A stretch of 55,640 bases of DNA from Lachnospiraceae bacterium (GTDB lineage: Bacteria > Bacillota > Clostridia > Lachnospirales > Lachnospiraceae), in NCBI GenBank assembly GCA_017463225.1, contig JAFTPO010000032.1:1-55640 (forward strand), in the 5' to 3' direction. The position numbers were made by a program, and so were the translations under genes. The notes under the pieces are model-generated. The model was not told the DNA's origin and made no database searches. It saw only the letters and a list, made by a program, of their open reading frames with translations. This document shows positions 1 through 55,640 of the stretch, in pieces (positions within the stretch are counted from its first letter, which is position 1; each line of letters opens with the position of its first letter).

Positions 1-447
1 CCTACTCTTGGTACTATGGATGGTGCTAACGTTGAGATCGTTGAGGAGGTTGGTGTTGATAACGCATTTATCTTCGGTCTTTCAGCAGAGGAGGTTATGA
101 AGTACGAGCGTGAGGGTGGTTACTACCCAATGGACGTATATAACTCAAATCCAAAGGTTAAGAAGGTACTTGATCAGTTAATCGACGGTACTTACTCAGA
201 GGATAAGGAGTTATTCAGACCACTTTACGATACACTTGTTAAGCAGGATGTTTACTTTACTCTTAAGGACTTTGATTCTTATGCAGATGCTCAGAAGAGA
301 GTAAATGAGGCTTACAAGGATAAGACTGCATGGGCTCAGATGGCTATGCTTAACACAGCTTGCGCTGGTAAGTTCTCATCTGACAGAACTATCGAGCAGT
401 ACGCTCAGGAGATCTGGAAGCTTGAGAAGGTAGAGGTTAAGCTCTAA
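1..447 (+). CDS. glgP: Glycogen/starch phosphorylase, C-terminal part (5' end outside window)
   Basis: The frame is open from the first base and ends with TAA. The 148 visible residues begin in the conserved T-[LM]-G-T-x-D-G-A-N-V-E-I motif that follows the pyridoxal-phosphate lysine in GT35 phosphorylases, and continue with I-F-G-L and a helical tail ending in W-x-x-E. The family releases glucose-1-phosphate from alpha-glucan using phosphate. The PLP lysine itself lies upstream of the window, so catalytic competence cannot be judged. The ATG at position 16 is an internal methionine, not a start. A strong terminator follows directly, so this is the last gene of its transcription unit. Confidence 0.95.
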   Translation, partial: PTLGTMDGANVEIVEEVGVDNAFIFGLSAEEVMKYEREGGYYPMDVYNSNPKVKKVLDQLIDGTYSEDKELFRPLYDTLVKQDVYFTLKDFDSYADAQKRVNEAYKDKTAWAQMAMLNTACAGKFSSDRTIEQYAQEIWKLEKVEVKL

Positions 448-480
448 GACTCCACGAATTGGATATATATTAAAAGCTAC

Positions 481-517
481 ATCCCCGGTACATGTACTGT
501 GTGCCGGGGATTTTTAT
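481..517 (+). terminator. Intrinsic terminator of glgP
   Basis: ATCCCCGG (481-488) pairs with CCGGGGAT (504-511). The stem extends inward through ACA/TGT and is followed by TTTTT. It lies 34 bases after the glgP stop. Confidence 0.9.
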
Positions 518-523
518 GTTCGC

Positions 524-552
524 TTGATAGGTAGGTAAAAACGTGGTATTAT
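524..552 (+). promoter_or_regulatory. Sigma-A-type promoter
   Basis: TTGATA (524-529), 17-base spacer, TATTAT (547-552). It would transcribe the isomerase-like gene starting at 598. Confidence 0.6.
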
Positions 553-597
553 AGCATTAAATTTGAAGGCGTTAATTATAGCTTTTGGAGGTAACTT

Positions 598-1374
598 ATG
601 AAGAAGATTTTGATAATACCGGATATAGATAACCCCCAGGAATCTCTGGATTTGGCAGCTCAGTACTCTCTGGGCTTTGAATATAATGATTTTTTCAAGC
701 CTGACGTCTTAGATAATACGGGAAAGGTGGACACACTGTGTGATACATATAACTCTTATATTTTACCGGAGTATACCACCATTCACGGTGCTTTCTTTGA
801 TGTGATTCCTTTTAGTCCTGACAGTAGGATAAGGGAGATTTCTCTTATGAGAATCAATCAGAGCTTAGAGGCAGCCAGAAAGATAAATGCTAAGGCAGTT
901 GTATTCCACACTAATTACAATCCATTTTTAAATTCTCCTGCATATGTAGAGGGATGGATTAAGGACAATATTCAGATTTGGGGTGAGATACTTGAGGCGA
1001 ATCCGGACCTGAATATATACCTGGAGAATATGTTTGACGAGACACCTGACATTATGGTCAAGCTGTCGGAGGAGCTGTGCAAATATTCAAATTACGGGGT
1101 TTGCCTGGATTATGCTCACGCAGCCTTATCCAAGGAGGAACCAAAGAATTGGGCCAGAGAATTAAGCCCATATATTAAACATGTTCATATCAATGATAAC
1201 GATTTAGTCAGTGACCTGCATTATGCCTGGGGAGAAGGAAAGATTGACAGGCAGGAATTCTATGATGTATATGAAAAATATATGAGTGAAGCTACTGTGC
1301 TTGTAGAGGTTTCAACTGCAGAGCGCAAATTAAAATCAATAGAGACTCTCATAGAAGACGGATTTATGGAGTAG
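598..1374 (+). CDS. Sugar phosphate isomerase/epimerase-like TIM-barrel protein
   Basis: 258 residues with the pattern of the xylose-isomerase-like/AP-endonuclease-2 TIM-barrel superfamily. Candidate metal and active-site residues fall at strand ends: H63 (T-I-H-G), H104 (V-V-F-H), E143 (Y-L-E-N), D171 and H174 (C-L-D-Y-A-H), H195/H197 (H-V-H-I-N-D), H208 and E237 (V-E-V). A good site (GGAGGT, 587-592) precedes the ATG. The substrate cannot be told from sequence; members include sugar epimerases, inosose dehydratases and endonuclease IV. It has its own promoter and is followed by a hairpin, so it is probably monocistronic. Confidence 0.75.
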   Translation: MKKILIIPDIDNPQESLDLAAQYSLGFEYNDFFKPDVLDNTGKVDTLCDTYNSYILPEYTTIHGAFFDVIPFSPDSRIREISLMRINQSLEAARKINAKAVVFHTNYNPFLNSPAYVEGWIKDNIQIWGEILEANPDLNIYLENMFDETPDIMVKLSEELCKYSNYGVCLDYAHAALSKEEPKNWARELSPYIKHVHINDNDLVSDLHYAWGEGKIDRQEFYDVYEKYMSEATVLVEVSTAERKLKSIETLIEDGFME

Positions 1375-1381
1375 GCTTATT

Positions 1382-1427
1382 AATATGCACCGGATTATGG
1401 TTATAACACCTTAGTCCGGTGCATATT
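1382..1427 (+). terminator. Perfect 13-bp hairpin after the isomerase gene
   Basis: AATATGCACCGGA (1382-1394) and its exact reverse complement (1415-1427) enclose a 20-base loop. There is no clear T-run after it, so it may be a weak terminator, a 3'-end stabiliser, or part of the leader of the next gene. Confidence 0.5.
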
Positions 1428-1472
1428 ATATTATGAAGAAACAGATTATATTTGTAATTGTGGGAGGAATAA

Positions 1473-1916
1473 ATGGGAGAGAAAATCACAGTAGGACTTG
1501 CCGGCGTAATATTAGTTATAATGCTTCCCTGTCTTCTTACACTTTGCCTTAACGGAATTCGTGATGATGTAACCATCGATATGATTAATACCAGGAGAGA
1601 TGTGCTCATAAAGGCTGACGGTGAAAATGTTTTAATGGATGTGGAGAAGTACATAGTGGGAATACTTCCGGGCATTATAGAGTATGGATCCAGTCAGGAG
1701 TACATAGAGGCCCAGGTGGTGGCGGTCAGAACCAAGATATATTATGCTATGGGAGAGTCTACAGTGGTGGATGCGCAGGAGCTGGGATTTCAATATTTTG
1801 ACCAGGAAAAACTGATAAATAAATATGGTATGGATAATTACAAGGTCATAGAGGATATCTTTGAGGAAGCGGTAATTAATACTGTGGGAGAGACTATACA
1901 GGATTCTGCTCAGTAA
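1473..1916 (+). CDS. SpoIID-like protein, N-terminal half only
   Basis: 147 residues: one N-terminal membrane segment (about residues 5-26), then a stretch typical of stage II sporulation protein D/amidase-enhancer proteins, with V-E-K-Y-I-V-G-I-L-P-G followed by I-E-A-Q-V-V-A-V-R-T. Full SpoIID is over 300 residues, and the part carrying the lytic transglycosylase site is missing. I looked through the 93 bases after the stop and found no continuation in any frame, so this is not a simple frameshift. A SpoIIQ-like gene follows at once, which matches the usual spoIID-spoIIQ order. A degenerate or re-used sporulation protein is the best reading; the frame itself is intact. Confidence 0.65.
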   Translation: MGEKITVGLAGVILVIMLPCLLTLCLNGIRDDVTIDMINTRRDVLIKADGENVLMDVEKYIVGILPGIIEYGSSQEYIEAQVVAVRTKIYYAMGESTVVDAQELGFQYFDQEKLINKYGMDNYKVIEDIFEEAVINTVGETIQDSAQ

Positions 1917-1952
1917 ATGTGAGTTATGAATTTTAATATTGAGAATATTTGA

Positions 1953-1978
1953 ATAAAAAATGCAAATATGCCCATACT
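1953..1978 (+). promoter_or_regulatory. Possible sigma-E-like promoter before the SpoIIQ-like gene
   Basis: ATA (1953-1955), 17 bases, CATACT (1973-1978) resembles the mother-cell sigma-E pattern ATA-N16/18-cATACa. This is a short, AT-rich match and could be chance. Confidence 0.25.
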
Positions 1979-2009
1979 ACAACTATAGAAAATATTGTAG
2001 GAGGCATAT

Positions 2010-2843
2010 ATGAAACATTTTAAAGAGTTTTTCAGATCAAAGGCATTTTATATCGCGTTTGGTACAGGTATACTTGCATTTTCAGGATTGCTACTGGCAT
2101 ATAACTATTCAGACAATCGTGAAGGGCTTAAGCAGGAGCAGACAGCTTTATTAAACGAGCCAATAGAGCAGGCAACAGAGGAGTTCGCACCGGTAGAGTC
2201 AAATGGTGTACTTACAGGTGAGGAATTAGATAGAATCAATGCAGAGGTTTTAGCTGATGAAGAGGATGATGTAGATGTTGAGGAAAGCAGCACTGAGGCA
2301 GATTCCTTAGATGCTAAGAGTGAGGATGATAATCAAGTAGAAACAAGCGCATCTACTGAGACAGATGCTCAGGTTGCGTCTATGGGAGATGATGCGGCTA
2401 TTGCCAGCCAGGATAGCTCAGAATATAGCTATAACGGGGAGCAGTCCCTTGCATGGCCTTTAAACGGAGATGTAATCCTTCCTTATAGCATGGACACAAC
2501 TGTTTACTATGCAACCCTTAAAGCGTATAAATGCAACCCTGGTATGCTTATAGCAGGTAGCGAGGGGACAGATATTGTATCAGCTTATGATGGTGTGGTT
2601 GAATCTGTTGTAGATGACCAGGAGCATGGAACTATAGTTACAGTTGATATGGGAAATGGCTATAAGTGTAGCTATGGTCAGCTTATGAATGTAACGGTAG
2701 CGGAAGGTGATGAAGTGGTACTAGGACAGAACCTAGGAGAAGTAGCACCTGTAACCAGCTACTACACAGAGGAAGGAACACACCTTTACTTTGCCATGAC
2801 CAAGGATGGAGAACCGGTAAATCCTATGTTATATATACAGTAG
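2010..2843 (+). CDS. SpoIIQ-like membrane protein with degenerate M23 (LytM) domain
   Basis: 277 residues: one transmembrane segment (about 12-31), an acidic low-complexity linker rich in E, D, S and T (about 40-145), and a C-terminal LytM/M23 fold (about 147-277). The metalloprotease residues are eroded: the usual H-x-G-x-D reads S-E-G-T-D, and the H-x-H motif reads H-L-Y. Loss of zinc ligands is known in Bacillus SpoIIQ, which acts as a scaffold with SpoIIIAH rather than as an enzyme. Position directly after a SpoIID-like gene supports the SpoIIQ assignment. If the organism does not sporulate, a wall-scaffold role is possible. Confidence 0.7.
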   Translation: MKHFKEFFRSKAFYIAFGTGILAFSGLLLAYNYSDNREGLKQEQTALLNEPIEQATEEFAPVESNGVLTGEELDRINAEVLADEEDDVDVEESSTEADSLDAKSEDDNQVETSASTETDAQVASMGDDAAIASQDSSEYSYNGEQSLAWPLNGDVILPYSMDTTVYYATLKAYKCNPGMLIAGSEGTDIVSAYDGVVESVVDDQEHGTIVTVDMGNGYKCSYGQLMNVTVAEGDEVVLGQNLGEVAPVTSYYTEEGTHLYFAMTKDGEPVNPMLYIQ

Positions 2844-2858
2844 TCTAATATATGGCAC

Positions 2859-3006
2859 GGCACCACAGACAGCCAAGGGGTATGGAAAACCGTAAGAACA
2901 CGCCGGTCCTTAGTGAAACGAGCGTAAGCGAAGTTGAACTTAGTACCGCTGCGTGGTCGCCCGAGCGAGAGCGGGTTTTCAATACTCCTTGGCTGTCTGT
3001 GGTGCC
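2859..3006. repeat. Large structured intergenic element E1 (33-nt inverted arms, branched interior)
   Basis: The ends are an exact 20-nt inverted repeat (2859-2878 and 2987-3006, beginning GGCACCACAG). Pairing continues to 2891/2974 with one G-T wobble and one G-A mismatch. The 82-nt interior can fold further: GAACACGC-CGGT with ACCG-ct-GCGTGGTC, a nested hairpin around 2908-2944, and CCCG...CGGG near 2960-2974. It lies between convergent genes (SpoIIQ-like and perR). No T-run follows the arms. The 60-codon frame inside it is a by-product of the palindrome. Confidence 0.85.
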
Positions 3007-3026
3007 TGGGTTACATATAAAAAAAC

Positions 3027-3095
3027 AAGACTAGGAGAGATATACTTATAATCCGACCACTGTCGCGGCCAATAAAGTATCTCTCTCCTAGTCTT
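3027..3095. terminator. Bidirectional terminator, near-perfect 21-bp stem
   Basis: AAGACTAGGAGAGATA... (from 3027) pairs with ...TCTCTCCTAGTCTT (to 3095), with one two-base mismatch. An A-run lies upstream and a T-rich end downstream, so it can serve both the SpoIIQ-like gene and perR. The 3' arm touches the perR stop codon. Confidence 0.8.
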
Positions 3096-3493
3096 TACTC
3101 TATCCCTTCCTCAAGGCACTTGTCGCATATTCCGGAGAATAAAACTGTGGTTTCCTCAATCTTAAATGAGGTTGCCTTTGTGGCTCTATCCACCAGCTCT
3201 GTAACAGGTTCCATATCTATATCCTTTACTCCATTGCAGCATCTGCAACAGAAATGATAATGTGGCTCTACACAGGCATCGAAATGGTCTGTCTTGCCGT
3301 TTGTGGTAAGCCTAAGTATAGTGCCGGCAGCTGCCAGCTGATTGAGATTTCTATAAACAGTTGCTAAGCTGATGTTTGGTATGTCCTCCCTGATGTGCTG
3401 GAAAACCACATCTGCTGTAGGGTGGTCCTTTCTGGTTTTAAGGAATCTAAGAATAGCTTCTCTTTGACTGCTGTATTTTACAGGTGTACTCAT
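3095..3493 (-). CDS. perR: Fur-family repressor, PerR-like
   Basis: 132 residues from the ATG at 3493, which has GGAGG 8 bases upstream; an in-frame GTG nine bases earlier is unlikely. N-terminal winged helix with S-L-A-T-V-Y-R-N-L-N recognition helix. The regulatory metal residues match PerR: D in D-H-F-D-A, H-Y-H, and D in V-K-D-I-D, where Fur and Zur differ. Structural zinc site: C-x-x-C (C-R-C-C) and C-D-K-C. PerR senses peroxide by metal-catalysed histidine oxidation and represses oxidative-stress genes. A candidate operator lies in its own leader, suggesting autoregulation. Confidence 0.85.
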   Translation of the reverse strand: MSTPVKYSSQREAILRFLKTRKDHPTADVVFQHIREDIPNISLATVYRNLNQLAAAGTILRLTTNGKTDHFDACVEPHYHFCCRCCNGVKDIDMEPVTELVDRATKATSFKIEETTVLFSGICDKCLEEGIE

Positions 3494-3520
3494 TATAATC
3501 ACCTCCTCGTAACAATAATG

Positions 3521-3534
3521 ATAACAATTCTTAT
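3521..3534 (-). promoter_or_regulatory. Candidate Per/Fur box in the perR leader
   Basis: ATAACAATTCTTAT is an imperfect palindrome resembling half-sites of the PerR operator TTATAAT-n-ATTATAA. It lies just downstream of the predicted perR start of transcription. Weak match. Confidence 0.35.
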
Positions 3535-3544
3535 TTCTATAATT

Positions 3545-3573
3545 AGTTTAAACTAACTTCTAATATATGTCAA
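3545..3573 (-). promoter_or_regulatory. perR promoter
   Basis: On the minus strand TTGACA (3568-3573), 17-base spacer, TAAACT (3545-3550). Confidence 0.55.
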
Positions 3574-3671
3574 TATTTTTTTATTCCATTTTTTAACCAT
3601 TATTATTGCATATATCACAAAAAACAGTAGATAAGATTATAGAAAATGGAAAGAAAAAAGCCAAAAACAGA

Positions 3672-3699
3672 TTGACATAATTCCATCTATTGGTATATT
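3672..3699 (+). promoter_or_regulatory. Promoter of the PAS-EAL gene
   Basis: TTGACA (3672-3677), 16-base spacer, TATATT (3694-3699). Confidence 0.65.
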
Positions 3700-3758
3700 C
3701 TAGAATTGTGGGAAAATGTTTACATTTTTGGAGCACAGGGAAGAAAGAGGATAGCTTT

Positions 3759-5432
3759 ATGAGATTTGTTGATATTGAGGAACAACTTAATAATGAGACA
3801 AGCATGAAGGTTATAGATTCTATTCTAAATGTGGGATTCTTGGCAACACTTGTTATTGATAAGGATACTAATGAGATTTTGTACCAAAACAGGAAGTCCA
3901 TAGAATATTTTGGTGACCATGTTGGAGATCTTTGTCATGAAGTTTTGTGTTCAGAGGAGGAACCATGCTCAAATTGTATTCTTCCTAACATGACAGGCAG
4001 TAATGCCATATTTGACGTATATATGAAGCGTCTGGATAAGCATGTAAGATGGATGTATTCAGATATTAATTGGTTTGATGGGCGCAATGCAGTATATGCT
4101 AAGCTGGTGGAGCTGGGTGACGAGGATATCACATCAGATGCTAAGTGGAAGTATCTTAAGGATATGGATAAGGAACGTCAGGATACAGACAGTCTTACTC
4201 ATTTACCAAATAGCAAGAAATTCTATAAGATTGCTGAAGAGCTTTTGAGAAGTGATTTATCAGGAAGCTATGCAGTAGTTATGTTTGATATAGAAAGATT
4301 TAAGAGTATTAATGATATATATGGTATGAGTACCGGAGATGATGTTTTGATACACATAGCCAGAGTATTGAAGGATTGTTTGGGTACTGAGGGTAATTAT
4401 GCCAGAATGCATTCTGATTTATTTGCCTACATCATCAAGTATGAGACCAAGGGCGACATTATTAAGCAAATCGAGAAGTTCCGTAAGAAGGTTTCTCAGA
4501 ATGCTTTTATATTTGATATAAATATTTCTTTTGGTATCTATCTTATACAGGATAGACAGGTACCTGTGAATTTGATGTGTGACAGAGCCATGATGGCTGT
4601 AAAAACCATAAAGGGTGACGTGCTTAAGTTCTGTGCCTTCTTTGACGAGCAGTACAGAGCAGATATGCTTAAGGCCAATGAGATTGAGAGGGAGATGCAG
4701 GAGAGCCTTCGTCGTGGGGACTTTAAGATGTATCTTCAGCCAAAGTATAGATTGTCTGACACCAGATTAGTTGGTGCAGAAGCATTATGTAGGTGGGTTC
4801 ATCCACGTAAGGGTATTATACCACCTATGGATTTTATACCTTTATTTGAGAGAAATGGCTTTATTATGAAGCTGGATGAGTATATGTGGGAGCAGGCCTG
4901 TAAGACTCTTAGAGGCTGGATAGATGCAGGCAAAAACCCTATACCAATATCTGTAAATATATCCAGATATCATATTAAGCACAATGACCTTGTAGCAGCA
5001 TTTTCAAGACTTATAAAGAAGTACGATATAAGCTCATCTATGCTGACGCTAGAGCTTACAGAGTCCCTTTTCCTTGATAATCCTGAGGCATTAAACAGAG
5101 TTATGAAGGGATTACAGAATATGGGCTTTAAGCTTGAAGTGGATGATTTTGGTGCAGGCTTTTCATCTCTTAATATGATTAGAAATATATCGGTAGATAC
5201 TATTAAGATTGATAAGGATTTCCTGGATAATGAGATTGCAACTGAAAAAGGAAAGATAGTAGTACATCATACTATAGATATGGCTAAGGACCTTAATCTC
5301 CAGGTTATTGCAGAGGGAGTAGAGACTAAGGAGCATGTAGACTTCCTTAAGAGCTCTCGATGTGATGTGGCACAGGGCTACTATTTTGCAAAACCGATGC
5401 CGTTGGAAGAATTCGACAAGCTAATCAGCTAA
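3759..5432 (+). CDS. PAS - degenerate GGDEF - EAL protein (probable c-di-GMP phosphodiesterase)
   Basis: 557 residues from the ATG at 3759 (AGAGGA nine bases upstream); the frame opens earlier at 3690 without a good site. An N-terminal PAS-like domain carries a cysteine cluster (C-H-E-V-L-C...P-C-S-N-C). The diguanylate-cyclase signature has become H-S-D-L-F, so no cyclase activity is expected. The EAL domain looks complete: E-A-L-C-R-W, S-V-N-I-S, E-L-T-E-S, D-D-F-G-A-G, A-E-G-V-E-T and Q-G-Y-Y-F. It should hydrolyse cyclic di-GMP, with PAS or the vestigial GGDEF as regulator. This fits the motility genes elsewhere in the window. The protein is soluble, with no membrane segment. Confidence 0.9.
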   Translation: MRFVDIEEQLNNETSMKVIDSILNVGFLATLVIDKDTNEILYQNRKSIEYFGDHVGDLCHEVLCSEEEPCSNCILPNMTGSNAIFDVYMKRLDKHVRWMYSDINWFDGRNAVYAKLVELGDEDITSDAKWKYLKDMDKERQDTDSLTHLPNSKKFYKIAEELLRSDLSGSYAVVMFDIERFKSINDIYGMSTGDDVLIHIARVLKDCLGTEGNYARMHSDLFAYIIKYETKGDIIKQIEKFRKKVSQNAFIFDINISFGIYLIQDRQVPVNLMCDRAMMAVKTIKGDVLKFCAFFDEQYRADMLKANEIEREMQESLRRGDFKMYLQPKYRLSDTRLVGAEALCRWVHPRKGIIPPMDFIPLFERNGFIMKLDEYMWEQACKTLRGWIDAGKNPIPISVNISRYHIKHNDLVAAFSRLIKKYDISSSMLTLELTESLFLDNPEALNRVMKGLQNMGFKLEVDDFGAGFSSLNMIRNISVDTIKIDKDFLDNEIATEKGKIVVHHTIDMAKDLNLQVIAEGVETKEHVDFLKSSRCDVAQGYYFAKPMPLEEFDKLIS

Positions 5433-5524
5433 TATTTGCTGATTATTATGCAAACTGTGCATAGGATTGGTAAAAAAAGTGTTATTTTTATGAAAAATTT
5501 GTCGGTAAAAATTCACTCTATAAC

Positions 5525-5553
5525 TTGACATATATAGTAGGCTATTGTATATT
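5525..5553 (+). promoter_or_regulatory. acpP promoter
   Basis: TTGACA (5525-5530), 17-base spacer, TATATT (5548-5553). Confidence 0.7.
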
Positions 5554-5637
5554 GTACAAAGCAGGCAATCATTCATCATATTATTGATTGTGATGATTGC
5601 AATTAATTAATTTATATGAGCAAAAAGGAGAATAACT

Positions 5638-5871
5638 ATGTTAGAGAAGTTGAAAGAAATCATTTCAGAGCAGTTAAGTGTTGATGCAGCAGATATCGAG
5701 CCAGCTACTTCATTCAAGGATGATTTAGCAGCTGATTCACTTGATCTCTATGAGATTATTATGGCTATCGAGGAAGAGTATAGCATTGAGATTCCTTCAG
5801 ATGATTTAAATTCAATCGCAACAGTAGAGGATGTTATGAACTACCTCAAGAATATGGGTGTAGAGGAGTAA
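5638..5871 (+). CDS. acpP: Acyl carrier protein
   Basis: 77 residues, the usual ACP length. The phosphopantetheine site is in the D-S-L-D-L motif, preceded by D-D-L-A-A and followed by the acidic recognition helix I-M-A-I-E-E-E-Y. It carries growing acyl chains as thioesters. It is not beside fab genes here but stands alone behind its own promoter and ahead of a very strong hairpin, so it may be a second ACP with a dedicated pathway; the sequence does not tell which. Confidence 0.92.
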   Translation: MLEKLKEIISEQLSVDAADIEPATSFKDDLAADSLDLYEIIMAIEEEYSIEIPSDDLNSIATVEDVMNYLKNMGVEE

Positions 5872-5885
5872 TCCCCAGTTACATA

Positions 5886-5935
5886 GTAGAATATAAAAAG
5901 GGAACCGTATTTGCGGTTCCCTTTTTATATTCTAC
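5886..5935. terminator. acpP terminator, perfect 22-bp stem
   Basis: Arms 5886-5907 and 5914-5935 are exact reverse complements around a six-base loop, with G/C-rich centre and A/T tracts on both sides. It can act on either strand. Confidence 0.9.
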
Positions 5936-5942
5936 CATCCAT

Positions 5943-5991
5943 AAATCACAATATGGGAAGTTGGAGCAAAAGTTTTCCCATATTGTGATTT
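5943..5991. repeat. Perfect 17-bp inverted repeat
   Basis: AAATCACAATATGGGAA (5943-5959) and its exact reverse complement (5975-5991) around a 15-base loop. It lies between two terminators in a convergent gap. No T-run follows, so it does not look like a third classic terminator. Confidence 0.7.
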
Positions 5992-6007
5992 GCAGGAAGC
6001 AAAAAGA

Positions 6008-6037
6008 GGCAGGTGCTTAAGCACCTGCCCCTTTTTT
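6008..6037. terminator. Bidirectional terminator, palindrome of GGCAGGTGC
   Basis: GGCAGGTGCTT/AAGCACCTGCC (6008-6029) is a perfect palindrome with AAAAA on the left and TTTTTT on the right. It should end the cellobiose phosphorylase transcript from the minus strand and read-through from acpP. Confidence 0.85.
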
Positions 6038-6054
6038 GGAAGGAAGAATGAGAA

Positions 6055-8532
6055 TTAACCCATTACTACCTCTACTGTATGAGTTGCACCATCTCCGAAT
6101 GCTGGGATAACATTTCCTTCAACAGCCTTGCCGTCTACAGTCATGCTCTTAACACCCTTGCATACGTGATCTGGATTAGAAACCTTAATGTCATAAGTTG
6201 CGCCACGGAACTGACGTGAAGCAGTAAGACCATCCCAAGCTGAAGGGATTGAAGGATCAATCTTAAGACCATCGAAGTCTGGCTGTACACCTAAGATGTA
6301 CTGAGAAATTGCTACCATGTTCCATGCAGCAGTACCTGTAAGCCATGAGTTCTTACCCTGTCCAAAGTTCTTTCCTGTCTGTCCTACATCAGAACCTGCA
6401 TCCTTACCACCGATCATCTGTCCATATACATATGGCTCAGTCTTGTGAAGCTCTGAATGCTCCTCAGTGAATGCTGGAGCGATCTCTGAGTAGTACTTAA
6501 ATGCCTGATCACCCTCACCTGCGTAGGCAGCTGCACAGATAATCCATGCATTGTTGTGAGTAAAGATACCTGCATTCTCCTTGTATCCACCTGGGTAAGT
6601 TGAGATCTCACCATACTGGATGTAGTACTTAGTGAATGCTGGGTTATTAAGTACAAGACCATGCTCTGTATTAAGACGCTCATCGATAGAAGCGAGAGTC
6701 TTCTTAGTAACCTCTGGGTCAAGGTCTGACATAATTGCGAAGCCCTGTGGCTCGATGAAGATCTGTCCTTCTTCACATTCCTTAGAGCCCATCTTCTCGC
6801 CGTAAGCATCGTATGCACGGAGGAACCAATCTCCATCCCATGCTGATTCCATCATATTAGCCTTCATCTTATCGATTTCAGCCTGAGCTGCAGCAGCCTC
6901 GTCATCCTTTCCAAGATGCTTAAGGATTGCTACATAGTTAGGACCTGCGTAAGTAAAGAGTGCAGCAACGAATACTGACTCAGCAACCTTAGAGTAACCA
7001 CCCTCTGCAGCAAACTTAGGGTTGGTGTAAGTCTGGAAGCTCTCACCTGGAGTATCTGAGAAGCATGAAAGGTTGATACAATCGTTCCAGTCAGCTCTCA
7101 TAGCAAGTGGAAGACCATGAGGGCCTAAGTTGTTAACAATCTTGTAGAATGATACCTTAAGGTGATCAAGCATTGGCTGAGCCTTGCTCATATCATTATC
7201 ATAAGGAACCATCTCATCTAAGAGACCCCAATCACCAGTCTCCTTGATGTATGCAGCTACTGAAAGGATGAGCCATAATGGATCATCTGAGAAGTCACCA
7301 CCGATGTCGGCGTTACCCTTCTTAGTAAGTGGCTGATACTGATGGTAGCATCCACCATCTGGGAACTGAGTTGAAGCAATATCAATAATTCTCTCTCTAG
7401 CACGATCAGGAATCTGATGAACGAAACCAAGAACATCCTGGTTAGAATCTCTGAAGCCCATTCCTCTACCGATACCTGACTCAAAATATGAAGCAGAACG
7501 TGAAAGGTTAAATGTAACCATACACTGATACTGATTCCAAATATTTACCATACGGTTAACCTTGTCATCCGGAGTATCAACATTTAAGATACCGAGAAGC
7601 TTATCCCAAGTAGCTTTAAGCTCTGCAAGGCCAGCAGCAACCTTCTCAGGAGTGTTGTACTTATCCATCATGGCAAGTGCCTTTGTCTTGTTAATAGTCT
7701 TTCCATCAGCCTCAAACTTCTCATCAACTGGCATCTCAACATAACCAAGGATGAAGATAAGAGTCTTAGTCTCGCCTGGAGCAAGAGTAATCTTCTTATA
7801 GTGTGAAGCGATTGGTGCCCAACCATCTGCAAATGAGTTAGTAGCCTGACCTGCCTCTACAGCCTCTGGGTTGTGGAAACCATTGTAAAGACCGATGAAA
7901 GCATCTCTGTCAGTATCATAACCATCGATAGTATCATTAACAGTATAGAATGCGAAATGATCACGTCTATCTCTGTACTCTGTCTTGTGGTAGATAGTTG
8001 AATCCTTAACCTCTACACGACCTGTAGAGAAGTTTCTCTGGAAGTTAGTGCAGTCATCCTGTGCATCCCAGAGACACCACTCAGCAAATGAGAATAAGCT
8101 GAAAGTCTTCTCAGCAGAACCTGTATTAGTAAGTACTACCTGCTGAACCTCACCTGCGTAGTTCTGTGGTACGAAGAAAGTAACCTCAGCCTTAAGGTCA
8201 TTCTTTGAACCTGTGATAATTGTATAACCCATACCGTGACGACACTCATATGAGTCAAGAGTTGTCTTAACTGGTGACCAACCTGGGTTCCAGATTGTAC
8301 CATTATCATTGATATAGAAGTAACGACCACCCATATCAATTGGAACATTGTTATAACGATAACGAGTGATTCTTCTAAGACGAGCATCCTTGTAGAAGGA
8401 GTATCCACCTGCTGTATTAGAAATTAAAGAAAAGAAATCCTGTGTTCCAAGGTAGTTAATCCATGGATAAGGAGTCTTAGGTGATGTGATGACATATTCT
8501 TTGTTGGCGTCATCAAAATAACCGAATTTCAT
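6055..8532 (-). CDS. Cellobiose phosphorylase (GH94)
   Basis: 825 residues, close to known cellobiose phosphorylases. The N terminus (M-x-F-G-Y-F-D-D-A-N, then P-W-I-N-Y-L-G) and G-G-R-Y-F-Y-I near residue 69 are characteristic of the Ruminococcus/Clostridium enzymes. Catalytic region: G-F-R-D-S-N-Q-D (about 359-366) and R-A-D-W-N-D (479-484), the latter holding the general-acid aspartate. It splits cellobiose with phosphate into glucose-1-phosphate and glucose in the cytoplasm, saving ATP. Related GH94 specificities (laminaribiose, chitobiose, cellodextrin) are possible but less like this N terminus. It has its own promoter and terminator. An aldose epimerase gene lies upstream on the same strand, though not in the same operon. 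Confidence 0.92.
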
Positions 8533-8565
8533 ATTATGTACCTTCCTTTCATAAACACTGCCAAT

Positions 8566-8594
8566 ATTATATAATAATTTTGCCTAAAACACAA
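8566..8594 (-). promoter_or_regulatory. Cellobiose phosphorylase promoter
   Basis: Minus strand: TTGTGT (8589-8594), 17-base spacer, TATAAT (8566-8571). The start codon follows after GGAAGG. Confidence 0.6.
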
Positions 8595-8722
8595 CAATAA
8601 TTCTTTGGTTTAGTACCTAAATTAGACAAAAAATCAGTTTATGAAAAAGCAGATAGATTATTGAAAAATCAAAATGATTGCAGTATATTGGCTGTATAAT
8701 ATGAAAGAGAGGGAAAAAGGTT

Positions 8723-9211
8723 ATGAAAAGGGGAACTAAAATTGTATTATTAATCAGCTTAATTCTTATGATTGTGGCTGCTGTGGTTGTACTTGTGCTT
8801 GTGATAGCTGGCGAGAAAAAGGACTTTATGACTGCAAGGGAATTTTATGAGGAGATGGAGGATGAAGGCTATGAGCTGGTGGATGTTACCTCCCAGTATT
8901 ATTCCTACGGCATAGATGAAGCTTATGTTGCTGTAGCCTCAAACGACAGATACCAGATAGAGTTCTACGAATTAAATAGCATTAGTAAGGCTGAGAATAT
9001 GTTTGAGACAAACAAGGACTACTTTGAGGGAAGAGCGGGATCTTCAAGGATAACATCATCATACGGCCTTGGAGACTATGATGTCTATTCACTTACATCA
9101 AATGGAGATTATATGTATCTTTGTAGAATTGATAACACCTTACTGTATATCGACGTAGATGACAGATACAAGGAAGAAGTGAAGGAAATCATCGACGAGT
9201 TGGATTACTAG
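8723..9211 (+). CDS. Single-pass membrane protein of unknown function
   Basis: 162 residues: a positively charged start, one hydrophobic segment (about 8-29), then a soluble domain rich in Y, D and E, including D-E-A-Y-V-A-V-A and repeated Y-Y/Y-S motifs. I do not recognise a family. The ATG follows AGAGAGGGAAAAAGG. It lies alone between divergent cellobiose phosphorylase and convergent aldose epimerase. Topology suggests the domain lies outside the cell, anchored by the N-terminal helix. Confidence 0.75.
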   Translation: MKRGTKIVLLISLILMIVAAVVVLVLVIAGEKKDFMTAREFYEEMEDEGYELVDVTSQYYSYGIDEAYVAVASNDRYQIEFYELNSISKAENMFETNKDYFEGRAGSSRITSSYGLGDYDVYSLTSNGDYMYLCRIDNTLLYIDVDDRYKEEVKEIIDELDY

Positions 9212-9268
9212 AAGATTTATGAGAATAAAATATCATTGAATTCATAGAGTATAGGAAACAAATAAACA

Positions 9269-9397
9269 GCAAAAAGAACCAAGAGAAAACCTTCATTCCG
9301 ACCGCGACAGGGTAAGGCGAAGCTGACCGTTTTAGTGTCAGCGGAGACTTATCCCTAGGCAGGTCGGTCAAGAAAGTAACCTCCTGGTTCTTTTTGC
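9269..9397 (-). repeat. Structured intergenic element F (70-nt core shared with element E)
   Basis: Outer arms GCAAAAAGAACCA (9269-9281) and TGGTTCTTTTTGC (9385-9397) are exact. They enclose a 70-nt core (9298-9367) with CCGACC/GGTCGG ends and an inner GCTGAC/GTCAGC hairpin. Read on the minus strand, the core differs from element E (51588-51657) at only five positions. The flank TTACTTTCTTG-CCG is also shared. It lies between convergent genes and can act as their terminator, since the arms end in T- or A-runs. Confidence 0.85.
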
Positions 9398-9406
9398 GTA
9401 TTATAT

Positions 9407-10408
9407 TTACATGGTGTATATCTTCTGGCTAATAGTCTTGCTCTCTCCCGGTTTAAGCTCCATATATCCTGATTCCTCAGCAGGAAGTGGCTGGTTAGGA
9501 GCATCAATAATCCATGTACATGGCTCCGGACAGAAGTAACCCTTGTCGCCGTGGTCATTCCAGATAACCCAGAACTTGAAGTCCTTACAAACCTCGTAGC
9601 AGATTCTTCTCTTGGACTTAACATCAGTTGCAACTGCGCCGTAGAATGGCTTTCCGTCAAGTGTGCCCTCCTCAGCGAAGAATACATCGTTATCAATATC
9701 GTGAAGAACAGGAATCTGTGAGCCTGTTAAATACTGCTTGTCATGGTCAGTCATTCTAAGGAAGTCGCCTGTTGGTATACAGGACTTAGAAAGCTCCCAC
9801 TTATCTCCCACAGGAACGTAAAGTCTCATATCAAGACCTTCGCCATCCTTAGTGAAAGGTCCATTTATAGCTGTGTGGTTACACACACCATAAGGAAGCT
9901 GCTTGTCTGAGGTATTAGTCATAGTAAACTCGTAGAAAAGTCCCTCCTCAGAAAGTGTAAATGTATATTCTGCTTTAAAGCTGACAGGATAAATACTGAA
10001 GAACTCATCCTTGTCATCATATATGTACTGGGTTTTAGCAATTGCTACAGAGCCCTTAACCTCTGCACTTACAATAGTGTGTTCTCTCTTGTGTAGGAAG
10101 CCGTGGATGTGGTTTCCTAATGGATCGTTAAGTGGGAAGTTGTAGGTTGCATCAGAAACCTTTAACACTCCTCCTGCAAGTCTGTTAGGAAGGTATAATG
10201 TAGGTAAGCCATAAACCTCCGCTGAAGCCTGAAGCTGCTCAGGTGAAAGACTCTCGTCGTATCTAAAAATCTCAATGTTGTGCTCGGTGTCCTGCATTCT
10301 CATAACATTACTGCCCATAAATGGTGCAATAACGGCCTTGTATCTGCCAGCGGTAAGTTCGATAACGTCCTTGCCCTTGTAGCTTGTAACATTAGCCATA
10401 TAACTCAT
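9407..10408 (-). CDS. Aldose 1-epimerase family protein
   Basis: 333 residues of the galactose-mutarotase-like fold. Likely catalytic residues: H in H-I-H-G-F-L-H, H in C-N-H-T-A-I-N-G-P-F, and E in C-P-E-P-C-T-W. The family speeds interconversion of alpha and beta anomers. With cellobiose phosphorylase next along the strand, which works on particular anomers, a supporting role in disaccharide use is plausible but is inference. GGAGGAAG precedes the ATG. The protein is cytoplasmic, with no signal peptide. Confidence 0.85.
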   Translation of the reverse strand: MSYMANVTSYKGKDVIELTAGRYKAVIAPFMGSNVMRMQDTEHNIEIFRYDESLSPEQLQASAEVYGLPTLYLPNRLAGGVLKVSDATYNFPLNDPLGNHIHGFLHKREHTIVSAEVKGSVAIAKTQYIYDDKDEFFSIYPVSFKAEYTFTLSEEGLFYEFTMTNTSDKQLPYGVCNHTAINGPFTKDGEGLDMRLYVPVGDKWELSKSCIPTGDFLRMTDHDKQYLTGSQIPVLHDIDNDVFFAEEGTLDGKPFYGAVATDVKSKRRICYEVCKDFKFWVIWNDHGDKGYFCPEPCTWIIDAPNQPLPAEESGYMELKPGESKTISQKIYTM

Positions 10409-10481
10409 AGTATCTTCCTCCTTAAATTAAAATGTCCCCATATCAAGAAATTCTCCAAAAAATGAAGAATAATTACATAAA

Positions 10482-10510
10482 ATAATAGCATATTGGCAAC
10501 ACTATGTCTA
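10482..10510 (-). promoter_or_regulatory. Promoter of the aldose epimerase gene
   Basis: Minus strand: TAGACA (10505-10510), 17-base spacer, TATTAT (10482-10487). Confidence 0.5.
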
Positions 10511-10697
10511 TACTCTCAAGCCACAAAAAGGGTCGAAAAATTGGACAAAAATCAAGTCTCACAATGGACAATTTGTTGGAATAAAATGTATAAGAGAGGA
10601 AAATAAGCGGTCCAAATTATTACAAATAATGGTATTGATGAAATGACTTCCCTCAGGGTTTATGAATAGAAAAATGAAGGACCGCCTATAATAAAAC
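10511..10697. other. Gene-free stretch with a distant 7-bp stem and a possible promoter
   Basis: A plus-strand TGGACA-N18-TATAAG (10565-10594) could start a short transcript. Just downstream GCGGTCC (10607-10613) can pair with GGACCGC (10679-10685). No open frame with a ribosome site is present. The pieces may be chance; I list them because they are the only structure in the 318-base gap. Confidence 0.25.
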
Positions 10698-10729
10698 AAC
10701 CCATATTTGGCTTGCGCCAAGTATGGGTT
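10698..10729 (-). terminator. Terminator overlapping the stop of the Ig-like gene
   Basis: AACCCATATTTGGC (10698-10711) pairs with GCCAAGTATGGGTT (10716-10729), one wobble. On the minus strand it is followed by GTTTTATT. The arm includes the stop codon. Confidence 0.75.
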
Positions 10730-11069
10730 AAAGCTTGAATTTTAACTGGACAGGCTCTTTTAGGGATTGACCACCCTTAGAGTGAACCTTAGTTGTTATA
10801 TGAAGGGTATATTCCTCGCTGGTAGCGTAGGGCTCTGTACCCTCTATCTCAATCATTCCTGTATCCTGCTTGTAGGTTATGTAAGACCTAAGCTTTTGAC
10901 TTTGAGAATTGGTAACAAACATGGTTTCGTTGTTCACGGTTTTAGGGTCCAGAGGAATATTAAATTTTACACGCCATACAAAGTTTCCTGTTTTAAAGCG
11001 CAGGCTCTGTTTAACCTTGTTGGACAGGTTAGATGGGATGTCTGATATTTCAATATGGTTTCCTGCCAT
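10728..11069 (-). CDS. Small Ig-like (Big_5/SbsA-type) domain protein
   Basis: 113 residues with the plan of bacterial SbsA/Big_5 domains: F-N-I-P-L-D-P-K-T-V-N-N-E-T-M-F-V-T, then Y-T-L-H-I-T-T-K-V-x-S-x-G-G-x-x-L. These domains are usually repeated modules in surface proteins. Here one domain stands alone with no signal peptide or membrane segment, which is odd, so the protein may act in the cytoplasm or leave by another route. It is transcribed alone on the minus strand and ends in its own terminator. Function unknown. Confidence 0.7.
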   Translation of the reverse strand: MAGNHIEISDIPSNLSNKVKQSLRFKTGNFVWRVKFNIPLDPKTVNNETMFVTNSQSQKLRSYITYKQDTGMIEIEGTEPYATSEEYTLHITTKVHSKGGQSLKEPVQLKFKL

Positions 11070-11243
11070 AATTTCACCTCTATAGTTTAAAAAGATTACT
11101 ACTAATTTACCACAAAAGCAAAGCTGTGAAAAGTGTATTTTTATGTAGATATTTAGATGAGGCTTTTTCTTTACCGGGACAGGCCTTTAAGGTAAAATTA
11201 TAAATGTTACAAAAATGTTACGCAAATGTTAGGAGATGATTAA

Positions 11244-12203
11244 ATGATGCAATTTAAGAGCAACTCCTACAAAAGATATTATCGAATAAGCTTATTTGCA
11301 CTGTTAGGTTTGGTGTTAATGCTTATTGCAATGAACTTGGATAAGAAGGTGTATAAGGTATATATAGAGGACAGGTTAGTTGGAGTTACAACAGATAGTC
11401 CGGAGGTTATAGAGAAAACATACAATGAGGTAAAGGCAAAGAGATATGCCCAAGGGGCGGACATAATTAAAGAAGAGCTTGTCATAACTGAGGAGGAGCA
11501 GCTTGGGCAAGAGGAGGTTTTAACTCACTCTCAGCTGGAGGAAAAGCTATATGTGGAGCTTGAGCAGGAGGAGATAGTTCCTGTTATTAGTGTGGTGCAG
11601 GGCAAAACTTTTCAAAGACAGGTTCCAAACGAGATTGTTTACGTGGAGGATGCAAGTCTTTATGTAGGAGAGTCTAAGGTACTGGTTGAGGGAAGAGAGG
11701 GAACTCAGGAGATTACTGTTCACAAATCTATAGATTCAGAGGGTGTAACTAAGGAAAAGGTGGTTGAAAATCATATGGTAAAGGATTCTCAGCCAAGAGT
11801 TATAGCTGTGGGTGTTAAGGAAAAACCGGCTTATATGGTGCCGGTGGAGGATTATGTATTTACCTCTTCCTTTGGTCCCAGATGGGGAAGAAGCCATGAG
11901 GGAATAGACTTGGCGGTATCTACAGGGACGCCTGTTGCGGCAGCGGCGGATGGCGTTGTAATTCAGTCCGGCTGGAATGGGGGATATGGAATAAGCATTT
12001 ATGTAGACCATGGAAATGGAATTATCACCAGATACGGACATTTAAGTCAGGCCTATGCCCAGGTAGGACGCAGTGTAAAGCAGGGAGAAACCATAGGCTT
12101 ATCCGGAAATACAGGAAACAGCACAGGACCTCATCTGCACTTTGAGATTCGTATAGGAGATGAGGCAGTTAATCCGGTGAATTATGTAGATATAGAGTAT
12201 TAG
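11244..12203 (+). CDS. Membrane-anchored M23 peptidase with G5 domain
   Basis: 319 residues: one N-terminal transmembrane helix (about 13-30), a linker, a G5 domain (about 115-195, with the E-x-G-x-x-G and final V-x-V-G pattern), and a C-terminal M23 endopeptidase. Catalytic motifs are intact: H-E-G-I-D (about 217-221) and H-L-H-F (about 297-300). It should cut peptidoglycan cross-bridges outside the cell while tethered to the membrane. It contrasts with the degenerate M23 protein at 2010. AGGAG lies 8 bases before the ATG; a second ATG follows immediately. Confidence 0.92.
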   Translation: MMQFKSNSYKRYYRISLFALLGLVLMLIAMNLDKKVYKVYIEDRLVGVTTDSPEVIEKTYNEVKAKRYAQGADIIKEELVITEEEQLGQEEVLTHSQLEEKLYVELEQEEIVPVISVVQGKTFQRQVPNEIVYVEDASLYVGESKVLVEGREGTQEITVHKSIDSEGVTKEKVVENHMVKDSQPRVIAVGVKEKPAYMVPVEDYVFTSSFGPRWGRSHEGIDLAVSTGTPVAAAADGVVIQSGWNGGYGISIYVDHGNGIITRYGHLSQAYAQVGRSVKQGETIGLSGNTGNSTGPHLHFEIRIGDEAVNPVNYVDIEY

Positions 12204-12362
12204 AGCCATGCCGACAGGTACACAAGCATAGCTTACTGTATGGATGTGAAATGTTTGTGAATATGAAATTTTAGTCTTGCATATAATATCTCCAAGTGAT
12301 AGTATCAAATAAAAGGTAACGTAGTAATGAAAACTACATCACAAGGAGAAAGGGGCGATTTT

Positions 12363-13028
12363 ATGAGTAATACAATCAAGAATTTAAAGGATCCGGGTAG
12401 CGCCATCACCCATTTTATAGCTATGCTGATGGCCACCTTTGCGGCTTTGCCGCTGCTTATTAAGGCTATGGACAGGGGTAGATACTCTGCCCTTTGCTGT
12501 CTTATCTTTATAGCAAGTATGATATTGTTGTATGGAGCCAGCACTATTTATCATTCCTTTGATAAGGGAGAGAGAATTAACAAGATACTTAAGAAGTTGG
12601 ACCATGCAATGATATTTGTACTGATTGCCGGTTCTTATACACCTATTTGTCTACTGGTTATAGGAGGAAAAACCGGTATTACATTACTTACCATCGTTTG
12701 GGCGGTGGGCATACTGGGGATTATATTTAAGCTTTGCTGGGTTACCTGCCCTAAGTGGCTTTCCTCGGCTATGTATATTGCTATGGGTTGGTTGTGTGTG
12801 CTTGCCTTTTCACCTATAGTTGACAGCATGACTCATGAGGCATTTATGTGGCTGTTGGTGGGTGGTTTAATCTATACAGTAGGTGGAGTCTTGTACGCCA
12901 TCAAAACTCCTAGGGTTAACGCCTTTAACCTAAGACACAAATATTTTGGCACTCATGAGATATTCCACCTGTTTGTTATGGCAGGAAGTCTATGCCACTT
13001 TGTACTGATATATAATTATGTGGTATAG
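12363..13028 (+). CDS. Haemolysin III/YqfA-type membrane protein (PAQR superfamily)
   Basis: 221 residues from the ATG at 12363 (AAAGGGG upstream), seven hydrophobic helices. Family motifs: A-S-T-I-Y-H-S-F near the end of TM2, D-H-A-M-I-F-V-L-I-A-G-S-Y-T-P, and H-E-I-F-H-L-F-V in the last part. The histidines and aspartate form the metal site of this superfamily. Bacterial members are thought to affect membrane lipid homeostasis; true haemolysin activity is doubtful. It precedes a sigma-28 promoter, so it is not part of the flagellar block. Confidence 0.88.
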   Translation: MSNTIKNLKDPGSAITHFIAMLMATFAALPLLIKAMDRGRYSALCCLIFIASMILLYGASTIYHSFDKGERINKILKKLDHAMIFVLIAGSYTPICLLVIGGKTGITLLTIVWAVGILGIIFKLCWVTCPKWLSSAMYIAMGWLCVLAFSPIVDSMTHEAFMWLLVGGLIYTVGGVLYAIKTPRVNAFNLRHKYFGTHEIFHLFVMAGSLCHFVLIYNYVV

Positions 13029-13043
13029 GTTTTAGGCTTTGAC

Positions 13044-13071
13044 TAAAGAAAGTTTATGAATTCTCCGATAA
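13044..13071 (+). promoter_or_regulatory. Sigma-28 (flagellar) promoter
   Basis: TAAA (13044-13047), 16-base spacer, TCCGATAA (13064-13071), against the sigma-D/FliA consensus TAAA-N15-GCCGATAA. It drives the 1022-residue gene at 13130. Confidence 0.75.
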
Positions 13072-13129
13072 TTACTTTAGATTGAAAGATATTAGTATAG
13101 AAATCATAAGGTGATTCGGAGGCTTTGGT

Positions 13130-16100
13130 ATGGGACATACAGGAAATATAAATTTAGAGAATAATCTTACAAAGAACATAAATCACAACCTTAATATGGG
13201 TTCTAATATGGGTATAGGTGCTAATTCTAACTACGGTGTAGCTTCAGGAAAGGCAGCTGAGACAGAGGGCAAATCCGGCGTTTCGGACGTGGGGTTTGCT
13301 TTTTTGCGTGGTGAAAAGGCTGGCAAGCTTGGAAATACTACTATGGAGAATTTTCAGGAATATATGAGAGATAAGCAGGAGCAGGCCAAGGAGGAGGGCA
13401 TAGATGCCGCTACCAAGGAGAAAGAGGCCAAGGAGCAGGCCAAGGAGGTTAGCAGGAGCATCACCAGTGAAGAGCTAAGACAGCTTGAGATGATGGGTAT
13501 AGATGTTTCCACTGCAAATATGACTGACCTTATGGGCATGATTAATACCCTGAGATTTAACGCGGATACCGAGCAGACTAAGGAGCTGATGGCTAAAATT
13601 GCTGTAGATAAGGGTGATGTTGAGAATTTATCTATGATAGGTGGAGGAGTTTCCGTGGCTGGTGGCACAGAGGTTTCTTCTGTATCAGTATCAGAAGTTC
13701 TTGCAGCTGAAGCCAAGGCAGATGACAGTAATCAGATAATGATGTCAGATACGGAGGCAATCTATCTTATTAAGAATAATATGTCTTTATCTAAAGAGAA
13801 TGTTTATAAGGCTCATTACAGTGGTATGAAGCTTAAGCAGGATGTAGATAATACCATTCTCGAGGAGATGAAGCCTCAGCTTGAGAAGGTTGTCGAGCAG
13901 GCAGGACTTACAGTTGATGAGGAGACTGTAGCTGCCACAAAGCTACTGATAAATAATGATATTCCGGTTACTACTGATAATTTAAGAACATATATGGCTA
14001 TGAAGAAATTTTATGGTCAGGATGTTACTAAGGCAGATATTCCGGAGAAGACAGTTGCTGTAGATGAGGCTTTAGTTTCTAAGAAAGCAACCAAACTGTA
14101 CGAGGATGTGCAAAGTATCAATCCGAAGCAGGTATATGAGATGGTGGCTGAGGGTAAGACAGTAACCATTGTCGCTGCAGCAAAATATGTTAAGCATCAG
14201 TCATTTCAGGGTAAGGAGCTTCAGTTTGAGAGCCAGACAAGTGCTGACCCTACAGTGTCTAAGGCAGTAACTGCTATGAGACAGATGGAGGAGATACGCC
14301 TTTCCATGACCAGTGCTATGGCTGGAAAATTACTTAAGCTTGATATGAATGTTGATACCAGAGATCTTTCTAAGGTTGTGGCTATGCTTAAGGAGGTTGA
14401 GAATCAGCTGGCAAAGGACGCATTTTACGCAGCCGGTGTGAATCCAACAGAGGAAAACATAAATCTTTATCAAGAGGTTAGCGCTAAGGTAAATGCAGTT
14501 AGCAAGGCGCCGGCAGGTGTTATTGCAGCTCCTCTTATGGGAGAAGCATTTACCATTGAGGGCTTACATAGAAGAATTGAGTCTGCTATGGCTACAGATG
14601 ATGGGGCTATGGAGGGTCAGACCGGGCAGAGTGCCGAGGGACGAGGTAGTGTAGCTTCAGAAGCTCAGCTTGAGATGGTTAGAAGAAGCTATGAGGCAGT
14701 GGGAACTGCTCCTAGACGGGATATGGGAGACAGCATTTCTAAAGCCTTTGGAAATGTTAAGGATATTCTTACTGAGATGAATATGCCTGTTAATTATGAG
14801 ACAGAGAGAGCCGTAAGAATCTTAGGCTACAATCAGCTTGAGATTACAGAGGATAATGTTAATCAGATTATAGATTATGACCGCCAGGTAAATGATATGA
14901 TTAACACATTTTATCCGGAGGCGGTGCTTGGAATGATTAAGGATGGAATTAATCCTTTGGATGTGCCAATAGATGAGTTAAATAAGATAATTCAGGATAA
15001 GAATTATAATAATGGTGTAACTGAGGCTAAAAACTTTGCTGCATACCTTAGAGATATGGAAAAGCAGGGTGAGCTTTCTATAGAAGAAAGAGAAGCTTAT
15101 GTTGGTATGTACCGAGTTATGGAGAAGCTTGCTAAGTCTGGAGACAGGGAGGCAGGATATCTTTTTGCAAATGGCAGCAGACTTACCGTGAGAAATCTTA
15201 TAACTGCCATGAGAAGTCGCAGGGCAGCAGGAGTTGATGTTGGTATTGACGATAGCTTTGGAATGCTTCAGGAGGCAACCGTAAGAGGAAAGAGGATGGA
15301 TGCTCAGATAGAAGGAGCCTTTGAAACTGTGATACCTCAGACTACGGATGTTCATGAGGAAGAGACTCTTAATATGCTACGTCAGAGCATAGATGATTTC
15401 ACTGAGGATATTAAGGATTTTATGGAGGCTAATTCCGTAGATATGACAGCTCTTAATATGCAGGCGGTAAGGGTTATTACCAGCGAGCCGGCGAGTATAT
15501 ATGGATTGGTGTCAGAGCTTCTTGGGAAGATGAAGTTTAGTACAAACACTAAGGCGGAGCTTATAGATGAGGAAACTGAGAAGATGACAGACTCCATGAT
15601 GGGAGAAAATGTGCCTATAGAGTTTACTATGGAAAGCATCCTAGAGAGCTTCCGTGGAAGTGAGGAGATGTCTCTTAAGTATGAGGATTTGAGAGCTAAC
15701 CTTACAGAGCTTATGTATCAGTGGGGTACTGCCGGAACTCTTTCTCAGATGGATATTGCAACTGTTAAGACTGTTAATGCAGGCTTTAATATAATGTCCG
15801 GTATGGCTAAGCAGGATAAGTTCCAGATACCGGTAGAAACTAATCAGGGAACTAAGGTTATGAATCTTACCATAAAGAAGGATGGAGCTAATCCAGGCTT
15901 GGTAGAGGTTAGTATGAGAACTGAGCGCTACGGAGAGCTTTCTGTCAGTCTAAAGTCAGATGATGCAGGTGCCTTGGTGGGCCAGGTTATATCAGACACC
16001 AGCGAAGGAAACTTTGCCCTTAAGGAGTCAGAGGATAGCTTTAAGGAGAGCCTTATGGCAGCAGGATATGTGGCAGATGACGTAGAGATTGGAAGTGTTT

Positions 16101-16198
16101 CAAGAGTTGACCTTGCTGCTTATCAGGGAATTACGTCAGAGAAGCTTTATCAGGTGTCTGTGGCAGTAGTGAAGGCCATGGCGGAGATAGTAAGATAG
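13130..16198 (+). CDS. Large flagellar-associated protein with FliK-like C-terminal region (DUF6240-like)
   Basis: 1022 residues, no signal peptide or membrane helix. The N terminus is rich in N and G. Several related segments have the pattern x-T-x-E-N-[VIL]-x-x-Y (near residues 218, 278, 437 and 570), suggesting tandem helical repeats. The C-terminal part (about 900-1000: G-L-V-E-V-S-M-R-T-E...G-E-L-S-V-S-L-K) resembles the hook-length control protein FliK C-terminal domain. It sits between a sigma-28 promoter and a flagellin gene. I recall similar Lachnospiraceae proteins as DUF6240; that name needs a search. A secreted ruler or filament-associated role is inference. Confidence 0.65.
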   Translation: MGHTGNINLENNLTKNINHNLNMGSNMGIGANSNYGVASGKAAETEGKSGVSDVGFAFLRGEKAGKLGNTTMENFQEYMRDKQEQAKEEGIDAATKEKEAKEQAKEVSRSITSEELRQLEMMGIDVSTANMTDLMGMINTLRFNADTEQTKELMAKIAVDKGDVENLSMIGGGVSVAGGTEVSSVSVSEVLAAEAKADDSNQIMMSDTEAIYLIKNNMSLSKENVYKAHYSGMKLKQDVDNTILEEMKPQLEKVVEQAGLTVDEETVAATKLLINNDIPVTTDNLRTYMAMKKFYGQDVTKADIPEKTVAVDEALVSKKATKLYEDVQSINPKQVYEMVAEGKTVTIVAAAKYVKHQSFQGKELQFESQTSADPTVSKAVTAMRQMEEIRLSMTSAMAGKLLKLDMNVDTRDLSKVVAMLKEVENQLAKDAFYAAGVNPTEENINLYQEVSAKVNAVSKAPAGVIAAPLMGEAFTIEGLHRRIESAMATDDGAMEGQTGQSAEGRGSVASEAQLEMVRRSYEAVGTAPRRDMGDSISKAFGNVKDILTEMNMPVNYETERAVRILGYNQLEITEDNVNQIIDYDRQVNDMINTFYPEAVLGMIKDGINPLDVPIDELNKIIQDKNYNNGVTEAKNFAAYLRDMEKQGELSIEEREAYVGMYRVMEKLAKSGDREAGYLFANGSRLTVRNLITAMRSRRAAGVDVGIDDSFGMLQEATVRGKRMDAQIEGAFETVIPQTTDVHEEETLNMLRQSIDDFTEDIKDFMEANSVDMTALNMQAVRVITSEPASIYGLVSELLGKMKFSTNTKAELIDEETEKMTDSMMGENVPIEFTMESILESFRGSEEMSLKYEDLRANLTELMYQWGTAGTLSQMDIATVKTVNAGFNIMSGMAKQDKFQIPVETNQGTKVMNLTIKKDGANPGLVEVSMRTERYGELSVSLKSDDAGALVGQVISDTSEGNFALKESEDSFKESLMAAGYVADDVEIGSVSRVDLAAYQGITSEKLYQVSVAVVKAMAEIVR

Positions 16199-16231
16199 GA
16201 GAATATTAGAATAGGGATAGCTAAAAAAGGT

Positions 16232-16258
16232 TAAGAAAAATGCTTTATTCTCCGATAA
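16232..16258 (+). promoter_or_regulatory. Sigma-28 promoter of the first flagellin gene
   Basis: TAAG (16232-16235), 15-base spacer, TCCGATAA (16251-16258). Confidence 0.8.
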
Positions 16259-16280
16259 ATCAAATAGCTGAAAACAAATA

Positions 16281-16337
16281 AAAGCCAGTAAGCGATCAGC
16301 GCCTGCTGGCTTTAATAATCGGAATAACCTAGGAGGA
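16281..16337 (+). promoter_or_regulatory. Flagellin leader: hairpin plus two GGA sites
   Basis: AAAGCCAG (16281-16288) pairs with CTGGCTTT (16306-16313), with an inner GCG/CGC pairing. GGA at 16321-16323 and in the ribosome site AGGAGGA (16331-16337) could bind CsrA, which is encoded at 51285. The hairpin loop itself carries no GGA, so this leader is a weaker CsrA candidate than the one at 55.5 kb. Confidence 0.5.
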
Positions 16338-16343
16338 ATTCGT

Positions 16344-17774
16344 ATGAGAATTAATCACAATTCATTGGCACTTAATGCCAGCGACCATTTTGCAACTATT
16401 AATAAAAACATTGCAAAGTCTATGGAGAGACTTTCATCAGGATATAAGATTACCAGTCCTGCAGATGATGCGGCAGGTCTTGCCATATCAGTTAAGATGA
16501 GTTCACAGATAAGAGGTTTGGACAGAGCATCCCTTAATTCCAATGACGGTATATCAGTTATACAGTCAGCAGAGGGTGGTATGAATGAGATGCACTCTAT
16601 ATTAACTCGTATGAGAGAGCTTGCGGTGCAGGCTGCTAACGATGTTAACTCAGAGGAGGATAGAGATGCTATACAGGAGGAGATAGATTCACTGGCAAAG
16701 GAGCTTGACCAGATAGCTGAGACTACTACATTTAACGAGCAGGAGCTCTTAAATGGTGACCTTACCAGAAGAACACTCTCTTCAAATTATAACGTTCAGG
16801 CAACCTATGTGTCTGAGGAAGTAAATGAGGGAGTATATGAGCTTGAGATTACTGCTATGGCAACTCAGGCAACCATTACAACCGGCTTTAGCTACTCAGG
16901 TGCAACTGTAACAGCAGAGCAGGAAGGAACCATTACCGTAAATGGATTCGCAGTACATATAACTGAGGGTATGACTATGACCCAAGCTTTTAGTGAGCTT
17001 CAGACACACCTTGCAAAGATTGATGTGGATGTATTTGCATCAGCAGATGGTGGAGCTACACAGGCAGATTTTACTTCAGGAGCATCAGTGATGTTTAGAA
17101 CTCAGGCTTATGGCTCTGAGGAAAAGCTTGAGATAGGTGTTTCAAACGATCAGCTGGGCGCATTACTTGGATTAACTGACGGCCAGGTAGAATATGGTAC
17201 AGATTGCGAGGCAAGTCTCACAGTAACTGATGAAGGATTTACAGCCTCTGCAACTGTTGATAGAAAGGGTAATGACTTAATTGTTACAGATAGAAATGGC
17301 TTTGAGATGAAGATTGAGGCTGATGCAGATGCACTGGATAATGGTTCAGGTACTGTTTCCATAGAGGTATTTTCGGCGGGAGTTATGGTAATTCAGACAG
17401 GTGCATATTCAGGAGATGAGGTTCATCTTGATATCCCAAGGATGAATGCTAAGAGTCTTGGAGTTGATAACCTTATAATGTACACTCAGGACTATGCTGC
17501 TAAGGCTATAGAGGCTATTGATGAGGCTGTTAAGATGGTATCTAACATCCGTTCTAAGATGGGTGCTTATGAGAATAGATTAGAGGATGTATACAGTAAT
17601 CTTGAGGTTCAGGAGGAGAGTATTACAGCAGCTTATTCCAGAATGATTGACACTGATATGGCAGAGGAGATGACAAACTATACTCAGCAGGATGTGTTAG
17701 CTCAAGCAGCTATTTCCATGATGCAAAAGTCTAACCAGAGACCGGAGTCTATCCTTCAGCTTTTACAGAACTAA
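16344..17774 (+). CDS. Flagellin
   Basis: 476 residues. The N-terminal D0/D1 region (about 1-140) has the conserved R-I-N-x-N, L-S-S-G-x-[KR]-I, D-D-A-A-G-L-A-I and I-Q-x-A-E-G-G-M-N-E motifs; the C-terminal D1/D0 region (about 395-476) has M-G-A-Y-E-N-R-L, A-A-Y-S-R-M-I-D-T-D-M-A-E-E-M and the terminal L-L-Q-N. The central 250 residues are a variable, surface-exposed insert. It builds the filament after export by the flagellar secretion system. A FliS-like chaperone gene follows. A second flagellin gene begins at 55569 with a different, more CsrA-like leader. Confidence 0.95.
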   Translation: MRINHNSLALNASDHFATINKNIAKSMERLSSGYKITSPADDAAGLAISVKMSSQIRGLDRASLNSNDGISVIQSAEGGMNEMHSILTRMRELAVQAANDVNSEEDRDAIQEEIDSLAKELDQIAETTTFNEQELLNGDLTRRTLSSNYNVQATYVSEEVNEGVYELEITAMATQATITTGFSYSGATVTAEQEGTITVNGFAVHITEGMTMTQAFSELQTHLAKIDVDVFASADGGATQADFTSGASVMFRTQAYGSEEKLEIGVSNDQLGALLGLTDGQVEYGTDCEASLTVTDEGFTASATVDRKGNDLIVTDRNGFEMKIEADADALDNGSGTVSIEVFSAGVMVIQTGAYSGDEVHLDIPRMNAKSLGVDNLIMYTQDYAAKAIEAIDEAVKMVSNIRSKMGAYENRLEDVYSNLEVQEESITAAYSRMIDTDMAEEMTNYTQQDVLAQAAISMMQKSNQRPESILQLLQN

Positions 17775-17805
17775 CACTGTAGACTATATATAGAACATAC
17801 ACCGT

Positions 17806-17843
17806 GGCTTGCAGATGAGGCTTAAATGCTTTTTTCTGCAAGC
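17806..17843 (+). other. Hairpin between flagellin and FliS-like gene
   Basis: GCTTGCAG (about 17807-17814) pairs with CTGCAAGC (17836-17843). A T-run sits inside the loop rather than after the stem, so it is more likely to protect the flagellin mRNA end or attenuate than to terminate fully. Confidence 0.5.
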
Positions 17844-17884
17844 TTCGGCTGATTTGCCTTATACCCTTTAAGGAGGTATTATAT

Positions 17885-18361
17885 ATGACAAATGAACAGA
17901 TAAAGGAATTCACACTGCGCACCACCGGGGCCAATGATAGCGGTCTTATTTTGGTGCTTTTTGATATTGTAAAGGTTTATGCGGGAGATGCCATAAGTGC
18001 ATATATGAATCAGGATGATGATGCATATCTTCGTAGCATACGTTTAGCTAAGAAGGCTCACAATGAGCTTATGGCTTGTATCAATCCGGGGGATGAGCTT
18101 GGCAAAAAGGTTTTAGCCATATTTAGATTTATATATGGAAAGCTGGTAAGCTCAGAGGTAAAGAGAGCTCCTCAGGAGCTTGACAGATGTATAGGTATGT
18201 TGGATAATCTTAGAGTAGGCTTTGAGAAGCTTCACAGCATAGATACATCAGAGCCGGTTATGAAAAACACTCACCAGGTATATGCAGGACTTACATATGG
18301 TAAGGGAACACTTAATGAAAGCATGCTTGGTGACACCTATAACAGAGGCTTTAAGGCCTAG
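17885..18361 (+). CDS. FliS-like flagellin chaperone (divergent paralogue)
   Basis: 158 residues, all helical. L-I-L-V-L-F-D-I-V-K-V-Y-A-G-D-A-I corresponds to the conserved FliS helix L-x-x-x-L-Y-D-G-x-x-x-x-x-x-x-A. FliS binds the flagellin C terminus and prevents early polymerisation in the cytoplasm. It lies directly after a flagellin gene, while a canonical FliS is encoded at 54473 near the other flagellin, so each may serve its own client. The C-terminal 35 residues extend past the usual FliS fold. AAGGAGGT precedes the ATG. Confidence 0.75.
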   Translation: MTNEQIKEFTLRTTGANDSGLILVLFDIVKVYAGDAISAYMNQDDDAYLRSIRLAKKAHNELMACINPGDELGKKVLAIFRFIYGKLVSSEVKRAPQELDRCIGMLDNLRVGFEKLHSIDTSEPVMKNTHQVYAGLTYGKGTLNESMLGDTYNRGFKA

Positions 18362-18387
18362 TAGAAAGCTTGGAAAAGGAGAATGAT

Positions 18388-18804
18388 ATGATTAAGGACG
18401 ATTGTATTTTTTGTAAGATAGCCAAGGGTGACATTCCGTCAGCTACTATCTATGAGACAGGAGATTTTAAGTGTATCTTAGATGTTGCACCTGCAAGCAA
18501 GGGACATGCTCTTATTATAACTAAGGAGCACTACGATAATATATTTCAGTTAGATGCGGAGACTGCAGCGAAGATATTTTCCTTTGCAACAGTTGCGGCT
18601 AAGGCTATCAAGGAGGAGACAGGCTGTGAGGGTATGAATGTGCTTCAGAACAACGGAGCAGTGGCTGGTCAGACAGTTAATCACTTCCACCTTCACCTTA
18701 TTCCTAGAAATGAGGGAGACGGTGTAAATGTTGCATGGAAGCCGGGTGAGACAGTGTCAGAGGAGCAGCAGGTGTTGGCTAAGGCTATAAAGGGAAGAAT
18801 ATAG
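18388..18804 (+). CDS. HIT-family nucleotide-binding hydrolase
   Basis: 138 residues from the ATG at 18388 (AAGGAG six bases upstream); an in-frame TTG at 18370 is unlikely. N-terminal C-I-F-C-K-I-x-x-G-x-I-P-x motif and the histidine triad H-F-H-L-H-L-I-P at about residues 98-105, typical of the Hint/Protein kinase C inhibitor branch. Members hydrolyse AMP-lysine or similar purine phosphoramidates. It is placed right behind the FliS-like gene, probably on the same transcript, with a terminator after it. Confidence 0.9.
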   Translation: MIKDDCIFCKIAKGDIPSATIYETGDFKCILDVAPASKGHALIITKEHYDNIFQLDAETAAKIFSFATVAAKAIKEETGCEGMNVLQNNGAVAGQTVNHFHLHLIPRNEGDGVNVAWKPGETVSEEQQVLAKAIKGRI

Positions 18805-18822
18805 GCTTTGTAATATTTTGTA

Positions 18823-18862
18823 AAAATCGGTAAATGTTCACAGAAATTTACCGATTTTTTGC
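18823..18862 (+). terminator. Terminator after the HIT gene
   Basis: AAAATCGGTAAAT (18823-18835) pairs with ATTTACCGATTTT (18846-18858), followed by TT. Confidence 0.85.
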
Positions 18863-18873
18863 GTTATATTTTG

Positions 18874-18902
18874 TTGACACTAGGTGGCTACAAGGATATA
18901 CT
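18874..18902 (+). promoter_or_regulatory. Promoter of the LCP gene
   Basis: TTGACA (18874-18879), 17-base spacer, TATACT (18897-18902). Confidence 0.75.
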
Positions 18903-18949
18903 TAACAAGTCTAAATAAATGGAATATAGTGGATGGGAGATGTATATAA

Positions 18950-20452
18950 TTGAGTAACGATAAAACGTCTAAGAAGACGAAAAAAGAAAATAAAACTTTG
19001 AAGACTATGAGAATAATAGGCTATGTAATATGTGCCATCGCTTTGATTGCAATTATAGTTACAGCTGCCTTTGCTATAAAGCTTAATGTATTGCCAACAC
19101 CTCTTTTAGTTATACTTATACTGATAGGTGTGGTTGTTACAGGAATATTTGCTGCCTGTCAAAAATGGTTGATACCGGGAATGATAACTAAGGTATTAGC
19201 CTTTGCCATGACACTTGTTATGATGCTTGCCTGTGTTTATATGAATGTTACATATAGTGCTTTGGATAAGATGACAGGTGTAAATACACAGATAAGTAAT
19301 ATACATGTTTATGTTTTAGCTGAGGATCCTGCAGATACCTTGCATGATGCCAAAGATTATCAGTTTGGTATCTTGTCAACACTTGATAGAGAAAACACAG
19401 ACAGTGTTATAAAAAATATCAATAAGGACTTAGGTCAGAATATAGCTGTAAATGAGTATAACAATGTAATCGAGCTTGTGGATGCTCTTTACAATGGAGA
19501 GATAAAGGCTGTGGTATTAAACAGCGCATATATCAGCTTTGTTACAGATACTCAGGGCTATGAGGATTTTGAGAGCAGAATAAAATCTATCTCCAGCCAG
19601 GAAATCGTAAAAGAAGTACAGGTTGATGATAAGGAAGACAAAAAGGCCAGAGAATATGACGGTGACGAGGTTATTACACTATACATAAGTGGTAATGACT
19701 GCGAGGGTACACCAGAGGTAAATGGTAACAGTGATGTTAATATCATTATGGTTGCTAACCTTAAAACCAGACAGATACTTCTTGTCAGCACACCTAGGGA
19801 TTATTATGTACCTCTTTCTATATCAAATGGTGCTAAGGATAAGCTTACCCATGCAGGAGCTTACGGTATAGATGTATCAGTGGAGACCTTAGAGCTTCTC
19901 TATGATGTGGAGATTGATGATTATCTCAAGATGAACTTTACCGGCTTTATCGAGATAGTTGATGCCTTAGGCGGTGTTACCGTATACTCAGAATACGATT
20001 TCTATATGGAAAATGATACCCTTCACTACAACAAGGGTTACAATGAGTTAGATGGCTATGAGACTTTGATGTTTGCCAGAAACAGAGCTGCATTCTCTGA
20101 TGGAGACAGACAGCGTGGTAAGAACCAGATGGCAGTTATCGAGGCTATTATCGATAAGGTAGTAAGCTCAGATATGCTTAAGAATTACTCACAGGTATTA
20201 AATGCCATATCAGACAGTATGATTACAAGTATGTCTTATGAGGAGATTTCAAATCTTGTGAAGTTCCAGCTTGACAATATGGAGTCTTGGGAGATAGTAA
20301 AGTATAGCGTTGATGGATTTGACAGTGCAGGAAGCAGCTACAGTGTTGGTGGAGAGGTTTACGTTATGGAGCCTGATTACACTACTGTAGAGCAGGCAAA
20401 GGAATACATCCGCCAGATTTGCGATGGCAAGAAGGTAGTAATTCCGCAGTAA
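18950..20452 (+). CDS. LytR-CpsA-Psr (LCP) family cell-wall polymer ligase
   Basis: 500 residues starting at TTG with GGGAG ten bases upstream; no ATG fits as well. A basic N terminus is followed by three hydrophobic helices (about 20-43, 50-70, 78-97), a spacer domain, then the LCP domain (about 255-405). LCP marks: N-I-I-M-V-A-N-L, S-T-P-R-D-Y-Y-V-P, M-N-F-T-G-F-I-E-I-V-D-A-L-G-G-V and R-x-x-F-S-D-G-D-R-Q-R-x-x-x-Q with the polyprenyl-phosphate-binding arginines. These enzymes move teichoic acids or other glycopolymers from lipid carriers to peptidoglycan outside the cell. It is monocistronic. Confidence 0.92.
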   Translation: MSNDKTSKKTKKENKTLKTMRIIGYVICAIALIAIIVTAAFAIKLNVLPTPLLVILILIGVVVTGIFAACQKWLIPGMITKVLAFAMTLVMMLACVYMNVTYSALDKMTGVNTQISNIHVYVLAEDPADTLHDAKDYQFGILSTLDRENTDSVIKNINKDLGQNIAVNEYNNVIELVDALYNGEIKAVVLNSAYISFVTDTQGYEDFESRIKSISSQEIVKEVQVDDKEDKKAREYDGDEVITLYISGNDCEGTPEVNGNSDVNIIMVANLKTRQILLVSTPRDYYVPLSISNGAKDKLTHAGAYGIDVSVETLELLYDVEIDDYLKMNFTGFIEIVDALGGVTVYSEYDFYMENDTLHYNKGYNELDGYETLMFARNRAAFSDGDRQRGKNQMAVIEAIIDKVVSSDMLKNYSQVLNAISDSMITSMSYEEISNLVKFQLDNMESWEIVKYSVDGFDSAGSSYSVGGEVYVMEPDYTTVEQAKEYIRQICDGKKVVIPQ

Positions 20453-20471
20453 ATATATTTGTACGTAAACA

Positions 20472-20503
20472 AAAAGCCCTTAGGCGTATGGCCGAGGGCT
20501 TTT
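20472..20503 (+). terminator. Terminator of the LCP gene; left arm also pairs beyond element A
   Basis: AAAAGCCCT (20472-20480) pairs locally with AGGGCTTT (20495-20502). The same left arm plus the following bases (20471-20489) is an inverted copy of 20764-20781 (one mismatch), on the far side of element A, so two alternative pairings exist. Confidence 0.85.
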
Positions 20504-20512
20504 CCTATGTCC

Positions 20513-20741
20513 GGTATAACTAGAGCCGGTGCTTAAGCTACACACATTATCGCATTGTTTTTCTAATGCCCAGAGCAAGTCTCTGACCCAGTTCGCCACC
20601 GCCTCAGAGTCGCCGTCCTTGGCTCCTCAGAGGCTGCCACAGACGTCCGTGTCTGTGGCTGGCTACATTACGAAGCTGGGCATAAGAAAAAGCTAATGCT
20701 CAAATGCAAAAGTAGCATTAAGCACCAGCTCTAGTTATACC
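20513..20741 (+). repeat. RTCCGT twin-hairpin element, copy A
   Basis: 229 nt. Outer stem: 20513-20536 with 20718-20741 (one C-A mismatch), extended by GCTAC/GTAGC. Second stem: GCATT/AATGC. Third: TTTTTCT-A-ATGCCCAG (20558-20573) with CTGGGCAT-A-AGAAAAA (20676-20691), a conserved A-A mismatch. Inside are two hairpins: CCTCAGAG...CTCAGAGG with loop GTCCTT, and GCCACAGAC/GTCTGTGGC with loop GTCCGT. Element B has the same plan, same spacer lengths and different paired sequence. It lies in the convergent gap between the LCP and TraX-like genes. Confidence 0.85.
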
Positions 20742-20788
20742 TTACATATTTTAAGCGTTGAAATATACGCCTAAAGGCTTTTCGTTTT

Positions 20789-21586
20789 TTATAATAGTAC
20801 AGTATATAGAATATATATCACCAGCATATGGACTGGGTAGTAGGCGTAGAAGAAATACTTCATGGATGGCCCCTTTTTGTGGTTGTGAAGTAGGATTGGG
20901 ATAAGGGCAAATACTGCGTATTTTTCCACTCCGCCGTATAGGAAAAATATAAGGCAAAATACCACTCCACAGCATATGAGAGGATTTTGGTTTAGCAGAT
21001 AAAAGGTTACAATTAATATTACTCCGAAGCTTCCGTAATCGGTTTTGATTAGGTCTGCTAATATAGCTCCGGCCAAAATTATTAAAAAGTAGCTTACACG
21101 AAGCATAATGTAGTTAGCAGGATTTTCGTGGCTTTTAAGATGGTGAATAGCTGCTATTACAACAAGACCTATAAATAGGGTAAAATATACGTTCAATCCT
21201 CCATCCAGGTATAAAGGAATCTTGTTGGACAGAAGACTGAAGGGAACCTGAGATATGATTGCAAATACTAAAAGTCTGGCAGCGTATTTTTTTACATCTT
21301 TTGTATAGAGCAAGCCTTGGGCGATTAGGTAGCAAAATATAGGAAAGGCAATTCGCCCGATGTAGCGGAACATATTATAGGTGTCATAGGTCATAAAACC
21401 GGACAGAAAGATTGTGCCTCTTTCTTCGTTGAAGTCGGTCCCAAGTCCCACAGCCACATGGTCTATAGTCATAGATATTATGGCTATAAGCTTAAGGATA
21501 AAGGTGTTTAGGAAGCCCTGCTTTAAAAAGTTATTACTTTGCTCGGTTGAATTGTTTTCCGGTGATAAAAATGTATTGTCAGTCAT
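20789..21586 (-). CDS. TraX-family multi-pass membrane protein
   Basis: 265 residues with about eight hydrophobic helices. N-terminal soluble part, then L-K-L-I-A-I-I-S-M-T-I-D-H-V-A, R-Y-I-G-R-I-A-F-P-I-F-C-Y-L-I-A-Q-G and, at the end, Y-Y-P-V-H-M-L-V-I-Y. These are typical of TraX proteins, named for the F-plasmid pilin acetylase; chromosomal Firmicutes copies are common and have no proven substrate. No conjugation genes are near, so an acyl transfer role on a surface component is inference. Monocistronic. Confidence 0.88.
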   Translation of the reverse strand: MTDNTFLSPENNSTEQSNNFLKQGFLNTFILKLIAIISMTIDHVAVGLGTDFNEERGTIFLSGFMTYDTYNMFRYIGRIAFPIFCYLIAQGLLYTKDVKKYAARLLVFAIISQVPFSLLSNKIPLYLDGGLNVYFTLFIGLVVIAAIHHLKSHENPANYIMLRVSYFLIILAGAILADLIKTDYGSFGVILIVTFYLLNQNPLICCGVVFCLIFFLYGGVEKYAVFALIPILLHNHKKGPSMKYFFYAYYPVHMLVIYILYTVLL

Positions 21587-21679
21587 ATTGAATGTCCTCG
21601 TAAATATAATATAGCCACTGTCTTACAGAGACTTATGATATATTATAGAGGTAATATGCGCATTTTCGCAAGAAATTTG

Positions 21680-21708
21680 TTGACAAGAAAAAACTTATAT
21701 ATTACATT
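21680..21708 (+). promoter_or_regulatory. metK promoter
   Basis: TTGACA (21680-21685), 17-base spacer, TACATT (21703-21708), just before the riboswitch. Confidence 0.6.
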
Positions 21709-21716
21709 TGTTTTAT

Positions 21717-21832
21717 CTCTCTTATTAAGAGTGGTGGAGTCATAAGGGACTGTGAAGCCACGGCAACCCCGTATCATCAGCGGAAGGTGCCGGCCCGAGC
21801 GACACTTTATTTAGTAGTCGAGCAATAAGAGG
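21717..21832 (+). ncRNA. SAM riboswitch (S-box-like)
   Basis: Closing stem CTCTTATT (21719-21726) with AATAAGAG (21824-21831). Core motifs GTGGTGGAG, TGAAGCCACGGCAACC and AAGGTGCC are those of SAM-I-type riboswitches, and the next gene is SAM synthetase. The stretch between GGAG and TGAAGCC differs from the standard S-box, so the exact class (SAM-I against SAM-I/IV) needs a covariance search. Binding of SAM should allow the terminator at 21853 to form. Confidence 0.85.
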
Positions 21833-21890
21833 ATTTGATTATATGGTATTCAAATCCGGTTGTGTCCCTTACAATCGGATTCGTTTTTTT
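21831..21890 (+). terminator. Riboswitch expression platform: antiterminator and terminator
   Basis: Terminator: AATCCGGTTGT (21853-21863) with ACAATCGGATT (21871-21881), then CG and seven T. Alternative: GGATTTGA (21831-21838) can pair with TCAAATCC (21850-21857) and consume the left terminator arm. Confidence 0.85.
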
Positions 21891-21906
21891 ATGGAGGAAA
21901 TATACA

Positions 21907-23094
21907 ATGGAAAAATTATTATTCACATCAGAATCAGTAACTGAGGGACATCCTGACAAAATCTGTGACCAGATTTCAGATGCTATCCTTGACGCAATTT
22001 TAGAGCAGGATCCTATGAGTAGAGTTGCCTGCGAGACTGCTTGTACTACAGGACTTGTTCTTGTAATGGGTGAGATTACAACAAAGGCGCAGATTGATAT
22101 TCAGTCAATCGTTAGAGAGACAGTAAGAGAGATAGGCTATGACAGAGCAAAGTATGGCTTTGACTGTGATACCTGTGGAGTTATTACAGCTTTAGATAAG
22201 CAGTCAGCTGATATAGCTATGGGAGTTGACAAGGCTCTTGAGGCAAAGGAAAACAATATGAGTGACGAGGAGATTGAGGCAATCGGTGCCGGCGACCAGG
22301 GTATGATGTTTGGTTATGCTGTAAATGAGACACCAGAGCTTATGCCTTATCCAATTTCACTTGCTCACAAGCTTGCTTTAAGACTTACAGAGGTTAGAAA
22401 GAATGGAACACTTCCTTATCTTAGACCGGATGGAAAGACTCAGGTTTCAGTAGAGTATGATGAGAGTGGTAAGCCATTTAGATTAGATGCAGTTGTACTT
22501 TCTACACAGCATGGCGAGGAGGTTACTCAGGAGCAGATTCACGCAGATATTAAGAAGTATGTATTCGATGAGATTCTTCCTAAGGAGATGGTGGATGAGA
22601 ACACTAAGTTCTTCATAAACCCAACAGGAAGATTCGTTATCGGTGGACCAAACGGTGACAGTGGTCTTACAGGACGTAAGATTATCGTAGACACCTATGG
22701 TGGATACGGTCGCCATGGTGGTGGTGCATTCTCAGGTAAGGATTGTACAAAGGTTGATAGATCAGCAGCTTACGCAGCAAGATATGTTGCAAAGAATATA
22801 GTAGCAGCAGGTTTAGCAGATAAGTGTGAGATTCAGCTCTCATACGCTATTGGTGTTGCAAGACCAACATCTATAATGGTAGATACCTTTGGCACAGGCA
22901 AGATAGCTGATGATAAGCTTGTGGAGATTATCAGAGAGAACTTTGATTTAAGACCGGCAGGCATTATTAAGATGCTTGACTTAAGACGTCCAATCTATAA
23001 GCAGACAGCTGCTTACGGACACTTTGGAAGAACAGATATTGACCTTCCTTGGGAGAAGACTGACATGGTAGACAAGCTTAAGACATATTTATAG
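21907..23094 (+). CDS. metK: S-adenosylmethionine synthetase
   Basis: 395 residues from the ATG at 21907, with GGAGG at 21893-21897; the frame opens earlier at 21835 inside the riboswitch, which is not the real start. Hallmarks: [11 protein letters not shown] at the N terminus, [11 protein letters not shown] hexapeptide region, and [10 protein letters not shown]-loop-like motif. It makes SAM from methionine and ATP as a tetramer in the cytoplasm. Regulated by the SAM riboswitch. The transcarbamylase gene follows within 30 bases, so that gene too should respond to SAM. Confidence 0.97.
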
Positions 23095-23124
23095 GATATG
23101 CGGGAATTAGAGAGGTATAATGAT

Positions 23125-24057
23125 ATGAAGAATATGCTTAATTTTAAGAACTTTTCTGCAGAGGAGCTGCAGGAGATATTAGATCTTGCCCTTGATATGA
23201 AGAAGGATCCAAAGAAGTATTCTAAGGCTTTAGAGGGAAAGAAGCTTTACACACTTTTTGAGAAGACATCAACCAGAACATTTTTATCCTTTGAAACAGG
23301 TATAACAGAGCTTGGTGGACATTATTTCAACCAGCTTTGGAGCAATTCAAACTTCGTCCTTGGTGAGCCGGTATCAGAGATAAAATACGTGTGTAGAAAT
23401 GTAGATATTATTATGGCAAGACTTATAAAGAATGAGACTGTGGAGCTTTTCGGTAAGCACGCAACAGTTCCATTTATCAATGGCTGTGATAACTCATATC
23501 ATCCATGCCAGATTCTTGCAGATGCCCTTACTATCATAGAGCATTTCGGAAGCTTAGATGTTAAGCTTCTGTACATAGGAGCTAAGAATAATGTATTTAA
23601 TTCACTTGTAGAGTTCTTTGCTAAGATGAAGAAGGGTACAATTTACGGACTTACTCCACTTGTAAATGATACTGTATGTGGTGATGATTTCTATGAGGCT
23701 GCAAAGGCTACAGGACATTATGTAGAGCTTGACCCTGCTATGAGCATTGAAGAGGCTAAGACATACGTTAAGGATATGGATATACTCTACACAGATACAT
23801 GGGTAGATATGGAGTTCTTTAACAATCCTGCATATGCTAAGCAGAAGGAAGAAACTATGGCTAAGATGATGCCATATCAGATAAATGATGAGTTTGTAGA
23901 GGGAAGTAAGGCAGTTGTATTCCATGATATGCCAATGCATGTAGGCTTTGAGATATCTCAGAGTATTATAGACAAGAATCTGGATATAATTCTTGATCAG
24001 GCTGAGAACAGACGTCATGCTGAAAAGGCTGTTATGGTTACTCTTCTTAAGGATTAA
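23125..24057 (+). CDS. Atypical ornithine/aspartate transcarbamylase-family protein
   Basis: 310 residues from the ATG at 23125 (GAGAGG nine bases before); an ATG at 23098 lacks a site. The carbamoyl-phosphate half is intact: K-T-S-T-R-T, M-A-R, H-P-C-Q. The second-substrate half is not: the ornithine motif D-x-W-x-S-M reads D-T-W-V-D-M, and H-C-L-P reads H-D-M-P; the third basic residue of S-T-R-T-R is F. Only the late R in E-N-R-x-H-A is kept. So a true OTC is unlikely and the acceptor is unknown. It is in an operon with metK, under the SAM riboswitch, and not with arginine genes. Confidence 0.85.
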   Translation: MKNMLNFKNFSAEELQEILDLALDMKKDPKKYSKALEGKKLYTLFEKTSTRTFLSFETGITELGGHYFNQLWSNSNFVLGEPVSEIKYVCRNVDIIMARLIKNETVELFGKHATVPFINGCDNSYHPCQILADALTIIEHFGSLDVKLLYIGAKNNVFNSLVEFFAKMKKGTIYGLTPLVNDTVCGDDFYEAAKATGHYVELDPAMSIEEAKTYVKDMDILYTDTWVDMEFFNNPAYAKQKEETMAKMMPYQINDEFVEGSKAVVFHDMPMHVGFEISQSIIDKNLDIILDQAENRRHAEKAVMVTLLKD

Positions 24058-24069
24058 GGAGGAGCTTGA

Positions 24070-24573
24070 ATGGACGTTTGGATAGGCGTTCTGGCCTTTG
24101 TGCTTTTTCTGGGATTTTTTACAGCTTTATATGTTTGTATAGGAGCCGTAAAACGCCAGTCTGGTATTGTGATAGCCAGTCGAATAAGGCGGAAAACAGA
24201 AAATGGAGAGGTAATATATGCAAATATTGCACTGGTGGTAATGGTGGTTTTGGTGTATTTTAAGCTGTACACCTTTGTTCCGGCGGTGATAACCTTTGTG
24301 GCATTTATAGTTATGTCTACAAGGATTAAAAGTGGTATTACTGATGAGGGTGCCATAATAGGAACAACCTTCCTTGAGTGGGATGATATGAGAAGCTATA
24401 AGCTGGTGGACGACCCTGAGGATAGCAATATTATAATCCTCAAAATACGTGCCAACAGAAAGCAGTATGTTTTGGTGTGCGACAGAAGGGATAGAGGAAA
24501 AATCGCAGAGATTATGAAGAAAAATTATGTGGAAACTACCCTTACCATACACTCAAAGCAAAGAATAAAATAA
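24070..24573 (+). CDS. Two-helix membrane protein with DUF5673-like domain
   Basis: 167 residues: hydrophobic segments at about 5-26 and 50-80, then a cytoplasmic domain with G-T-T-F-L-E-W-D-D-M-R-S-Y and I-L-K-I-R-A-N-R, the pattern of the PH-like DUF5673 domain. It begins 12 bases after the transcarbamylase gene, with GGAGC upstream, so the three genes metK-transcarbamylase-this one form an operon closed by a terminator. No function is known for the family. Confidence 0.75.
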   Translation: MDVWIGVLAFVLFLGFFTALYVCIGAVKRQSGIVIASRIRRKTENGEVIYANIALVVMVVLVYFKLYTFVPAVITFVAFIVMSTRIKSGITDEGAIIGTTFLEWDDMRSYKLVDDPEDSNIIILKIRANRKQYVLVCDRRDRGKIAEIMKKNYVETTLTIHSKQRIK

Positions 24574-24584
24574 TTAAGCAAACT

Positions 24585-24641
24585 AAGGGATTGAAAGGGA
24601 AGATAATGAAGCAAATATTTTCCTTCTTTAATCCCTTTTTT
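24585..24641 (+). terminator. Terminator of the metK operon
   Basis: AAGGGATTGAAAG (from 24585) pairs with CTTTAATCCCTT, with further GGAA/TTCC pairing inside, followed by a T-run. Confidence 0.85.
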
Positions 24642-24642
24642 A

Positions 24643-24672
24643 TTGACAAGAAATAGCGGTTAGGGATATTAT
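24643..24672 (+). promoter_or_regulatory. pyrBI promoter
   Basis: TTGACA (24643-24648), 18-base spacer, TATTAT (24667-24672). I saw no PyrR-type attenuator in the 65-base leader. Confidence 0.7.
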
Positions 24673-24738
24673 GTTATTAATTATAATTATGTCCAAAAGT
24701 AGGAATTAACAAAATTAGGATTGGAGACTAAGTATATT

Positions 24739-25656
24739 ATGAAGCATTTAATTGATCCAACTGATCTCACAGTACAGGAGATTGATGACATCTTAGATCT
24801 GGCTATAGATATAATTAATGATAAGGAAAAGTATCAGGATGCTTGTAAGCGCAAGAAGCTTGCAACATTATTTTTCGAACCAAGTACAAGAACCCGTCTT
24901 AGCTTTGAAGCTGCCATGATGGAGTTAGGTGGTAACGTGCTTGGTTTTTCTTCTGCTGATTCATCCTCAACAGCTAAGGGCGAAAGTGTGGGAGATACCA
25001 TAAGAACCGTAGGCTGCTATGCTGATATCATTGCCATGAGACATCCTAAGGAGGGTGCTCCACTTCTTGGTTCATTTGTATCAGAGGTGCCTATAATTAA
25101 TGCAGGTGACGGTGGACATAACCACCCAACTCAGACGCTCACAGATTTACTAACTATTAAGAGGGAGAAGGGAAGACTAGATAACTTTACCATAGGTCTC
25201 TGTGGGGACTTAAAGTTTGGACGAACTGTTCACTCTCTCATTAAGGCTCTTTCCAGATACGAGGGTATTAAGTATGTGCTTATATCTCCTAACGAGCTTA
25301 AGGTTCCGGATTATATTATCACAGAAGTGTTCAAGAAGAATAATATAGAATATAAAGAGGTTTCCACTATGGAGGAGGTTATGGATGAGCTTGATATCAT
25401 CTACATGACCAGAGTACAGAAGGAGAGATTCTTTAATGAGGCTGATTATATCAGGTTGAAGGATACTTATATTCTAGATAAGAGCAAGCTAAAAACAGCA
25501 AAGCCTGATCTTTCCATCCTTCACCCACTTCCAAGAGTAAATGAGATTTCGACAGATGTGGATAATGACCCAAGAGCATGTTATTTCAGACAGGCCCTTA
25601 ATGGCAAATATGTCCGTATGGCTCTTATTATGACTATGTTGGAGGTGACCGTATAA
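24739..25656 (+). CDS. pyrB: Aspartate carbamoyltransferase catalytic subunit
   Basis: 305 residues from ATG 24739 (M-K-H-L-I-D-P-T-D matches other PyrB starts; GGAG 12 bases before). Catalytic motifs are intact: F-F-E-P-S-T-R-T-R, the S-x-x-K 80s loop (S-S-S-T-A-K-G-E-S), H-N-H-P-T-Q, T-R-V-Q-K-E-R and H-P-L-P-R. It makes carbamoyl-aspartate, the first committed step of pyrimidine synthesis. The stop overlaps the pyrI start by one base, which fits the two-subunit E. coli-type holoenzyme. It is a clear contrast to the altered transcarbamylase at 23125. Confidence 0.97.
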
Positions 25657-26069
25657 TGAAGATTGAAAGTATTCAAAATGGAATCGTATTAGATCATATC
25701 ACTGCAGGAAAGGCGCTTCTTGTATATCATGACTTAGGTCTTGACCAGCTTGATTGCAGTATAGGTATTCTTCAGAATGTAAAGAGTAGCAAGATGGGAA
25801 AGAAGGATATTTTAAAGATTCATCAGGAGTATGATATTAATCTTGACGTGTTAGGATATATTGATCCGGACATTACTGTTAGTATTATTAAGGATGGCCA
25901 GACAGTGGAGAAGAAGAAGCTTAAGCTTCCTGAGAAGCTTATAAACGTGCGAAAGTGTAAGAATCCACGTTGTATAACCTCTGTAGAGCAGGAAATACCT
26001 CATATATTTAAGCTTACTGACGAAGAAAATCGAGTTTATCGATGCATATATTGCGAGGCAGATAAGTAA
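25656..26069 (+). CDS. pyrI: Aspartate carbamoyltransferase regulatory subunit
   Basis: 137 residues. N-terminal allosteric nucleotide-binding domain (G-I-V-L-D-H-I-x-x-G-K-A near residue 9) and C-terminal zinc domain with C-K-N-P-R-C and C-I-Y-C, the four cysteines that join it to the catalytic trimers. It gives feedback control by CTP and ATP. Translationally coupled to pyrB through the TAATG overlap. Confidence 0.95.
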   Translation: MKIESIQNGIVLDHITAGKALLVYHDLGLDQLDCSIGILQNVKSSKMGKKDILKIHQEYDINLDVLGYIDPDITVSIIKDGQTVEKKKLKLPEKLINVRKCKNPRCITSVEQEIPHIFKLTDEENRVYRCIYCEADK

Positions 26070-26095
26070 ACATAGTAAGTAGAATGATTTTTTAG

Positions 26096-26123
26096 TTTAC
26101 ATTTTATTTGAATGTGATATAAT
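26096..26123 (+). promoter_or_regulatory. murA promoter
   Basis: TTTACA (26096-26101), 16-base spacer, TATAAT (26118-26123). Confidence 0.6.
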
Positions 26124-26171
26124 TTATAAGACTATGTATAATGTCCTAACTATAGGGCAATGAGGTGTGAA

Positions 26172-27476
26172 ATGGAAAAGTATGTTATAAAGGGCGGCCA
26201 GGTTCTGGAGGGAGAGGTCACCATTGCAGGAGCTAAGAATGCGGCTTTAGGTATCTTAGCAGCTGCTGTCCTTACAGATGAGGAATGTATCATAGAGAAT
26301 GTTCCTTACGTTGAGGATACAAAGGTGCTTCTTGGAGCTATTGAGAACATAGGTGCCAAGGTTAAGTATATAGATGAACACACAGTTTCCATATGTGGAG
26401 GAACTATTGAGGACCATGAGGACTTATGTGTTGATGATGAATACATAAGAAAGATTAGAGCATCATATTACCTTTTAGGTGCTTTGCTTGGTAAGTTTAA
26501 TCATGCACAAGTTGCACTCCCTGGTGGTTGTGACATCGGACTTAGACCTATAGATCAGCATATTAAGGGCTTTGAGGCCTTAGGTGCTGTAGTTGATATA
26601 GTGAATGGTGGAAAGGTTGTTGCAAAGGCAGATAAGCTTATAGGTAATCATATTTACCTTGATGTTGTAACTGTAGGTGCCACTATCAATATAATGATGG
26701 CAGCAGTTTTGGCAGAGGGTAAGACTACCATAGAGAATGCTGCAAAGGAGCCACATATAGTTGACGTGGCCAACTTCCTTAACAGTATGGGTGCTAACAT
26801 AAAGGGTGCCGGTACTGATGTAATTAGAATTCGTGGAGTGCAGAAGCTTAAGGGCACATGCTACTCTATTATTCCTGACCAGATTGAGGCAGGTACATTT
26901 ATGACCATGGCTGCAGCTACCGGTGGTAATATTCTAATTAAGAATGTTATACCTAAGCATTTGGAGGCTATTACCTCTAAGCTTAATGAGATTGGAGCTA
27001 ACGTTATAGAGTACGATGATTCAGTTAGAGTTATGGCGGATGGAAGACTCAAGTGTACTCAGATAAAGACTCTTCCATATCCGGGATTCCCTACAGATAT
27101 GCAGCCACAGATGGCTGTTACGCTTGCATTATCTCAGGGAACAAGTGTTATTACAGAGAGCATATTTGAGAACAGATTCAAATATGTTGGAGAGCTGTCA
27201 CGTATGGGTGCTCGTATTAAAGTAGAGGGTAATTCTGCGGTTATCAATGGTATAGAAAAATATTGTGGTGCTAGTCTTGTTGCACCTGATCTTAGAGCCG
27301 GAGCGGCTTTAGTTATTGCAGCTCTTGCGGCAGAGGGTTACAGTACCATTGAGGACATAAAATATATCTTGAGAGGCTATGAGAATTTTGATGGCAAGAT
27401 TAGAGACTTGGGCGGTAAGATTCAGATAGCTGATTCTGACAGAGATGTTCAGAAATTTAAATTAATGGTAGGTTAA
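26172..27476 (+). CDS. murA: UDP-N-acetylglucosamine 1-carboxyvinyltransferase
   Basis: 434 residues from the ATG at 26172, preceded by GAGGTG; the ATG at 26160 overlaps that site and is not used. EPSP-synthase fold with K-N-A-A-L near the start and the catalytic loop L-P-G-G-C-D-I-G-x-R-P-I-D-x-H, where C120 is the fosfomycin-sensitive cysteine. It adds enolpyruvate from PEP to UDP-GlcNAc, the first committed peptidoglycan step, in the cytoplasm. Firmicutes often carry two copies; which type this is cannot be settled here. The metG gene follows after 20 bases. Confidence 0.96.
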   Translation: MEKYVIKGGQVLEGEVTIAGAKNAALGILAAAVLTDEECIIENVPYVEDTKVLLGAIENIGAKVKYIDEHTVSICGGTIEDHEDLCVDDEYIRKIRASYYLLGALLGKFNHAQVALPGGCDIGLRPIDQHIKGFEALGAVVDIVNGGKVVAKADKLIGNHIYLDVVTVGATINIMMAAVLAEGKTTIENAAKEPHIVDVANFLNSMGANIKGAGTDVIRIRGVQKLKGTCYSIIPDQIEAGTFMTMAAATGGNILIKNVIPKHLEAITSKLNEIGANVIEYDDSVRVMADGRLKCTQIKTLPYPGFPTDMQPQMAVTLALSQGTSVITESIFENRFKYVGELSRMGARIKVEGNSAVINGIEKYCGASLVAPDLRAGAALVIAALAAEGYSTIEDIKYILRGYENFDGKIRDLGGKIQIADSDRDVQKFKLMVG

Positions 27477-27496
27477 TTAAGGGGGTACAAAAGGAC

Positions 27497-29491
27497 ATGG
27501 CAAAGAAACCATATTATATTACAACGGCTATAGCTTATACTTCAGGAAAGCCTCATATAGGTAATACCTATGAAGTAGTTTTAGCTGACAGTATCGCAAG
27601 ATACAAGAGATTTGTGGGATACGATGTAAGATTCCAGACAGGTACTGACGAGCACGGACAGAAGATTGAGATTAAGGCTTTTGAGAGTCTCAATACTCCT
27701 AAGGAGTTTGTAGATGAGGTATCAGGACAGATTAAGTCTATCTGGGATTTAATGAACACATCTTATGATAAGTTTATAAGAACTACTGATCCTGACCATG
27801 AGAAGCAGGTACAGAAGATTTTTAAGAAGCTTTATGACCAGGGCGATATATATAAGGGTGAGTACGAGGGCATGTACTGTACTCCATGTGAGTCATTCTT
27901 CACATCATCACAGCTTGTAGATGGAAAGTGTCCGGACTGTGGCAGGGAGTGTCAGCCAGCTAAGGAGGAGGCTTACTTCTTCAAGCTTAGCAAGTATGCT
28001 GATAAGCTTATTGACCACATTAACTCACATCCTGAGTTTATTCAGCCGGAGTCTAGAAAGAATGAGATGATGAATAACTTCCTCATTCCGGGACTTCAGG
28101 ATTTATGTGTATCAAGAACTTCATTTAAGTGGGGTATACCTGTAGAGTTTGACCCGGGACATGTTATCTATGTATGGATTGATGCATTATCAAACTATAT
28201 TACAGGTCTTGGATATGATTGTGATGGCGTAAGTGATGAGCTTTACAGACGTTACTGGCCTGCAGATCTTCACCTTATTGGTAAGGATATATTAAGATTC
28301 CACACTATTTACTGGCCTATTATGCTTATGGCACTTGGGGAGCCACTTCCAAAGCAGATATTTGGACATCCATGGCTTATCCAGAGTGATGGAAAGATGA
28401 GTAAGTCTCGTGGAAATGTTATCTATGCAGATGATATGGTTGACTTATTCGGTGTTGATGCAGTTAGATATTTTGTTCTTCATGAGATGCCATTTGAGAA
28501 TGATGGAGTTATCTCTTGGGAGCTTGTAATAGAGAGAATTAATGCAGAGCTTGCAAACACACTTGGTAACCTTGTTAACAGAACTATTTCTATGTCAAAC
28601 AAGTACTTCGACGGTGTTGTTACTAATGCAGGTGAGCACCAGTCTGTTGACGATGAGCTTCGTGATGTGGTTGTAAATACCAGACTTAAGGTTAATCAGG
28701 CTATGGACAAGCTTAGAGTTGCAGATGCTATGACTGAGATATTTAATCTCTTCAAGAGATGCAACAAGTACATCGATGAGACAATGCCTTGGGCTCTTGC
28801 AAAGGATGAGGAGCAGAAGGACAGACTCAATACAGTTCTCTACAACTTAGTTGAGAGTATTGCTGTTGGTGCTACACTTCTTGAGCCATTTATGCCAGAG
28901 ACCTCAGAGAAGATTTTAAAGCAGCTTAACACAGAAAAGAGAAGAGTTACTGAGCTTTCACAGTTTGGACTTTATCCATCAGGAAATAAGGTTACTTCTG
29001 AGCCAGAGATTCTTTTCGCTAGAATAGATGCTCCAGCTATGTTAGATGAGATTGAGAAGAGATTCCCATCTAAGGTAGTAGAGGAGGAGTCTGTAAAGGA
29101 AGAGAAGCCTAAGAAGAAGGAGAAGGTAGAGCTTAAGATACCTACTCTTGACGCTGTTGTTAAGGAGCAGATTACTATAGAGGAATTCGATAGAATGCAG
29201 CTTCAGATGGGTGAGATTCTCTCATGTGAGGAGGTAAAGGACTCTAAGAAGCTTCTTTGCTCACAGGTTCAGATTCAGGGAAGAGTTCTTCAGATTGTAT
29301 CTGGAATCAAGAACTACTATACTCCAGAGCAGATGGTTGGAAAGAAGGTTGTTGTTATCACTAACCTTAAGCCAACAAAGCTTGCAGGAGTTTTATCAGA
29401 GGGTATGCTCCTTTGTGCTGAGGATTTCGAGGGTAACCTTGCACTTCTTACAGCAGAGAAGGATATGCCAGCAGGAGCTATGATTAGCTAA
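27497..29491 (+). CDS. metG: Methionyl-tRNA synthetase
   Basis: 664 residues. Class I core with the HIGH-type motif P-H-I-G-N (19-23) and K-M-S-K-S (300-304); zinc knuckle cysteines at 128, 131, 145 and 148; a lysine/glutamate linker near 545-565; and a C-terminal EMAP/Trbp tRNA-binding domain (about 565-664) that gives the dimeric form. It charges methionine onto initiator and elongator tRNA. It is probably co-transcribed with murA and ends at a strong terminator. Confidence 0.97.
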   Translation: MAKKPYYITTAIAYTSGKPHIGNTYEVVLADSIARYKRFVGYDVRFQTGTDEHGQKIEIKAFESLNTPKEFVDEVSGQIKSIWDLMNTSYDKFIRTTDPDHEKQVQKIFKKLYDQGDIYKGEYEGMYCTPCESFFTSSQLVDGKCPDCGRECQPAKEEAYFFKLSKYADKLIDHINSHPEFIQPESRKNEMMNNFLIPGLQDLCVSRTSFKWGIPVEFDPGHVIYVWIDALSNYITGLGYDCDGVSDELYRRYWPADLHLIGKDILRFHTIYWPIMLMALGEPLPKQIFGHPWLIQSDGKMSKSRGNVIYADDMVDLFGVDAVRYFVLHEMPFENDGVISWELVIERINAELANTLGNLVNRTISMSNKYFDGVVTNAGEHQSVDDELRDVVVNTRLKVNQAMDKLRVADAMTEIFNLFKRCNKYIDETMPWALAKDEEQKDRLNTVLYNLVESIAVGATLLEPFMPETSEKILKQLNTEKRRVTELSQFGLYPSGNKVTSEPEILFARIDAPAMLDEIEKRFPSKVVEEESVKEEKPKKKEKVELKIPTLDAVVKEQITIEEFDRMQLQMGEILSCEEVKDSKKLLCSQVQIQGRVLQIVSGIKNYYTPEQMVGKKVVVITNLKPTKLAGVLSEGMLLCAEDFEGNLALLTAEKDMPAGAMIS

Positions 29492-29510
29492 TATCAATAA
29501 AGAAGTTATT

Positions 29511-29546
29511 AAAGCCACCGTGTGTAAGCAGGGTGGCTTTATTTTG
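29511..29546 (+). terminator. metG terminator
   Basis: AAAGCCACC (29511-29519) pairs with GGTGGCTTT (29532-29540), followed by ATTTTGT. Confidence 0.9.
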
Positions 29547-29618
29547 TGTAGTAAGTAGATTTTTATAGTATAAAATGTTACAATCACCGTATGAATTGTT
29601 ACGGTATGTGAGGATAGG

Positions 29619-30404
29619 ATGAAGGAAGTAATTATAAATAATTTAAAAGATGAAAAAACAGCAAAAAAGCCTCGTTACTATGTGCTGGATATCATAAGGG
29701 GGATTTGTATTGTTTTAGTGGTTATTTACCATCTTTTATATGATCTTAGTGAGGTATTTGGAGGGAATTATTCCTTTTTTAGATCCCCAGGAATGGAAGC
29801 ATTTAGAGATGCCTTTGTTGGTACGCTAATTTTGTTGTCGGGTATATCCTGTAATTTAAGCAAGAGTAACATTAAACGAGGAGTAAAAACCTTCCTGTGT
29901 GGTATGCTAATATCTGTTGTTATGCTAGTGGTGATGCCTGCTTCAAAGGTGTATTTTGGAATACTGCATTTTCTGGGATTTTCTATGATTTTATATGGTC
30001 TGTTGGCTAAAATTATGGAAAAGATCCCCGTTCATATAGGCTTTCTGGGATTACTACTGGTTCATATGTTGACTTTAGGGGTGTATGATGGCTATTTTGG
30101 TTGGCCAGGACTTTTTATGATGGATATTCCACAGATGCCAAAGAATTTGATACTTTTTATATTAGGTTTTAATACTGGGCATGGCGCTGGTGATCATTGG
30201 GCTATTGTTCCTTGGCTATTCTTGTTTCTTTCAGGAACATTTTTAGGAAGATATTTTAAGGAAGGAAATGTGCCAAAATGGTTTGAGAAAAATCCCATAC
30301 CGCCCCTTGCATTTATAGGTAGAAAAACATTGATAATATATCTGGTGCATCAGCCGCTGATATATGGGTTTTTGTATTTGATTTACAACGGTATAGGTAT
30401 ATAA
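29619..30404 (+). CDS. Heparan-alpha-glucosaminide acetyltransferase-like membrane protein (DUF1624)
   Basis: 261 residues, about seven transmembrane helices after a short basic tail. The pattern R-Y-Y-V-L-D-I-I-R-G-I-C-I-V-L-V-V-I-Y-H-L-L-Y-D-L at the first helix, with the probable active histidine, and F-I-G-R-K-T-L-I-I-Y-L-V-H-Q-P at the last, are typical of the DUF1624/YeiB-like acyltransferase group. These are thought to acetylate cell-surface sugars using cytoplasmic acetyl-CoA. The substrate is unknown. The gene stands alone. Confidence 0.82.
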   Translation: MKEVIINNLKDEKTAKKPRYYVLDIIRGICIVLVVIYHLLYDLSEVFGGNYSFFRSPGMEAFRDAFVGTLILLSGISCNLSKSNIKRGVKTFLCGMLISVVMLVVMPASKVYFGILHFLGFSMILYGLLAKIMEKIPVHIGFLGLLLVHMLTLGVYDGYFGWPGLFMMDIPQMPKNLILFILGFNTGHGAGDHWAIVPWLFLFLSGTFLGRYFKEGNVPKWFEKNPIPPLAFIGRKTLIIYLVHQPLIYGFLYLIYNGIGI

Positions 30405-30407
30405 GAA

Positions 30408-30445
30408 TAGAGGGCTACATTTTATGATTGTAGCCCTCTACTTTT
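30408..30445. terminator. Bidirectional terminator
   Basis: TAGAGGGCTACA (30408-30419) is the exact inverse of TGTAGCCCTCTA (30429-30440), in the gap between two convergent genes, with T-runs on either strand. Confidence 0.9.
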
Positions 30446-30863
30446 ATTCATTTAAACCATCCTTTACACCCTTTGTAACTTCTCTTGCAACCTCACCGTA
30501 TGTAGGAGCCATATCCTTTAGGTGCTCCTGCATTATTGGAGTCATGTATTCTAGATTTTCTTTCATAATAGGTCGCATTTGCTTCATACCATCCTGCATA
30601 AGAGGCATCATTTCCTGCATCTGATATGCCATAATCTGACGTCTGTTTCCCAGAAAGAATCGAACTGCACATCCTACTATGGTAAGAAATATGCCAGGTA
30701 AGATTAGGAACATTCCTGTGGAACCCTCAAACATATTGGATGAGGTAGCAATCCAAAATATACCTACACCCAGTAGTGCAATACCTATTAGCATTATGAT
30801 TAGTCCGGCGATCTTGATACCCTTGTTAGTTTTTTGATAGTTTTGTTCCTTTAAATAACCCAT
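30444..30863 (-). CDS. Two-helix membrane protein with Met-rich amphipathic tail, unknown
   Basis: 139 residues from the ATG at 30863, which has AGGGGGG 8-9 bases upstream; an earlier ATG has no site. Two hydrophobic helices (about 17-41 and 49-70) are followed by a tail with repeats of about ten residues (M-M-P-L-M-Q-D-G-M, M-R-P-I-M-K-E-N, M-T-P-I-M-Q-E-H, M-A-P-T-Y-G-E), each with M-x-P. This looks like an amphipathic helix that may lie on the membrane or mediate assembly. I do not recognise the family. Confidence 0.7.
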   Translation of the reverse strand: MGYLKEQNYQKTNKGIKIAGLIIMLIGIALLGVGIFWIATSSNMFEGSTGMFLILPGIFLTIVGCAVRFFLGNRRQIMAYQMQEMMPLMQDGMKQMRPIMKENLEYMTPIMQEHLKDMAPTYGEVAREVTKGVKDGLNE

Positions 30864-30937
30864 AAAATTTACCCCCCTTTTGTCGAATTGTAGCATATGA
30901 AAAGCTGGGGGACAAGCTTAAAAAATGAGCGTACATT

Positions 30938-30966
30938 TGCAATAATGTAGCAGATATGCTATAATA
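30938..30966 (+). promoter_or_regulatory. glmS promoter
   Basis: TTGCAA (about 30938-30943), 17-base spacer, TATAAT (about 30961-30966). Confidence 0.7.
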
Positions 30967-30984
30967 ACCCAGTCTATAGGTGGA

Positions 30985-31160
30985 GGATATAGATTTCGAA
31001 AGGTTAAGAACCTTAGCGCCATGCACCTTGTGGGAGTGAACAAGGTTAACGAGGTAAAGAGTTTATCGAATATTCGGCGGATGCTCTTTCGCGCAACTGA
31101 GCGTGTTATGCCGGGACAAATATGAGGGCAACCTCAAAACAAATCCCGTCAATCAGTGCA
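30985..31160 (+). ncRNA. glmS self-cleaving ribozyme
   Basis: The catalytic core of the glmS ribozyme is readable: cleavage site A-GCGCC (cut expected after A31015), then TTAACGAGGT, TTTATCGAA and TTCGGCGGATGCTCTTTCGC, which form the double-pseudoknot core. Downstream P3/P4 are seen as CGCGC...GCGTG and CGGGA...TGAGG-gcaa-CCTCA...TCCCG. The ribozyme uses glucosamine-6-phosphate as a cofactor and its cleavage leads to decay of glmS mRNA. The gene for GlmS follows at 31338, as expected. Together with the sORF at 31273 it accounts for the 474-base gap before glmS. Confidence 0.95.
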
Positions 31161-31272
31161 GTGATAGATATTATTTATGTTCTATGTATGCGGAGAAAAG
31201 GTTGGGCATATATAATACTTGAGCTGGTTAAATTTTGAAGATAAATGAGATGACAGGAATGGAGAATTCACT

Positions 31273-31335
31273 ATGAGCAATGTGGCCGTACTAGTGGGTG
31301 TATTTTTTGTTGTCAGAAAGAAAGAGGTAAATTAA
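31273..31335 (+). CDS. Possible 20-residue leader peptide before glmS
   Basis: ATG at 31273 with GGAG 9 bases before it, 20 hydrophobic, valine-rich codons (M-S-N-V-A-V-L-V-G-V...), ending in R-K-K-E-V-N and TAA two bases before the glmS ATG. The glmS ribosome site (GAGG) lies within its last codons, so translation of the two could be coupled. Could be chance; needs conservation. Confidence 0.4.
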   Translation: MSNVAVLVGVFFVVRKKEVN

Positions 31336-31337
31336 AT

Positions 31338-33152
31338 ATGTGTGGAATTATAGGATTTACAGGTAATATACCTGCAAAGGATGTAATTATAGGTGGACTG
31401 GAAACTCTAGAGTATCGTGGTTATGATAGTGCAGGTGTTGCCCTTCTTAATGATGGAGAGATTACCGTTAAGAAGAGAACCGGTAAGGTTGAGGAGCTTA
31501 AGAAGCTTTGCACTGATATGGATAATCCGGCAACCTGTGGTATAGGCCATACAAGATGGGCTACACATGGCGGAGTAACGGATGCAAATGCACATCCTCA
31601 CAAGTGTGGTCAGGTTGTGCTTATTCATAACGGTATCATCGAGAATTATCGTCAGCTTATAACAGAGTATGGTCTTGCAGATGACCTTGTATCTGAGACA
31701 GACACAGAGGTTGTGGCAGCTCTTATTAATAAGTTCTACGAGGGAGATCCTGTTAAGGCTATTAAGAAGGCTGTAAAGGTATTATCAGGTGCCTTTGGAC
31801 TTTGTATTATGTTCCAGGATATTCCTGACACCATTTATTGTATCAGAAATGTAAGCCCACTTGTGGCAGCAACAAGCGACAAGGGCTCAGTAATTGCTTC
31901 TGACCTTACAGCGTTAATTGCATATTCTAAGGATTATTTTGTAGTGCCAGAATACCACCTTTTGACACTTACAAAGGATGGTATCGATGTAAGAGATATG
32001 AAGGGTAATGAGGTTAAGCCACAGATGCTTTCTGTAAACTGGGATATTACCAGCGCTCAGAAGGGCGGATACCCATTCTTTATGTTAAAGGAAATCTATG
32101 AGCAGCCGGATGCTATTAGAAATACTGTAGCTCCAAGAGTAATGGATGGCATGCCTGATTTTACTGATGACGGAATTGACGATTCAGTATTTGAAAATAT
32201 TGATAAGGTGACAGTTATCGGATGCGGTACAGCTATGCACGCAGGTATGGTTGGAAAGCATCTTATAGAGGCAAAGCTTCGTATACCAGTTCAGGTGGAG
32301 ATAGCTTCAGAGTTTAGATATAAGAATCCTATCATCGATGAGAAAACTCTTACTATAGTGCTTTCTCAGTCAGGTGAGACTATAGATACCCTTGAGGCTA
32401 TGAAGCTTGCAAAGGCAAATGGTTCAAAGGTTATCTCTATCGTAAATGTTAAGGGCTCAAGCATTGCCAGAGAAAGCGACTATGTGCTTTACACTCATGC
32501 TGGCCCTGAGATTGCAGTTGCCAGCACAAAGGCTTACACAGTTCAGGTCGCTGCAATGTACTTAATCGCAGCCAGAATGGGTGTGGTAAAGAAGCTTGTA
32601 TCAGATTCAGAAACCAAGAAGTTTATGACCAAGCTTGTTAACACTCCTAACATAATCGAGGAGACTCTTGAGGGAGCAAATGATATTAAGCGCGTAGCAA
32701 ACCACATCAAGCTTTCTCCGGATGCATTCTACATAGGTAGAGGTCTTGACTACACTATGAGTCTTGAGGCATCTCTAAAGCTTAAGGAGATTTCATATAT
32801 TCACGCGGAGGCATATGCTGCAGGGGAGCTTAAGCATGGAACTATAGCCCTTATTACCGAAAATGTACCTGTTATTGCCATAGCAACTCAAGAGGATGTA
32901 TATGAGAAGGTTATCTCTAACATTCGTGAGGTTAAGGCAAGAGGCGCTTACGTTATCCTCATCAGCATGGATGAAAAGGTTGATGATGACAAAATCTGCG
33001 ATAAGCACATTCGCATACCAAAGCTTGACCCAGAGTTCACAGCCTTCTCTACAGCTGTTATCTTACAGCTTATCGCATACTACACTTCTGAGGCCAAAGG
33101 ACTTGACGTTGACAAGCCACGTAACCTTGCCAAGTCAGTTACTGTAGAGTAA
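31338..33152 (+). CDS. glmS: Glutamine-fructose-6-phosphate aminotransferase (isomerizing)
   Basis: 604 residues, full length. Class II glutaminase domain with nucleophile C2 (M-C-G-I-I-G), R-W-A-T-H-G and H-N-G-I-I-E-N-Y; two SIS sugar-isomerase domains (about 285-600) with S-Q-S-G-E-T-I-D-T and the C-terminal P-R-N-L-A-K-S-V-T-V-E. It makes glucosamine-6-phosphate, feeding UDP-GlcNAc for the wall and MurA. Feedback by the ribozyme upstream closes the loop. Followed by a terminator and then two large structured elements. Confidence 0.97.
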   Translation: MCGIIGFTGNIPAKDVIIGGLETLEYRGYDSAGVALLNDGEITVKKRTGKVEELKKLCTDMDNPATCGIGHTRWATHGGVTDANAHPHKCGQVVLIHNGIIENYRQLITEYGLADDLVSETDTEVVAALINKFYEGDPVKAIKKAVKVLSGAFGLCIMFQDIPDTIYCIRNVSPLVAATSDKGSVIASDLTALIAYSKDYFVVPEYHLLTLTKDGIDVRDMKGNEVKPQMLSVNWDITSAQKGGYPFFMLKEIYEQPDAIRNTVAPRVMDGMPDFTDDGIDDSVFENIDKVTVIGCGTAMHAGMVGKHLIEAKLRIPVQVEIASEFRYKNPIIDEKTLTIVLSQSGETIDTLEAMKLAKANGSKVISIVNVKGSSIARESDYVLYTHAGPEIAVASTKAYTVQVAAMYLIAARMGVVKKLVSDSETKKFMTKLVNTPNIIEETLEGANDIKRVANHIKLSPDAFYIGRGLDYTMSLEASLKLKEISYIHAEAYAAGELKHGTIALITENVPVIAIATQEDVYEKVISNIREVKARGAYVILISMDEKVDDDKICDKHIRIPKLDPEFTAFSTAVILQLIAYYTSEAKGLDVDKPRNLAKSVTVE

Positions 33153-33186
33153 ACGTCTCAATCATACATAGTTGAAGCAAAGTCAA

Positions 33187-33216
33187 CCCTTCCGCAGCTT
33201 GCGGAGGGGTTTTTCT
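33187..33216 (+). terminator. glmS terminator
   Basis: CCCTTCCGC (33187-33195) pairs with GCGGAGGGG (33201-33209), followed by TTTTT. Confidence 0.9.
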
Positions 33217-33222
33217 TTATCG

Positions 33223-33448
33223 CGAGGAACACCTGGGCTGGCACAGTTACTCACTTTGTCGTGCCGTTTTTCTAATACCCGGATAAACATCTTCATAGCT
33301 TCCGCCACCGCCCCATAGTCACCATCCGTGGTTCCTATGGGGCTCGCGCTGACATCCGTGTCATCCCGTGGCTGGTTTACTCAGTCCGGGTATAAGAAAA
33401 ACTGGCACTCCTTCGCAAAAGTAGCTGTGCCAGCCCAGGTGTTCCTCG
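33223..33448 (+). repeat. RTCCGT twin-hairpin element, copy B
   Basis: 226 nt. Outer arms 33223-33246 and 33425-33448 are an exact 24-bp inverted repeat, extended by T-TAC/GTA-G to 28 bp. Inside: GTGCC/GGCAC; TTTTTCT-A-ATACCCGG with CCGGGTAT-A-AGAAAAA; hairpin CCCCATAG/CTATGGGG with inner ACC/GGT and loop ATCCGT; hairpin TGAC/GTCA with loop ATCCGT. Spacers match copy A in length (16 nt before the conserved stem, 30 nt before the first hairpin). The whole, with the glmS terminator, is enclosed by a further inverted repeat, 33172-33188 and 33482-33497. Confidence 0.85.
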
Positions 33449-33588
33449 TATCTAAGTATATAATACCGCAAGCTACGAGAAGGTGACTTTGCTTCAATGC
33501 CTTCGGCAAGCGTGGTATGAGTTGCATCGCCATAGGCGATGAAGTTGATTTGTGCCCTGCGCATATGTGCCAATCTACATATGTGTAA
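33449..33588. other. Spacer between elements B and D with further hairpins
   Basis: No gene. It holds the right arm of the outer B repeat (33482-33497), GCC-TTC-GGC, CATCGCC-ata-GGCGATG (around 33525-33541), ATACCGC...GCGTGGTAT, and GCGCATATGTGCC (33559-33571), the last an inverted copy of 33841-33853 beyond element D. Confidence 0.6.
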
Positions 33589-33821
33589 GGTATAAGGTGT
33601 TGCCGGGCTGACAAGCTGACATTACAACGAGGAGGAAGATTTTCTTATGTCCAAGATTCATTAAAGAAGGGGAGCGCTGGCACGGATGCCAGCGCAGTTC
33701 CCTCCCGTGCACGGACGCACGGTAGGGAACGAGCCCCGTAATGTAAGGATATTTATACTTGGACATTAGAAAATCTCTCCGCAGTTGTACGGAAGCTGTC
33801 TGCCCGGCAACACCTTATACC
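33589..33821 (-). repeat. RTCCGT twin-hairpin element, copy D
   Basis: 233 nt, in the opposite orientation to A and B. Outer arms 33589-33608 and 33802-33821 are an exact 20-bp inverted repeat. Read on the minus strand: GATTTTCT-A-ATGTCCAAG with CTTGGACAT-A-AGAAAATC; a 30-nt spacer, as in A and B; hairpin GTTCCCT-A-CCGTGC/GCACGG-G-AGGGAAC with loop GTCCGT; hairpin GCGCTGGC/GCCAGCGC with loop ATCCGT. Only the orientation of the asymmetric boxes fixes the strand. Confidence 0.85.
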
Positions 33822-33830
33822 GAGGCACAC

Positions 33831-33862
33831 AAAAAGCCCCGGCACATATGTGCTAGGGCTTT
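33831..33862 (-). terminator. Terminator of the lipoprotein gene
   Basis: On the minus strand AAAGCCC-ta-GCACATATGTGC-cg-GGGCTTT then TT. The GCACATATGTGC centre is itself a palindrome, repeated in inverted form at 33559-33571. Confidence 0.85.
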
Positions 33863-33888
33863 CAAATCAATTTCGTTTAATGGGCTGC

Positions 33889-34575
33889 CTACTCCTGGGT
33901 TTGGATTGGCTCTGGGATGCTGGAGGCAATCATGGCTGCATCGATGCGGAGGAAGTCCCTGTCGCTGATGTAGTATGTGTCGCCTTCTACTATGATTTCT
34001 ACAGTGATTGTAACCGGGTCACAGTAGGTCATATTTAAAGTTCCATTTGTGAGAATTTCTACCATACCGTTGGAGAATTCGGTCTCGTACTGGGTTAAGG
34101 TGTAGTCGTTGTAGGTACCTGCATCTACCGCTGCATTAAAGGTGTCTACATAGGTGGAAACCTCTCCGGAGGTCTGAGCAAATAAATCCATAGGATAAAT
34201 GGTGACGTCTACCAGATAAACACTTCCGTCCTTGTAAGCCTTGGAAACAGAATAGTTGCATTTGCTGTAGATAAGTCTTGCCAGCTCTATGTAGTCCTCT
34301 CTTAGCTCAGGGGCATCGGTTAAGGTGATGCCGTAGTATGTTATGATGTTGTCTGCTAAATATTCAACGTTGGCCTGATATAAGGCATCGGCTTCGGCCT
34401 GGGTTGCACCTGAAGCAGCCATATAGTCCTCTGTTGCTCCTATGTAATTAATAGCGATTAAGCTCTTTACGTAGCTTTGGTATATCTTTTCAACGTCGGC
34501 GCCACAGCCGGATAGGGAGAAAAGCATACTAAAGCAAAGAGTAAGAATAGTAAGCTTCTTAAAAAATCTTGCCAT
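33889..34575 (-). CDS. Putative lipoprotein of unknown function
   Basis: 228 residues from the ATG at 34575. Basic start, hydrophobic segment and lipobox L-S-G-C at about residues 20-23, so it should be lipid-anchored on the outer face of the membrane. The mature part is acidic and mostly helical, rich in Y, A and T (Y-M-A-A-S-G-A-T-Q-A-E-A-D-A-L-Y), ending in a beta-rich stretch; it resembles the DUF5105-type lipoproteins only in general plan. I cannot name the family. Monocistronic. Confidence 0.75.
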   Translation of the reverse strand: MARFFKKLTILTLCFSMLFSLSGCGADVEKIYQSYVKSLIAINYIGATEDYMAASGATQAEADALYQANVEYLADNIITYYGITLTDAPELREDYIELARLIYSKCNYSVSKAYKDGSVYLVDVTIYPMDLFAQTSGEVSTYVDTFNAAVDAGTYNDYTLTQYETEFSNGMVEILTNGTLNMTYCDPVTITVEIIVEGDTYYISDRDFLRIDAAMIASSIPEPIQTQE

Positions 34576-34758
34576 AGTTTTCTGATTTAAATCCTTTCTA
34601 AAATATAAAATGTTGGTTTTCACAAGCTGTAAATATAAAATCAACAGCCGGAATGGGGATTCATTTCAAGAAAAGATTATAGCATAACCATAATTTAAAT
34701 GCGATAAAAATATGCAAAAATTCATAAACAAAAAATGACGAAACATTGCAAAAAATGA

Positions 34759-34787
34759 GTGCAATATGAGATTTCCTATGTTATAAT
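34759..34787 (+). promoter_or_regulatory. Promoter of the DivIVA-like gene
   Basis: GTGCAA (34759-34764), 17-base spacer, TATAAT (34782-34787). Confidence 0.6.
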
Positions 34788-34830
34788 AATGTGGAATTAT
34801 TGTTACTTTGAACGAAAGGGGTATTAAAGA

Positions 34831-35682
34831 ATGGATGTACAGTTTAAAACAGCTTCCTTTGGTGGTTACGACAAGAAGGCAGTAGATGCATATATAGAGG
34901 AGACACAGGCATCTCATGAGAAGGAGGTTGCAGAGCTTAAGGCTAATGTATTAAAGCTTAGCGAGACAGTTAAGAATCTTCATGCTATGAGAGAGACAAA
35001 CATCAGTGAGTCAACAGCTACTATTGAGAATTTAAAGAAGGTTAATGATGAGCTTTCTCTTGAGGTTGCACAGCTTAGAGAGAAGCTTGACACATATACA
35101 ACCAGAGATCAGGAATCAGCAGCTAGATATGAGTCTATTTCAAGAACTCTTTTAGAGGCTAGAGAGAATGCAGATACATTGGCAAGACAGACAGAGGCAG
35201 AGTGCCAGGCTCTTAGATCAAGTGTTGAGATGGAGTGCCAGCAGCTTCAGACTGAGACAGCAGCTGCATGTGAGGAGAAGCTTACAAGTACAACAGATGA
35301 GTGCGAGAAGATGCATGCTGAGACAGTTGCTCTTTGCGAGAAGATGAAGGCTGAGACAACAAGCGCATGTCAGGAGAGAAGAGACAGCACTTATGCAAAT
35401 TGTGACGACTTAAAGAGAAGAACTGAGGAAGAGGTTACTGCTTTAAGAGCTAATGCAGAGTACGAGGTTAGAGCTATGAAGACTCAGGCTGAGGCAGAGT
35501 GCGAGGAGCTTCGTACACAGGCTAGAACAGAGGCTTACACAACCAGAATGAATGTAAAGCGTGAGTGTGAGAGTGTAAGTGATTATATGGCACAGCTTAA
35601 GTTAGCATTAGATAATGTAGTTCAGGCTGTGGGTGACGCTAAGGAAGTAACAGACATAGCATTTCCAGAGCTTAACTCTTAG
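34831..35682 (+). CDS. DivIVA-domain coiled-coil protein with cysteine hendecads
   Basis: 283 residues. The N terminus (F-K-T-A-S-F-G-G-Y-D-K-K-A-V-D-A-Y-I) is the membrane-curvature-binding DivIVA/GpsB domain. The rest is one long coiled coil. Cysteines fall at 125, 136, 147, 158, 169, 180, 191, 224 and 246, every one on an exact 11-residue register (202 and 213 are V, 235 is A). This is a hendecad coiled coil with one cysteine per repeat. DivIVA-type proteins mark poles and septa and recruit other proteins. The cysteines might bind metal, be acylated or cross-link. It is monocistronic, with mreB 2 kb downstream. Confidence 0.88.
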   Translation: MDVQFKTASFGGYDKKAVDAYIEETQASHEKEVAELKANVLKLSETVKNLHAMRETNISESTATIENLKKVNDELSLEVAQLREKLDTYTTRDQESAARYESISRTLLEARENADTLARQTEAECQALRSSVEMECQQLQTETAAACEEKLTSTTDECEKMHAETVALCEKMKAETTSACQERRDSTYANCDDLKRRTEEEVTALRANAEYEVRAMKTQAEAECEELRTQARTEAYTTRMNVKRECESVSDYMAQLKLALDNVVQAVGDAKEVTDIAFPELNS

Positions 35683-35712
35683 TTAGATTTCTGTTAGATT
35701 AACAATATGAAT

Positions 35713-35745
35713 GGCTGTTGCATAACCTGCAACAGCCCTTTGTAT
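35713..35745 (+). terminator. Terminator of the DivIVA-like gene
   Basis: GGCTGTTGC (35713-35721) pairs exactly with GCAACAGCC (35729-35737), followed by CTTTGTATT. Confidence 0.8.
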
Positions 35746-35801
35746 TACAAACAGTCCATGTGAAGAATGGGATAATAAATGTGTAGATGGGAGGAATACT
35801 G

Positions 35802-37598
35802 ATGGTATTAGAAAACAAATATCTTAGAAAAGCTATTCAGAAGGCCGGTTATGTAGTTATCGTTAAAACCTGCCATATTAATGAGAGAAAAAGTCAGTTG
35901 GAATATATATCCCCCAATGCACCTATGCTGGGGATGAATGTGGAGATGCTGAATAAGGGCATGAAGCTTTCGGAGGATTACATACATCCACAGGACAGAG
36001 AAAAGGTTATCACCACCATTATTAACGCAGTACATAACAATGTGGAGGACTATGTTCACGAGTATAGAATGGTAGGAGATGATGGAAAGCTATATTATGT
36101 GACTAACGAGATTTCCGTGTCTGACGTTACAGATGAGTTTTTCAAGGTTGAGTTTTATATCAGGGACATAACAGATATAAGAGCTCAGAAGAAGGTTACA
36201 TCAGAGGTTAAAAAGCAGGTTAAAGCATATGACAAAAAGCTGGAGGCTCCGGCTAGTGCTTCTAAGGAAAGACTGGATGAACTTATAACTGATGACAAGG
36301 TTAAGCTTATGATGGATACATTTACAAAGCTTACAGGACTTTATTCAGTATTTGTTGATATTGATGGAAGAGTGGTATTTCCACCTACAGGCCCGGCTAC
36401 TAATTTGGGAGACTTCTATGATTTGTTTGAGAAGCCGGCATATAAGGAGTATTACAAGCATATTAAGCAGACAGTTTTAGAAAATGATGCTCCAACTATT
36501 TTAGACAGAGAAGAGGGCGGTATAGGTAAGATATCTGCCGCTCCAATAAAGGTTGGAAATGATTTAAAGGGAATATGGATGGTTGGCTCATATACCAAGG
36601 AAGAGACAGAGAAGCTTAGAAAGGTATATGACAGTCATTGGGAGATTGCCAGTATGATATCTGAGGATCTCAGAATGACCATTGCCATAGATGTTGAGTC
36701 CGCCAAGTCTAAGGGCGCAGGCAAAAAGCTTTTAGAGGAGCTGACAAGACAGAGTATAGTAAGCGATGCTATGGGTAAAATTAATAGTAAGCTTATCGAT
36801 ACTGTAGACCAGGTTATAGAGGAAACACTTCGTAACGTGGGAATAAATATGGGAATTGATAAAGCAGGACTTTATACTATAGATTCTGTCACTAAAAAAT
36901 ATGTATTGAGAAGCTATTGGAATGCCAGTGGAGAAACTCCAAATGATGACATTCTTAATATCCTTCCTGATAGAATGTATGTGGTTGAGAACTACATTGA
37001 GCAGGGAGATGGAAGCTTTATAGTGGATAATTCCAATATAACAGAGAACACCAAGCTTACTCTTATGAGATATGGAGTTAAGGCGGTTATAGCATATCCA
37101 ATATTTTTAGGTGATAAGCAGTATGGAATTCTGTTTTTAGCCGAGGCAGGTGGAGAGAGAGTTTGGACAGGCGATGAGCTTAGATTTGTTAGTAACATCG
37201 CTGTAGTTGTTCAAAATATGCTTGAAAATGCAATCGGCGATGACAATATAAGAAATGTGAATAAACATTTGATAGAGACATACAATAACTTTAATGTGGG
37301 TATATTTGTAAGAGACACTTATTCCGGACAGGTATTATTCTCAAATAAAAAGATGAATGAGCTTATGGGATATGACTTTACCGGACATGATAGTAGAGAG
37401 CTTATTACAGATTTGCATGATAAGTATGATAATCTTGATGGTGTTAGAAAACCGTTTATAACCAAGGATAGGGTTGTGAATTGGAGAAGATATATTCAGA
37501 AGCTGGATGACATTATGGATATTGTGGAAATACAGATAGAGTGGACTTCCGGAGAGGCGGCTTCACTTATTATCTTGAGAAAAGCTAAGGATTTATAA
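35802..37598 (+). CDS. PAS-PocR-GAF-PAS sensor without an output domain
   Basis: 598 residues from the ATG at 35802 (GGAGG eight bases upstream). In order: PAS with PAC-like end (about 10-130), a PocR ligand-sensing domain (about 165-310; M-D-T-F-T-K-L-T-G-L-Y-S-V-F-V-D), a GAF domain (about 325-480), and a C-terminal PAS (about 490-595; N-V-G-I-F-V-R-D). No kinase, GGDEF, EAL, HTH or methyl-accepting region is present and there is no membrane helix. It may signal by protein contact. Its gene precedes mreB by 39 bases, so the two are probably co-transcribed. Confidence 0.78.
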   Translation: MVLENKYLRKAIQKAGYVVIVKTCHINERKSQLEYISPNAPMLGMNVEMLNKGMKLSEDYIHPQDREKVITTIINAVHNNVEDYVHEYRMVGDDGKLYYVTNEISVSDVTDEFFKVEFYIRDITDIRAQKKVTSEVKKQVKAYDKKLEAPASASKERLDELITDDKVKLMMDTFTKLTGLYSVFVDIDGRVVFPPTGPATNLGDFYDLFEKPAYKEYYKHIKQTVLENDAPTILDREEGGIGKISAAPIKVGNDLKGIWMVGSYTKEETEKLRKVYDSHWEIASMISEDLRMTIAIDVESAKSKGAGKKLLEELTRQSIVSDAMGKINSKLIDTVDQVIEETLRNVGINMGIDKAGLYTIDSVTKKYVLRSYWNASGETPNDDILNILPDRMYVVENYIEQGDGSFIVDNSNITENTKLTLMRYGVKAVIAYPIFLGDKQYGILFLAEAGGERVWTGDELRFVSNIAVVVQNMLENAIGDDNIRNVNKHLIETYNNFNVGIFVRDTYSGQVLFSNKKMNELMGYDFTGHDSRELITDLHDKYDNLDGVRKPFITKDRVVNWRRYIQKLDDIMDIVEIQIEWTSGEAASLIILRKAKDL

Positions 37599-37637
37599 AT
37601 TAATGACGATATATTAGGTAGCGGGAAAGGAGCTATT

Positions 37638-38627
37638 ATGGCAAGTTCAGATATAGGAATTGATTTGGGAACAGCCAGTATTTTAGTGTATGTTAAGGGA
37701 AAGGGCGTTGTTTTAAACGAGCCTTCCGTTGTGGCATATGATAGAGATACTAACCGTATTAAAGCGATAGGAGAGGAAGCCAGACTTATGCTTGGCCGTA
37801 CTCCTGGTAATATAGTGGCTATCAGACCACTTAGACAGGGTGTAATCTCTGACTATACTATTACAGAGAAGATGCTTAAGTACTTCATCCAGAAGGCGGT
37901 GGGTAAGAATTTCTTCGGTAGAAGACCTCGTATCAGCGTTTGTGTACCTTCAGGTGTTACAGAGGTTGAGAAGAAGGCAGTTGAGGATGCTACCTACCAG
38001 GCAGGAGCAAGGGATGTTTATATTATCGAGGAGCCTGTGGCAGCAGCTCTTGGAGCTGGTATAGACATATCAAGACCTTGTGGAAATATGATAGTAGATA
38101 TAGGTGGCGGTACCACTGATATAGCAGTTATATCACTTGAGGGTACAGTTGTTAGTAGCTCTATAAAGGTAGCAGGAGATGACTTTGATGATGCAATCGT
38201 CAAGTTTATGCGTAAAAGATATAATCTTTTAATCGGTGAGAGAACTGCCGAGGAAATTAAGATTAAGATAGGCACATGCTACAAGAGACCGGAAAACATT
38301 ACTATGGATATAAGAGGACGTAACCTAGTAACAGGACTTCCTAAGACAGTTACCATCTCATCAGATGAGACTGAGGAAGCACTTAGAGAGGTTACAGCTC
38401 AGATTGTAGATGCAGTTCATTCAGTTCTTGAAAAGACTCCACCAGAGCTTGCAGCGGACATTGCAGATAGAGGAATTGTCCTTACAGGTGGAGGAGCTCT
38501 GCTCCATGGATTAGAGGATCTAATCGAGGAGAATACCGGCATTACCACTATGACAGCGGAGCAGCCACTTACAGCTGTAGCTATCGGAACTGGTAAGTAT
38601 ATTGAGTTTTTAAGCGACAAGAATTAA
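37638..38627 (+). CDS. mreB: MreB/Mbl-type rod-shape protein
   Basis: 329 residues of the actin fold. Phosphate-1 motif D-I-G-I-D-L-G-T-A, phosphate-2 D-I-G-G-G-T-T-D-I-A-V-I, and adenosine motif L-T-G-G-G-A-L-L. It polymerises under the membrane and guides side-wall peptidoglycan synthesis. Position just before two flagellar rod/hook genes matches mbl-flhO-flhP of Bacillus and other Firmicutes, so it is more likely the Mbl paralogue. AAAGGAG precedes the ATG; the next gene starts 13 bases after the stop. Confidence 0.94.
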   Translation: MASSDIGIDLGTASILVYVKGKGVVLNEPSVVAYDRDTNRIKAIGEEARLMLGRTPGNIVAIRPLRQGVISDYTITEKMLKYFIQKAVGKNFFGRRPRISVCVPSGVTEVEKKAVEDATYQAGARDVYIIEEPVAAALGAGIDISRPCGNMIVDIGGGTTDIAVISLEGTVVSSSIKVAGDDFDDAIVKFMRKRYNLLIGERTAEEIKIKIGTCYKRPENITMDIRGRNLVTGLPKTVTISSDETEEALREVTAQIVDAVHSVLEKTPPELAADIADRGIVLTGGGALLHGLEDLIEENTGITTMTAEQPLTAVAIGTGKYIEFLSDKN

Positions 38628-38640
38628 AGGAGACGTTAGG

Positions 38641-39426
38641 ATGGTAAGAGGACTTTATACGGCGTGGACAGGTCTTCGCAACGAAGAGAAGCGTATGGAT
38701 GTCATCACCAACAATATGGCTAATGCCAACACCACAGGATACAAGAAGGTGGAGGCCACATCTCAGTCCTTTGACAGTCAGTTGGCTGTTAAGATTAATG
38801 ATAGGATTGAGGGACCGGACCTTATAAGAAGTGTTGGAGATGTGACACTTGGTGTTAAGATTGGTGAGACCTATTACGATATGTCCCAGGGCGGATTTAG
38901 ACAGACAGAGGATTTATACAACTTTGCTCTGGCTGGACGTGGATTTTTTACCATCAGCACAACAGACAAGAGTGGAAATACTCATACCAGATATACTCGT
39001 GATGGAGATTTCACTGTGACCAAGGATGGTTTTCTTGTAACTAAGGATGGAGACAGAGTGCTGGGAGAGGGTGGCAATCCAATCCAGATTCCAGGAGCTG
39101 ACACAGCTAAGATAAGTGTCAATACATTAGGAGAGATATATGTGGATAACACATACATTTCTACTTTACAGATAGTAGATTTCGATAATTATGAGGCTTT
39201 ATCCAGCTATGGAGAGAATATGTATGAGCCTGTAGAGGGTGCCAATATTATCGAGGCAGATGCTACAGTTAACCAGGGATATCTTGAGATGTCCAATGTA
39301 AATATGGTTACAGAAATGGTTGATATGATAGCAGTTACAAGAGCCTATGAGACTAATCAGAAGATGGTTCAGAGCATCGACCAGATACTTGAGAAGACCG
39401 TTAATGAGATAGGTCGAGTTGGTTAA
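38641..39426 (+). CDS. flgF: Flagellar rod/hook-basal-body protein, FlgF/FlhO type
   Basis: 261 residues. N-terminal rod motif (L-Y-T-A-W-T-G-L-R-N-E-E-K-R-M-D-V-I-T-N-N-M-A-N-A-N-T-T-G-Y-K-K), internal G-R-G-F-F-T-I with R-Y-T-R-D-G-D-F, and C-terminal T-E-M-V-D-M-I-A-V-T-R-A-Y-E-T-N-Q-K-M-V. These axial proteins polymerise into the rod or distal hook after export. It is translationally close to mreB and to the next FlgG-type gene. FlgF and FlhO names both fit. Confidence 0.9.
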   Translation: MVRGLYTAWTGLRNEEKRMDVITNNMANANTTGYKKVEATSQSFDSQLAVKINDRIEGPDLIRSVGDVTLGVKIGETYYDMSQGGFRQTEDLYNFALAGRGFFTISTTDKSGNTHTRYTRDGDFTVTKDGFLVTKDGDRVLGEGGNPIQIPGADTAKISVNTLGEIYVDNTYISTLQIVDFDNYEALSSYGENMYEPVEGANIIEADATVNQGYLEMSNVNMVTEMVDMIAVTRAYETNQKMVQSIDQILEKTVNEIGRVG

Positions 39427-39445
39427 TAACAGGAGGGAATAGCTT

Positions 39446-40273
39446 ATGATGCGTTCACTTTGGACTGCGGCTTCAGGTATGAGAGCCCAGCAGTTAAATG
39501 TAGATACTATAGCAAACAACATATCAAATGTTAATACAACAGCATACAAATCACAGGAGGCAAGCTTTAAAACCTTGCTATATCAGAACCTTCAGTCAAA
39601 GTCAACAAACAATGTTGGCGATGAGAAGCCGGTTCCGGCAGAGGTAGGACTTGGTACCAGACTTTCAGCCATTACCAGTCAGTTTGATCAGGGTAATCTG
39701 AATGCCAGCACCAGACCATTTGATGTTGCCATAGAGGGCGATGGCTTCTTCCAGATTAGAAATGCGTCAGGAGAGTTGCTTTACACCAGAGATGGTACAC
39801 TTAATGTTTCCCCTGTTGAAGGTGGAAACTTACTTTGTACAGCAGATGGATGTCCTGTATTAGACCAGTATGGCAATGATATCATATTGCCGGAGAGATA
39901 CAATGCTTCAGATGTGGAGATTGATAAGAATGGTTACATAGGATTTCCTGGTCCGGATGGCAATTTCCAGCCATTACAGGAGAATGGATATTTAGTAAAG
40001 TTTGGATTATACCAGTTTAATAATCCTGCAGGTCTTTCCAAGGAGGGAAGCAATTCCTTTGCAGTAACACCTGCTTCAGGTGAGGCTATGGCAGAGTTTG
40101 GAAATCCAAATCTAGAGCCTAGTATGACTCATCAGTACTATACTGAGGGTTCTAATGTAGATGTAGCCAATGAGATGGTAAATCTTATCGTTGCTCAGAG
40201 AGCCTACGAGATGAATTCGAAGGCTATTCAGGCATCAGATGAGATGATGCAGCAGGCTAACAACCTGAGATAA
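39446..40273 (+). CDS. flgG: Flagellar distal rod protein, FlgG/FlhP type
   Basis: 275 residues. M-R-S-L-W-T-A-A-S-G-M-x-A-Q-Q-L-N-V-D-T-I-A-N-N-I-S-N-V-N-T-T-x-Y-K start, the G-D-G-F-F-Q-I and Y-T-R-D-G-T-L-N motifs, and V-A-N-E-M-V-N-L-I-V-A-Q-R-A-Y-E-M-N-S-K near the end. It forms the distal rod crossing the wall. AGGAGGG precedes the ATG. The last codons and stop (40259-40273) form the left arm of an inverted repeat, which is unusual for coding DNA. Confidence 0.93.
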   Translation: MMRSLWTAASGMRAQQLNVDTIANNISNVNTTAYKSQEASFKTLLYQNLQSKSTNNVGDEKPVPAEVGLGTRLSAITSQFDQGNLNASTRPFDVAIEGDGFFQIRNASGELLYTRDGTLNVSPVEGGNLLCTADGCPVLDQYGNDIILPERYNASDVEIDKNGYIGFPGPDGNFQPLQENGYLVKFGLYQFNNPAGLSKEGSNSFAVTPASGEAMAEFGNPNLEPSMTHQYYTEGSNVDVANEMVNLIVAQRAYEMNSKAIQASDEMMQQANNLR

Positions 40274-40436
40274 CTGAGACACGCGCGCAGCATATACACA
40301 AGTGGCTTGGCAAGCTTGCTTGCAACAAGCTAATTGTGTATATGCTGGCATGTGGCGAAGCCACACACCGACTCGCAGCGAAGCGAAGAGGAGGTGCGCG
40401 TGAGGTATTAGATTCGCTCACTTATCTGAGGTTGTT
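40259..40436. repeat. Structured element G; left arm inside the flgG stop region
   Basis: Outer arms 40259-40273 and 40422-40436 are an inverted repeat with one G-G mismatch; the left arm is the last four codons and stop of flgG. Next CACGCGC/GCGCGTG (40280-40286, 40396-40402). Then a perfect 13-bp stem AGCATATACACAA/TTGTGTATATGCT (40289-40301, 40334-40346) with GCTTG/CAAGC inside, TGTGGC-gaa-GCCACA (40351-40365), and CACC-ga-CTC...GAG-ga-GGTG. The result is a multi-branch fold. It lies between two same-strand flagellar genes, with no T-run. Confidence 0.8.
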
Positions 40437-40462
40437 AAGATACACATAGGAAGGTGATCTTA

Positions 40463-40825
40463 GTGACGATTAACGGAATATCAGGAACCGACTACACCAA
40501 TATCATAAATCAGACAGCTACCAGCGGATTAGAGAGTACATTAGGAACTATAGATAGCTCTAAAGCCACTGATGACGAGATGCTTAAAGCCTGTAAGGAG
40601 TTTGAACAGTATATGATTGAACAGGTTTACAAGGCTATGGAGAAAACCGTTATAAAGGCTGATGAAGAGGAGAACGAATACGAGAACTACTTCGGAGATA
40701 TGAAGGTTCAGCAGTATGCTAAAAGTGTTGTGGACCAGGGTGGTATCGGTTTAGCACAGCAGCTATATGAGGCTATGAAGAGGAATTCAGGCCCAACCAG
40801 CTTGATAGAAACTACTACAGAGTAG
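40463..40825 (+). CDS. flgJ: FlgJ-type rod-binding protein
   Basis: 120 residues from GTG 40463 (AGGAAGG 8 bases upstream); an earlier in-frame GTG at 40454 overlaps that site. Rod-binding domain: L-K-A-C-K-E-F-E-Q-Y-M-I-E-Q-V-Y-K-A-M, then Y-F-G-D-M-K-V-Q-Q-Y-A-K-S-V-V-D-Q-G-G-I-G-L-A-Q-Q-L-Y. It matches the N-terminal half of FlgJ, which caps the growing rod; the muramidase half is absent, as in many Firmicutes. Separated from flgG by element G. Confidence 0.88.
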   Translation: MTINGISGTDYTNIINQTATSGLESTLGTIDSSKATDDEMLKACKEFEQYMIEQVYKAMEKTVIKADEEENEYENYFGDMKVQQYAKSVVDQGGIGLAQQLYEAMKRNSGPTSLIETTTE

Positions 40826-40868
40826 TTTGGAAGCTATAGCAAAATGAAGATAAGTTATGTTATAATAT

Positions 40869-40900
40869 ATGAGGCTACTGTATGGTAGCCTCATTGTATT
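40869..40900 (+). terminator. Terminator after flgJ
   Basis: ATGAGGCTAC (40869-40878) is the exact inverse of GTAGCCTCAT (40885-40894), followed by TGTATTTG. Confidence 0.8.
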
Positions 40901-40937
40901 TGAGTAGTAATTGAAAGCCTAAGGGCTGTGGGAGTAT

Positions 40938-43274
40938 ATGACAAGAGAAGGTTACATAGAAAAAATTATATATACTAACGAAGAGAATGGATACTCCGTG
41001 TTCCATGTGGAAGGTGAGGACGGAGATGAAATATTTGTGGGCAATGTGTTTGGAGTTGCGGAAGGGCTATATATTATAGCTGAGGGCGAATATGTGAACC
41101 ATTCAAAGTACGATATACAGTTCAAGGTCACATCATGTGAGCTTAGAATGCCGGAGGATACCGTAGGGATTGAGAGGTATCTTGGCTCCGGTATAGTCAA
41201 AGGTATAGGTCAGGTTTTGGCCAAGAGAATAGTCAAAAGATTCAAATCAGATACCCTGAGAATAATGGAACAGGAGCCCCTTAGACTGGCAGAGGTTAAT
41301 GGTATTTCAGAGAGGAAGGCCAGAGCTATTGCCATATCCTATGCGGAGAAAAGAGAATTTCAGCAGGTTATTATATTCTTAAGTCAGTACGGAATATCTG
41401 TAAATCTTGCGTTAAAAATATATGAAAACTATGGGGACAAGGTATACAACATTATTAGGGAAAACCCTTATAAGATAGCTGAGGATGTGCCGGGAGTAGG
41501 CTTTAAGATAGCGGATGGGATAGCCAGAAATATGGGCATACCATCAAATTCAGTTTACAGACTTCGTTCATCTTTGTTGTATGTGTTAAGTATGTCTCAG
41601 GCAGAGGGACATATGTACCTGCCCAAGGAAGGACTTATAAAGAGAGCCATAGAGCTCACTAGGGGAGCTGACTATAGCTATGACAATTATGGCTACGAGG
41701 AGCTTTCCTATGGCTATGCAGAATACCAAAGTACAACCAGTGGAAGCTCTGTATATCAGGAGATGTATGAGCTTTTAGACCACCAGCTGACAGACCTTGT
41801 ACTGGAAAATAAGCTGGTAGAGAAGGAGATAGATAATCAGAAGGTCATATATACCACAATAAACTATTATGTGGAGCTTAATTCCGCCAGAAAACTACTT
41901 GATCTTATGCTTAACTACACCATAGATGATGAGGAGCTTTCTAAGGAGATAGATAAGATTCAGGCTGATAATAATATTGAGCTTGATGATATACAAAGAC
42001 AGGCGGTTATGACCGCTATCAAATCCGGTGTCGCTGTTATAACCGGAGGTCCGGGAACAGGTAAGACTACCATTATAGATGTAATTATAAAATACTTTAC
42101 CACTCAGGGTATGGAGATAAGACTTTGTGCGCCTACGGGCAGGGCTGCTAAGCGTATGACGGAGCAGACAGGCTGGCCGGCAGAGACTGTTCACAGGATG
42201 CTGGAATTTAATGGTGCATTGGATGGCAATGACGACAAGGAGAGAGAAGGTTTAAAATTCGGAAAGAATGAGATGAACCCTTTGGAATGCGATGCCATTA
42301 TAGTGGATGAGATGTCCATGGTTGATTCTTATATATTTAACTCTTTATTAAAGGCAGTTCTTATAGGAACCAGACTGATATTAGTGGGAGATATTCACCA
42401 GCTTCCAAGTGTGGGAGCGGGAAATGTTTTAAAGGACATAATAAGCTCAGGCTGTTTCCCTGTGACTACCCTCTCGAAGATATTCAGACAGGATGAGGGC
42501 AGTGATATAGTTTTCAATGCCCATAAGATTAACAGGGGTGACCATATAGAGATTCACAACAAGAGCAAGGATTTCTTCTTCATACCTAGGCCAAATGCCA
42601 GCGCTATAGTGGAGGAGGTCAAGGTACTTATATCTGATAACCTTCCAAAGTATTTGAAGCTAAATCCAGAAGAACTGCAGGTGCTCACACCTATGAGAAA
42701 GGGAGATGTAGGAGTAGCTGCCATGAATGAGAAACTGCAGACACTTCTTAATCCTAGCAAACCCGGCAAAGGGGAAAAGACAAAGAATGATGTGATTTTC
42801 CGAGTTGGGGACAAGGTTATGCAGATAAAGAACAACTATAAGCTGGAGTGGAAAATATACGCAAATAAGACCAAGAGTATGGTGTTAGACGAGGGTGTTG
42901 GAGTTTTCAACGGAGACGTTGGAACCATTACAGATATAAGCGATTATGACGAAGAGCTTACAGTACTGTTTGAGGATGGCAGAGAAGTTGTATATGGCTA
43001 CGGTAGCTTAGGAGAGCTAGAGCATGCCTTTGCTGTTACCATACACAAGTCCCAGGGAAGTGAATATCCTGCGGTAATACTTCCTCTTTTGTCCGGACCG
43101 GCAAAGCTGCTTAACAGAAATCTTCTATATACCGCCATTACAAGGGCTAAGCGTATGGTGGTAATAGTGGGAAATATAAATCTGGTGAATCAGATGATAG
43201 ACAACCTAGAGGAGCAGCACAGATACACCTCACTAAATCTTAGGCTACAGGAGATGATAGAATATGATTCGTAA
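40938..43274 (+). CDS. recD2: RecD2-type DNA helicase
   Basis: 778 residues. N-terminal OB-like and helix-hairpin-helix region (about 1-200: G-I-G-Q-V-L-A-K-R-I-V, V-N-G-I-S-E-R-K-A), then an SF1B helicase core with Walker A G-G-P-G-T-G-K-T (about 370-377), motif II D-E-M-S-M-V-D (about 458-464), G-D-I-H-Q-L-P-S-V-G-A-G, and the late motif F-A-V-T-I-H-K-S-Q-G-S-E-Y. A 5'-3' helicase acting in repair without RecBC. Its last 11 bases overlap comF, so the two genes are co-expressed. Confidence 0.95.
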   Translation: MTREGYIEKIIYTNEENGYSVFHVEGEDGDEIFVGNVFGVAEGLYIIAEGEYVNHSKYDIQFKVTSCELRMPEDTVGIERYLGSGIVKGIGQVLAKRIVKRFKSDTLRIMEQEPLRLAEVNGISERKARAIAISYAEKREFQQVIIFLSQYGISVNLALKIYENYGDKVYNIIRENPYKIAEDVPGVGFKIADGIARNMGIPSNSVYRLRSSLLYVLSMSQAEGHMYLPKEGLIKRAIELTRGADYSYDNYGYEELSYGYAEYQSTTSGSSVYQEMYELLDHQLTDLVLENKLVEKEIDNQKVIYTTINYYVELNSARKLLDLMLNYTIDDEELSKEIDKIQADNNIELDDIQRQAVMTAIKSGVAVITGGPGTGKTTIIDVIIKYFTTQGMEIRLCAPTGRAAKRMTEQTGWPAETVHRMLEFNGALDGNDDKEREGLKFGKNEMNPLECDAIIVDEMSMVDSYIFNSLLKAVLIGTRLILVGDIHQLPSVGAGNVLKDIISSGCFPVTTLSKIFRQDEGSDIVFNAHKINRGDHIEIHNKSKDFFFIPRPNASAIVEEVKVLISDNLPKYLKLNPEELQVLTPMRKGDVGVAAMNEKLQTLLNPSKPGKGEKTKNDVIFRVGDKVMQIKNNYKLEWKIYANKTKSMVLDEGVGVFNGDVGTITDISDYDEELTVLFEDGREVVYGYGSLGELEHAFAVTIHKSQGSEYPAVILPLLSGPAKLLNRNLLYTAITRAKRMVVIVGNINLVNQMIDNLEEQHRYTSLNLRLQEMIEYDS

Positions 43275-43992
43275 AATTAAAGCCATAGGAGAAGGTATAT
43301 GTGATATTTTGTATCCCAAAACATGTCCTATGTGTGACGTAGCCCTTGGTGGATATGAGGCCTTCCTGTGTGAGGATTGCAGAATAAAGCTGATACCTGT
43401 AGGCAAGCCGGCCTGTCTTAAGTGTGGCAAGGAGATTGAAGATGATGAGCAGGGTTCCTGCAGTGATTGCCAGTCTATAAAAAGAAGCTATGAAAAGGGT
43501 TTTCCTGCCTTGAATTATAGTCAGGAAATGGCCAAGGTATTAAGTGATTTTAAGTATAACAATATGAGAAGTCATGGAAGATTTTTGGCAGATGTAATAG
43601 TGAGAAACAAAGGGAAGGATATTCTTTCGGTAATGCCGGAGGTTATAGTTCCGGTGCCTATCCACAAAAGCAAGCTAAGATCCAGAGGTTACAATCAGGC
43701 ACAGATACTTTCAACAGAGCTTGGGAGGAGATTTGGTATACCTGTGGACTGTGACTTGGTTATAAGAGATGCCAAAACTATGCCACAGAAGGAATTAGGA
43801 CCTATAGAAAGAGAGGAAAACCTAAAAAGGGCTTTTATTTCCTCGAAAAAGATAGTACAATATAAGAGCGCACTGATTGTGGACGATATATACACCACCG
43901 GAGCTACGGTGGAGGCGTGTACCACAGTGTTGCACAGTATGGGGATAAAGGATGTGTATTACACATCGGTATGTATAGGAAAGGGTTTATAG
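43264..43992 (+). CDS. comF: ComF-family phosphoribosyltransferase-like protein
   Basis: 242 residues. N-terminal zinc region with C-P-M-C, C-x-x-C (C-E-D-C), C-L-K-C and C-S-D-C, then a type I PRTase fold with V-P-V-P-I-H-x-x-x-x-x-x-R-G-Y-N-Q-A and the PRPP loop L-I-V-D-D-I-Y-T-T-G-A-T. ComFC-like proteins are needed for DNA uptake in transformation. The start overlaps recD2. It precedes yvyF, as comFC does in Bacillus. Confidence 0.92.
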   Translation: MIRKIKAIGEGICDILYPKTCPMCDVALGGYEAFLCEDCRIKLIPVGKPACLKCGKEIEDDEQGSCSDCQSIKRSYEKGFPALNYSQEMAKVLSDFKYNNMRSHGRFLADVIVRNKGKDILSVMPEVIVPVPIHKSKLRSRGYNQAQILSTELGRRFGIPVDCDLVIRDAKTMPQKELGPIEREENLKRAFISSKKIVQYKSALIVDDIYTTGATVEACTTVLHSMGIKDVYYTSVCIGKGL

Positions 43993-43993
43993 T

Positions 43994-44392
43994 ATGGATA
44001 TTAGAAATTGTTTAAGATGTAAGAAGATATTTCACTATGTTACCGGAGAGCAGCTCTGCATGCCTTGCAAGGAGTATATAGAAGAGCAGTTCCAGATTGT
44101 AAAGAAGTATGTAAATGAGAATCCGGGAGCAAATATTAACGTTGTTGCTGAGGAGTGCGAGGTATCCATTAAGCAGATTAGAAAATGGGTGCGTGAGGAG
44201 AGACTTTCCTTCTCTGACGACTCTCTTGTGGGACTTGAGTGTGAACGCTGCGGAAGGATGATACATAGCGGACGCTTCTGTAATGAGTGTGCCGGTGGTC
44301 TTTCAGATGCTATGAATGAAGCATTTAGAAAGAAGGCTCTTGAGAGAAAGCCGAAGGGAAGCGCATCAGGAAAGATGAGATTCTTAGAATAA
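43994..44392 (+). CDS. yvyF: Flagellar-operon protein YvyF
   Basis: 132 residues: N-terminal C-x-x-C (C-L-R-C) and C-M-P-C, a central MerR/HTH-like segment (V-V-A-E-E-C-E-V-S-I-K-Q-I-R-K-W-V), and C-terminal C-E-R-C and C-N-E-C, so two small zinc-binding ends flank a helix-turn-helix. The order comF-yvyF-flgM is that of Bacillus. Function is unknown; a regulatory role in flagellar expression is likely but unproven. It begins two bases after the comF stop. Confidence 0.85.
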   Translation: MDIRNCLRCKKIFHYVTGEQLCMPCKEYIEEQFQIVKKYVNENPGANINVVAEECEVSIKQIRKWVREERLSFSDDSLVGLECERCGRMIHSGRFCNECAGGLSDAMNEAFRKKALERKPKGSASGKMRFLE

Positions 44393-44445
44393 TATAATAA
44401 GGTAACCTATAGTTACTACTAAACTGGTTAAGTAATATGTTTAAG

Positions 44446-44498
44446 AAGCCGAGATATGTATGGTCAGACAGTTGACCGCTTAATATCTCGGCTTTTTT
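44446..44498 (+). terminator. Terminator after yvyF
   Basis: AAGCCGAGATAT (44446-44457) pairs with ATATCTCGGCTT (44483-44494), with inner GGTCA/TTGACC, followed by TTTT. Confidence 0.9.
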
Positions 44499-44532
44499 GA
44501 CTTTAGTCAACTAAAAAAGTTCCAAAAAAGTG

Positions 44533-44559
44533 TTATGTAATTCAAAAAATAACCGATAA
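44533..44559 (+). promoter_or_regulatory. Probable sigma-28 promoter of the flgM operon
   Basis: ACCGATAA (44552-44559) is a good -10; the best -35 at 15-base spacing is TTAT (44533-44536), which is weak. Autoregulation of flgM by sigma-28 would be expected. Confidence 0.5.
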
Positions 44560-44594
44560 ATTAAGTGAAGAATAATTTACAAGGAGGGATTAAT

Positions 44595-44882
44595 ATGCGA
44601 ATTGGTACTTATAACATGATTAACCAGGTTTACGGCGCTAAGGGCACTAAGAAGCCTAATACTACCAGTGGTACCAACTATGCAAGCTTCAAGGATGAGG
44701 TATCATTTTCAAGCATGGGCAAGGATATGCAGGTTGCTAAGAACGCATTAGCAGGTGTATCTGATGTTAGAAGCGCAAGAATTAGCGAGCTTAAGGCTCA
44801 GGTTGCAAACGGTACTTACAGCGTAAGCCCGGAGGCATTTGCGGATAAGCTTATCAGCGCTTACAATGCACAGTCAGTTTAG
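44595..44882 (+). CDS. flgM: Anti-sigma-28 factor FlgM
   Basis: 95 residues from ATG 44595 (AAGGAGGG upstream); an upstream in-frame ATG lacks a site. C-terminal half S-D-V-R-S-A-R-I-S-E-L-K-A-Q-V-A-N-G-T-Y and S-P-E-A-F-A-D-K-L-I-S is the FlgM sigma-binding region. It holds sigma-28 inactive until the hook is finished and FlgM is exported. It leads the late operon flgM-flgN-flgK. Confidence 0.92.
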   Translation: MRIGTYNMINQVYGAKGTKKPNTTSGTNYASFKDEVSFSSMGKDMQVAKNALAGVSDVRSARISELKAQVANGTYSVSPEAFADKLISAYNAQSV

Positions 44883-44921
44883 TTGGAGATAATAGTTTAA
44901 GTTAAAGGAGTTTATGACAGT

Positions 44922-45461
44922 ATGGCAAGCTTAATCGAGAATTTAATAACAGGACTTAATGAGGAGTATGTCATATATGAGAAGCTCTTGGAGGTGTCTA
45001 TGGAGAAGACATCCTCTATTATCTCCAACAATCTTGACAGACTTAAGGCAACCACCGATAAGGAGCAGGAGCTGGTTGATGCCATAACAAGTCTTGAGGT
45101 TAAGAGGAACAACACTATGGCTAACATAGCCAGTGTTCTTAACAAGAAGGCTGTAGACCTGAAGATATCGGATGTGGTGACATTTTTGGATGGTCAGCCT
45201 GAATTTCAGGACCCACTCAAAGAGATTAACGAAAAGCTGGCTAAGATAGCCAGAAAGCTTAAAGAGGTTAATGCTCATAATCAGAATCTTATACAGGAGT
45301 CTCTGGCTATGATAGAGTATAATATTAACCTTTTACAGAATTTGAACAGAGCCCCTGAAACCGCTGAATACAGCAAGGATATGTTTAGAGGACAGGGTGG
45401 ATATGGAAATGGTGCAGGAGCACCTGGAGATATGCCTGGCAGATTCGATGCCAAGCAGTAA
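44922..45461 (+). CDS. flgN: Flagellar chaperone FlgN
   Basis: 179 residues, long helical hairpin: L-I-x-x-L-I-T-G-L-N-E-E-Y-V-I-Y-E-K-L-L-E at the start and H-N-Q-N-L-I-Q-E-S-L-A-M-I-E-Y-N-I-N-L-L at the client-binding C-terminal helix, followed by a flexible Gly-rich tail. It escorts FlgK and FlgL to the export gate. It lies between flgM and two flgK genes. Confidence 0.88.
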   Translation: MASLIENLITGLNEEYVIYEKLLEVSMEKTSSIISNNLDRLKATTDKEQELVDAITSLEVKRNNTMANIASVLNKKAVDLKISDVVTFLDGQPEFQDPLKEINEKLAKIARKLKEVNAHNQNLIQESLAMIEYNINLLQNLNRAPETAEYSKDMFRGQGGYGNGAGAPGDMPGRFDAKQ

Positions 45462-45514
45462 TTTTTTTATTTAGATACTTAGATAAGATACTATAGATTT
45501 AGGAAGGTGAGCAT

Positions 45515-47335
45515 ATGAGCGGAACCATGGGAAGATTGTCCATAGGTGTTACAGGCTTACAGACCAGCCAGTACGCACTGAATGCGACAGCACACAATTT
45601 AATGAATACTCAGACTCAAGGGTACAGCCGTCAGCAGGTAATGCTTACCGACAGATCCTACAGAGGACTTGGTACTACAAATGTCTTCGGAGAGAATAAG
45701 GCAGGACTTGGAGTTGTAACTGCAGAGATCAAGCAGGCAAGAGATAATTTTGCAGATGAAGCTTACAGAACAGAGTCCGGCAGAATGAATTATTATAAGG
45801 CACAGTACGAGACCGCAGCTGAGATAGAGACATATTTTGGCGAGCTGGAGGGTCAGGATTTTAATACGTCGATGAACGAACTGTGGCTGAGCTTGCAGGA
45901 GCTTCAAAAGGAATCTAACAGTATAGTAACCAGAAGCTCATTTATATCAACAGCTCAGACATTTTTAGATAGAGTACAGGAGATAAGAACAGGCTTTATT
46001 AACTATCAGCGTAATCTTAATGTTGAGATTAAGAATCAGGTTAAGCGAATTAATGAGATAGCGGATGAGGTATTAGAGCTGAATGATGAAATCTTAGCCT
46101 GTGAGGCATCCGGTGTGGAGAACGCCAACGATTACAGAGATGCCAGAAACCTTCTCTTAGACGAGCTTAGTGGAATCGTTAAGACAGAGATAGTAAATAA
46201 CGTAGATGGAACAGTTGAGTTATACATAGAGGGTAGATGCTTAGTTACAAGAGGTAAGACCTACGAGCTTGATGTTATAAAGGTTTGTGATAGCGAGCAG
46301 TACTTAGCACAGTATGATTTTGCTATGGATGCTACAGACTTTATGATGCCGGTTTGGAAGGATGATGAGATGGCTCTCTATAACATCAACAAGATTCCAA
46401 CTACTGAAAGCAATTCGGATTTAGGCTCCCTTAAGGGCTTGATGATGTCCAGAGGATATTTCGTAAGTAACTATACAGATGTACCTTCAAAGCCGGATAA
46501 GCCGGTGGCTGATGACTTTGAGAATAACGCAGATTATGAATTGGCTATGGTACAGTACGAGCAGGATATGGAAGTTTACGTTGATAAGCTGGATTATTTC
46601 AATAAATATGTTGAGCCATATACTATTACTAACCTTATGGCACAGTTTGATGTTTTAGTACACGCTGTGGTAACAGGCTTTAACGATTTGCTTTGTCCTA
46701 ATAAGGAAGTAACCTTGGCAGATGGAACCACCCTAACAGTTTTAGATGAGGAAAAGGCTGGTATGGGAATGGGAACCGGAAATGAATACCCTGGCACAGA
46801 GCTTTTTGTCAGAAAGAGCGATCCAAGATATACAGAGCAAAGAGTAACTCTTGAGGATGGATCCATAGAGACTCTTATGGTATACAATGAAGAGAGCGAG
46901 GACGATTTTTACTCACTTTATACAGGTGGTAATATCGAGATAAATGAGAAGCTGCTTCAGAACCCATCACTTTTACCTCTTACATTGGTAACAGGTGAGG
47001 AGGCGCAGCAGACAGTAGATGCTATGCTTAATCTGTGGAACACAAAGTTTGCCACAGTTAGTCCTAACTCTTTGGTAGAGTGTAACTTTATGGACTATTA
47101 TGCAGGCATGATGGAGGACTTAGCGGACAGAGGTTATACATATAACAATATGGCTATGACTCAGCAGCAGTCCGTAACTGATATAGAGAACTTAAGACAG
47201 ACAGTAGTCGGTGTATCCTCAGACGAGGAGCTTTCCAATCTGATTAAGTTCCAGCATGCATACAATGCATCATCCAGATATATAACTACAGTTTCAGAGA
47301 TGATAGAGCATTTGATAACTACACTGGGAATGTAG
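45515..47335 (+). CDS. flgK: Hook-filament junction protein FlgK (first copy)
   Basis: 606 residues. N-terminal axial motif (I-G-V-T-G-L-Q-T-S-Q-Y-A-L-N-A-T-A-H-N-L-M-N-T-Q-T-Q-G-Y-S-R-Q-Q-V), then long helices (I-N-E-I-A-D-E-V-L-E-L-N-D-E-I) and N-D-Y-R-D-A-R-N-L-L-L-D-E-L-S, and a C terminus with S-S-D-E-E-L-S-N-L-I-K-F-Q-H-A-Y-N-A-S-S-R. The D-x-R-D-x-R-x-x-L-x-D-x-L signature is that of FlgK. It contains a central insert (about 315-370) rich in P, D and Y not seen in the second copy. Confidence 0.93.
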   Translation: MSGTMGRLSIGVTGLQTSQYALNATAHNLMNTQTQGYSRQQVMLTDRSYRGLGTTNVFGENKAGLGVVTAEIKQARDNFADEAYRTESGRMNYYKAQYETAAEIETYFGELEGQDFNTSMNELWLSLQELQKESNSIVTRSSFISTAQTFLDRVQEIRTGFINYQRNLNVEIKNQVKRINEIADEVLELNDEILACEASGVENANDYRDARNLLLDELSGIVKTEIVNNVDGTVELYIEGRCLVTRGKTYELDVIKVCDSEQYLAQYDFAMDATDFMMPVWKDDEMALYNINKIPTTESNSDLGSLKGLMMSRGYFVSNYTDVPSKPDKPVADDFENNADYELAMVQYEQDMEVYVDKLDYFNKYVEPYTITNLMAQFDVLVHAVVTGFNDLLCPNKEVTLADGTTLTVLDEEKAGMGMGTGNEYPGTELFVRKSDPRYTEQRVTLEDGSIETLMVYNEESEDDFYSLYTGGNIEINEKLLQNPSLLPLTLVTGEEAQQTVDAMLNLWNTKFATVSPNSLVECNFMDYYAGMMEDLADRGYTYNNMAMTQQQSVTDIENLRQTVVGVSSDEELSNLIKFQHAYNASSRYITTVSEMIEHLITTLGM

Positions 47336-47372
47336 TTAATACTTAGATAACTTGTAATAGGAGGTGACTTAG

Positions 47373-49241
47373 ATGCCATCAACATTTTTAGGACTTAACA
47401 CAGGACTTTCAGGACTTAATTATTTCCAGACAGCCCTTAATACAACTTCACACAATATTTCTAATGCTAATACAGAAGGATATTCCAGACAGCAGGTTAT
47501 GGTATCAGCTACAGATCCACTTAGACTTCATCGTAGCTACGGTATGATGGGAACAGGTGTAGGTGGAGACAGTATCGACCGCCTTAGAAACGAGTTTTAT
47601 GATAACAAGTATTGGGTAGCTAATACAAAGTATCACAGATATAATACTCAGAACGATAACCTTTCAACTCTTCAGACATATATGAATGAGATGACAGGAG
47701 AGGCCGGTTACACAGAGTGGCTGTCCAGAATGTCACAGGCACTTCAGGATCTGGCAGATAATCCGGCAGACTATACAACCAGAATATCATATACACTTAC
47801 AGCAGACGGCTTTACAGATATGATGAATGAGATGGCTAACAATTTCCAGAACACTCAGAAGACCATCAATGATGAGATAGAGCTGGCAGTAAGTGAGATT
47901 AATTCATTAGCAAAGCAGATATATGAGCTTACACAGCAGATTATAAATGTAGAGCTTAAGGGTGGAAATGCCAACGACTTAAGAGATAAGAGAGGCGTAT
48001 GTATCGATACACTTTCAGAATATGCAGAGGTAGATGTAGTAGAAAAGACTATCATGTACGGTGTAGGTCATGAGCAGGTGCCATCAAACGCAGAGAGCTT
48101 GAGCATTCGTGTTAACGGAGTAATCTTAGTTGACGAGATGGAATATAACGAGCTTATGGTAGTTCCTAGAAGTGAGAATGTTAACCAGACAGATGTTGAA
48201 GGATTGGTTGATATCTTCTGGATGTGTGCTGATGGTACAGCAGGCGAGAAGTTCAATCCACTGGCTACCAGCGGTAAGCTTCAGGGATTATTTGAGATAA
48301 GAGATGGAAACAACGGAGAAAACCTGTCAGGTATGATTGTTGAGACCACAGAAAGTCCAAGCACTGCAACTATAGAGATAGATGCACCAATTCATATATA
48401 TAATTTAAATGTTCCGACACAGGGACTTATAACCTTAAATGGTAAGGAATATATGTATGATGGCTGGGAGGCTGACTTCGACGAAGACGGATACCTTACT
48501 AATTTCAAGTTCCAGAATATGACTATGTTTGATGACAAGGGAGTTGAGATTGCAGCAGACTTCCCGGTAGGTATAGAGAATCATTCAGCAAGGGTAGGAC
48601 AGTCTATATCAGTAAAGGGTATACCTTACTATATGGCAAGATTTAACGAGATGGTAAGAACCTTCTCAGACTATATGAACTCTATAGTAACAGAGGGTGT
48701 AGATGAGAACGGTGACGCAGCCTTGGATATGTTCACAGCAGAGGACCCATACGGAGAGGATTACGTACTAAAGGGAACTATGGATAAGGTTGGCAGATTA
48801 AGCTCAACAGATACTTCATATTATAAGCTGACAGCTCTTAACTGGGAGTTGAATCAGCAGTGGAAGAAGGATCCAGCAAAGGTTGCAGTATCCTATGCAG
48901 ATGATATAGCTCAGGGTAATGTGGAGGCAAGACCTATCGTAGATAAGATTATCTATGGTATGACAGATCAGACTATGTATTCGCAGGGTACAGTGTCACA
49001 CTTTATGCAGGCTATAACAACAACTATGGCGGTGGATATATCAAAGACCGATACATTTACATCTAATCAGGATGACATCAGATATACTATAGACAGCCAG
49101 CGTTCATCAGTGTCTGGCGTAGATGAGAACGAGGAGGCAGCAGACCTTACTAAGTTCCAGAATCTGTATAACTTAGCGTCAAAGGTTATATCAGTATTAA
49201 ATGAGGTTTATGATAAGCTAATTAATCAGACAGGAGTATAG
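47373..49241 (+). CDS. Hook-filament junction protein FlgK (second copy)
   Basis: 622 residues. Same family marks as the previous gene: G-L-N-T-G-L-S-G-L-N-Y-F-Q-T-A-L-N-T-T-S-H-N-I-S-N-A-N-T-E-G-Y-S-R-Q-Q, N-D-L-R-D-K-R-G-V-C-I-D-T-L-S, and N-E-E-A-A-D-L-T-K-F-Q-N-L-Y-N-L-A-S-K-V-I. It is not FlgL, which is encoded next. Overall divergence from the first copy is large outside the ends, so this is an old duplication. FlgL-like one-after-another placement suggests a junction built of three different proteins or alternatives for different filaments. Confidence 0.9.
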   Translation: MPSTFLGLNTGLSGLNYFQTALNTTSHNISNANTEGYSRQQVMVSATDPLRLHRSYGMMGTGVGGDSIDRLRNEFYDNKYWVANTKYHRYNTQNDNLSTLQTYMNEMTGEAGYTEWLSRMSQALQDLADNPADYTTRISYTLTADGFTDMMNEMANNFQNTQKTINDEIELAVSEINSLAKQIYELTQQIINVELKGGNANDLRDKRGVCIDTLSEYAEVDVVEKTIMYGVGHEQVPSNAESLSIRVNGVILVDEMEYNELMVVPRSENVNQTDVEGLVDIFWMCADGTAGEKFNPLATSGKLQGLFEIRDGNNGENLSGMIVETTESPSTATIEIDAPIHIYNLNVPTQGLITLNGKEYMYDGWEADFDEDGYLTNFKFQNMTMFDDKGVEIAADFPVGIENHSARVGQSISVKGIPYYMARFNEMVRTFSDYMNSIVTEGVDENGDAALDMFTAEDPYGEDYVLKGTMDKVGRLSSTDTSYYKLTALNWELNQQWKKDPAKVAVSYADDIAQGNVEARPIVDKIIYGMTDQTMYSQGTVSHFMQAITTTMAVDISKTDTFTSNQDDIRYTIDSQRSSVSGVDENEEAADLTKFQNLYNLASKVISVLNEVYDKLINQTGV

Positions 49242-49261
49242 ACTAACAGGAGGTAAAGACT

Positions 49262-50797
49262 ATGGCTATGAGAATTACTAATCAGATGATCACAGGCAAC
49301 TCGCTTAGAAATATGCAAAAGAGTATGTCTGCGGTTAATAAAACTACACAGCAGATGACAACAGGTAAGAAGATATCTCAGGCGTCAGAGGATCCTGTTA
49401 TTGCTATCAGAGCATTGAAGCTTAGAACTACCGTTAATCAGCTTCAGCAGTACAAGGAGAAGAACATTCCTGATGCAACCTCATGGTTTGATATATCAAC
49501 TACATCACTTGACAATATCACTAAGAGAATAGAGGATATTACAACCTACTGTGTACAGGGTTCAACAGACTCATTTAACTCAGATGACAGAAGTACTATT
49601 ATAGATTCCTTAAAGCAGCTTCAGGAGATGCTTTATGAGGAGGGTAATGCCACCTATGCGGGAAGATATATCTTCTCGGGCTTTAAGACAGATAGAAGCT
49701 TAACATTTATAGATACAGAGGATACAAGTAAGTTTTCCTACGATATAACTCAGAGCTTCGACCCTAAGGCTATGGATACTAAGAATGTAGTATCAGATGG
49801 CGTTGACTACACTCAGGTGGATGCGTACATAGATGGAACAGCTACCTATGAGCAGCCAAATGCAGAGATGGTTTACAGACTTAATCTGGCATATGAGAAT
49901 ATTACAGACACTAACAATGACGGAGAGAATGTTCTCAGTATAGTAGCTATGGATGCTTCCGGAGCACCTATAGATACAAGCGGATTCACAGTTACAACTA
50001 TGACAGAGGATGATGTGGCAGATTACTACAATGTAGGTCCTGATGATATCCATGTTATAGAGGAGACAGGAGAGCTTATATTTGGAGAAAATGTATATAA
50101 TACTCTTAAGACAGCTGATAAGATAGATGTAAGCTATGCTAAGACACAGTTCTTATCAGGAGACCTTAGACCAGAGCACTATTTTGACTGTACTCAGTAT
50201 ACAGTTCAGACAGATGGCAGTGTGAAAGAAGTTGAGTATGAGAGACCTGAGGATGGTCAGGCTATATACTATGAGGTGAACTTCAATCAGAGCCTTCAGG
50301 TTAACACAGAGGGTAATCAGGTAATCTCTGAGGAGATGAGCAATGACATTAATGATTTGATATATGCTCTTACAGACCTTTCAGAGGCAGAGGATGCCAA
50401 GATAAGATTGACTAAGATGTTAGAGGATGTTCAGTATTCATCAGATGATGCAGCTGTAGAGCAGATTAATCGTATGATTAATGACCTTGATACAGAGATA
50501 GCTATCAAGAAAGAGAATATGCAGAAGACCTTCTCAAACAACATCACTAACTTCCAGACCTATATGTCAGTTGTATCTGCTATGCAGTCAGATATAGGAA
50601 GCCGTATGAGTAAGCTTGAGATGATAAGCACCAGAGTAGATGAGCAGTTTGCAGCCTTCAAGGAGCTTAAATCTCAGAACGAAGATACAGAAACTGATGC
50701 AGCGATTATAGATTTTAATGAAGCAGAGCTTGTGTACGAGTCAGCCTTAGCAGCTACAAGTAACATAATGCAGACTACATTGCTTGATTACTTATAA
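49262..50797 (+). CDS. flgL: Hook-filament junction protein FlgL
   Basis: 511 residues. M-R-I-T-N-Q-M-I-T-G-N-S-L-R-N-M-Q start, K-I-S-Q-A-S-E-D-P-V-I-A-I-R-A-L-K-L-R-T, Y-A-G-R-Y-I-F-S-G-F-K-T-D, and the C-terminal E-L-V-Y-E-S-A-L-A-A-T-S-N-I-M-Q-T-T-L-L-D-Y-L. It is longer than typical FlgL (about 300), owing to a central insert at about 190-330, probably exposed. GGAGG precedes the start; 20 bases follow the second flgK. Confidence 0.93.
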   Translation: MAMRITNQMITGNSLRNMQKSMSAVNKTTQQMTTGKKISQASEDPVIAIRALKLRTTVNQLQQYKEKNIPDATSWFDISTTSLDNITKRIEDITTYCVQGSTDSFNSDDRSTIIDSLKQLQEMLYEEGNATYAGRYIFSGFKTDRSLTFIDTEDTSKFSYDITQSFDPKAMDTKNVVSDGVDYTQVDAYIDGTATYEQPNAEMVYRLNLAYENITDTNNDGENVLSIVAMDASGAPIDTSGFTVTTMTEDDVADYYNVGPDDIHVIEETGELIFGENVYNTLKTADKIDVSYAKTQFLSGDLRPEHYFDCTQYTVQTDGSVKEVEYERPEDGQAIYYEVNFNQSLQVNTEGNQVISEEMSNDINDLIYALTDLSEAEDAKIRLTKMLEDVQYSSDDAAVEQINRMINDLDTEIAIKKENMQKTFSNNITNFQTYMSVVSAMQSDIGSRMSKLEMISTRVDEQFAAFKELKSQNEDTETDAAIIDFNEAELVYESALAATSNIMQTTLLDYL

Positions 50798-50818
50798 AAT
50801 TTTAAGGAGGGTGTTTAC

Positions 50819-51283
50819 ATGGTAGCAGAGACTAAATTTTTTGGAACTATTGATATTGAGGATGACAAGATAATCAACTTTCCTAATGGTATAATCGGAT
50901 TTGAGAATCTTAAGAATTTTGCTCTCATCTATGACTCAGAGCGTGAGGAGAGATCTAAGATTAGCTGGTTACAGTCTATGGAGGAGCCACTTATGGTGCT
51001 TCCTGTAATTAATCCACTTGACCTTATGGATAATTACACTCCAACTATAGAGGACGAGCTTATGAAGAATATAGGAGATCCTGCAGATGCAGATTTGCTT
51101 ATATTCGTAACTCTTTCTATACCATCAGATATTGAGCTGATGACTGCAAACCTTAAGGCACCATTTATCATTAACACTGTAGAGAGAAAGGCTATGCAGG
51201 TTATAGTTGAGAATGCTGAGTATCCGGTTAAGTTCAATGCTTACCAGGCTATTCAGGCTATGAAGGAAAAGGGAGGGGAGTAA
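50819..51283 (+). CDS. fliW: Flagellar assembly factor FliW
   Basis: 154 residues of the FliW beta-barrel: [35 protein letters not shown] and L-K-A-P-F-I-I-N. FliW binds either flagellin or CsrA; when flagellin is exported, freed FliW inhibits CsrA and flagellin mRNA is translated. The csrA gene starts two bases after its stop. Confidence 0.95.
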
Positions 51284-51284
51284 T

Positions 51285-51500
51285 ATGTTAGCACTATCAA
51301 GAAAGCAGGGGGAGTCCATTATGATAGGCAGCGACATCGAGCTCACTGTCCTTGAGGTAAAGGGTGACCAGATTAAGATAGGTATAAGTGCACCTAAGAG
51401 TGTACCTGTATATAGAAAGGAAATCTATACTCAGATTCAGGAGGAGAACAGAGCTACTGCAGCAACTGTGGATATAGAGAGCCTTAAGAAGCTGTTTTAA
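51285..51500 (+). CDS. csrA: Carbon storage regulator CsrA
   Basis: 71 residues. [12 protein letters not shown] start with L4 and R6, [16 protein letters not shown], and V-Y-R-K-E-I-Y with the RNA-binding arginine. A dimer that binds GGA in hairpin loops and blocks ribosome sites; in Firmicutes with FliW its main target is flagellin mRNA. Two leaders in this window carry such hairpins (51981 and 55507-55546). The stop codon lies at the base of element E. Confidence 0.96.
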
Positions 51501-51749
51501 CAGTTCTTTAAAATATAGGAACGAGAAGTTTACTTTCTTGGCCGGCCTGCAAGATGTGAAATGGGCTGTGCGACTCGGATTTACTGGCCGACCTGCCTAG
51601 GGATAAAGCTCCGCTGACACTAACACGGTCAGCTTCGCTTTACCCTGGCGCGGTCGGGATGTAATTTCTTGGCACAGCCCAGATAACATATACTTTCAGT
51701 TGCGGTCGAAGTTAAGTAGGTTTCTCGTTCCTTTTTTTAAAGGACTGTT
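51499..51749 (+). repeat. Structured intergenic element E (70-nt core shared with element F)
   Basis: 251 nt. Outer arms AACAGTTCTTTAAA (from 51499, in the csrA stop) and TTTAAAGGACTGTT (51736-51749), then GGAACGAGAA/TTCTCGTTCC, TACTT/AAGTA, TGGGCTGTGC/GCACAGCCCA (51562-51571, 51672-51681) and a 70-nt core (51588-51657) ending CCGACC/GGTCGG. The core is 65/70 identical to the minus strand of element F. Compared with F, about 45 bases on the left and a similar stretch on the right, including the GGGCTGTGC stem, are added between the shared flank TTACTTTCTTG and the core. A T-run after GTTCC suggests terminator activity. Confidence 0.85.
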
Positions 51750-51891
51750 CCAGATAATGGACTTGTGTTTATGAAATGAAGGAGCACAATATATAGGTGT
51801 ACAGAATCCGGGTTAAAACAGAGACTTTAAAAAAGGGTTAAAAAAACTAGAAAAAACGTGGAATTTGGTTGAGTTTTTTTATTTTAAAGTA

Positions 51892-51919
51892 TAAAATTTA
51901 TAAAGTAAGGTGTCGATAT
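51892..51919 (+). promoter_or_regulatory. Probable sigma-28 promoter of flaG-fliD-fliS
   Basis: TAAA (51892-51895), 16-base spacer, GTCGATAT (51912-51919). Confidence 0.55.
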
Positions 51920-51980
51920 ATTAGATAGCAGAAAAAGGCTAAGTAGGACTATGTCCTAAGTAACATATTAACTTTTACAG

Positions 51981-52015
51981 CTCTCAAGGGATGAGAGAAA
52001 TACACACGGAGGTGG
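51981..52015 (+). promoter_or_regulatory. Candidate CsrA target in the flaG leader
   Basis: CTCTCA (51981-51986) and TGAGAG (51992-51997) form a 6-bp hairpin with loop AGGGA. A second GGA is in the ribosome site GGAGGTGG (52008-52015). The hairpin-plus-ribosome-site pair is the usual CsrA binding arrangement. Confidence 0.55.
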
Positions 52016-52020
52016 AAAAA

Positions 52021-52458
52021 ATGGGAATCGAAAGAATCGGTGGCGCAAGTGCAATGAGCTACACTACAAGCGCACAGAAGGTAAGTAAGCCTGAGATTCA
52101 GGTTACAGACATGGGCTCAGCTCCAGTAGCTATGAAGCAGGACAGAGTAGCACCTGTGACAACAGAAGCTAAGGGTGGATACTCACAGCAGGCAAACCAG
52201 GAGCAGATGCCGGGAACTGTTCAGAAGGACAAGGAGGTTACTTCAGAGCAGGTTAAGTCAGCAGTTGATAATATCAACAACCAGCTTAGACGTACAAGTT
52301 GTAGCTTTAAGTATCATGAGGAGACTAACCGTATCTCTATCACAGTTAGAGATAAGGATACTGACGAGGTTATTAGAGAGATACCTCCAGAGAAGGCTCT
52401 TGATATGATAGCTAAGGCATGGGAGCTTGCAGGTCTCATGGTAGACGAGAAGAGATAG
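52021..52458 (+). CDS. flaG: FlaG family protein
   Basis: 145 residues from ATG 52021 (GGAGGTGG upstream); the in-frame ATG at 51991 lies within the leader hairpin. Disordered N-terminal half rich in Q, V and T, then the FlaG domain: V-D-N-I-N-N-Q-L-R-R-T-S-C-S-F-K-Y-H-E-E-T-N-R-I-S-I-T-V-R-D-K-D-T-D-E-V-I-R-E-I-P-P-E. FlaG affects filament length. It heads the flaG-fliD-fliS-fliT unit. Confidence 0.93.
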   Translation: MGIERIGGASAMSYTTSAQKVSKPEIQVTDMGSAPVAMKQDRVAPVTTEAKGGYSQQANQEQMPGTVQKDKEVTSEQVKSAVDNINNQLRRTSCSFKYHEETNRISITVRDKDTDEVIREIPPEKALDMIAKAWELAGLMVDEKR

Positions 52459-52474
52459 AAGGGAGAGATAGACT

Positions 52475-54439
52475 ATGGCAATCAGAATGACAGGTCTTAT
52501 TTCCGGTATGGATACAGAGGGCATGGTTAAGGAGTTAGTTGCAGCCAGCTCTACAAAGGTTGATAAGATTAAGAAGGAGCAGCAGCTCGTAGAGTGGAAG
52601 CAGGAGGCTTGGCAGGACCTTAACACTAAGCTTTATAACTTCTATAAGGGTGAGCTCTTTAATTTCAAGAGTGCTAATGCATATCAGACCAAGAAGGCAA
52701 CCTCAAGTGATGAGACTAAGGTAAAGGTTAGCGCAGGTGCGAATGCTCCTAGTGGTTCACACCAGGTGTCAGTGAAGCAGCTTGCTTCATCAGCATATCT
52801 TACCGGAGCAAGCATAAAGAGTGATAAGGCATATGTAAGTTATTCAGATATAACTACATCTACTAACTTTGCAGATATGACAGATGCTACAGGCAACAGC
52901 TTAGGCCTTGAGGGTCAGACTATATCTATTAGTAGTGTGTATAAAGACGAGAATGGTCAGGAGGCTACAGAGGTATTAGAGTTTAAGCTTGGCGGTTCTG
53001 GTGAGAACAGCATAGCTAATCTTAGTGAGCTGAATTCTAAGCTTGCAGCTAACGAGCATTTCAAGGGTCTCAGCGCAAGTATGGTAGATGGTAAGATTAC
53101 CTTCACTAACTCTACCGGCAAGGAAAATGAAGACTTCCAGATGGAAGGTAATACATTTAATATCTCGGCAGATGCATTAGGCCTTAATGGAGAGCTTACC
53201 TTTAAGGCAGATAAGACTGCAGAGAAGCATCCTACATTGGAGAGCACATTAGATGCTAACTTCAAGAAGGAGTTTACAGGTGCAGATATCACTAAGGGAA
53301 CTAAGCTTACAGATATAGGTATAAAGGTTGGTACGTCCTTTAGTATTAATGGTAAGGAGTATGTGGTAGATGATGACTCCACTATAGCAACATTCACAGA
53401 GGAACTTTCCAAGATGGGTGTAGGAGCAAGCTTTGATGCTAATCATGGAAGATTCTACATCAACTCATCTAAGTCAGGAGAGGCTAATGACTTTGAGCTT
53501 ACATCATCCGACAATGATGCTCTTGAGATACTTGGATTAGGTGCAGACGCCACTAAGGTAGATGCTCAGGATGCTATAATTGAGTACAATGGTGTTGAGT
53601 ACACTGGAGACAGCAATACTTTTGAGATTAATGGTCTTACCATTACAGCTAACTCTGTAACAGGAAAGTACGATAAAACTACAGGAACATTTACAGATGA
53701 TGCTCCTATTAGTATAAGCGTGGCCCAGGATACTGATAAGATGTATGACAGTATCAAAACCTTTGTTAAGAAGTATAATGAGCTTATCGATGAGATGAAT
53801 AAGCTGTATGATGAGAAGAAAACGGATTATGAGCCTCTTACAGAGGAGGAGAAGACACAGCTTTCAGAGAAACAGCTTGAAAAGTGGGAGGAGAAGGCTA
53901 AGCAGGGTATCTTAAGAAGAGATTCCACTATAGATAAGCTTCTCTCTAATATGAGAAATATACTTAACAAGTCAGTAGAGGTGACTATGGAGGATGGTAG
54001 CAAGCAGAGCTTTACTCTGGCATCTCTCGGCATAGTTACAGGAGATTACACTGAGAATGGTAAGCTTCATATCCTTGGAGACGAGGATGATCTTACATAT
54101 TCAGGAGAGACTAATAAGCTTAAGGCTATGCTTGAATCTAACCCTGAGATATTCCAACAGGTTATCGCTGGAACAGGAGATGCAAATGGTATAGGTGAGC
54201 AGTTATATAGCTCCCTCAGCGATGCTATGAAGCGTACATCCACTAGCCGTTCACTCACCTTCTATGATGATATCACCTTAGAGGATCAGATGAAGGACTA
54301 TGACGAAGAGGTTGATAAGTGGCAGGAGAGACTTCAGAAGTTAGAGGATAAGTACTATGAACAGTTTGCAGCTATGGAGTCTGCTATGGCAGCTCTTCAG
54401 CAGCAGCAGTCATATCTGTCAGGTCTTATGGGAATGTAA
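52475..54439 (+). CDS. fliD: Flagellar cap protein FliD
   Basis: 654 residues. N-terminal M-x-I-R-M-T-G-L-I-S-G-M-D-T-E-G-M-V-K-E-L-V and E-Q-Q-L-V-E-W-K-Q-E-A-W-Q-D-L-N, and a C-terminal K-Y-N-E-L-I-D-E-M-N-K-L-Y and W-Q-E-R-L-Q-K-L-E-D-K-Y-Y-E-Q-F-A-A-M-E. Central domains are variable. It caps the filament and folds incoming flagellin. GGGAGA precedes the ATG, 16 bases after flaG. Confidence 0.95.
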   Translation: MAIRMTGLISGMDTEGMVKELVAASSTKVDKIKKEQQLVEWKQEAWQDLNTKLYNFYKGELFNFKSANAYQTKKATSSDETKVKVSAGANAPSGSHQVSVKQLASSAYLTGASIKSDKAYVSYSDITTSTNFADMTDATGNSLGLEGQTISISSVYKDENGQEATEVLEFKLGGSGENSIANLSELNSKLAANEHFKGLSASMVDGKITFTNSTGKENEDFQMEGNTFNISADALGLNGELTFKADKTAEKHPTLESTLDANFKKEFTGADITKGTKLTDIGIKVGTSFSINGKEYVVDDDSTIATFTEELSKMGVGASFDANHGRFYINSSKSGEANDFELTSSDNDALEILGLGADATKVDAQDAIIEYNGVEYTGDSNTFEINGLTITANSVTGKYDKTTGTFTDDAPISISVAQDTDKMYDSIKTFVKKYNELIDEMNKLYDEKKTDYEPLTEEEKTQLSEKQLEKWEEKAKQGILRRDSTIDKLLSNMRNILNKSVEVTMEDGSKQSFTLASLGIVTGDYTENGKLHILGDEDDLTYSGETNKLKAMLESNPEIFQQVIAGTGDANGIGEQLYSSLSDAMKRTSTSRSLTFYDDITLEDQMKDYDEEVDKWQERLQKLEDKYYEQFAAMESAMAALQQQQSYLSGLMGM

Positions 54440-54472
54440 TTATTACTAGAATAAATACGGGAGGTACATTAT

Positions 54473-54871
54473 ATGGCAGCATATAATGCGTCAAAGGCAT
54501 ACGGGAATAACAAGGTACTTACAGCTACACCAGCAGAGCTTACACTGATGCTCTATGATGGAGCAGTTAAGTTCGGTAATAGGGCTATAGATGCTTTAGA
54601 GAAGAAGGACTACGAGAACACAAATATGAATATCCAGAGATGCAGAGCTATTATCGTAGAGCTTATGTCCACACTTAACTTTAAGTATCCGGTAGCGGAG
54701 GACTTTAAGAGGATGTATGACTATATCTTCGGACTTCTGGTGTCAGCTAATATGGAGAAGGATATGGAGCTTCTTCAGAGAGCGGTAGAGGAAATCCGTG
54801 GTATGAGAGATGTGTGGAAGGAAGTTATGGCTAAGGCCAAGGGACCACAGCTTGTATTGGATACTAATTAG
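54473..54871 (+). CDS. fliS: Flagellin chaperone FliS
   Basis: 132 residues of canonical FliS: A-Y-N-A-S-K-A-Y-G-N-N-K-V-L-T-A-T-P-A-E-L-T-L-M-L-Y-D-G-A-V-K-F near the N terminus and four helices. It binds the flagellin C terminus before export. GGGAGG precedes the start. The divergent relative at 17885 lies next to the other flagellin. Confidence 0.95.
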   Translation: MAAYNASKAYGNNKVLTATPAELTLMLYDGAVKFGNRAIDALEKKDYENTNMNIQRCRAIIVELMSTLNFKYPVAEDFKRMYDYIFGLLVSANMEKDMELLQRAVEEIRGMRDVWKEVMAKAKGPQLVLDTN

Positions 54872-54885
54872 TGTGAGGTGTGCTC

Positions 54886-55368
54886 ATGAACCAAACCGGA
54901 ACATATGTAAATATTATGAAGGAATCTCTTGTAAGGAAGAAGACTTACTTACAGGAGATTCTGGAATTAACTAATAAACAGGGGGAACTGGCAGTAACTC
55001 ATAACTTTGATGAGGAAGCCTTCACTGCTATAGTGGACAGGAAGGATGTCCTCATATCTAATGTAAATGAGGTAGATAAGGGTTTCACTGCAGTATATGA
55101 CAGAGTCCGCAAGGAGATACTTGAGGACAAGGAGTTGTATAAGGATGAGCTTAAGAGCATACAGGAGCTGATAAAGCAGTGCGTAGACTTAGGGATAGCT
55201 ATAGAAAGTGCAGAACTTAGGAATAAATCAGCATTAGAAACTGCCTTCGCCAAAAGCTACAGAGGTGTTAAGCAACTTAAACAGTCCAAGCAGGTAGTAA
55301 ATAAGTACTATAAATCTATGTCAAACGGCATGGTAAACGACTCAATATTATACGATAGAAAAAAATAA
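54886..55368 (+). CDS. FliT-like/FlgN-like flagellar export chaperone
   Basis: 160 residues from ATG 54886 (GAGGTG five bases before). All helical with repeated K/E/L heptads: E-S-L-V-R-K-K-T-Y-L-Q-E-I-L-E-L-T-N-K-Q and S-A-E-L-R-N-K-S-A-L-E-T-A-F-A. Its place after fliS is that of FliT in other Firmicutes; sequence alone gives only a general chaperone pattern. It probably serves FliD. Confidence 0.7.
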   Translation: MNQTGTYVNIMKESLVRKKTYLQEILELTNKQGELAVTHNFDEEAFTAIVDRKDVLISNVNEVDKGFTAVYDRVRKEILEDKELYKDELKSIQELIKQCVDLGIAIESAELRNKSALETAFAKSYRGVKQLKQSKQVVNKYYKSMSNGMVNDSILYDRKK

Positions 55369-55399
55369 TAAAAATTTTAAAAAAATATATAAAAAGGGG

Positions 55400-55426
55400 T
55401 TAAGTTATAAATTTAAACTCCGATAT
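55400..55426 (+). promoter_or_regulatory. Sigma-28 promoter of the second flagellin gene
   Basis: TTAA (55400-55403), 15-base spacer, TCCGATAT (55419-55426). Confidence 0.75.
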
Positions 55427-55434
55427 ATAGAGTG

Positions 55435-55560
55435 TAAGGAACAAAACAACACCTTACAGATAACATTGGTAATAACCCATTAGGGTATTACATAAACTAA
55501 TTAACGGTGGCAAGGACCACTAGTACATGTCGCAAGGACGCGACATTATATTCAAGGAGG
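55435..55560 (+). promoter_or_regulatory. Flagellin leader with CsrA-type GGA hairpins
   Basis: A 140-base leader. GTAAGG...CCTTAC (about 55435-55457), GTAATAACCC/GGGTATTAC (about 55470-55492), GTGG-CAAGGA-CCAC (55507-55520) and ATGTCGC-AAGGAC-GCGACAT (55527-55546), then ribosome site AAGGAGG (55554-55560). Two loops read AAGGA and a third GGA lies in the ribosome site, as expected for cooperative CsrA binding. Confidence 0.8.
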
Positions 55561-55568
55561 AATTATTA

Positions 55569-55640
55569 TGGTAGTACAGCACAACATGCAGGCAATCAAC
55601 ACTAACAGAATGTTAGGACAGAACGTTAAGGCAGTAGCAA
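55569..55640 (+). CDS. hag: Flagellin, N-terminal end (continues beyond window)
   Basis: 24 codons from the ATG after AAGGAGG reach the window end. M-V-V-Q-H-N-M-x-A-I-N-T-N-R-M-L-G is the conserved flagellin N terminus. It differs at once from the flagellin at 16344 (M-R-I-N-H-N-S). With the adjacent FliW, CsrA, FliS and FliD genes, this is probably the main flagellin. Confidence 0.92.

Follow-up and report, generated by a model that had tools for sequence, protein, structure and literature searches.

The TwoAYGGAY RNA was listed by Weinberg et al. in 2010 (PMC2864571), and its function has been an open question ever since. In 2014 it was proposed, from a match to the CsrA motif, that this RNA binds CsrA and works like CsrB/CsrC and RsmX/Y/Z, the sponge sRNAs of Gammaproteobacteria that it resembles in possessing hairpin loops with the CsrA consensus; the passage of PMC4333381 that deals with this proposal describes it as awaiting validation. 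The same paper proposes the reverse strand of the Bacillaceae-1 RNA (RF01690), a family separate from TwoAYGGAY, as another CsrA-binding RNA of Firmicutes. The CsrA consensus obtained by SELEX, as quoted in PMC7652899, is RUACARGGAUGU, with a loop of mostly six bases and, in most selected hairpins, a stem of four pairs or fewer.

Short, non-coding repeats with terminal inverted repeats, target duplications, many copies and internal deletion forms are known as MITEs. Other non-autonomous bacterial repeats include the Correia, RUP and NEMIS elements, and REP/REPIN elements are marked by a linked RAYT transposase and REP tetranucleotide stem-loops. FliW is a protein antagonist of CsrA in Bacillus subtilis. 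A 2020 review, in the part cited here (PMC7652899), left undetermined whether FliW and sRNAs act jointly on CsrA in any species. Here, we describe three twin-hairpin elements in a 55,640-nucleotide stretch of Lachnospiraceae DNA (contig JAFTPO010000032.1; the window), which are copies of the known but unexplained gut-bacterial RNA TwoAYGGAY. We show that a dispersed, transposon-like repeat has TwoAYGGAY at its core, which goes beyond what was previously in print, and we lean towards the view that the RNA in this repeat, with its CsrA-type loops, is a multi-copy CsrA decoy.

A covariance search assigned all three elements to Rfam family RF01731 (TwoAYGGAY) over model positions 1-168 of 168, scoring 82.6-101.5 bits where the gathering score is 43 bits. 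Each has two hairpins, and five of the six window loops read AYGGAY, the sixth being AAGGAC. The idea of a new RNA family is ruled out by this match, and with it the original prediction that no named family has this plan, for which a comparison with Rfam had been named as the test of novelty. The three copies themselves lie where they had been placed and are far from chance by their RF01731 scores and folds; for each of the three, none of 200 shuffles folded as well. The conserved RNA is carried by the other strand, not the one that had been read, so that the hexaloops described earlier (five RTCCGT and one GTCCTT, correct by eye) become AYGGAY and, once, AAGGAC. Covariance searches recovered many further copies in this genome and its relatives, and the genome holds ten where three had been counted. 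The relevant features of the window are listed below.

20545..20706, minus strand: copy 1, TwoAYGGAY core, loops C-ACGGAC-G and C-AAGGAC-G (RF01731, 89.5 bits)
20513..20741, minus strand: copy 1 with its proximal arms, the outer stem of the original prediction (from the sequence; fold z -11.7)
20765..20784, minus strand: copy 1, 5' distal arm, pairing with 20470-20489 (by eye)
20470..20489, minus strand: copy 1, 3' distal arm, in a terminator-like palindrome that extends to about 20505 (by eye)
33161..33882, no single strand: divergent pair unit of copies 2 and 3, spacer and distal arms (87.6% identity to a copy on contig C31)
33251..33418, minus strand: copy 2, TwoAYGGAY core, loop C-ACGGAT-G twice (RF01731, 101.5 bits)
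33223..33448, minus strand: copy 2 with its proximal arms (fold z -14.3)
33482..33498, minus strand: copy 2, 5' distal arm, pairing with 33171-33188 (by eye)
33171..33211, minus strand: copy 2, 3' distal arm (by eye) and terminator hairpin (terminator-like site 33185-33211 on the plus strand)
33622..33789, plus strand: copy 3, TwoAYGGAY core, loops C-ACGGAT-G and C-ACGGAC-G (RF01731, 82.6 bits)
33589..33821, plus strand: copy 3 with its proximal arms (fold z -15.3)
33545..33571, plus strand: copy 3, 5' distal arm, pairing with 33841-33870 (by eye)
33841..33870, plus strand: copy 3, 3' distal arm, a palindromic terminator-like stem (by eye)
50819..51283, plus strand: fliW (PF02623, E 1.2e-37)
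51285..51500, plus strand: csrA, the candidate binding partner of the RNA (PF02599, E 8.2e-27)

Inspection of the sequence by eye bears out the conserved lower stem, A-A mismatch included. The constant 30-nt spacer reported with it is present by eye in all three window copies, but the measured stretch of linker varies from 19 to 23 nt in 41 copies. The covariation noticed in three copies is real: when 41 diverse copies are compared, 23 of the 25 pairs predicted were changed on both sides in at least one copy with the pair kept. This supports the view that selection acts on an RNA-like fold whose loops stay constant as its stems change. The outer stems are unrelated between copies because they are the arms of mobile repeat units; the Rfam model stops inside these arms. 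Copies 2 and 3 occupy the sites given for them, but the repeated block reaches beyond the ends proposed earlier, to 33161-33882, and forms one divergent unit of ~720 bp that fills the gap between two convergent genes. The T-run of the copy 2 terminator hairpin serves one of the convergent genes, glmS. Terminator scans did not list the palindrome running to about 20505 around copy 1 or the stem at 33841..33870 around copy 3, and promoter scans listed none around the window copies.

In this genome the ten copies have 20 loops, every one of which fits CA(N)GGAYG. In loop 1, the letters C, A, GGA and G are fixed or nearly so across 41 copies, the closing C-G pair is kept in every one (41/41), and these letters together with the closing pair fit the CsrA consensus as quoted in PMC7652899. 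Most SELEX hairpins described there have four pairs or fewer, a length that the stems in the window copies exceed. We studied 130 copies that were chosen rather than drawn at random, from genomes with many copies or pairs and mostly from the better-scoring matches listed: 90 of these cores contain at least two CA(N)GGANG motifs, 36 contain one and 4 none. On the other strand the motif occurs in none of the 130 cores, and at least one is present in 8.8% of shuffles. Four paralogous pairs do not differ at any of 48 fixed loop positions (product of the four chance values, about 0.006). Singleton changes per kb number 12.5 in the hairpins, 20.0 in the lower stem and linkers and 27.2 in the arms (82 copies, 5 genomes); within genome G147 by itself, conservation of the hairpins (9/988) is not clearly above that of the arms (25/1909). 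Gene conversion between copies could mimic such constraint.

The distribution of RF01731 provides a co-occurrence test of the 2014 CsrA proposal. One sample of 298 genomes and an overlapping one of 293 were used, with five RF01731-positive genomes in both, and presence lists and family counts were compared and counted by eye. At the family level of sampling csrA was found in 44/46 RF01731-positive and 107/252 RF01731-negative genomes, and in the class sample in 25/27 and 79/266, respectively; the RF01731 matches of 2 of the 46 and 9 of the 27 positive genomes have E <= 0.001 but fall below the Rfam cut-off. All 11 RF01731-positive families fall among the 34 of 74 that possess csrA. Thus, RF01731 is almost confined to csrA-bearing genomes. 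Three draft genomes (G141, G448 and G567) gave no csrA or fliW match. G267, a genome in a single contig, gave no match to csrA, flagellin or fliW, yet it has one copy in which neither loop is disrupted. At least two csrA genes were found in 11/44 RF01731-positive and 10/107 RF01731-negative csrA genomes (p 0.018), an exploratory comparison by eye in which some second copies are weak matches; the genome of the window has two csrA loci, one of them inside the window. Since csrA, flagellin and fliW nearly coincide, csrA is inseparable from motility in these samples, and a protein other than CsrA that is tied to motile lineages might read the AYGGAY loops. This we regard as very unlikely: the retention of both loops in G267 would accord with it, but the loop and its closing pair closely match the CsrA consensus.

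Rfam types TwoAYGGAY as 'Cis-reg', and the RNA might accordingly act on adjacent genes as a terminator, RNA stabiliser or attenuator. Copies are intergenic, their arms bear terminator-like stems, and in the genome of the window all nine copies counted lie between convergent genes, a tenth, on contig C57, lying between two minus-strand genes. The orientation of 94 copies to their neighbours does not back the label: the 5' neighbour is on the same strand in 48 and the opposite strand in 46, and the 3' neighbour in 42 and 52, respectively, which is about even and not the fixed orientation expected towards a regulated gene. In addition, the nine neighbours of copies that were scanned in this genome, none of them on C33, have no common function, and Weinberg et al. 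graded the motif, by the score given in PMC2864571, as probably not cis-regulatory. We consider cis-regulation the least probable of the explanations weighed here.

The copies behave as members of a mobile family. Relatives of the window genome contain up to at least 50 copies by covariance search, and these numbers are lower bounds, with nine candidates per genome scored in the large searches and up to 64 in the copy-number search. In seven genomes, the pairs of copies that align in register number 12 to 192 per genome. Among the best 14 per genome, the matches extend past the core and end abruptly in all of the seven but G071, where they hardly exceed the core. The cleanest copies are those of the relative G147, where units of ~313 bp have terminal inverted repeats (80 terminal-repeat sites against 0 in the control) and 7-bp target duplications. 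The 7-bp direct repeat was found at 33 pairs, with an identity of 0.73 against 0.51 when shuffled and 9 exact repeats against 1.2 expected, and no comparable signal was present in G147 at 4, 5, 6, 8, 9 or 10 bp. By eye, the G147 insertions are often beside T-runs. These long terminal repeats with 7-bp duplications make an assignment to REP/REPIN unlikely. The units differ from MITEs in carrying a conserved structured RNA with protein-site loops, and in terminal repeats that vary by host lineage (GATTCGGGTGTCAAAAGG, CAGGGAAATC and ATTCGTAATATA). The listing of TwoAYGGAY in PMC2864571 does not place it in a dispersed repeat with transposon-like ends, and a literature search that left most subscription journals outside found no paper on it as a mobile or high-copy repeat.

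At the window itself, the absence of a mobile signature had been noted earlier, which holds for the four flanking genes (no transposase by Pfam) but not for the family, a non-autonomous mobile repeat by its behaviour. The window's own units have imperfect arms only at their ends (by eye) and no clean target duplication. A second copy of the pair unit lies at C31:12629-13346, with 87.6% identity over 726 aligned positions and sharp ends. Four congeners have the same neighbours and lack the pair unit, and one shares its start, showing that in this genus the site is polymorphic for the unit. The window's own copies presumably arose by the same kind of transposition as those of G147. Carriage by phage or plasmid was considered and dropped, as the 722-bp pair unit matched neither a phage nor a plasmid collection. 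No transposase was seen near 15 further terminal-repeat loci of G147 (ORF lists, first 40 residues, by eye). Among 38 loci of two genomes, one terminal-repeat pair is >400 bp apart and 12 ends are unpaired, and of 23 ORFs listed near that wide pair and near five of the unpaired ends, eight were scanned with Pfam, none of them a transposase.

A purely selfish MITE would also be expected to have inverted repeats and 7-bp duplications, to be present in many copies and to lie in either orientation. In such an element the twin hairpins would serve its own DNA or RNA biology, such as transposase recognition or RNA stability, and lineage would account for the likeness to CsrA sites as well as for the association with csrA. 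A scan for sigma70-like promoters is in keeping with this, with sites upstream of 12% of 121 copies, 13% antisense and 17% shuffled, so that an own sigma70 promoter is not indicated. Against it, shorter derivatives in G147 without the RNA core have the same kind of flanking duplications, two of 106 bp sharing a junction; the core therefore seems dispensable for movement, although deletion in place is possible. The csrA link moreover spans 11 families, the loops show their motif on one strand only and agree with the CsrA consensus, and the hairpins have fewer singletons than the arms. We judge the purely selfish element unlikely, and still less likely a set of ordinary stand-alone CsrA-sponge genes of the CsrB/RsmZ kind, multiplied by duplication instead of transposition. 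The motif match published in PMC4333381 and the window pair, one duplicated block ending at arms with terminator-like stems, would suit such genes; the terminal inverted repeats with 7-bp direct repeats in relatives, the coreless derivatives, the copy number and the lack of a sigma70-like promoter signal do not.

The most likely function of the repeat is that of a multi-copy decoy withholding CsrA from its mRNAs. The two arms of the repeat would pair and support a junction from which two stem-loops emerge. Each hairpin loop would display one site of the CsrA type (C-ANGGA-Y-G), so that a single RNA might be bound by one dimer of CsrA. The RNA is presumably transcribed and bound by CsrA, whose activity would be altered by the binding, and the targets spared are probably flagellar mRNAs, in parallel with the action of the FliW protein. 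The copies would move, or have moved, as discrete units into intergenic sites, driven by an enzyme. In having several GGA hairpin loops that fit the CsrA consensus, and CsrA in its host, TwoAYGGAY resembles CsrB/CsrC and RsmX/Y/Z. It differs from them in having two sites per RNA instead of many (CsrB binds about 18 CsrA subunits, as stated in PMC7652899), in its up to at least 50 scattered copies, in the lack of a sigma70-like promoter signal and in hosts that mostly carry fliW. More tentatively, transposition-set copy number might tune a global regulator, with an RNA arm beside the FliW arm in Clostridia; this would be a transposon family that distributes protein decoys. As fliW is present in 63 of 68 RF01731-positive genomes, and the window contains three copies of the RNA along with fliW and csrA, the question of joint FliW and sRNA action is directly testable here.

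The twin-hairpin elements of the window belong to a known RNA family, TwoAYGGAY (Rfam RF01731), rather than to a new and unnamed one as originally proposed. The elements and their described structure are real, since each is matched by RF01731 over the whole model; the matched parts, here called cores, are listed with their scores, the gathering score being 43.

20545-20706 (-), copy 1, RF01731 core, 89.5 bits
33251-33418 (-), copy 2, RF01731 core, 101.5 bits
33622-33789 (+), copy 3, RF01731 core, 82.6 bits

The RNA strand is the opposite of the one first read, so that the loops are AYGGAY (one is AAGGAC). The three copies fold far better than shuffled sequences (z -11.7 to -15.3), and the predicted stem covariation is borne out among 41 diverse copies, where both sides have changed with pairing retained, in at least one copy, for 23 of 25 predicted pairs. 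By eye, distal arms beyond the outer stem of the window copies likewise pair. Nor are there three copies only: an RF01731 search of the window's own genome (G000) found ten: two stand alone, and the others form four divergent head-to-head pairs. The further copies expected from a covariance search were also found in thirty RF01731-positive genomes, picked for many copies or as exceptions, each with 1 to 50 matches (lower bounds, with at most 64 candidates scored per genome).

The available text of a 2010 survey by Weinberg et al. lists TwoAYGGAY as a probable RNA that is probably not cis-regulatory (PMC2864571), and that of two later papers uses it as an example case for improved structure prediction (PMC7657543, PMC11701678). 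Nothing on its mobility or copy number was found in the literature searched, and the new aspect is that this RNA is carried in transposon-like repeats. TwoAYGGAY is a dispersed repeat: copies inside one genome match each other as discrete units with sharp ends. Among the best matches listed for each genome, lengths are about 300-320 in G033, 325-390 in G147, 330-510 in G122, 340-730 in G105 (where the long matches may be pairs) and 370-420 in G264, and the divergent pairs in G000 give 710-720; in the exception, G071, matches barely exceed the core. In G327, which belongs to a different family within the class, four copies match across 215-303 positions. Near-identical repeats tend to fall at contig ends, as do several G122 copies.

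The ends of the repeat are clearest in genome G147, where inverted repeats of the GATTCGGGTGTCAAAAGG type, in some cases worn, stand at the start and end of 13 aligned copies. With up to three mismatches allowed, this terminal pattern occurs 80 times and its reversed control not at all. The flanks of 33 distinct G147 pairs carry a direct repeat of exactly 7 bp, with an identity of 0.73 versus 0.51 when shuffled and nine exact repeats versus 1.2 expected; no comparable signal was present at 4, 5, 6, 8, 9 or 10 bp. Fourteen of the 33 pairs span just 69-203 bp, and ten short elements, judged by eye, keep the common arms and lack the middle.

L177, L179, L190, L191, L193, L198, L182, L187, L200 and L174, internally deleted repeat forms (by eye)

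Two 106-bp short elements share one junction. By eye, their second arm resembles a mirror of the first, which looks like the product of a template switch in a palindrome. Terminal repeats vary by lineage (G105 has the same tip as G147, and those of G264 and G327 are unrelated), and an exact search for the G147 pattern found it in two of the collection's species genomes. No transposase was found near the ends examined.

In the window, copies 2 and 3 form a single divergent unit.

33161-33882, divergent unit of copies 2 and 3, with 87.6% identity to a block of contig C31

The C31 block has other neighbours; a second block pair (C32 versus C33) is 81.8% identical, and copy 1 aligns with a C33 copy over 282 positions. 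The window block starts at the 9th base past the stop codon of glmS, and 7 bases separate its end from a convergent gene. Ten congeners with full or nearly full glmS were compared: four (G588, G584, G590, G586) lack the unit between glmS and the same convergent gene, and in G582 the unit begins at the corresponding position and the contig breaks off inside it; the site therefore varies within the genus, by gain or by loss of the unit. The remaining five either run out of contig or did not show the convergent gene in the adjacent position. Around the units of the window itself, no clean target duplication could be seen. A glmS ribozyme (31004-31160 (+), RF00234, 65 bits) lies ahead of glmS, which thus has this ribozyme at one end and the divergent unit at the other.

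Across 82 copies from five genomes, singletons are rarer in the hairpins (77/6165) than in the lower stem and linkers (101/5052) or the arms (318/11711), the arm alignment being less certain; in G147 alone the hairpin-arm contrast is weak (9/988 versus 25/1909). Among four paralogous G000 pairs, none of 48 fixed loop positions differs, and four free loop positions do.

A simple sRNA gene is not what the surroundings suggest. Sigma70-like promoters are not enriched (12% upstream, 13% antisense and 17% shuffled, 121 copies), and adjoining genes lie on both strands alike, with 48 same-strand and 46 opposite-strand neighbours on the 5' side and 42 and 52 on the 3' side (94 of 130 copies countable). 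The RNA of this dispersed repeat may be transcribed by read-through or from other sigma factors. A TraX-family gene (20789-21586 (-)) directly adjoins copy 1; a SAM riboswitch (21719-21831 (+), RF00162, 76 bits) lies immediately 5' of the ORF at 21835-23094; and a gene joining an iron hydrogenase domain to a chemotaxis-receptor signalling domain (L061, 3861-5789 (-)) adjoins the C31 unit.

The association found here strengthens the published proposal that TwoAYGGAY binds CsrA (a 2014 paper, PMC4333381). The CsrA SELEX consensus, as quoted in a 2020 review (PMC7652899), is RUACARGGAUGU, its loop being six bases long in most cases, and by their letters the TwoAYGGAY loops fit it. Of 130 cores, 90 hold two or more CA(N)GGANG motifs, 36 hold one and four hold none, versus none on the opposite strand of any core and at least one in 8.8% of shuffles; each of the ten G000 copies has two. 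RF01731 occurs in 46 of 298 genomes of the family sample, 44 above Rfam's cut-off, and csrA is found in 44 of these 46 versus 107 of 252 RF01731-negative genomes (p 1.2e-12). Corresponding counts in the class sample of 293 genomes, where nine of the 27 positives score under the cut-off, are 25/27 and 79/266 (p 1.3e-10). At the family level, all 11 RF01731-positive families fall within the 34 of 74 that have csrA (p 7e-5). CsrA and motility are confounded, because flagellin is found in 45/46 RF01731-positive family genomes and fliW in 63/68 RF01731-positive genomes. We infer a path from the RNA to CsrA activity. The single-contig genome G267 has one copy with intact loops, yet no csrA, flagellin or fliW match, and drafts G141, G448 and G567 are likewise without csrA and fliW matches. 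G122, with 50 RF01731 matches (a lower bound), has no fliW match and a divergent csrA match, whose E-value is the weakest among csrA-positive RF01731-positive family genomes; its case poses the question of whether the RNA stands in place of FliW there. Contigs C22 and C26 of G000, a genome of 95 contigs, carry two fliW-csrA loci with identical scores, for which either a genuine duplication or an artefact of assembly may be the reason.
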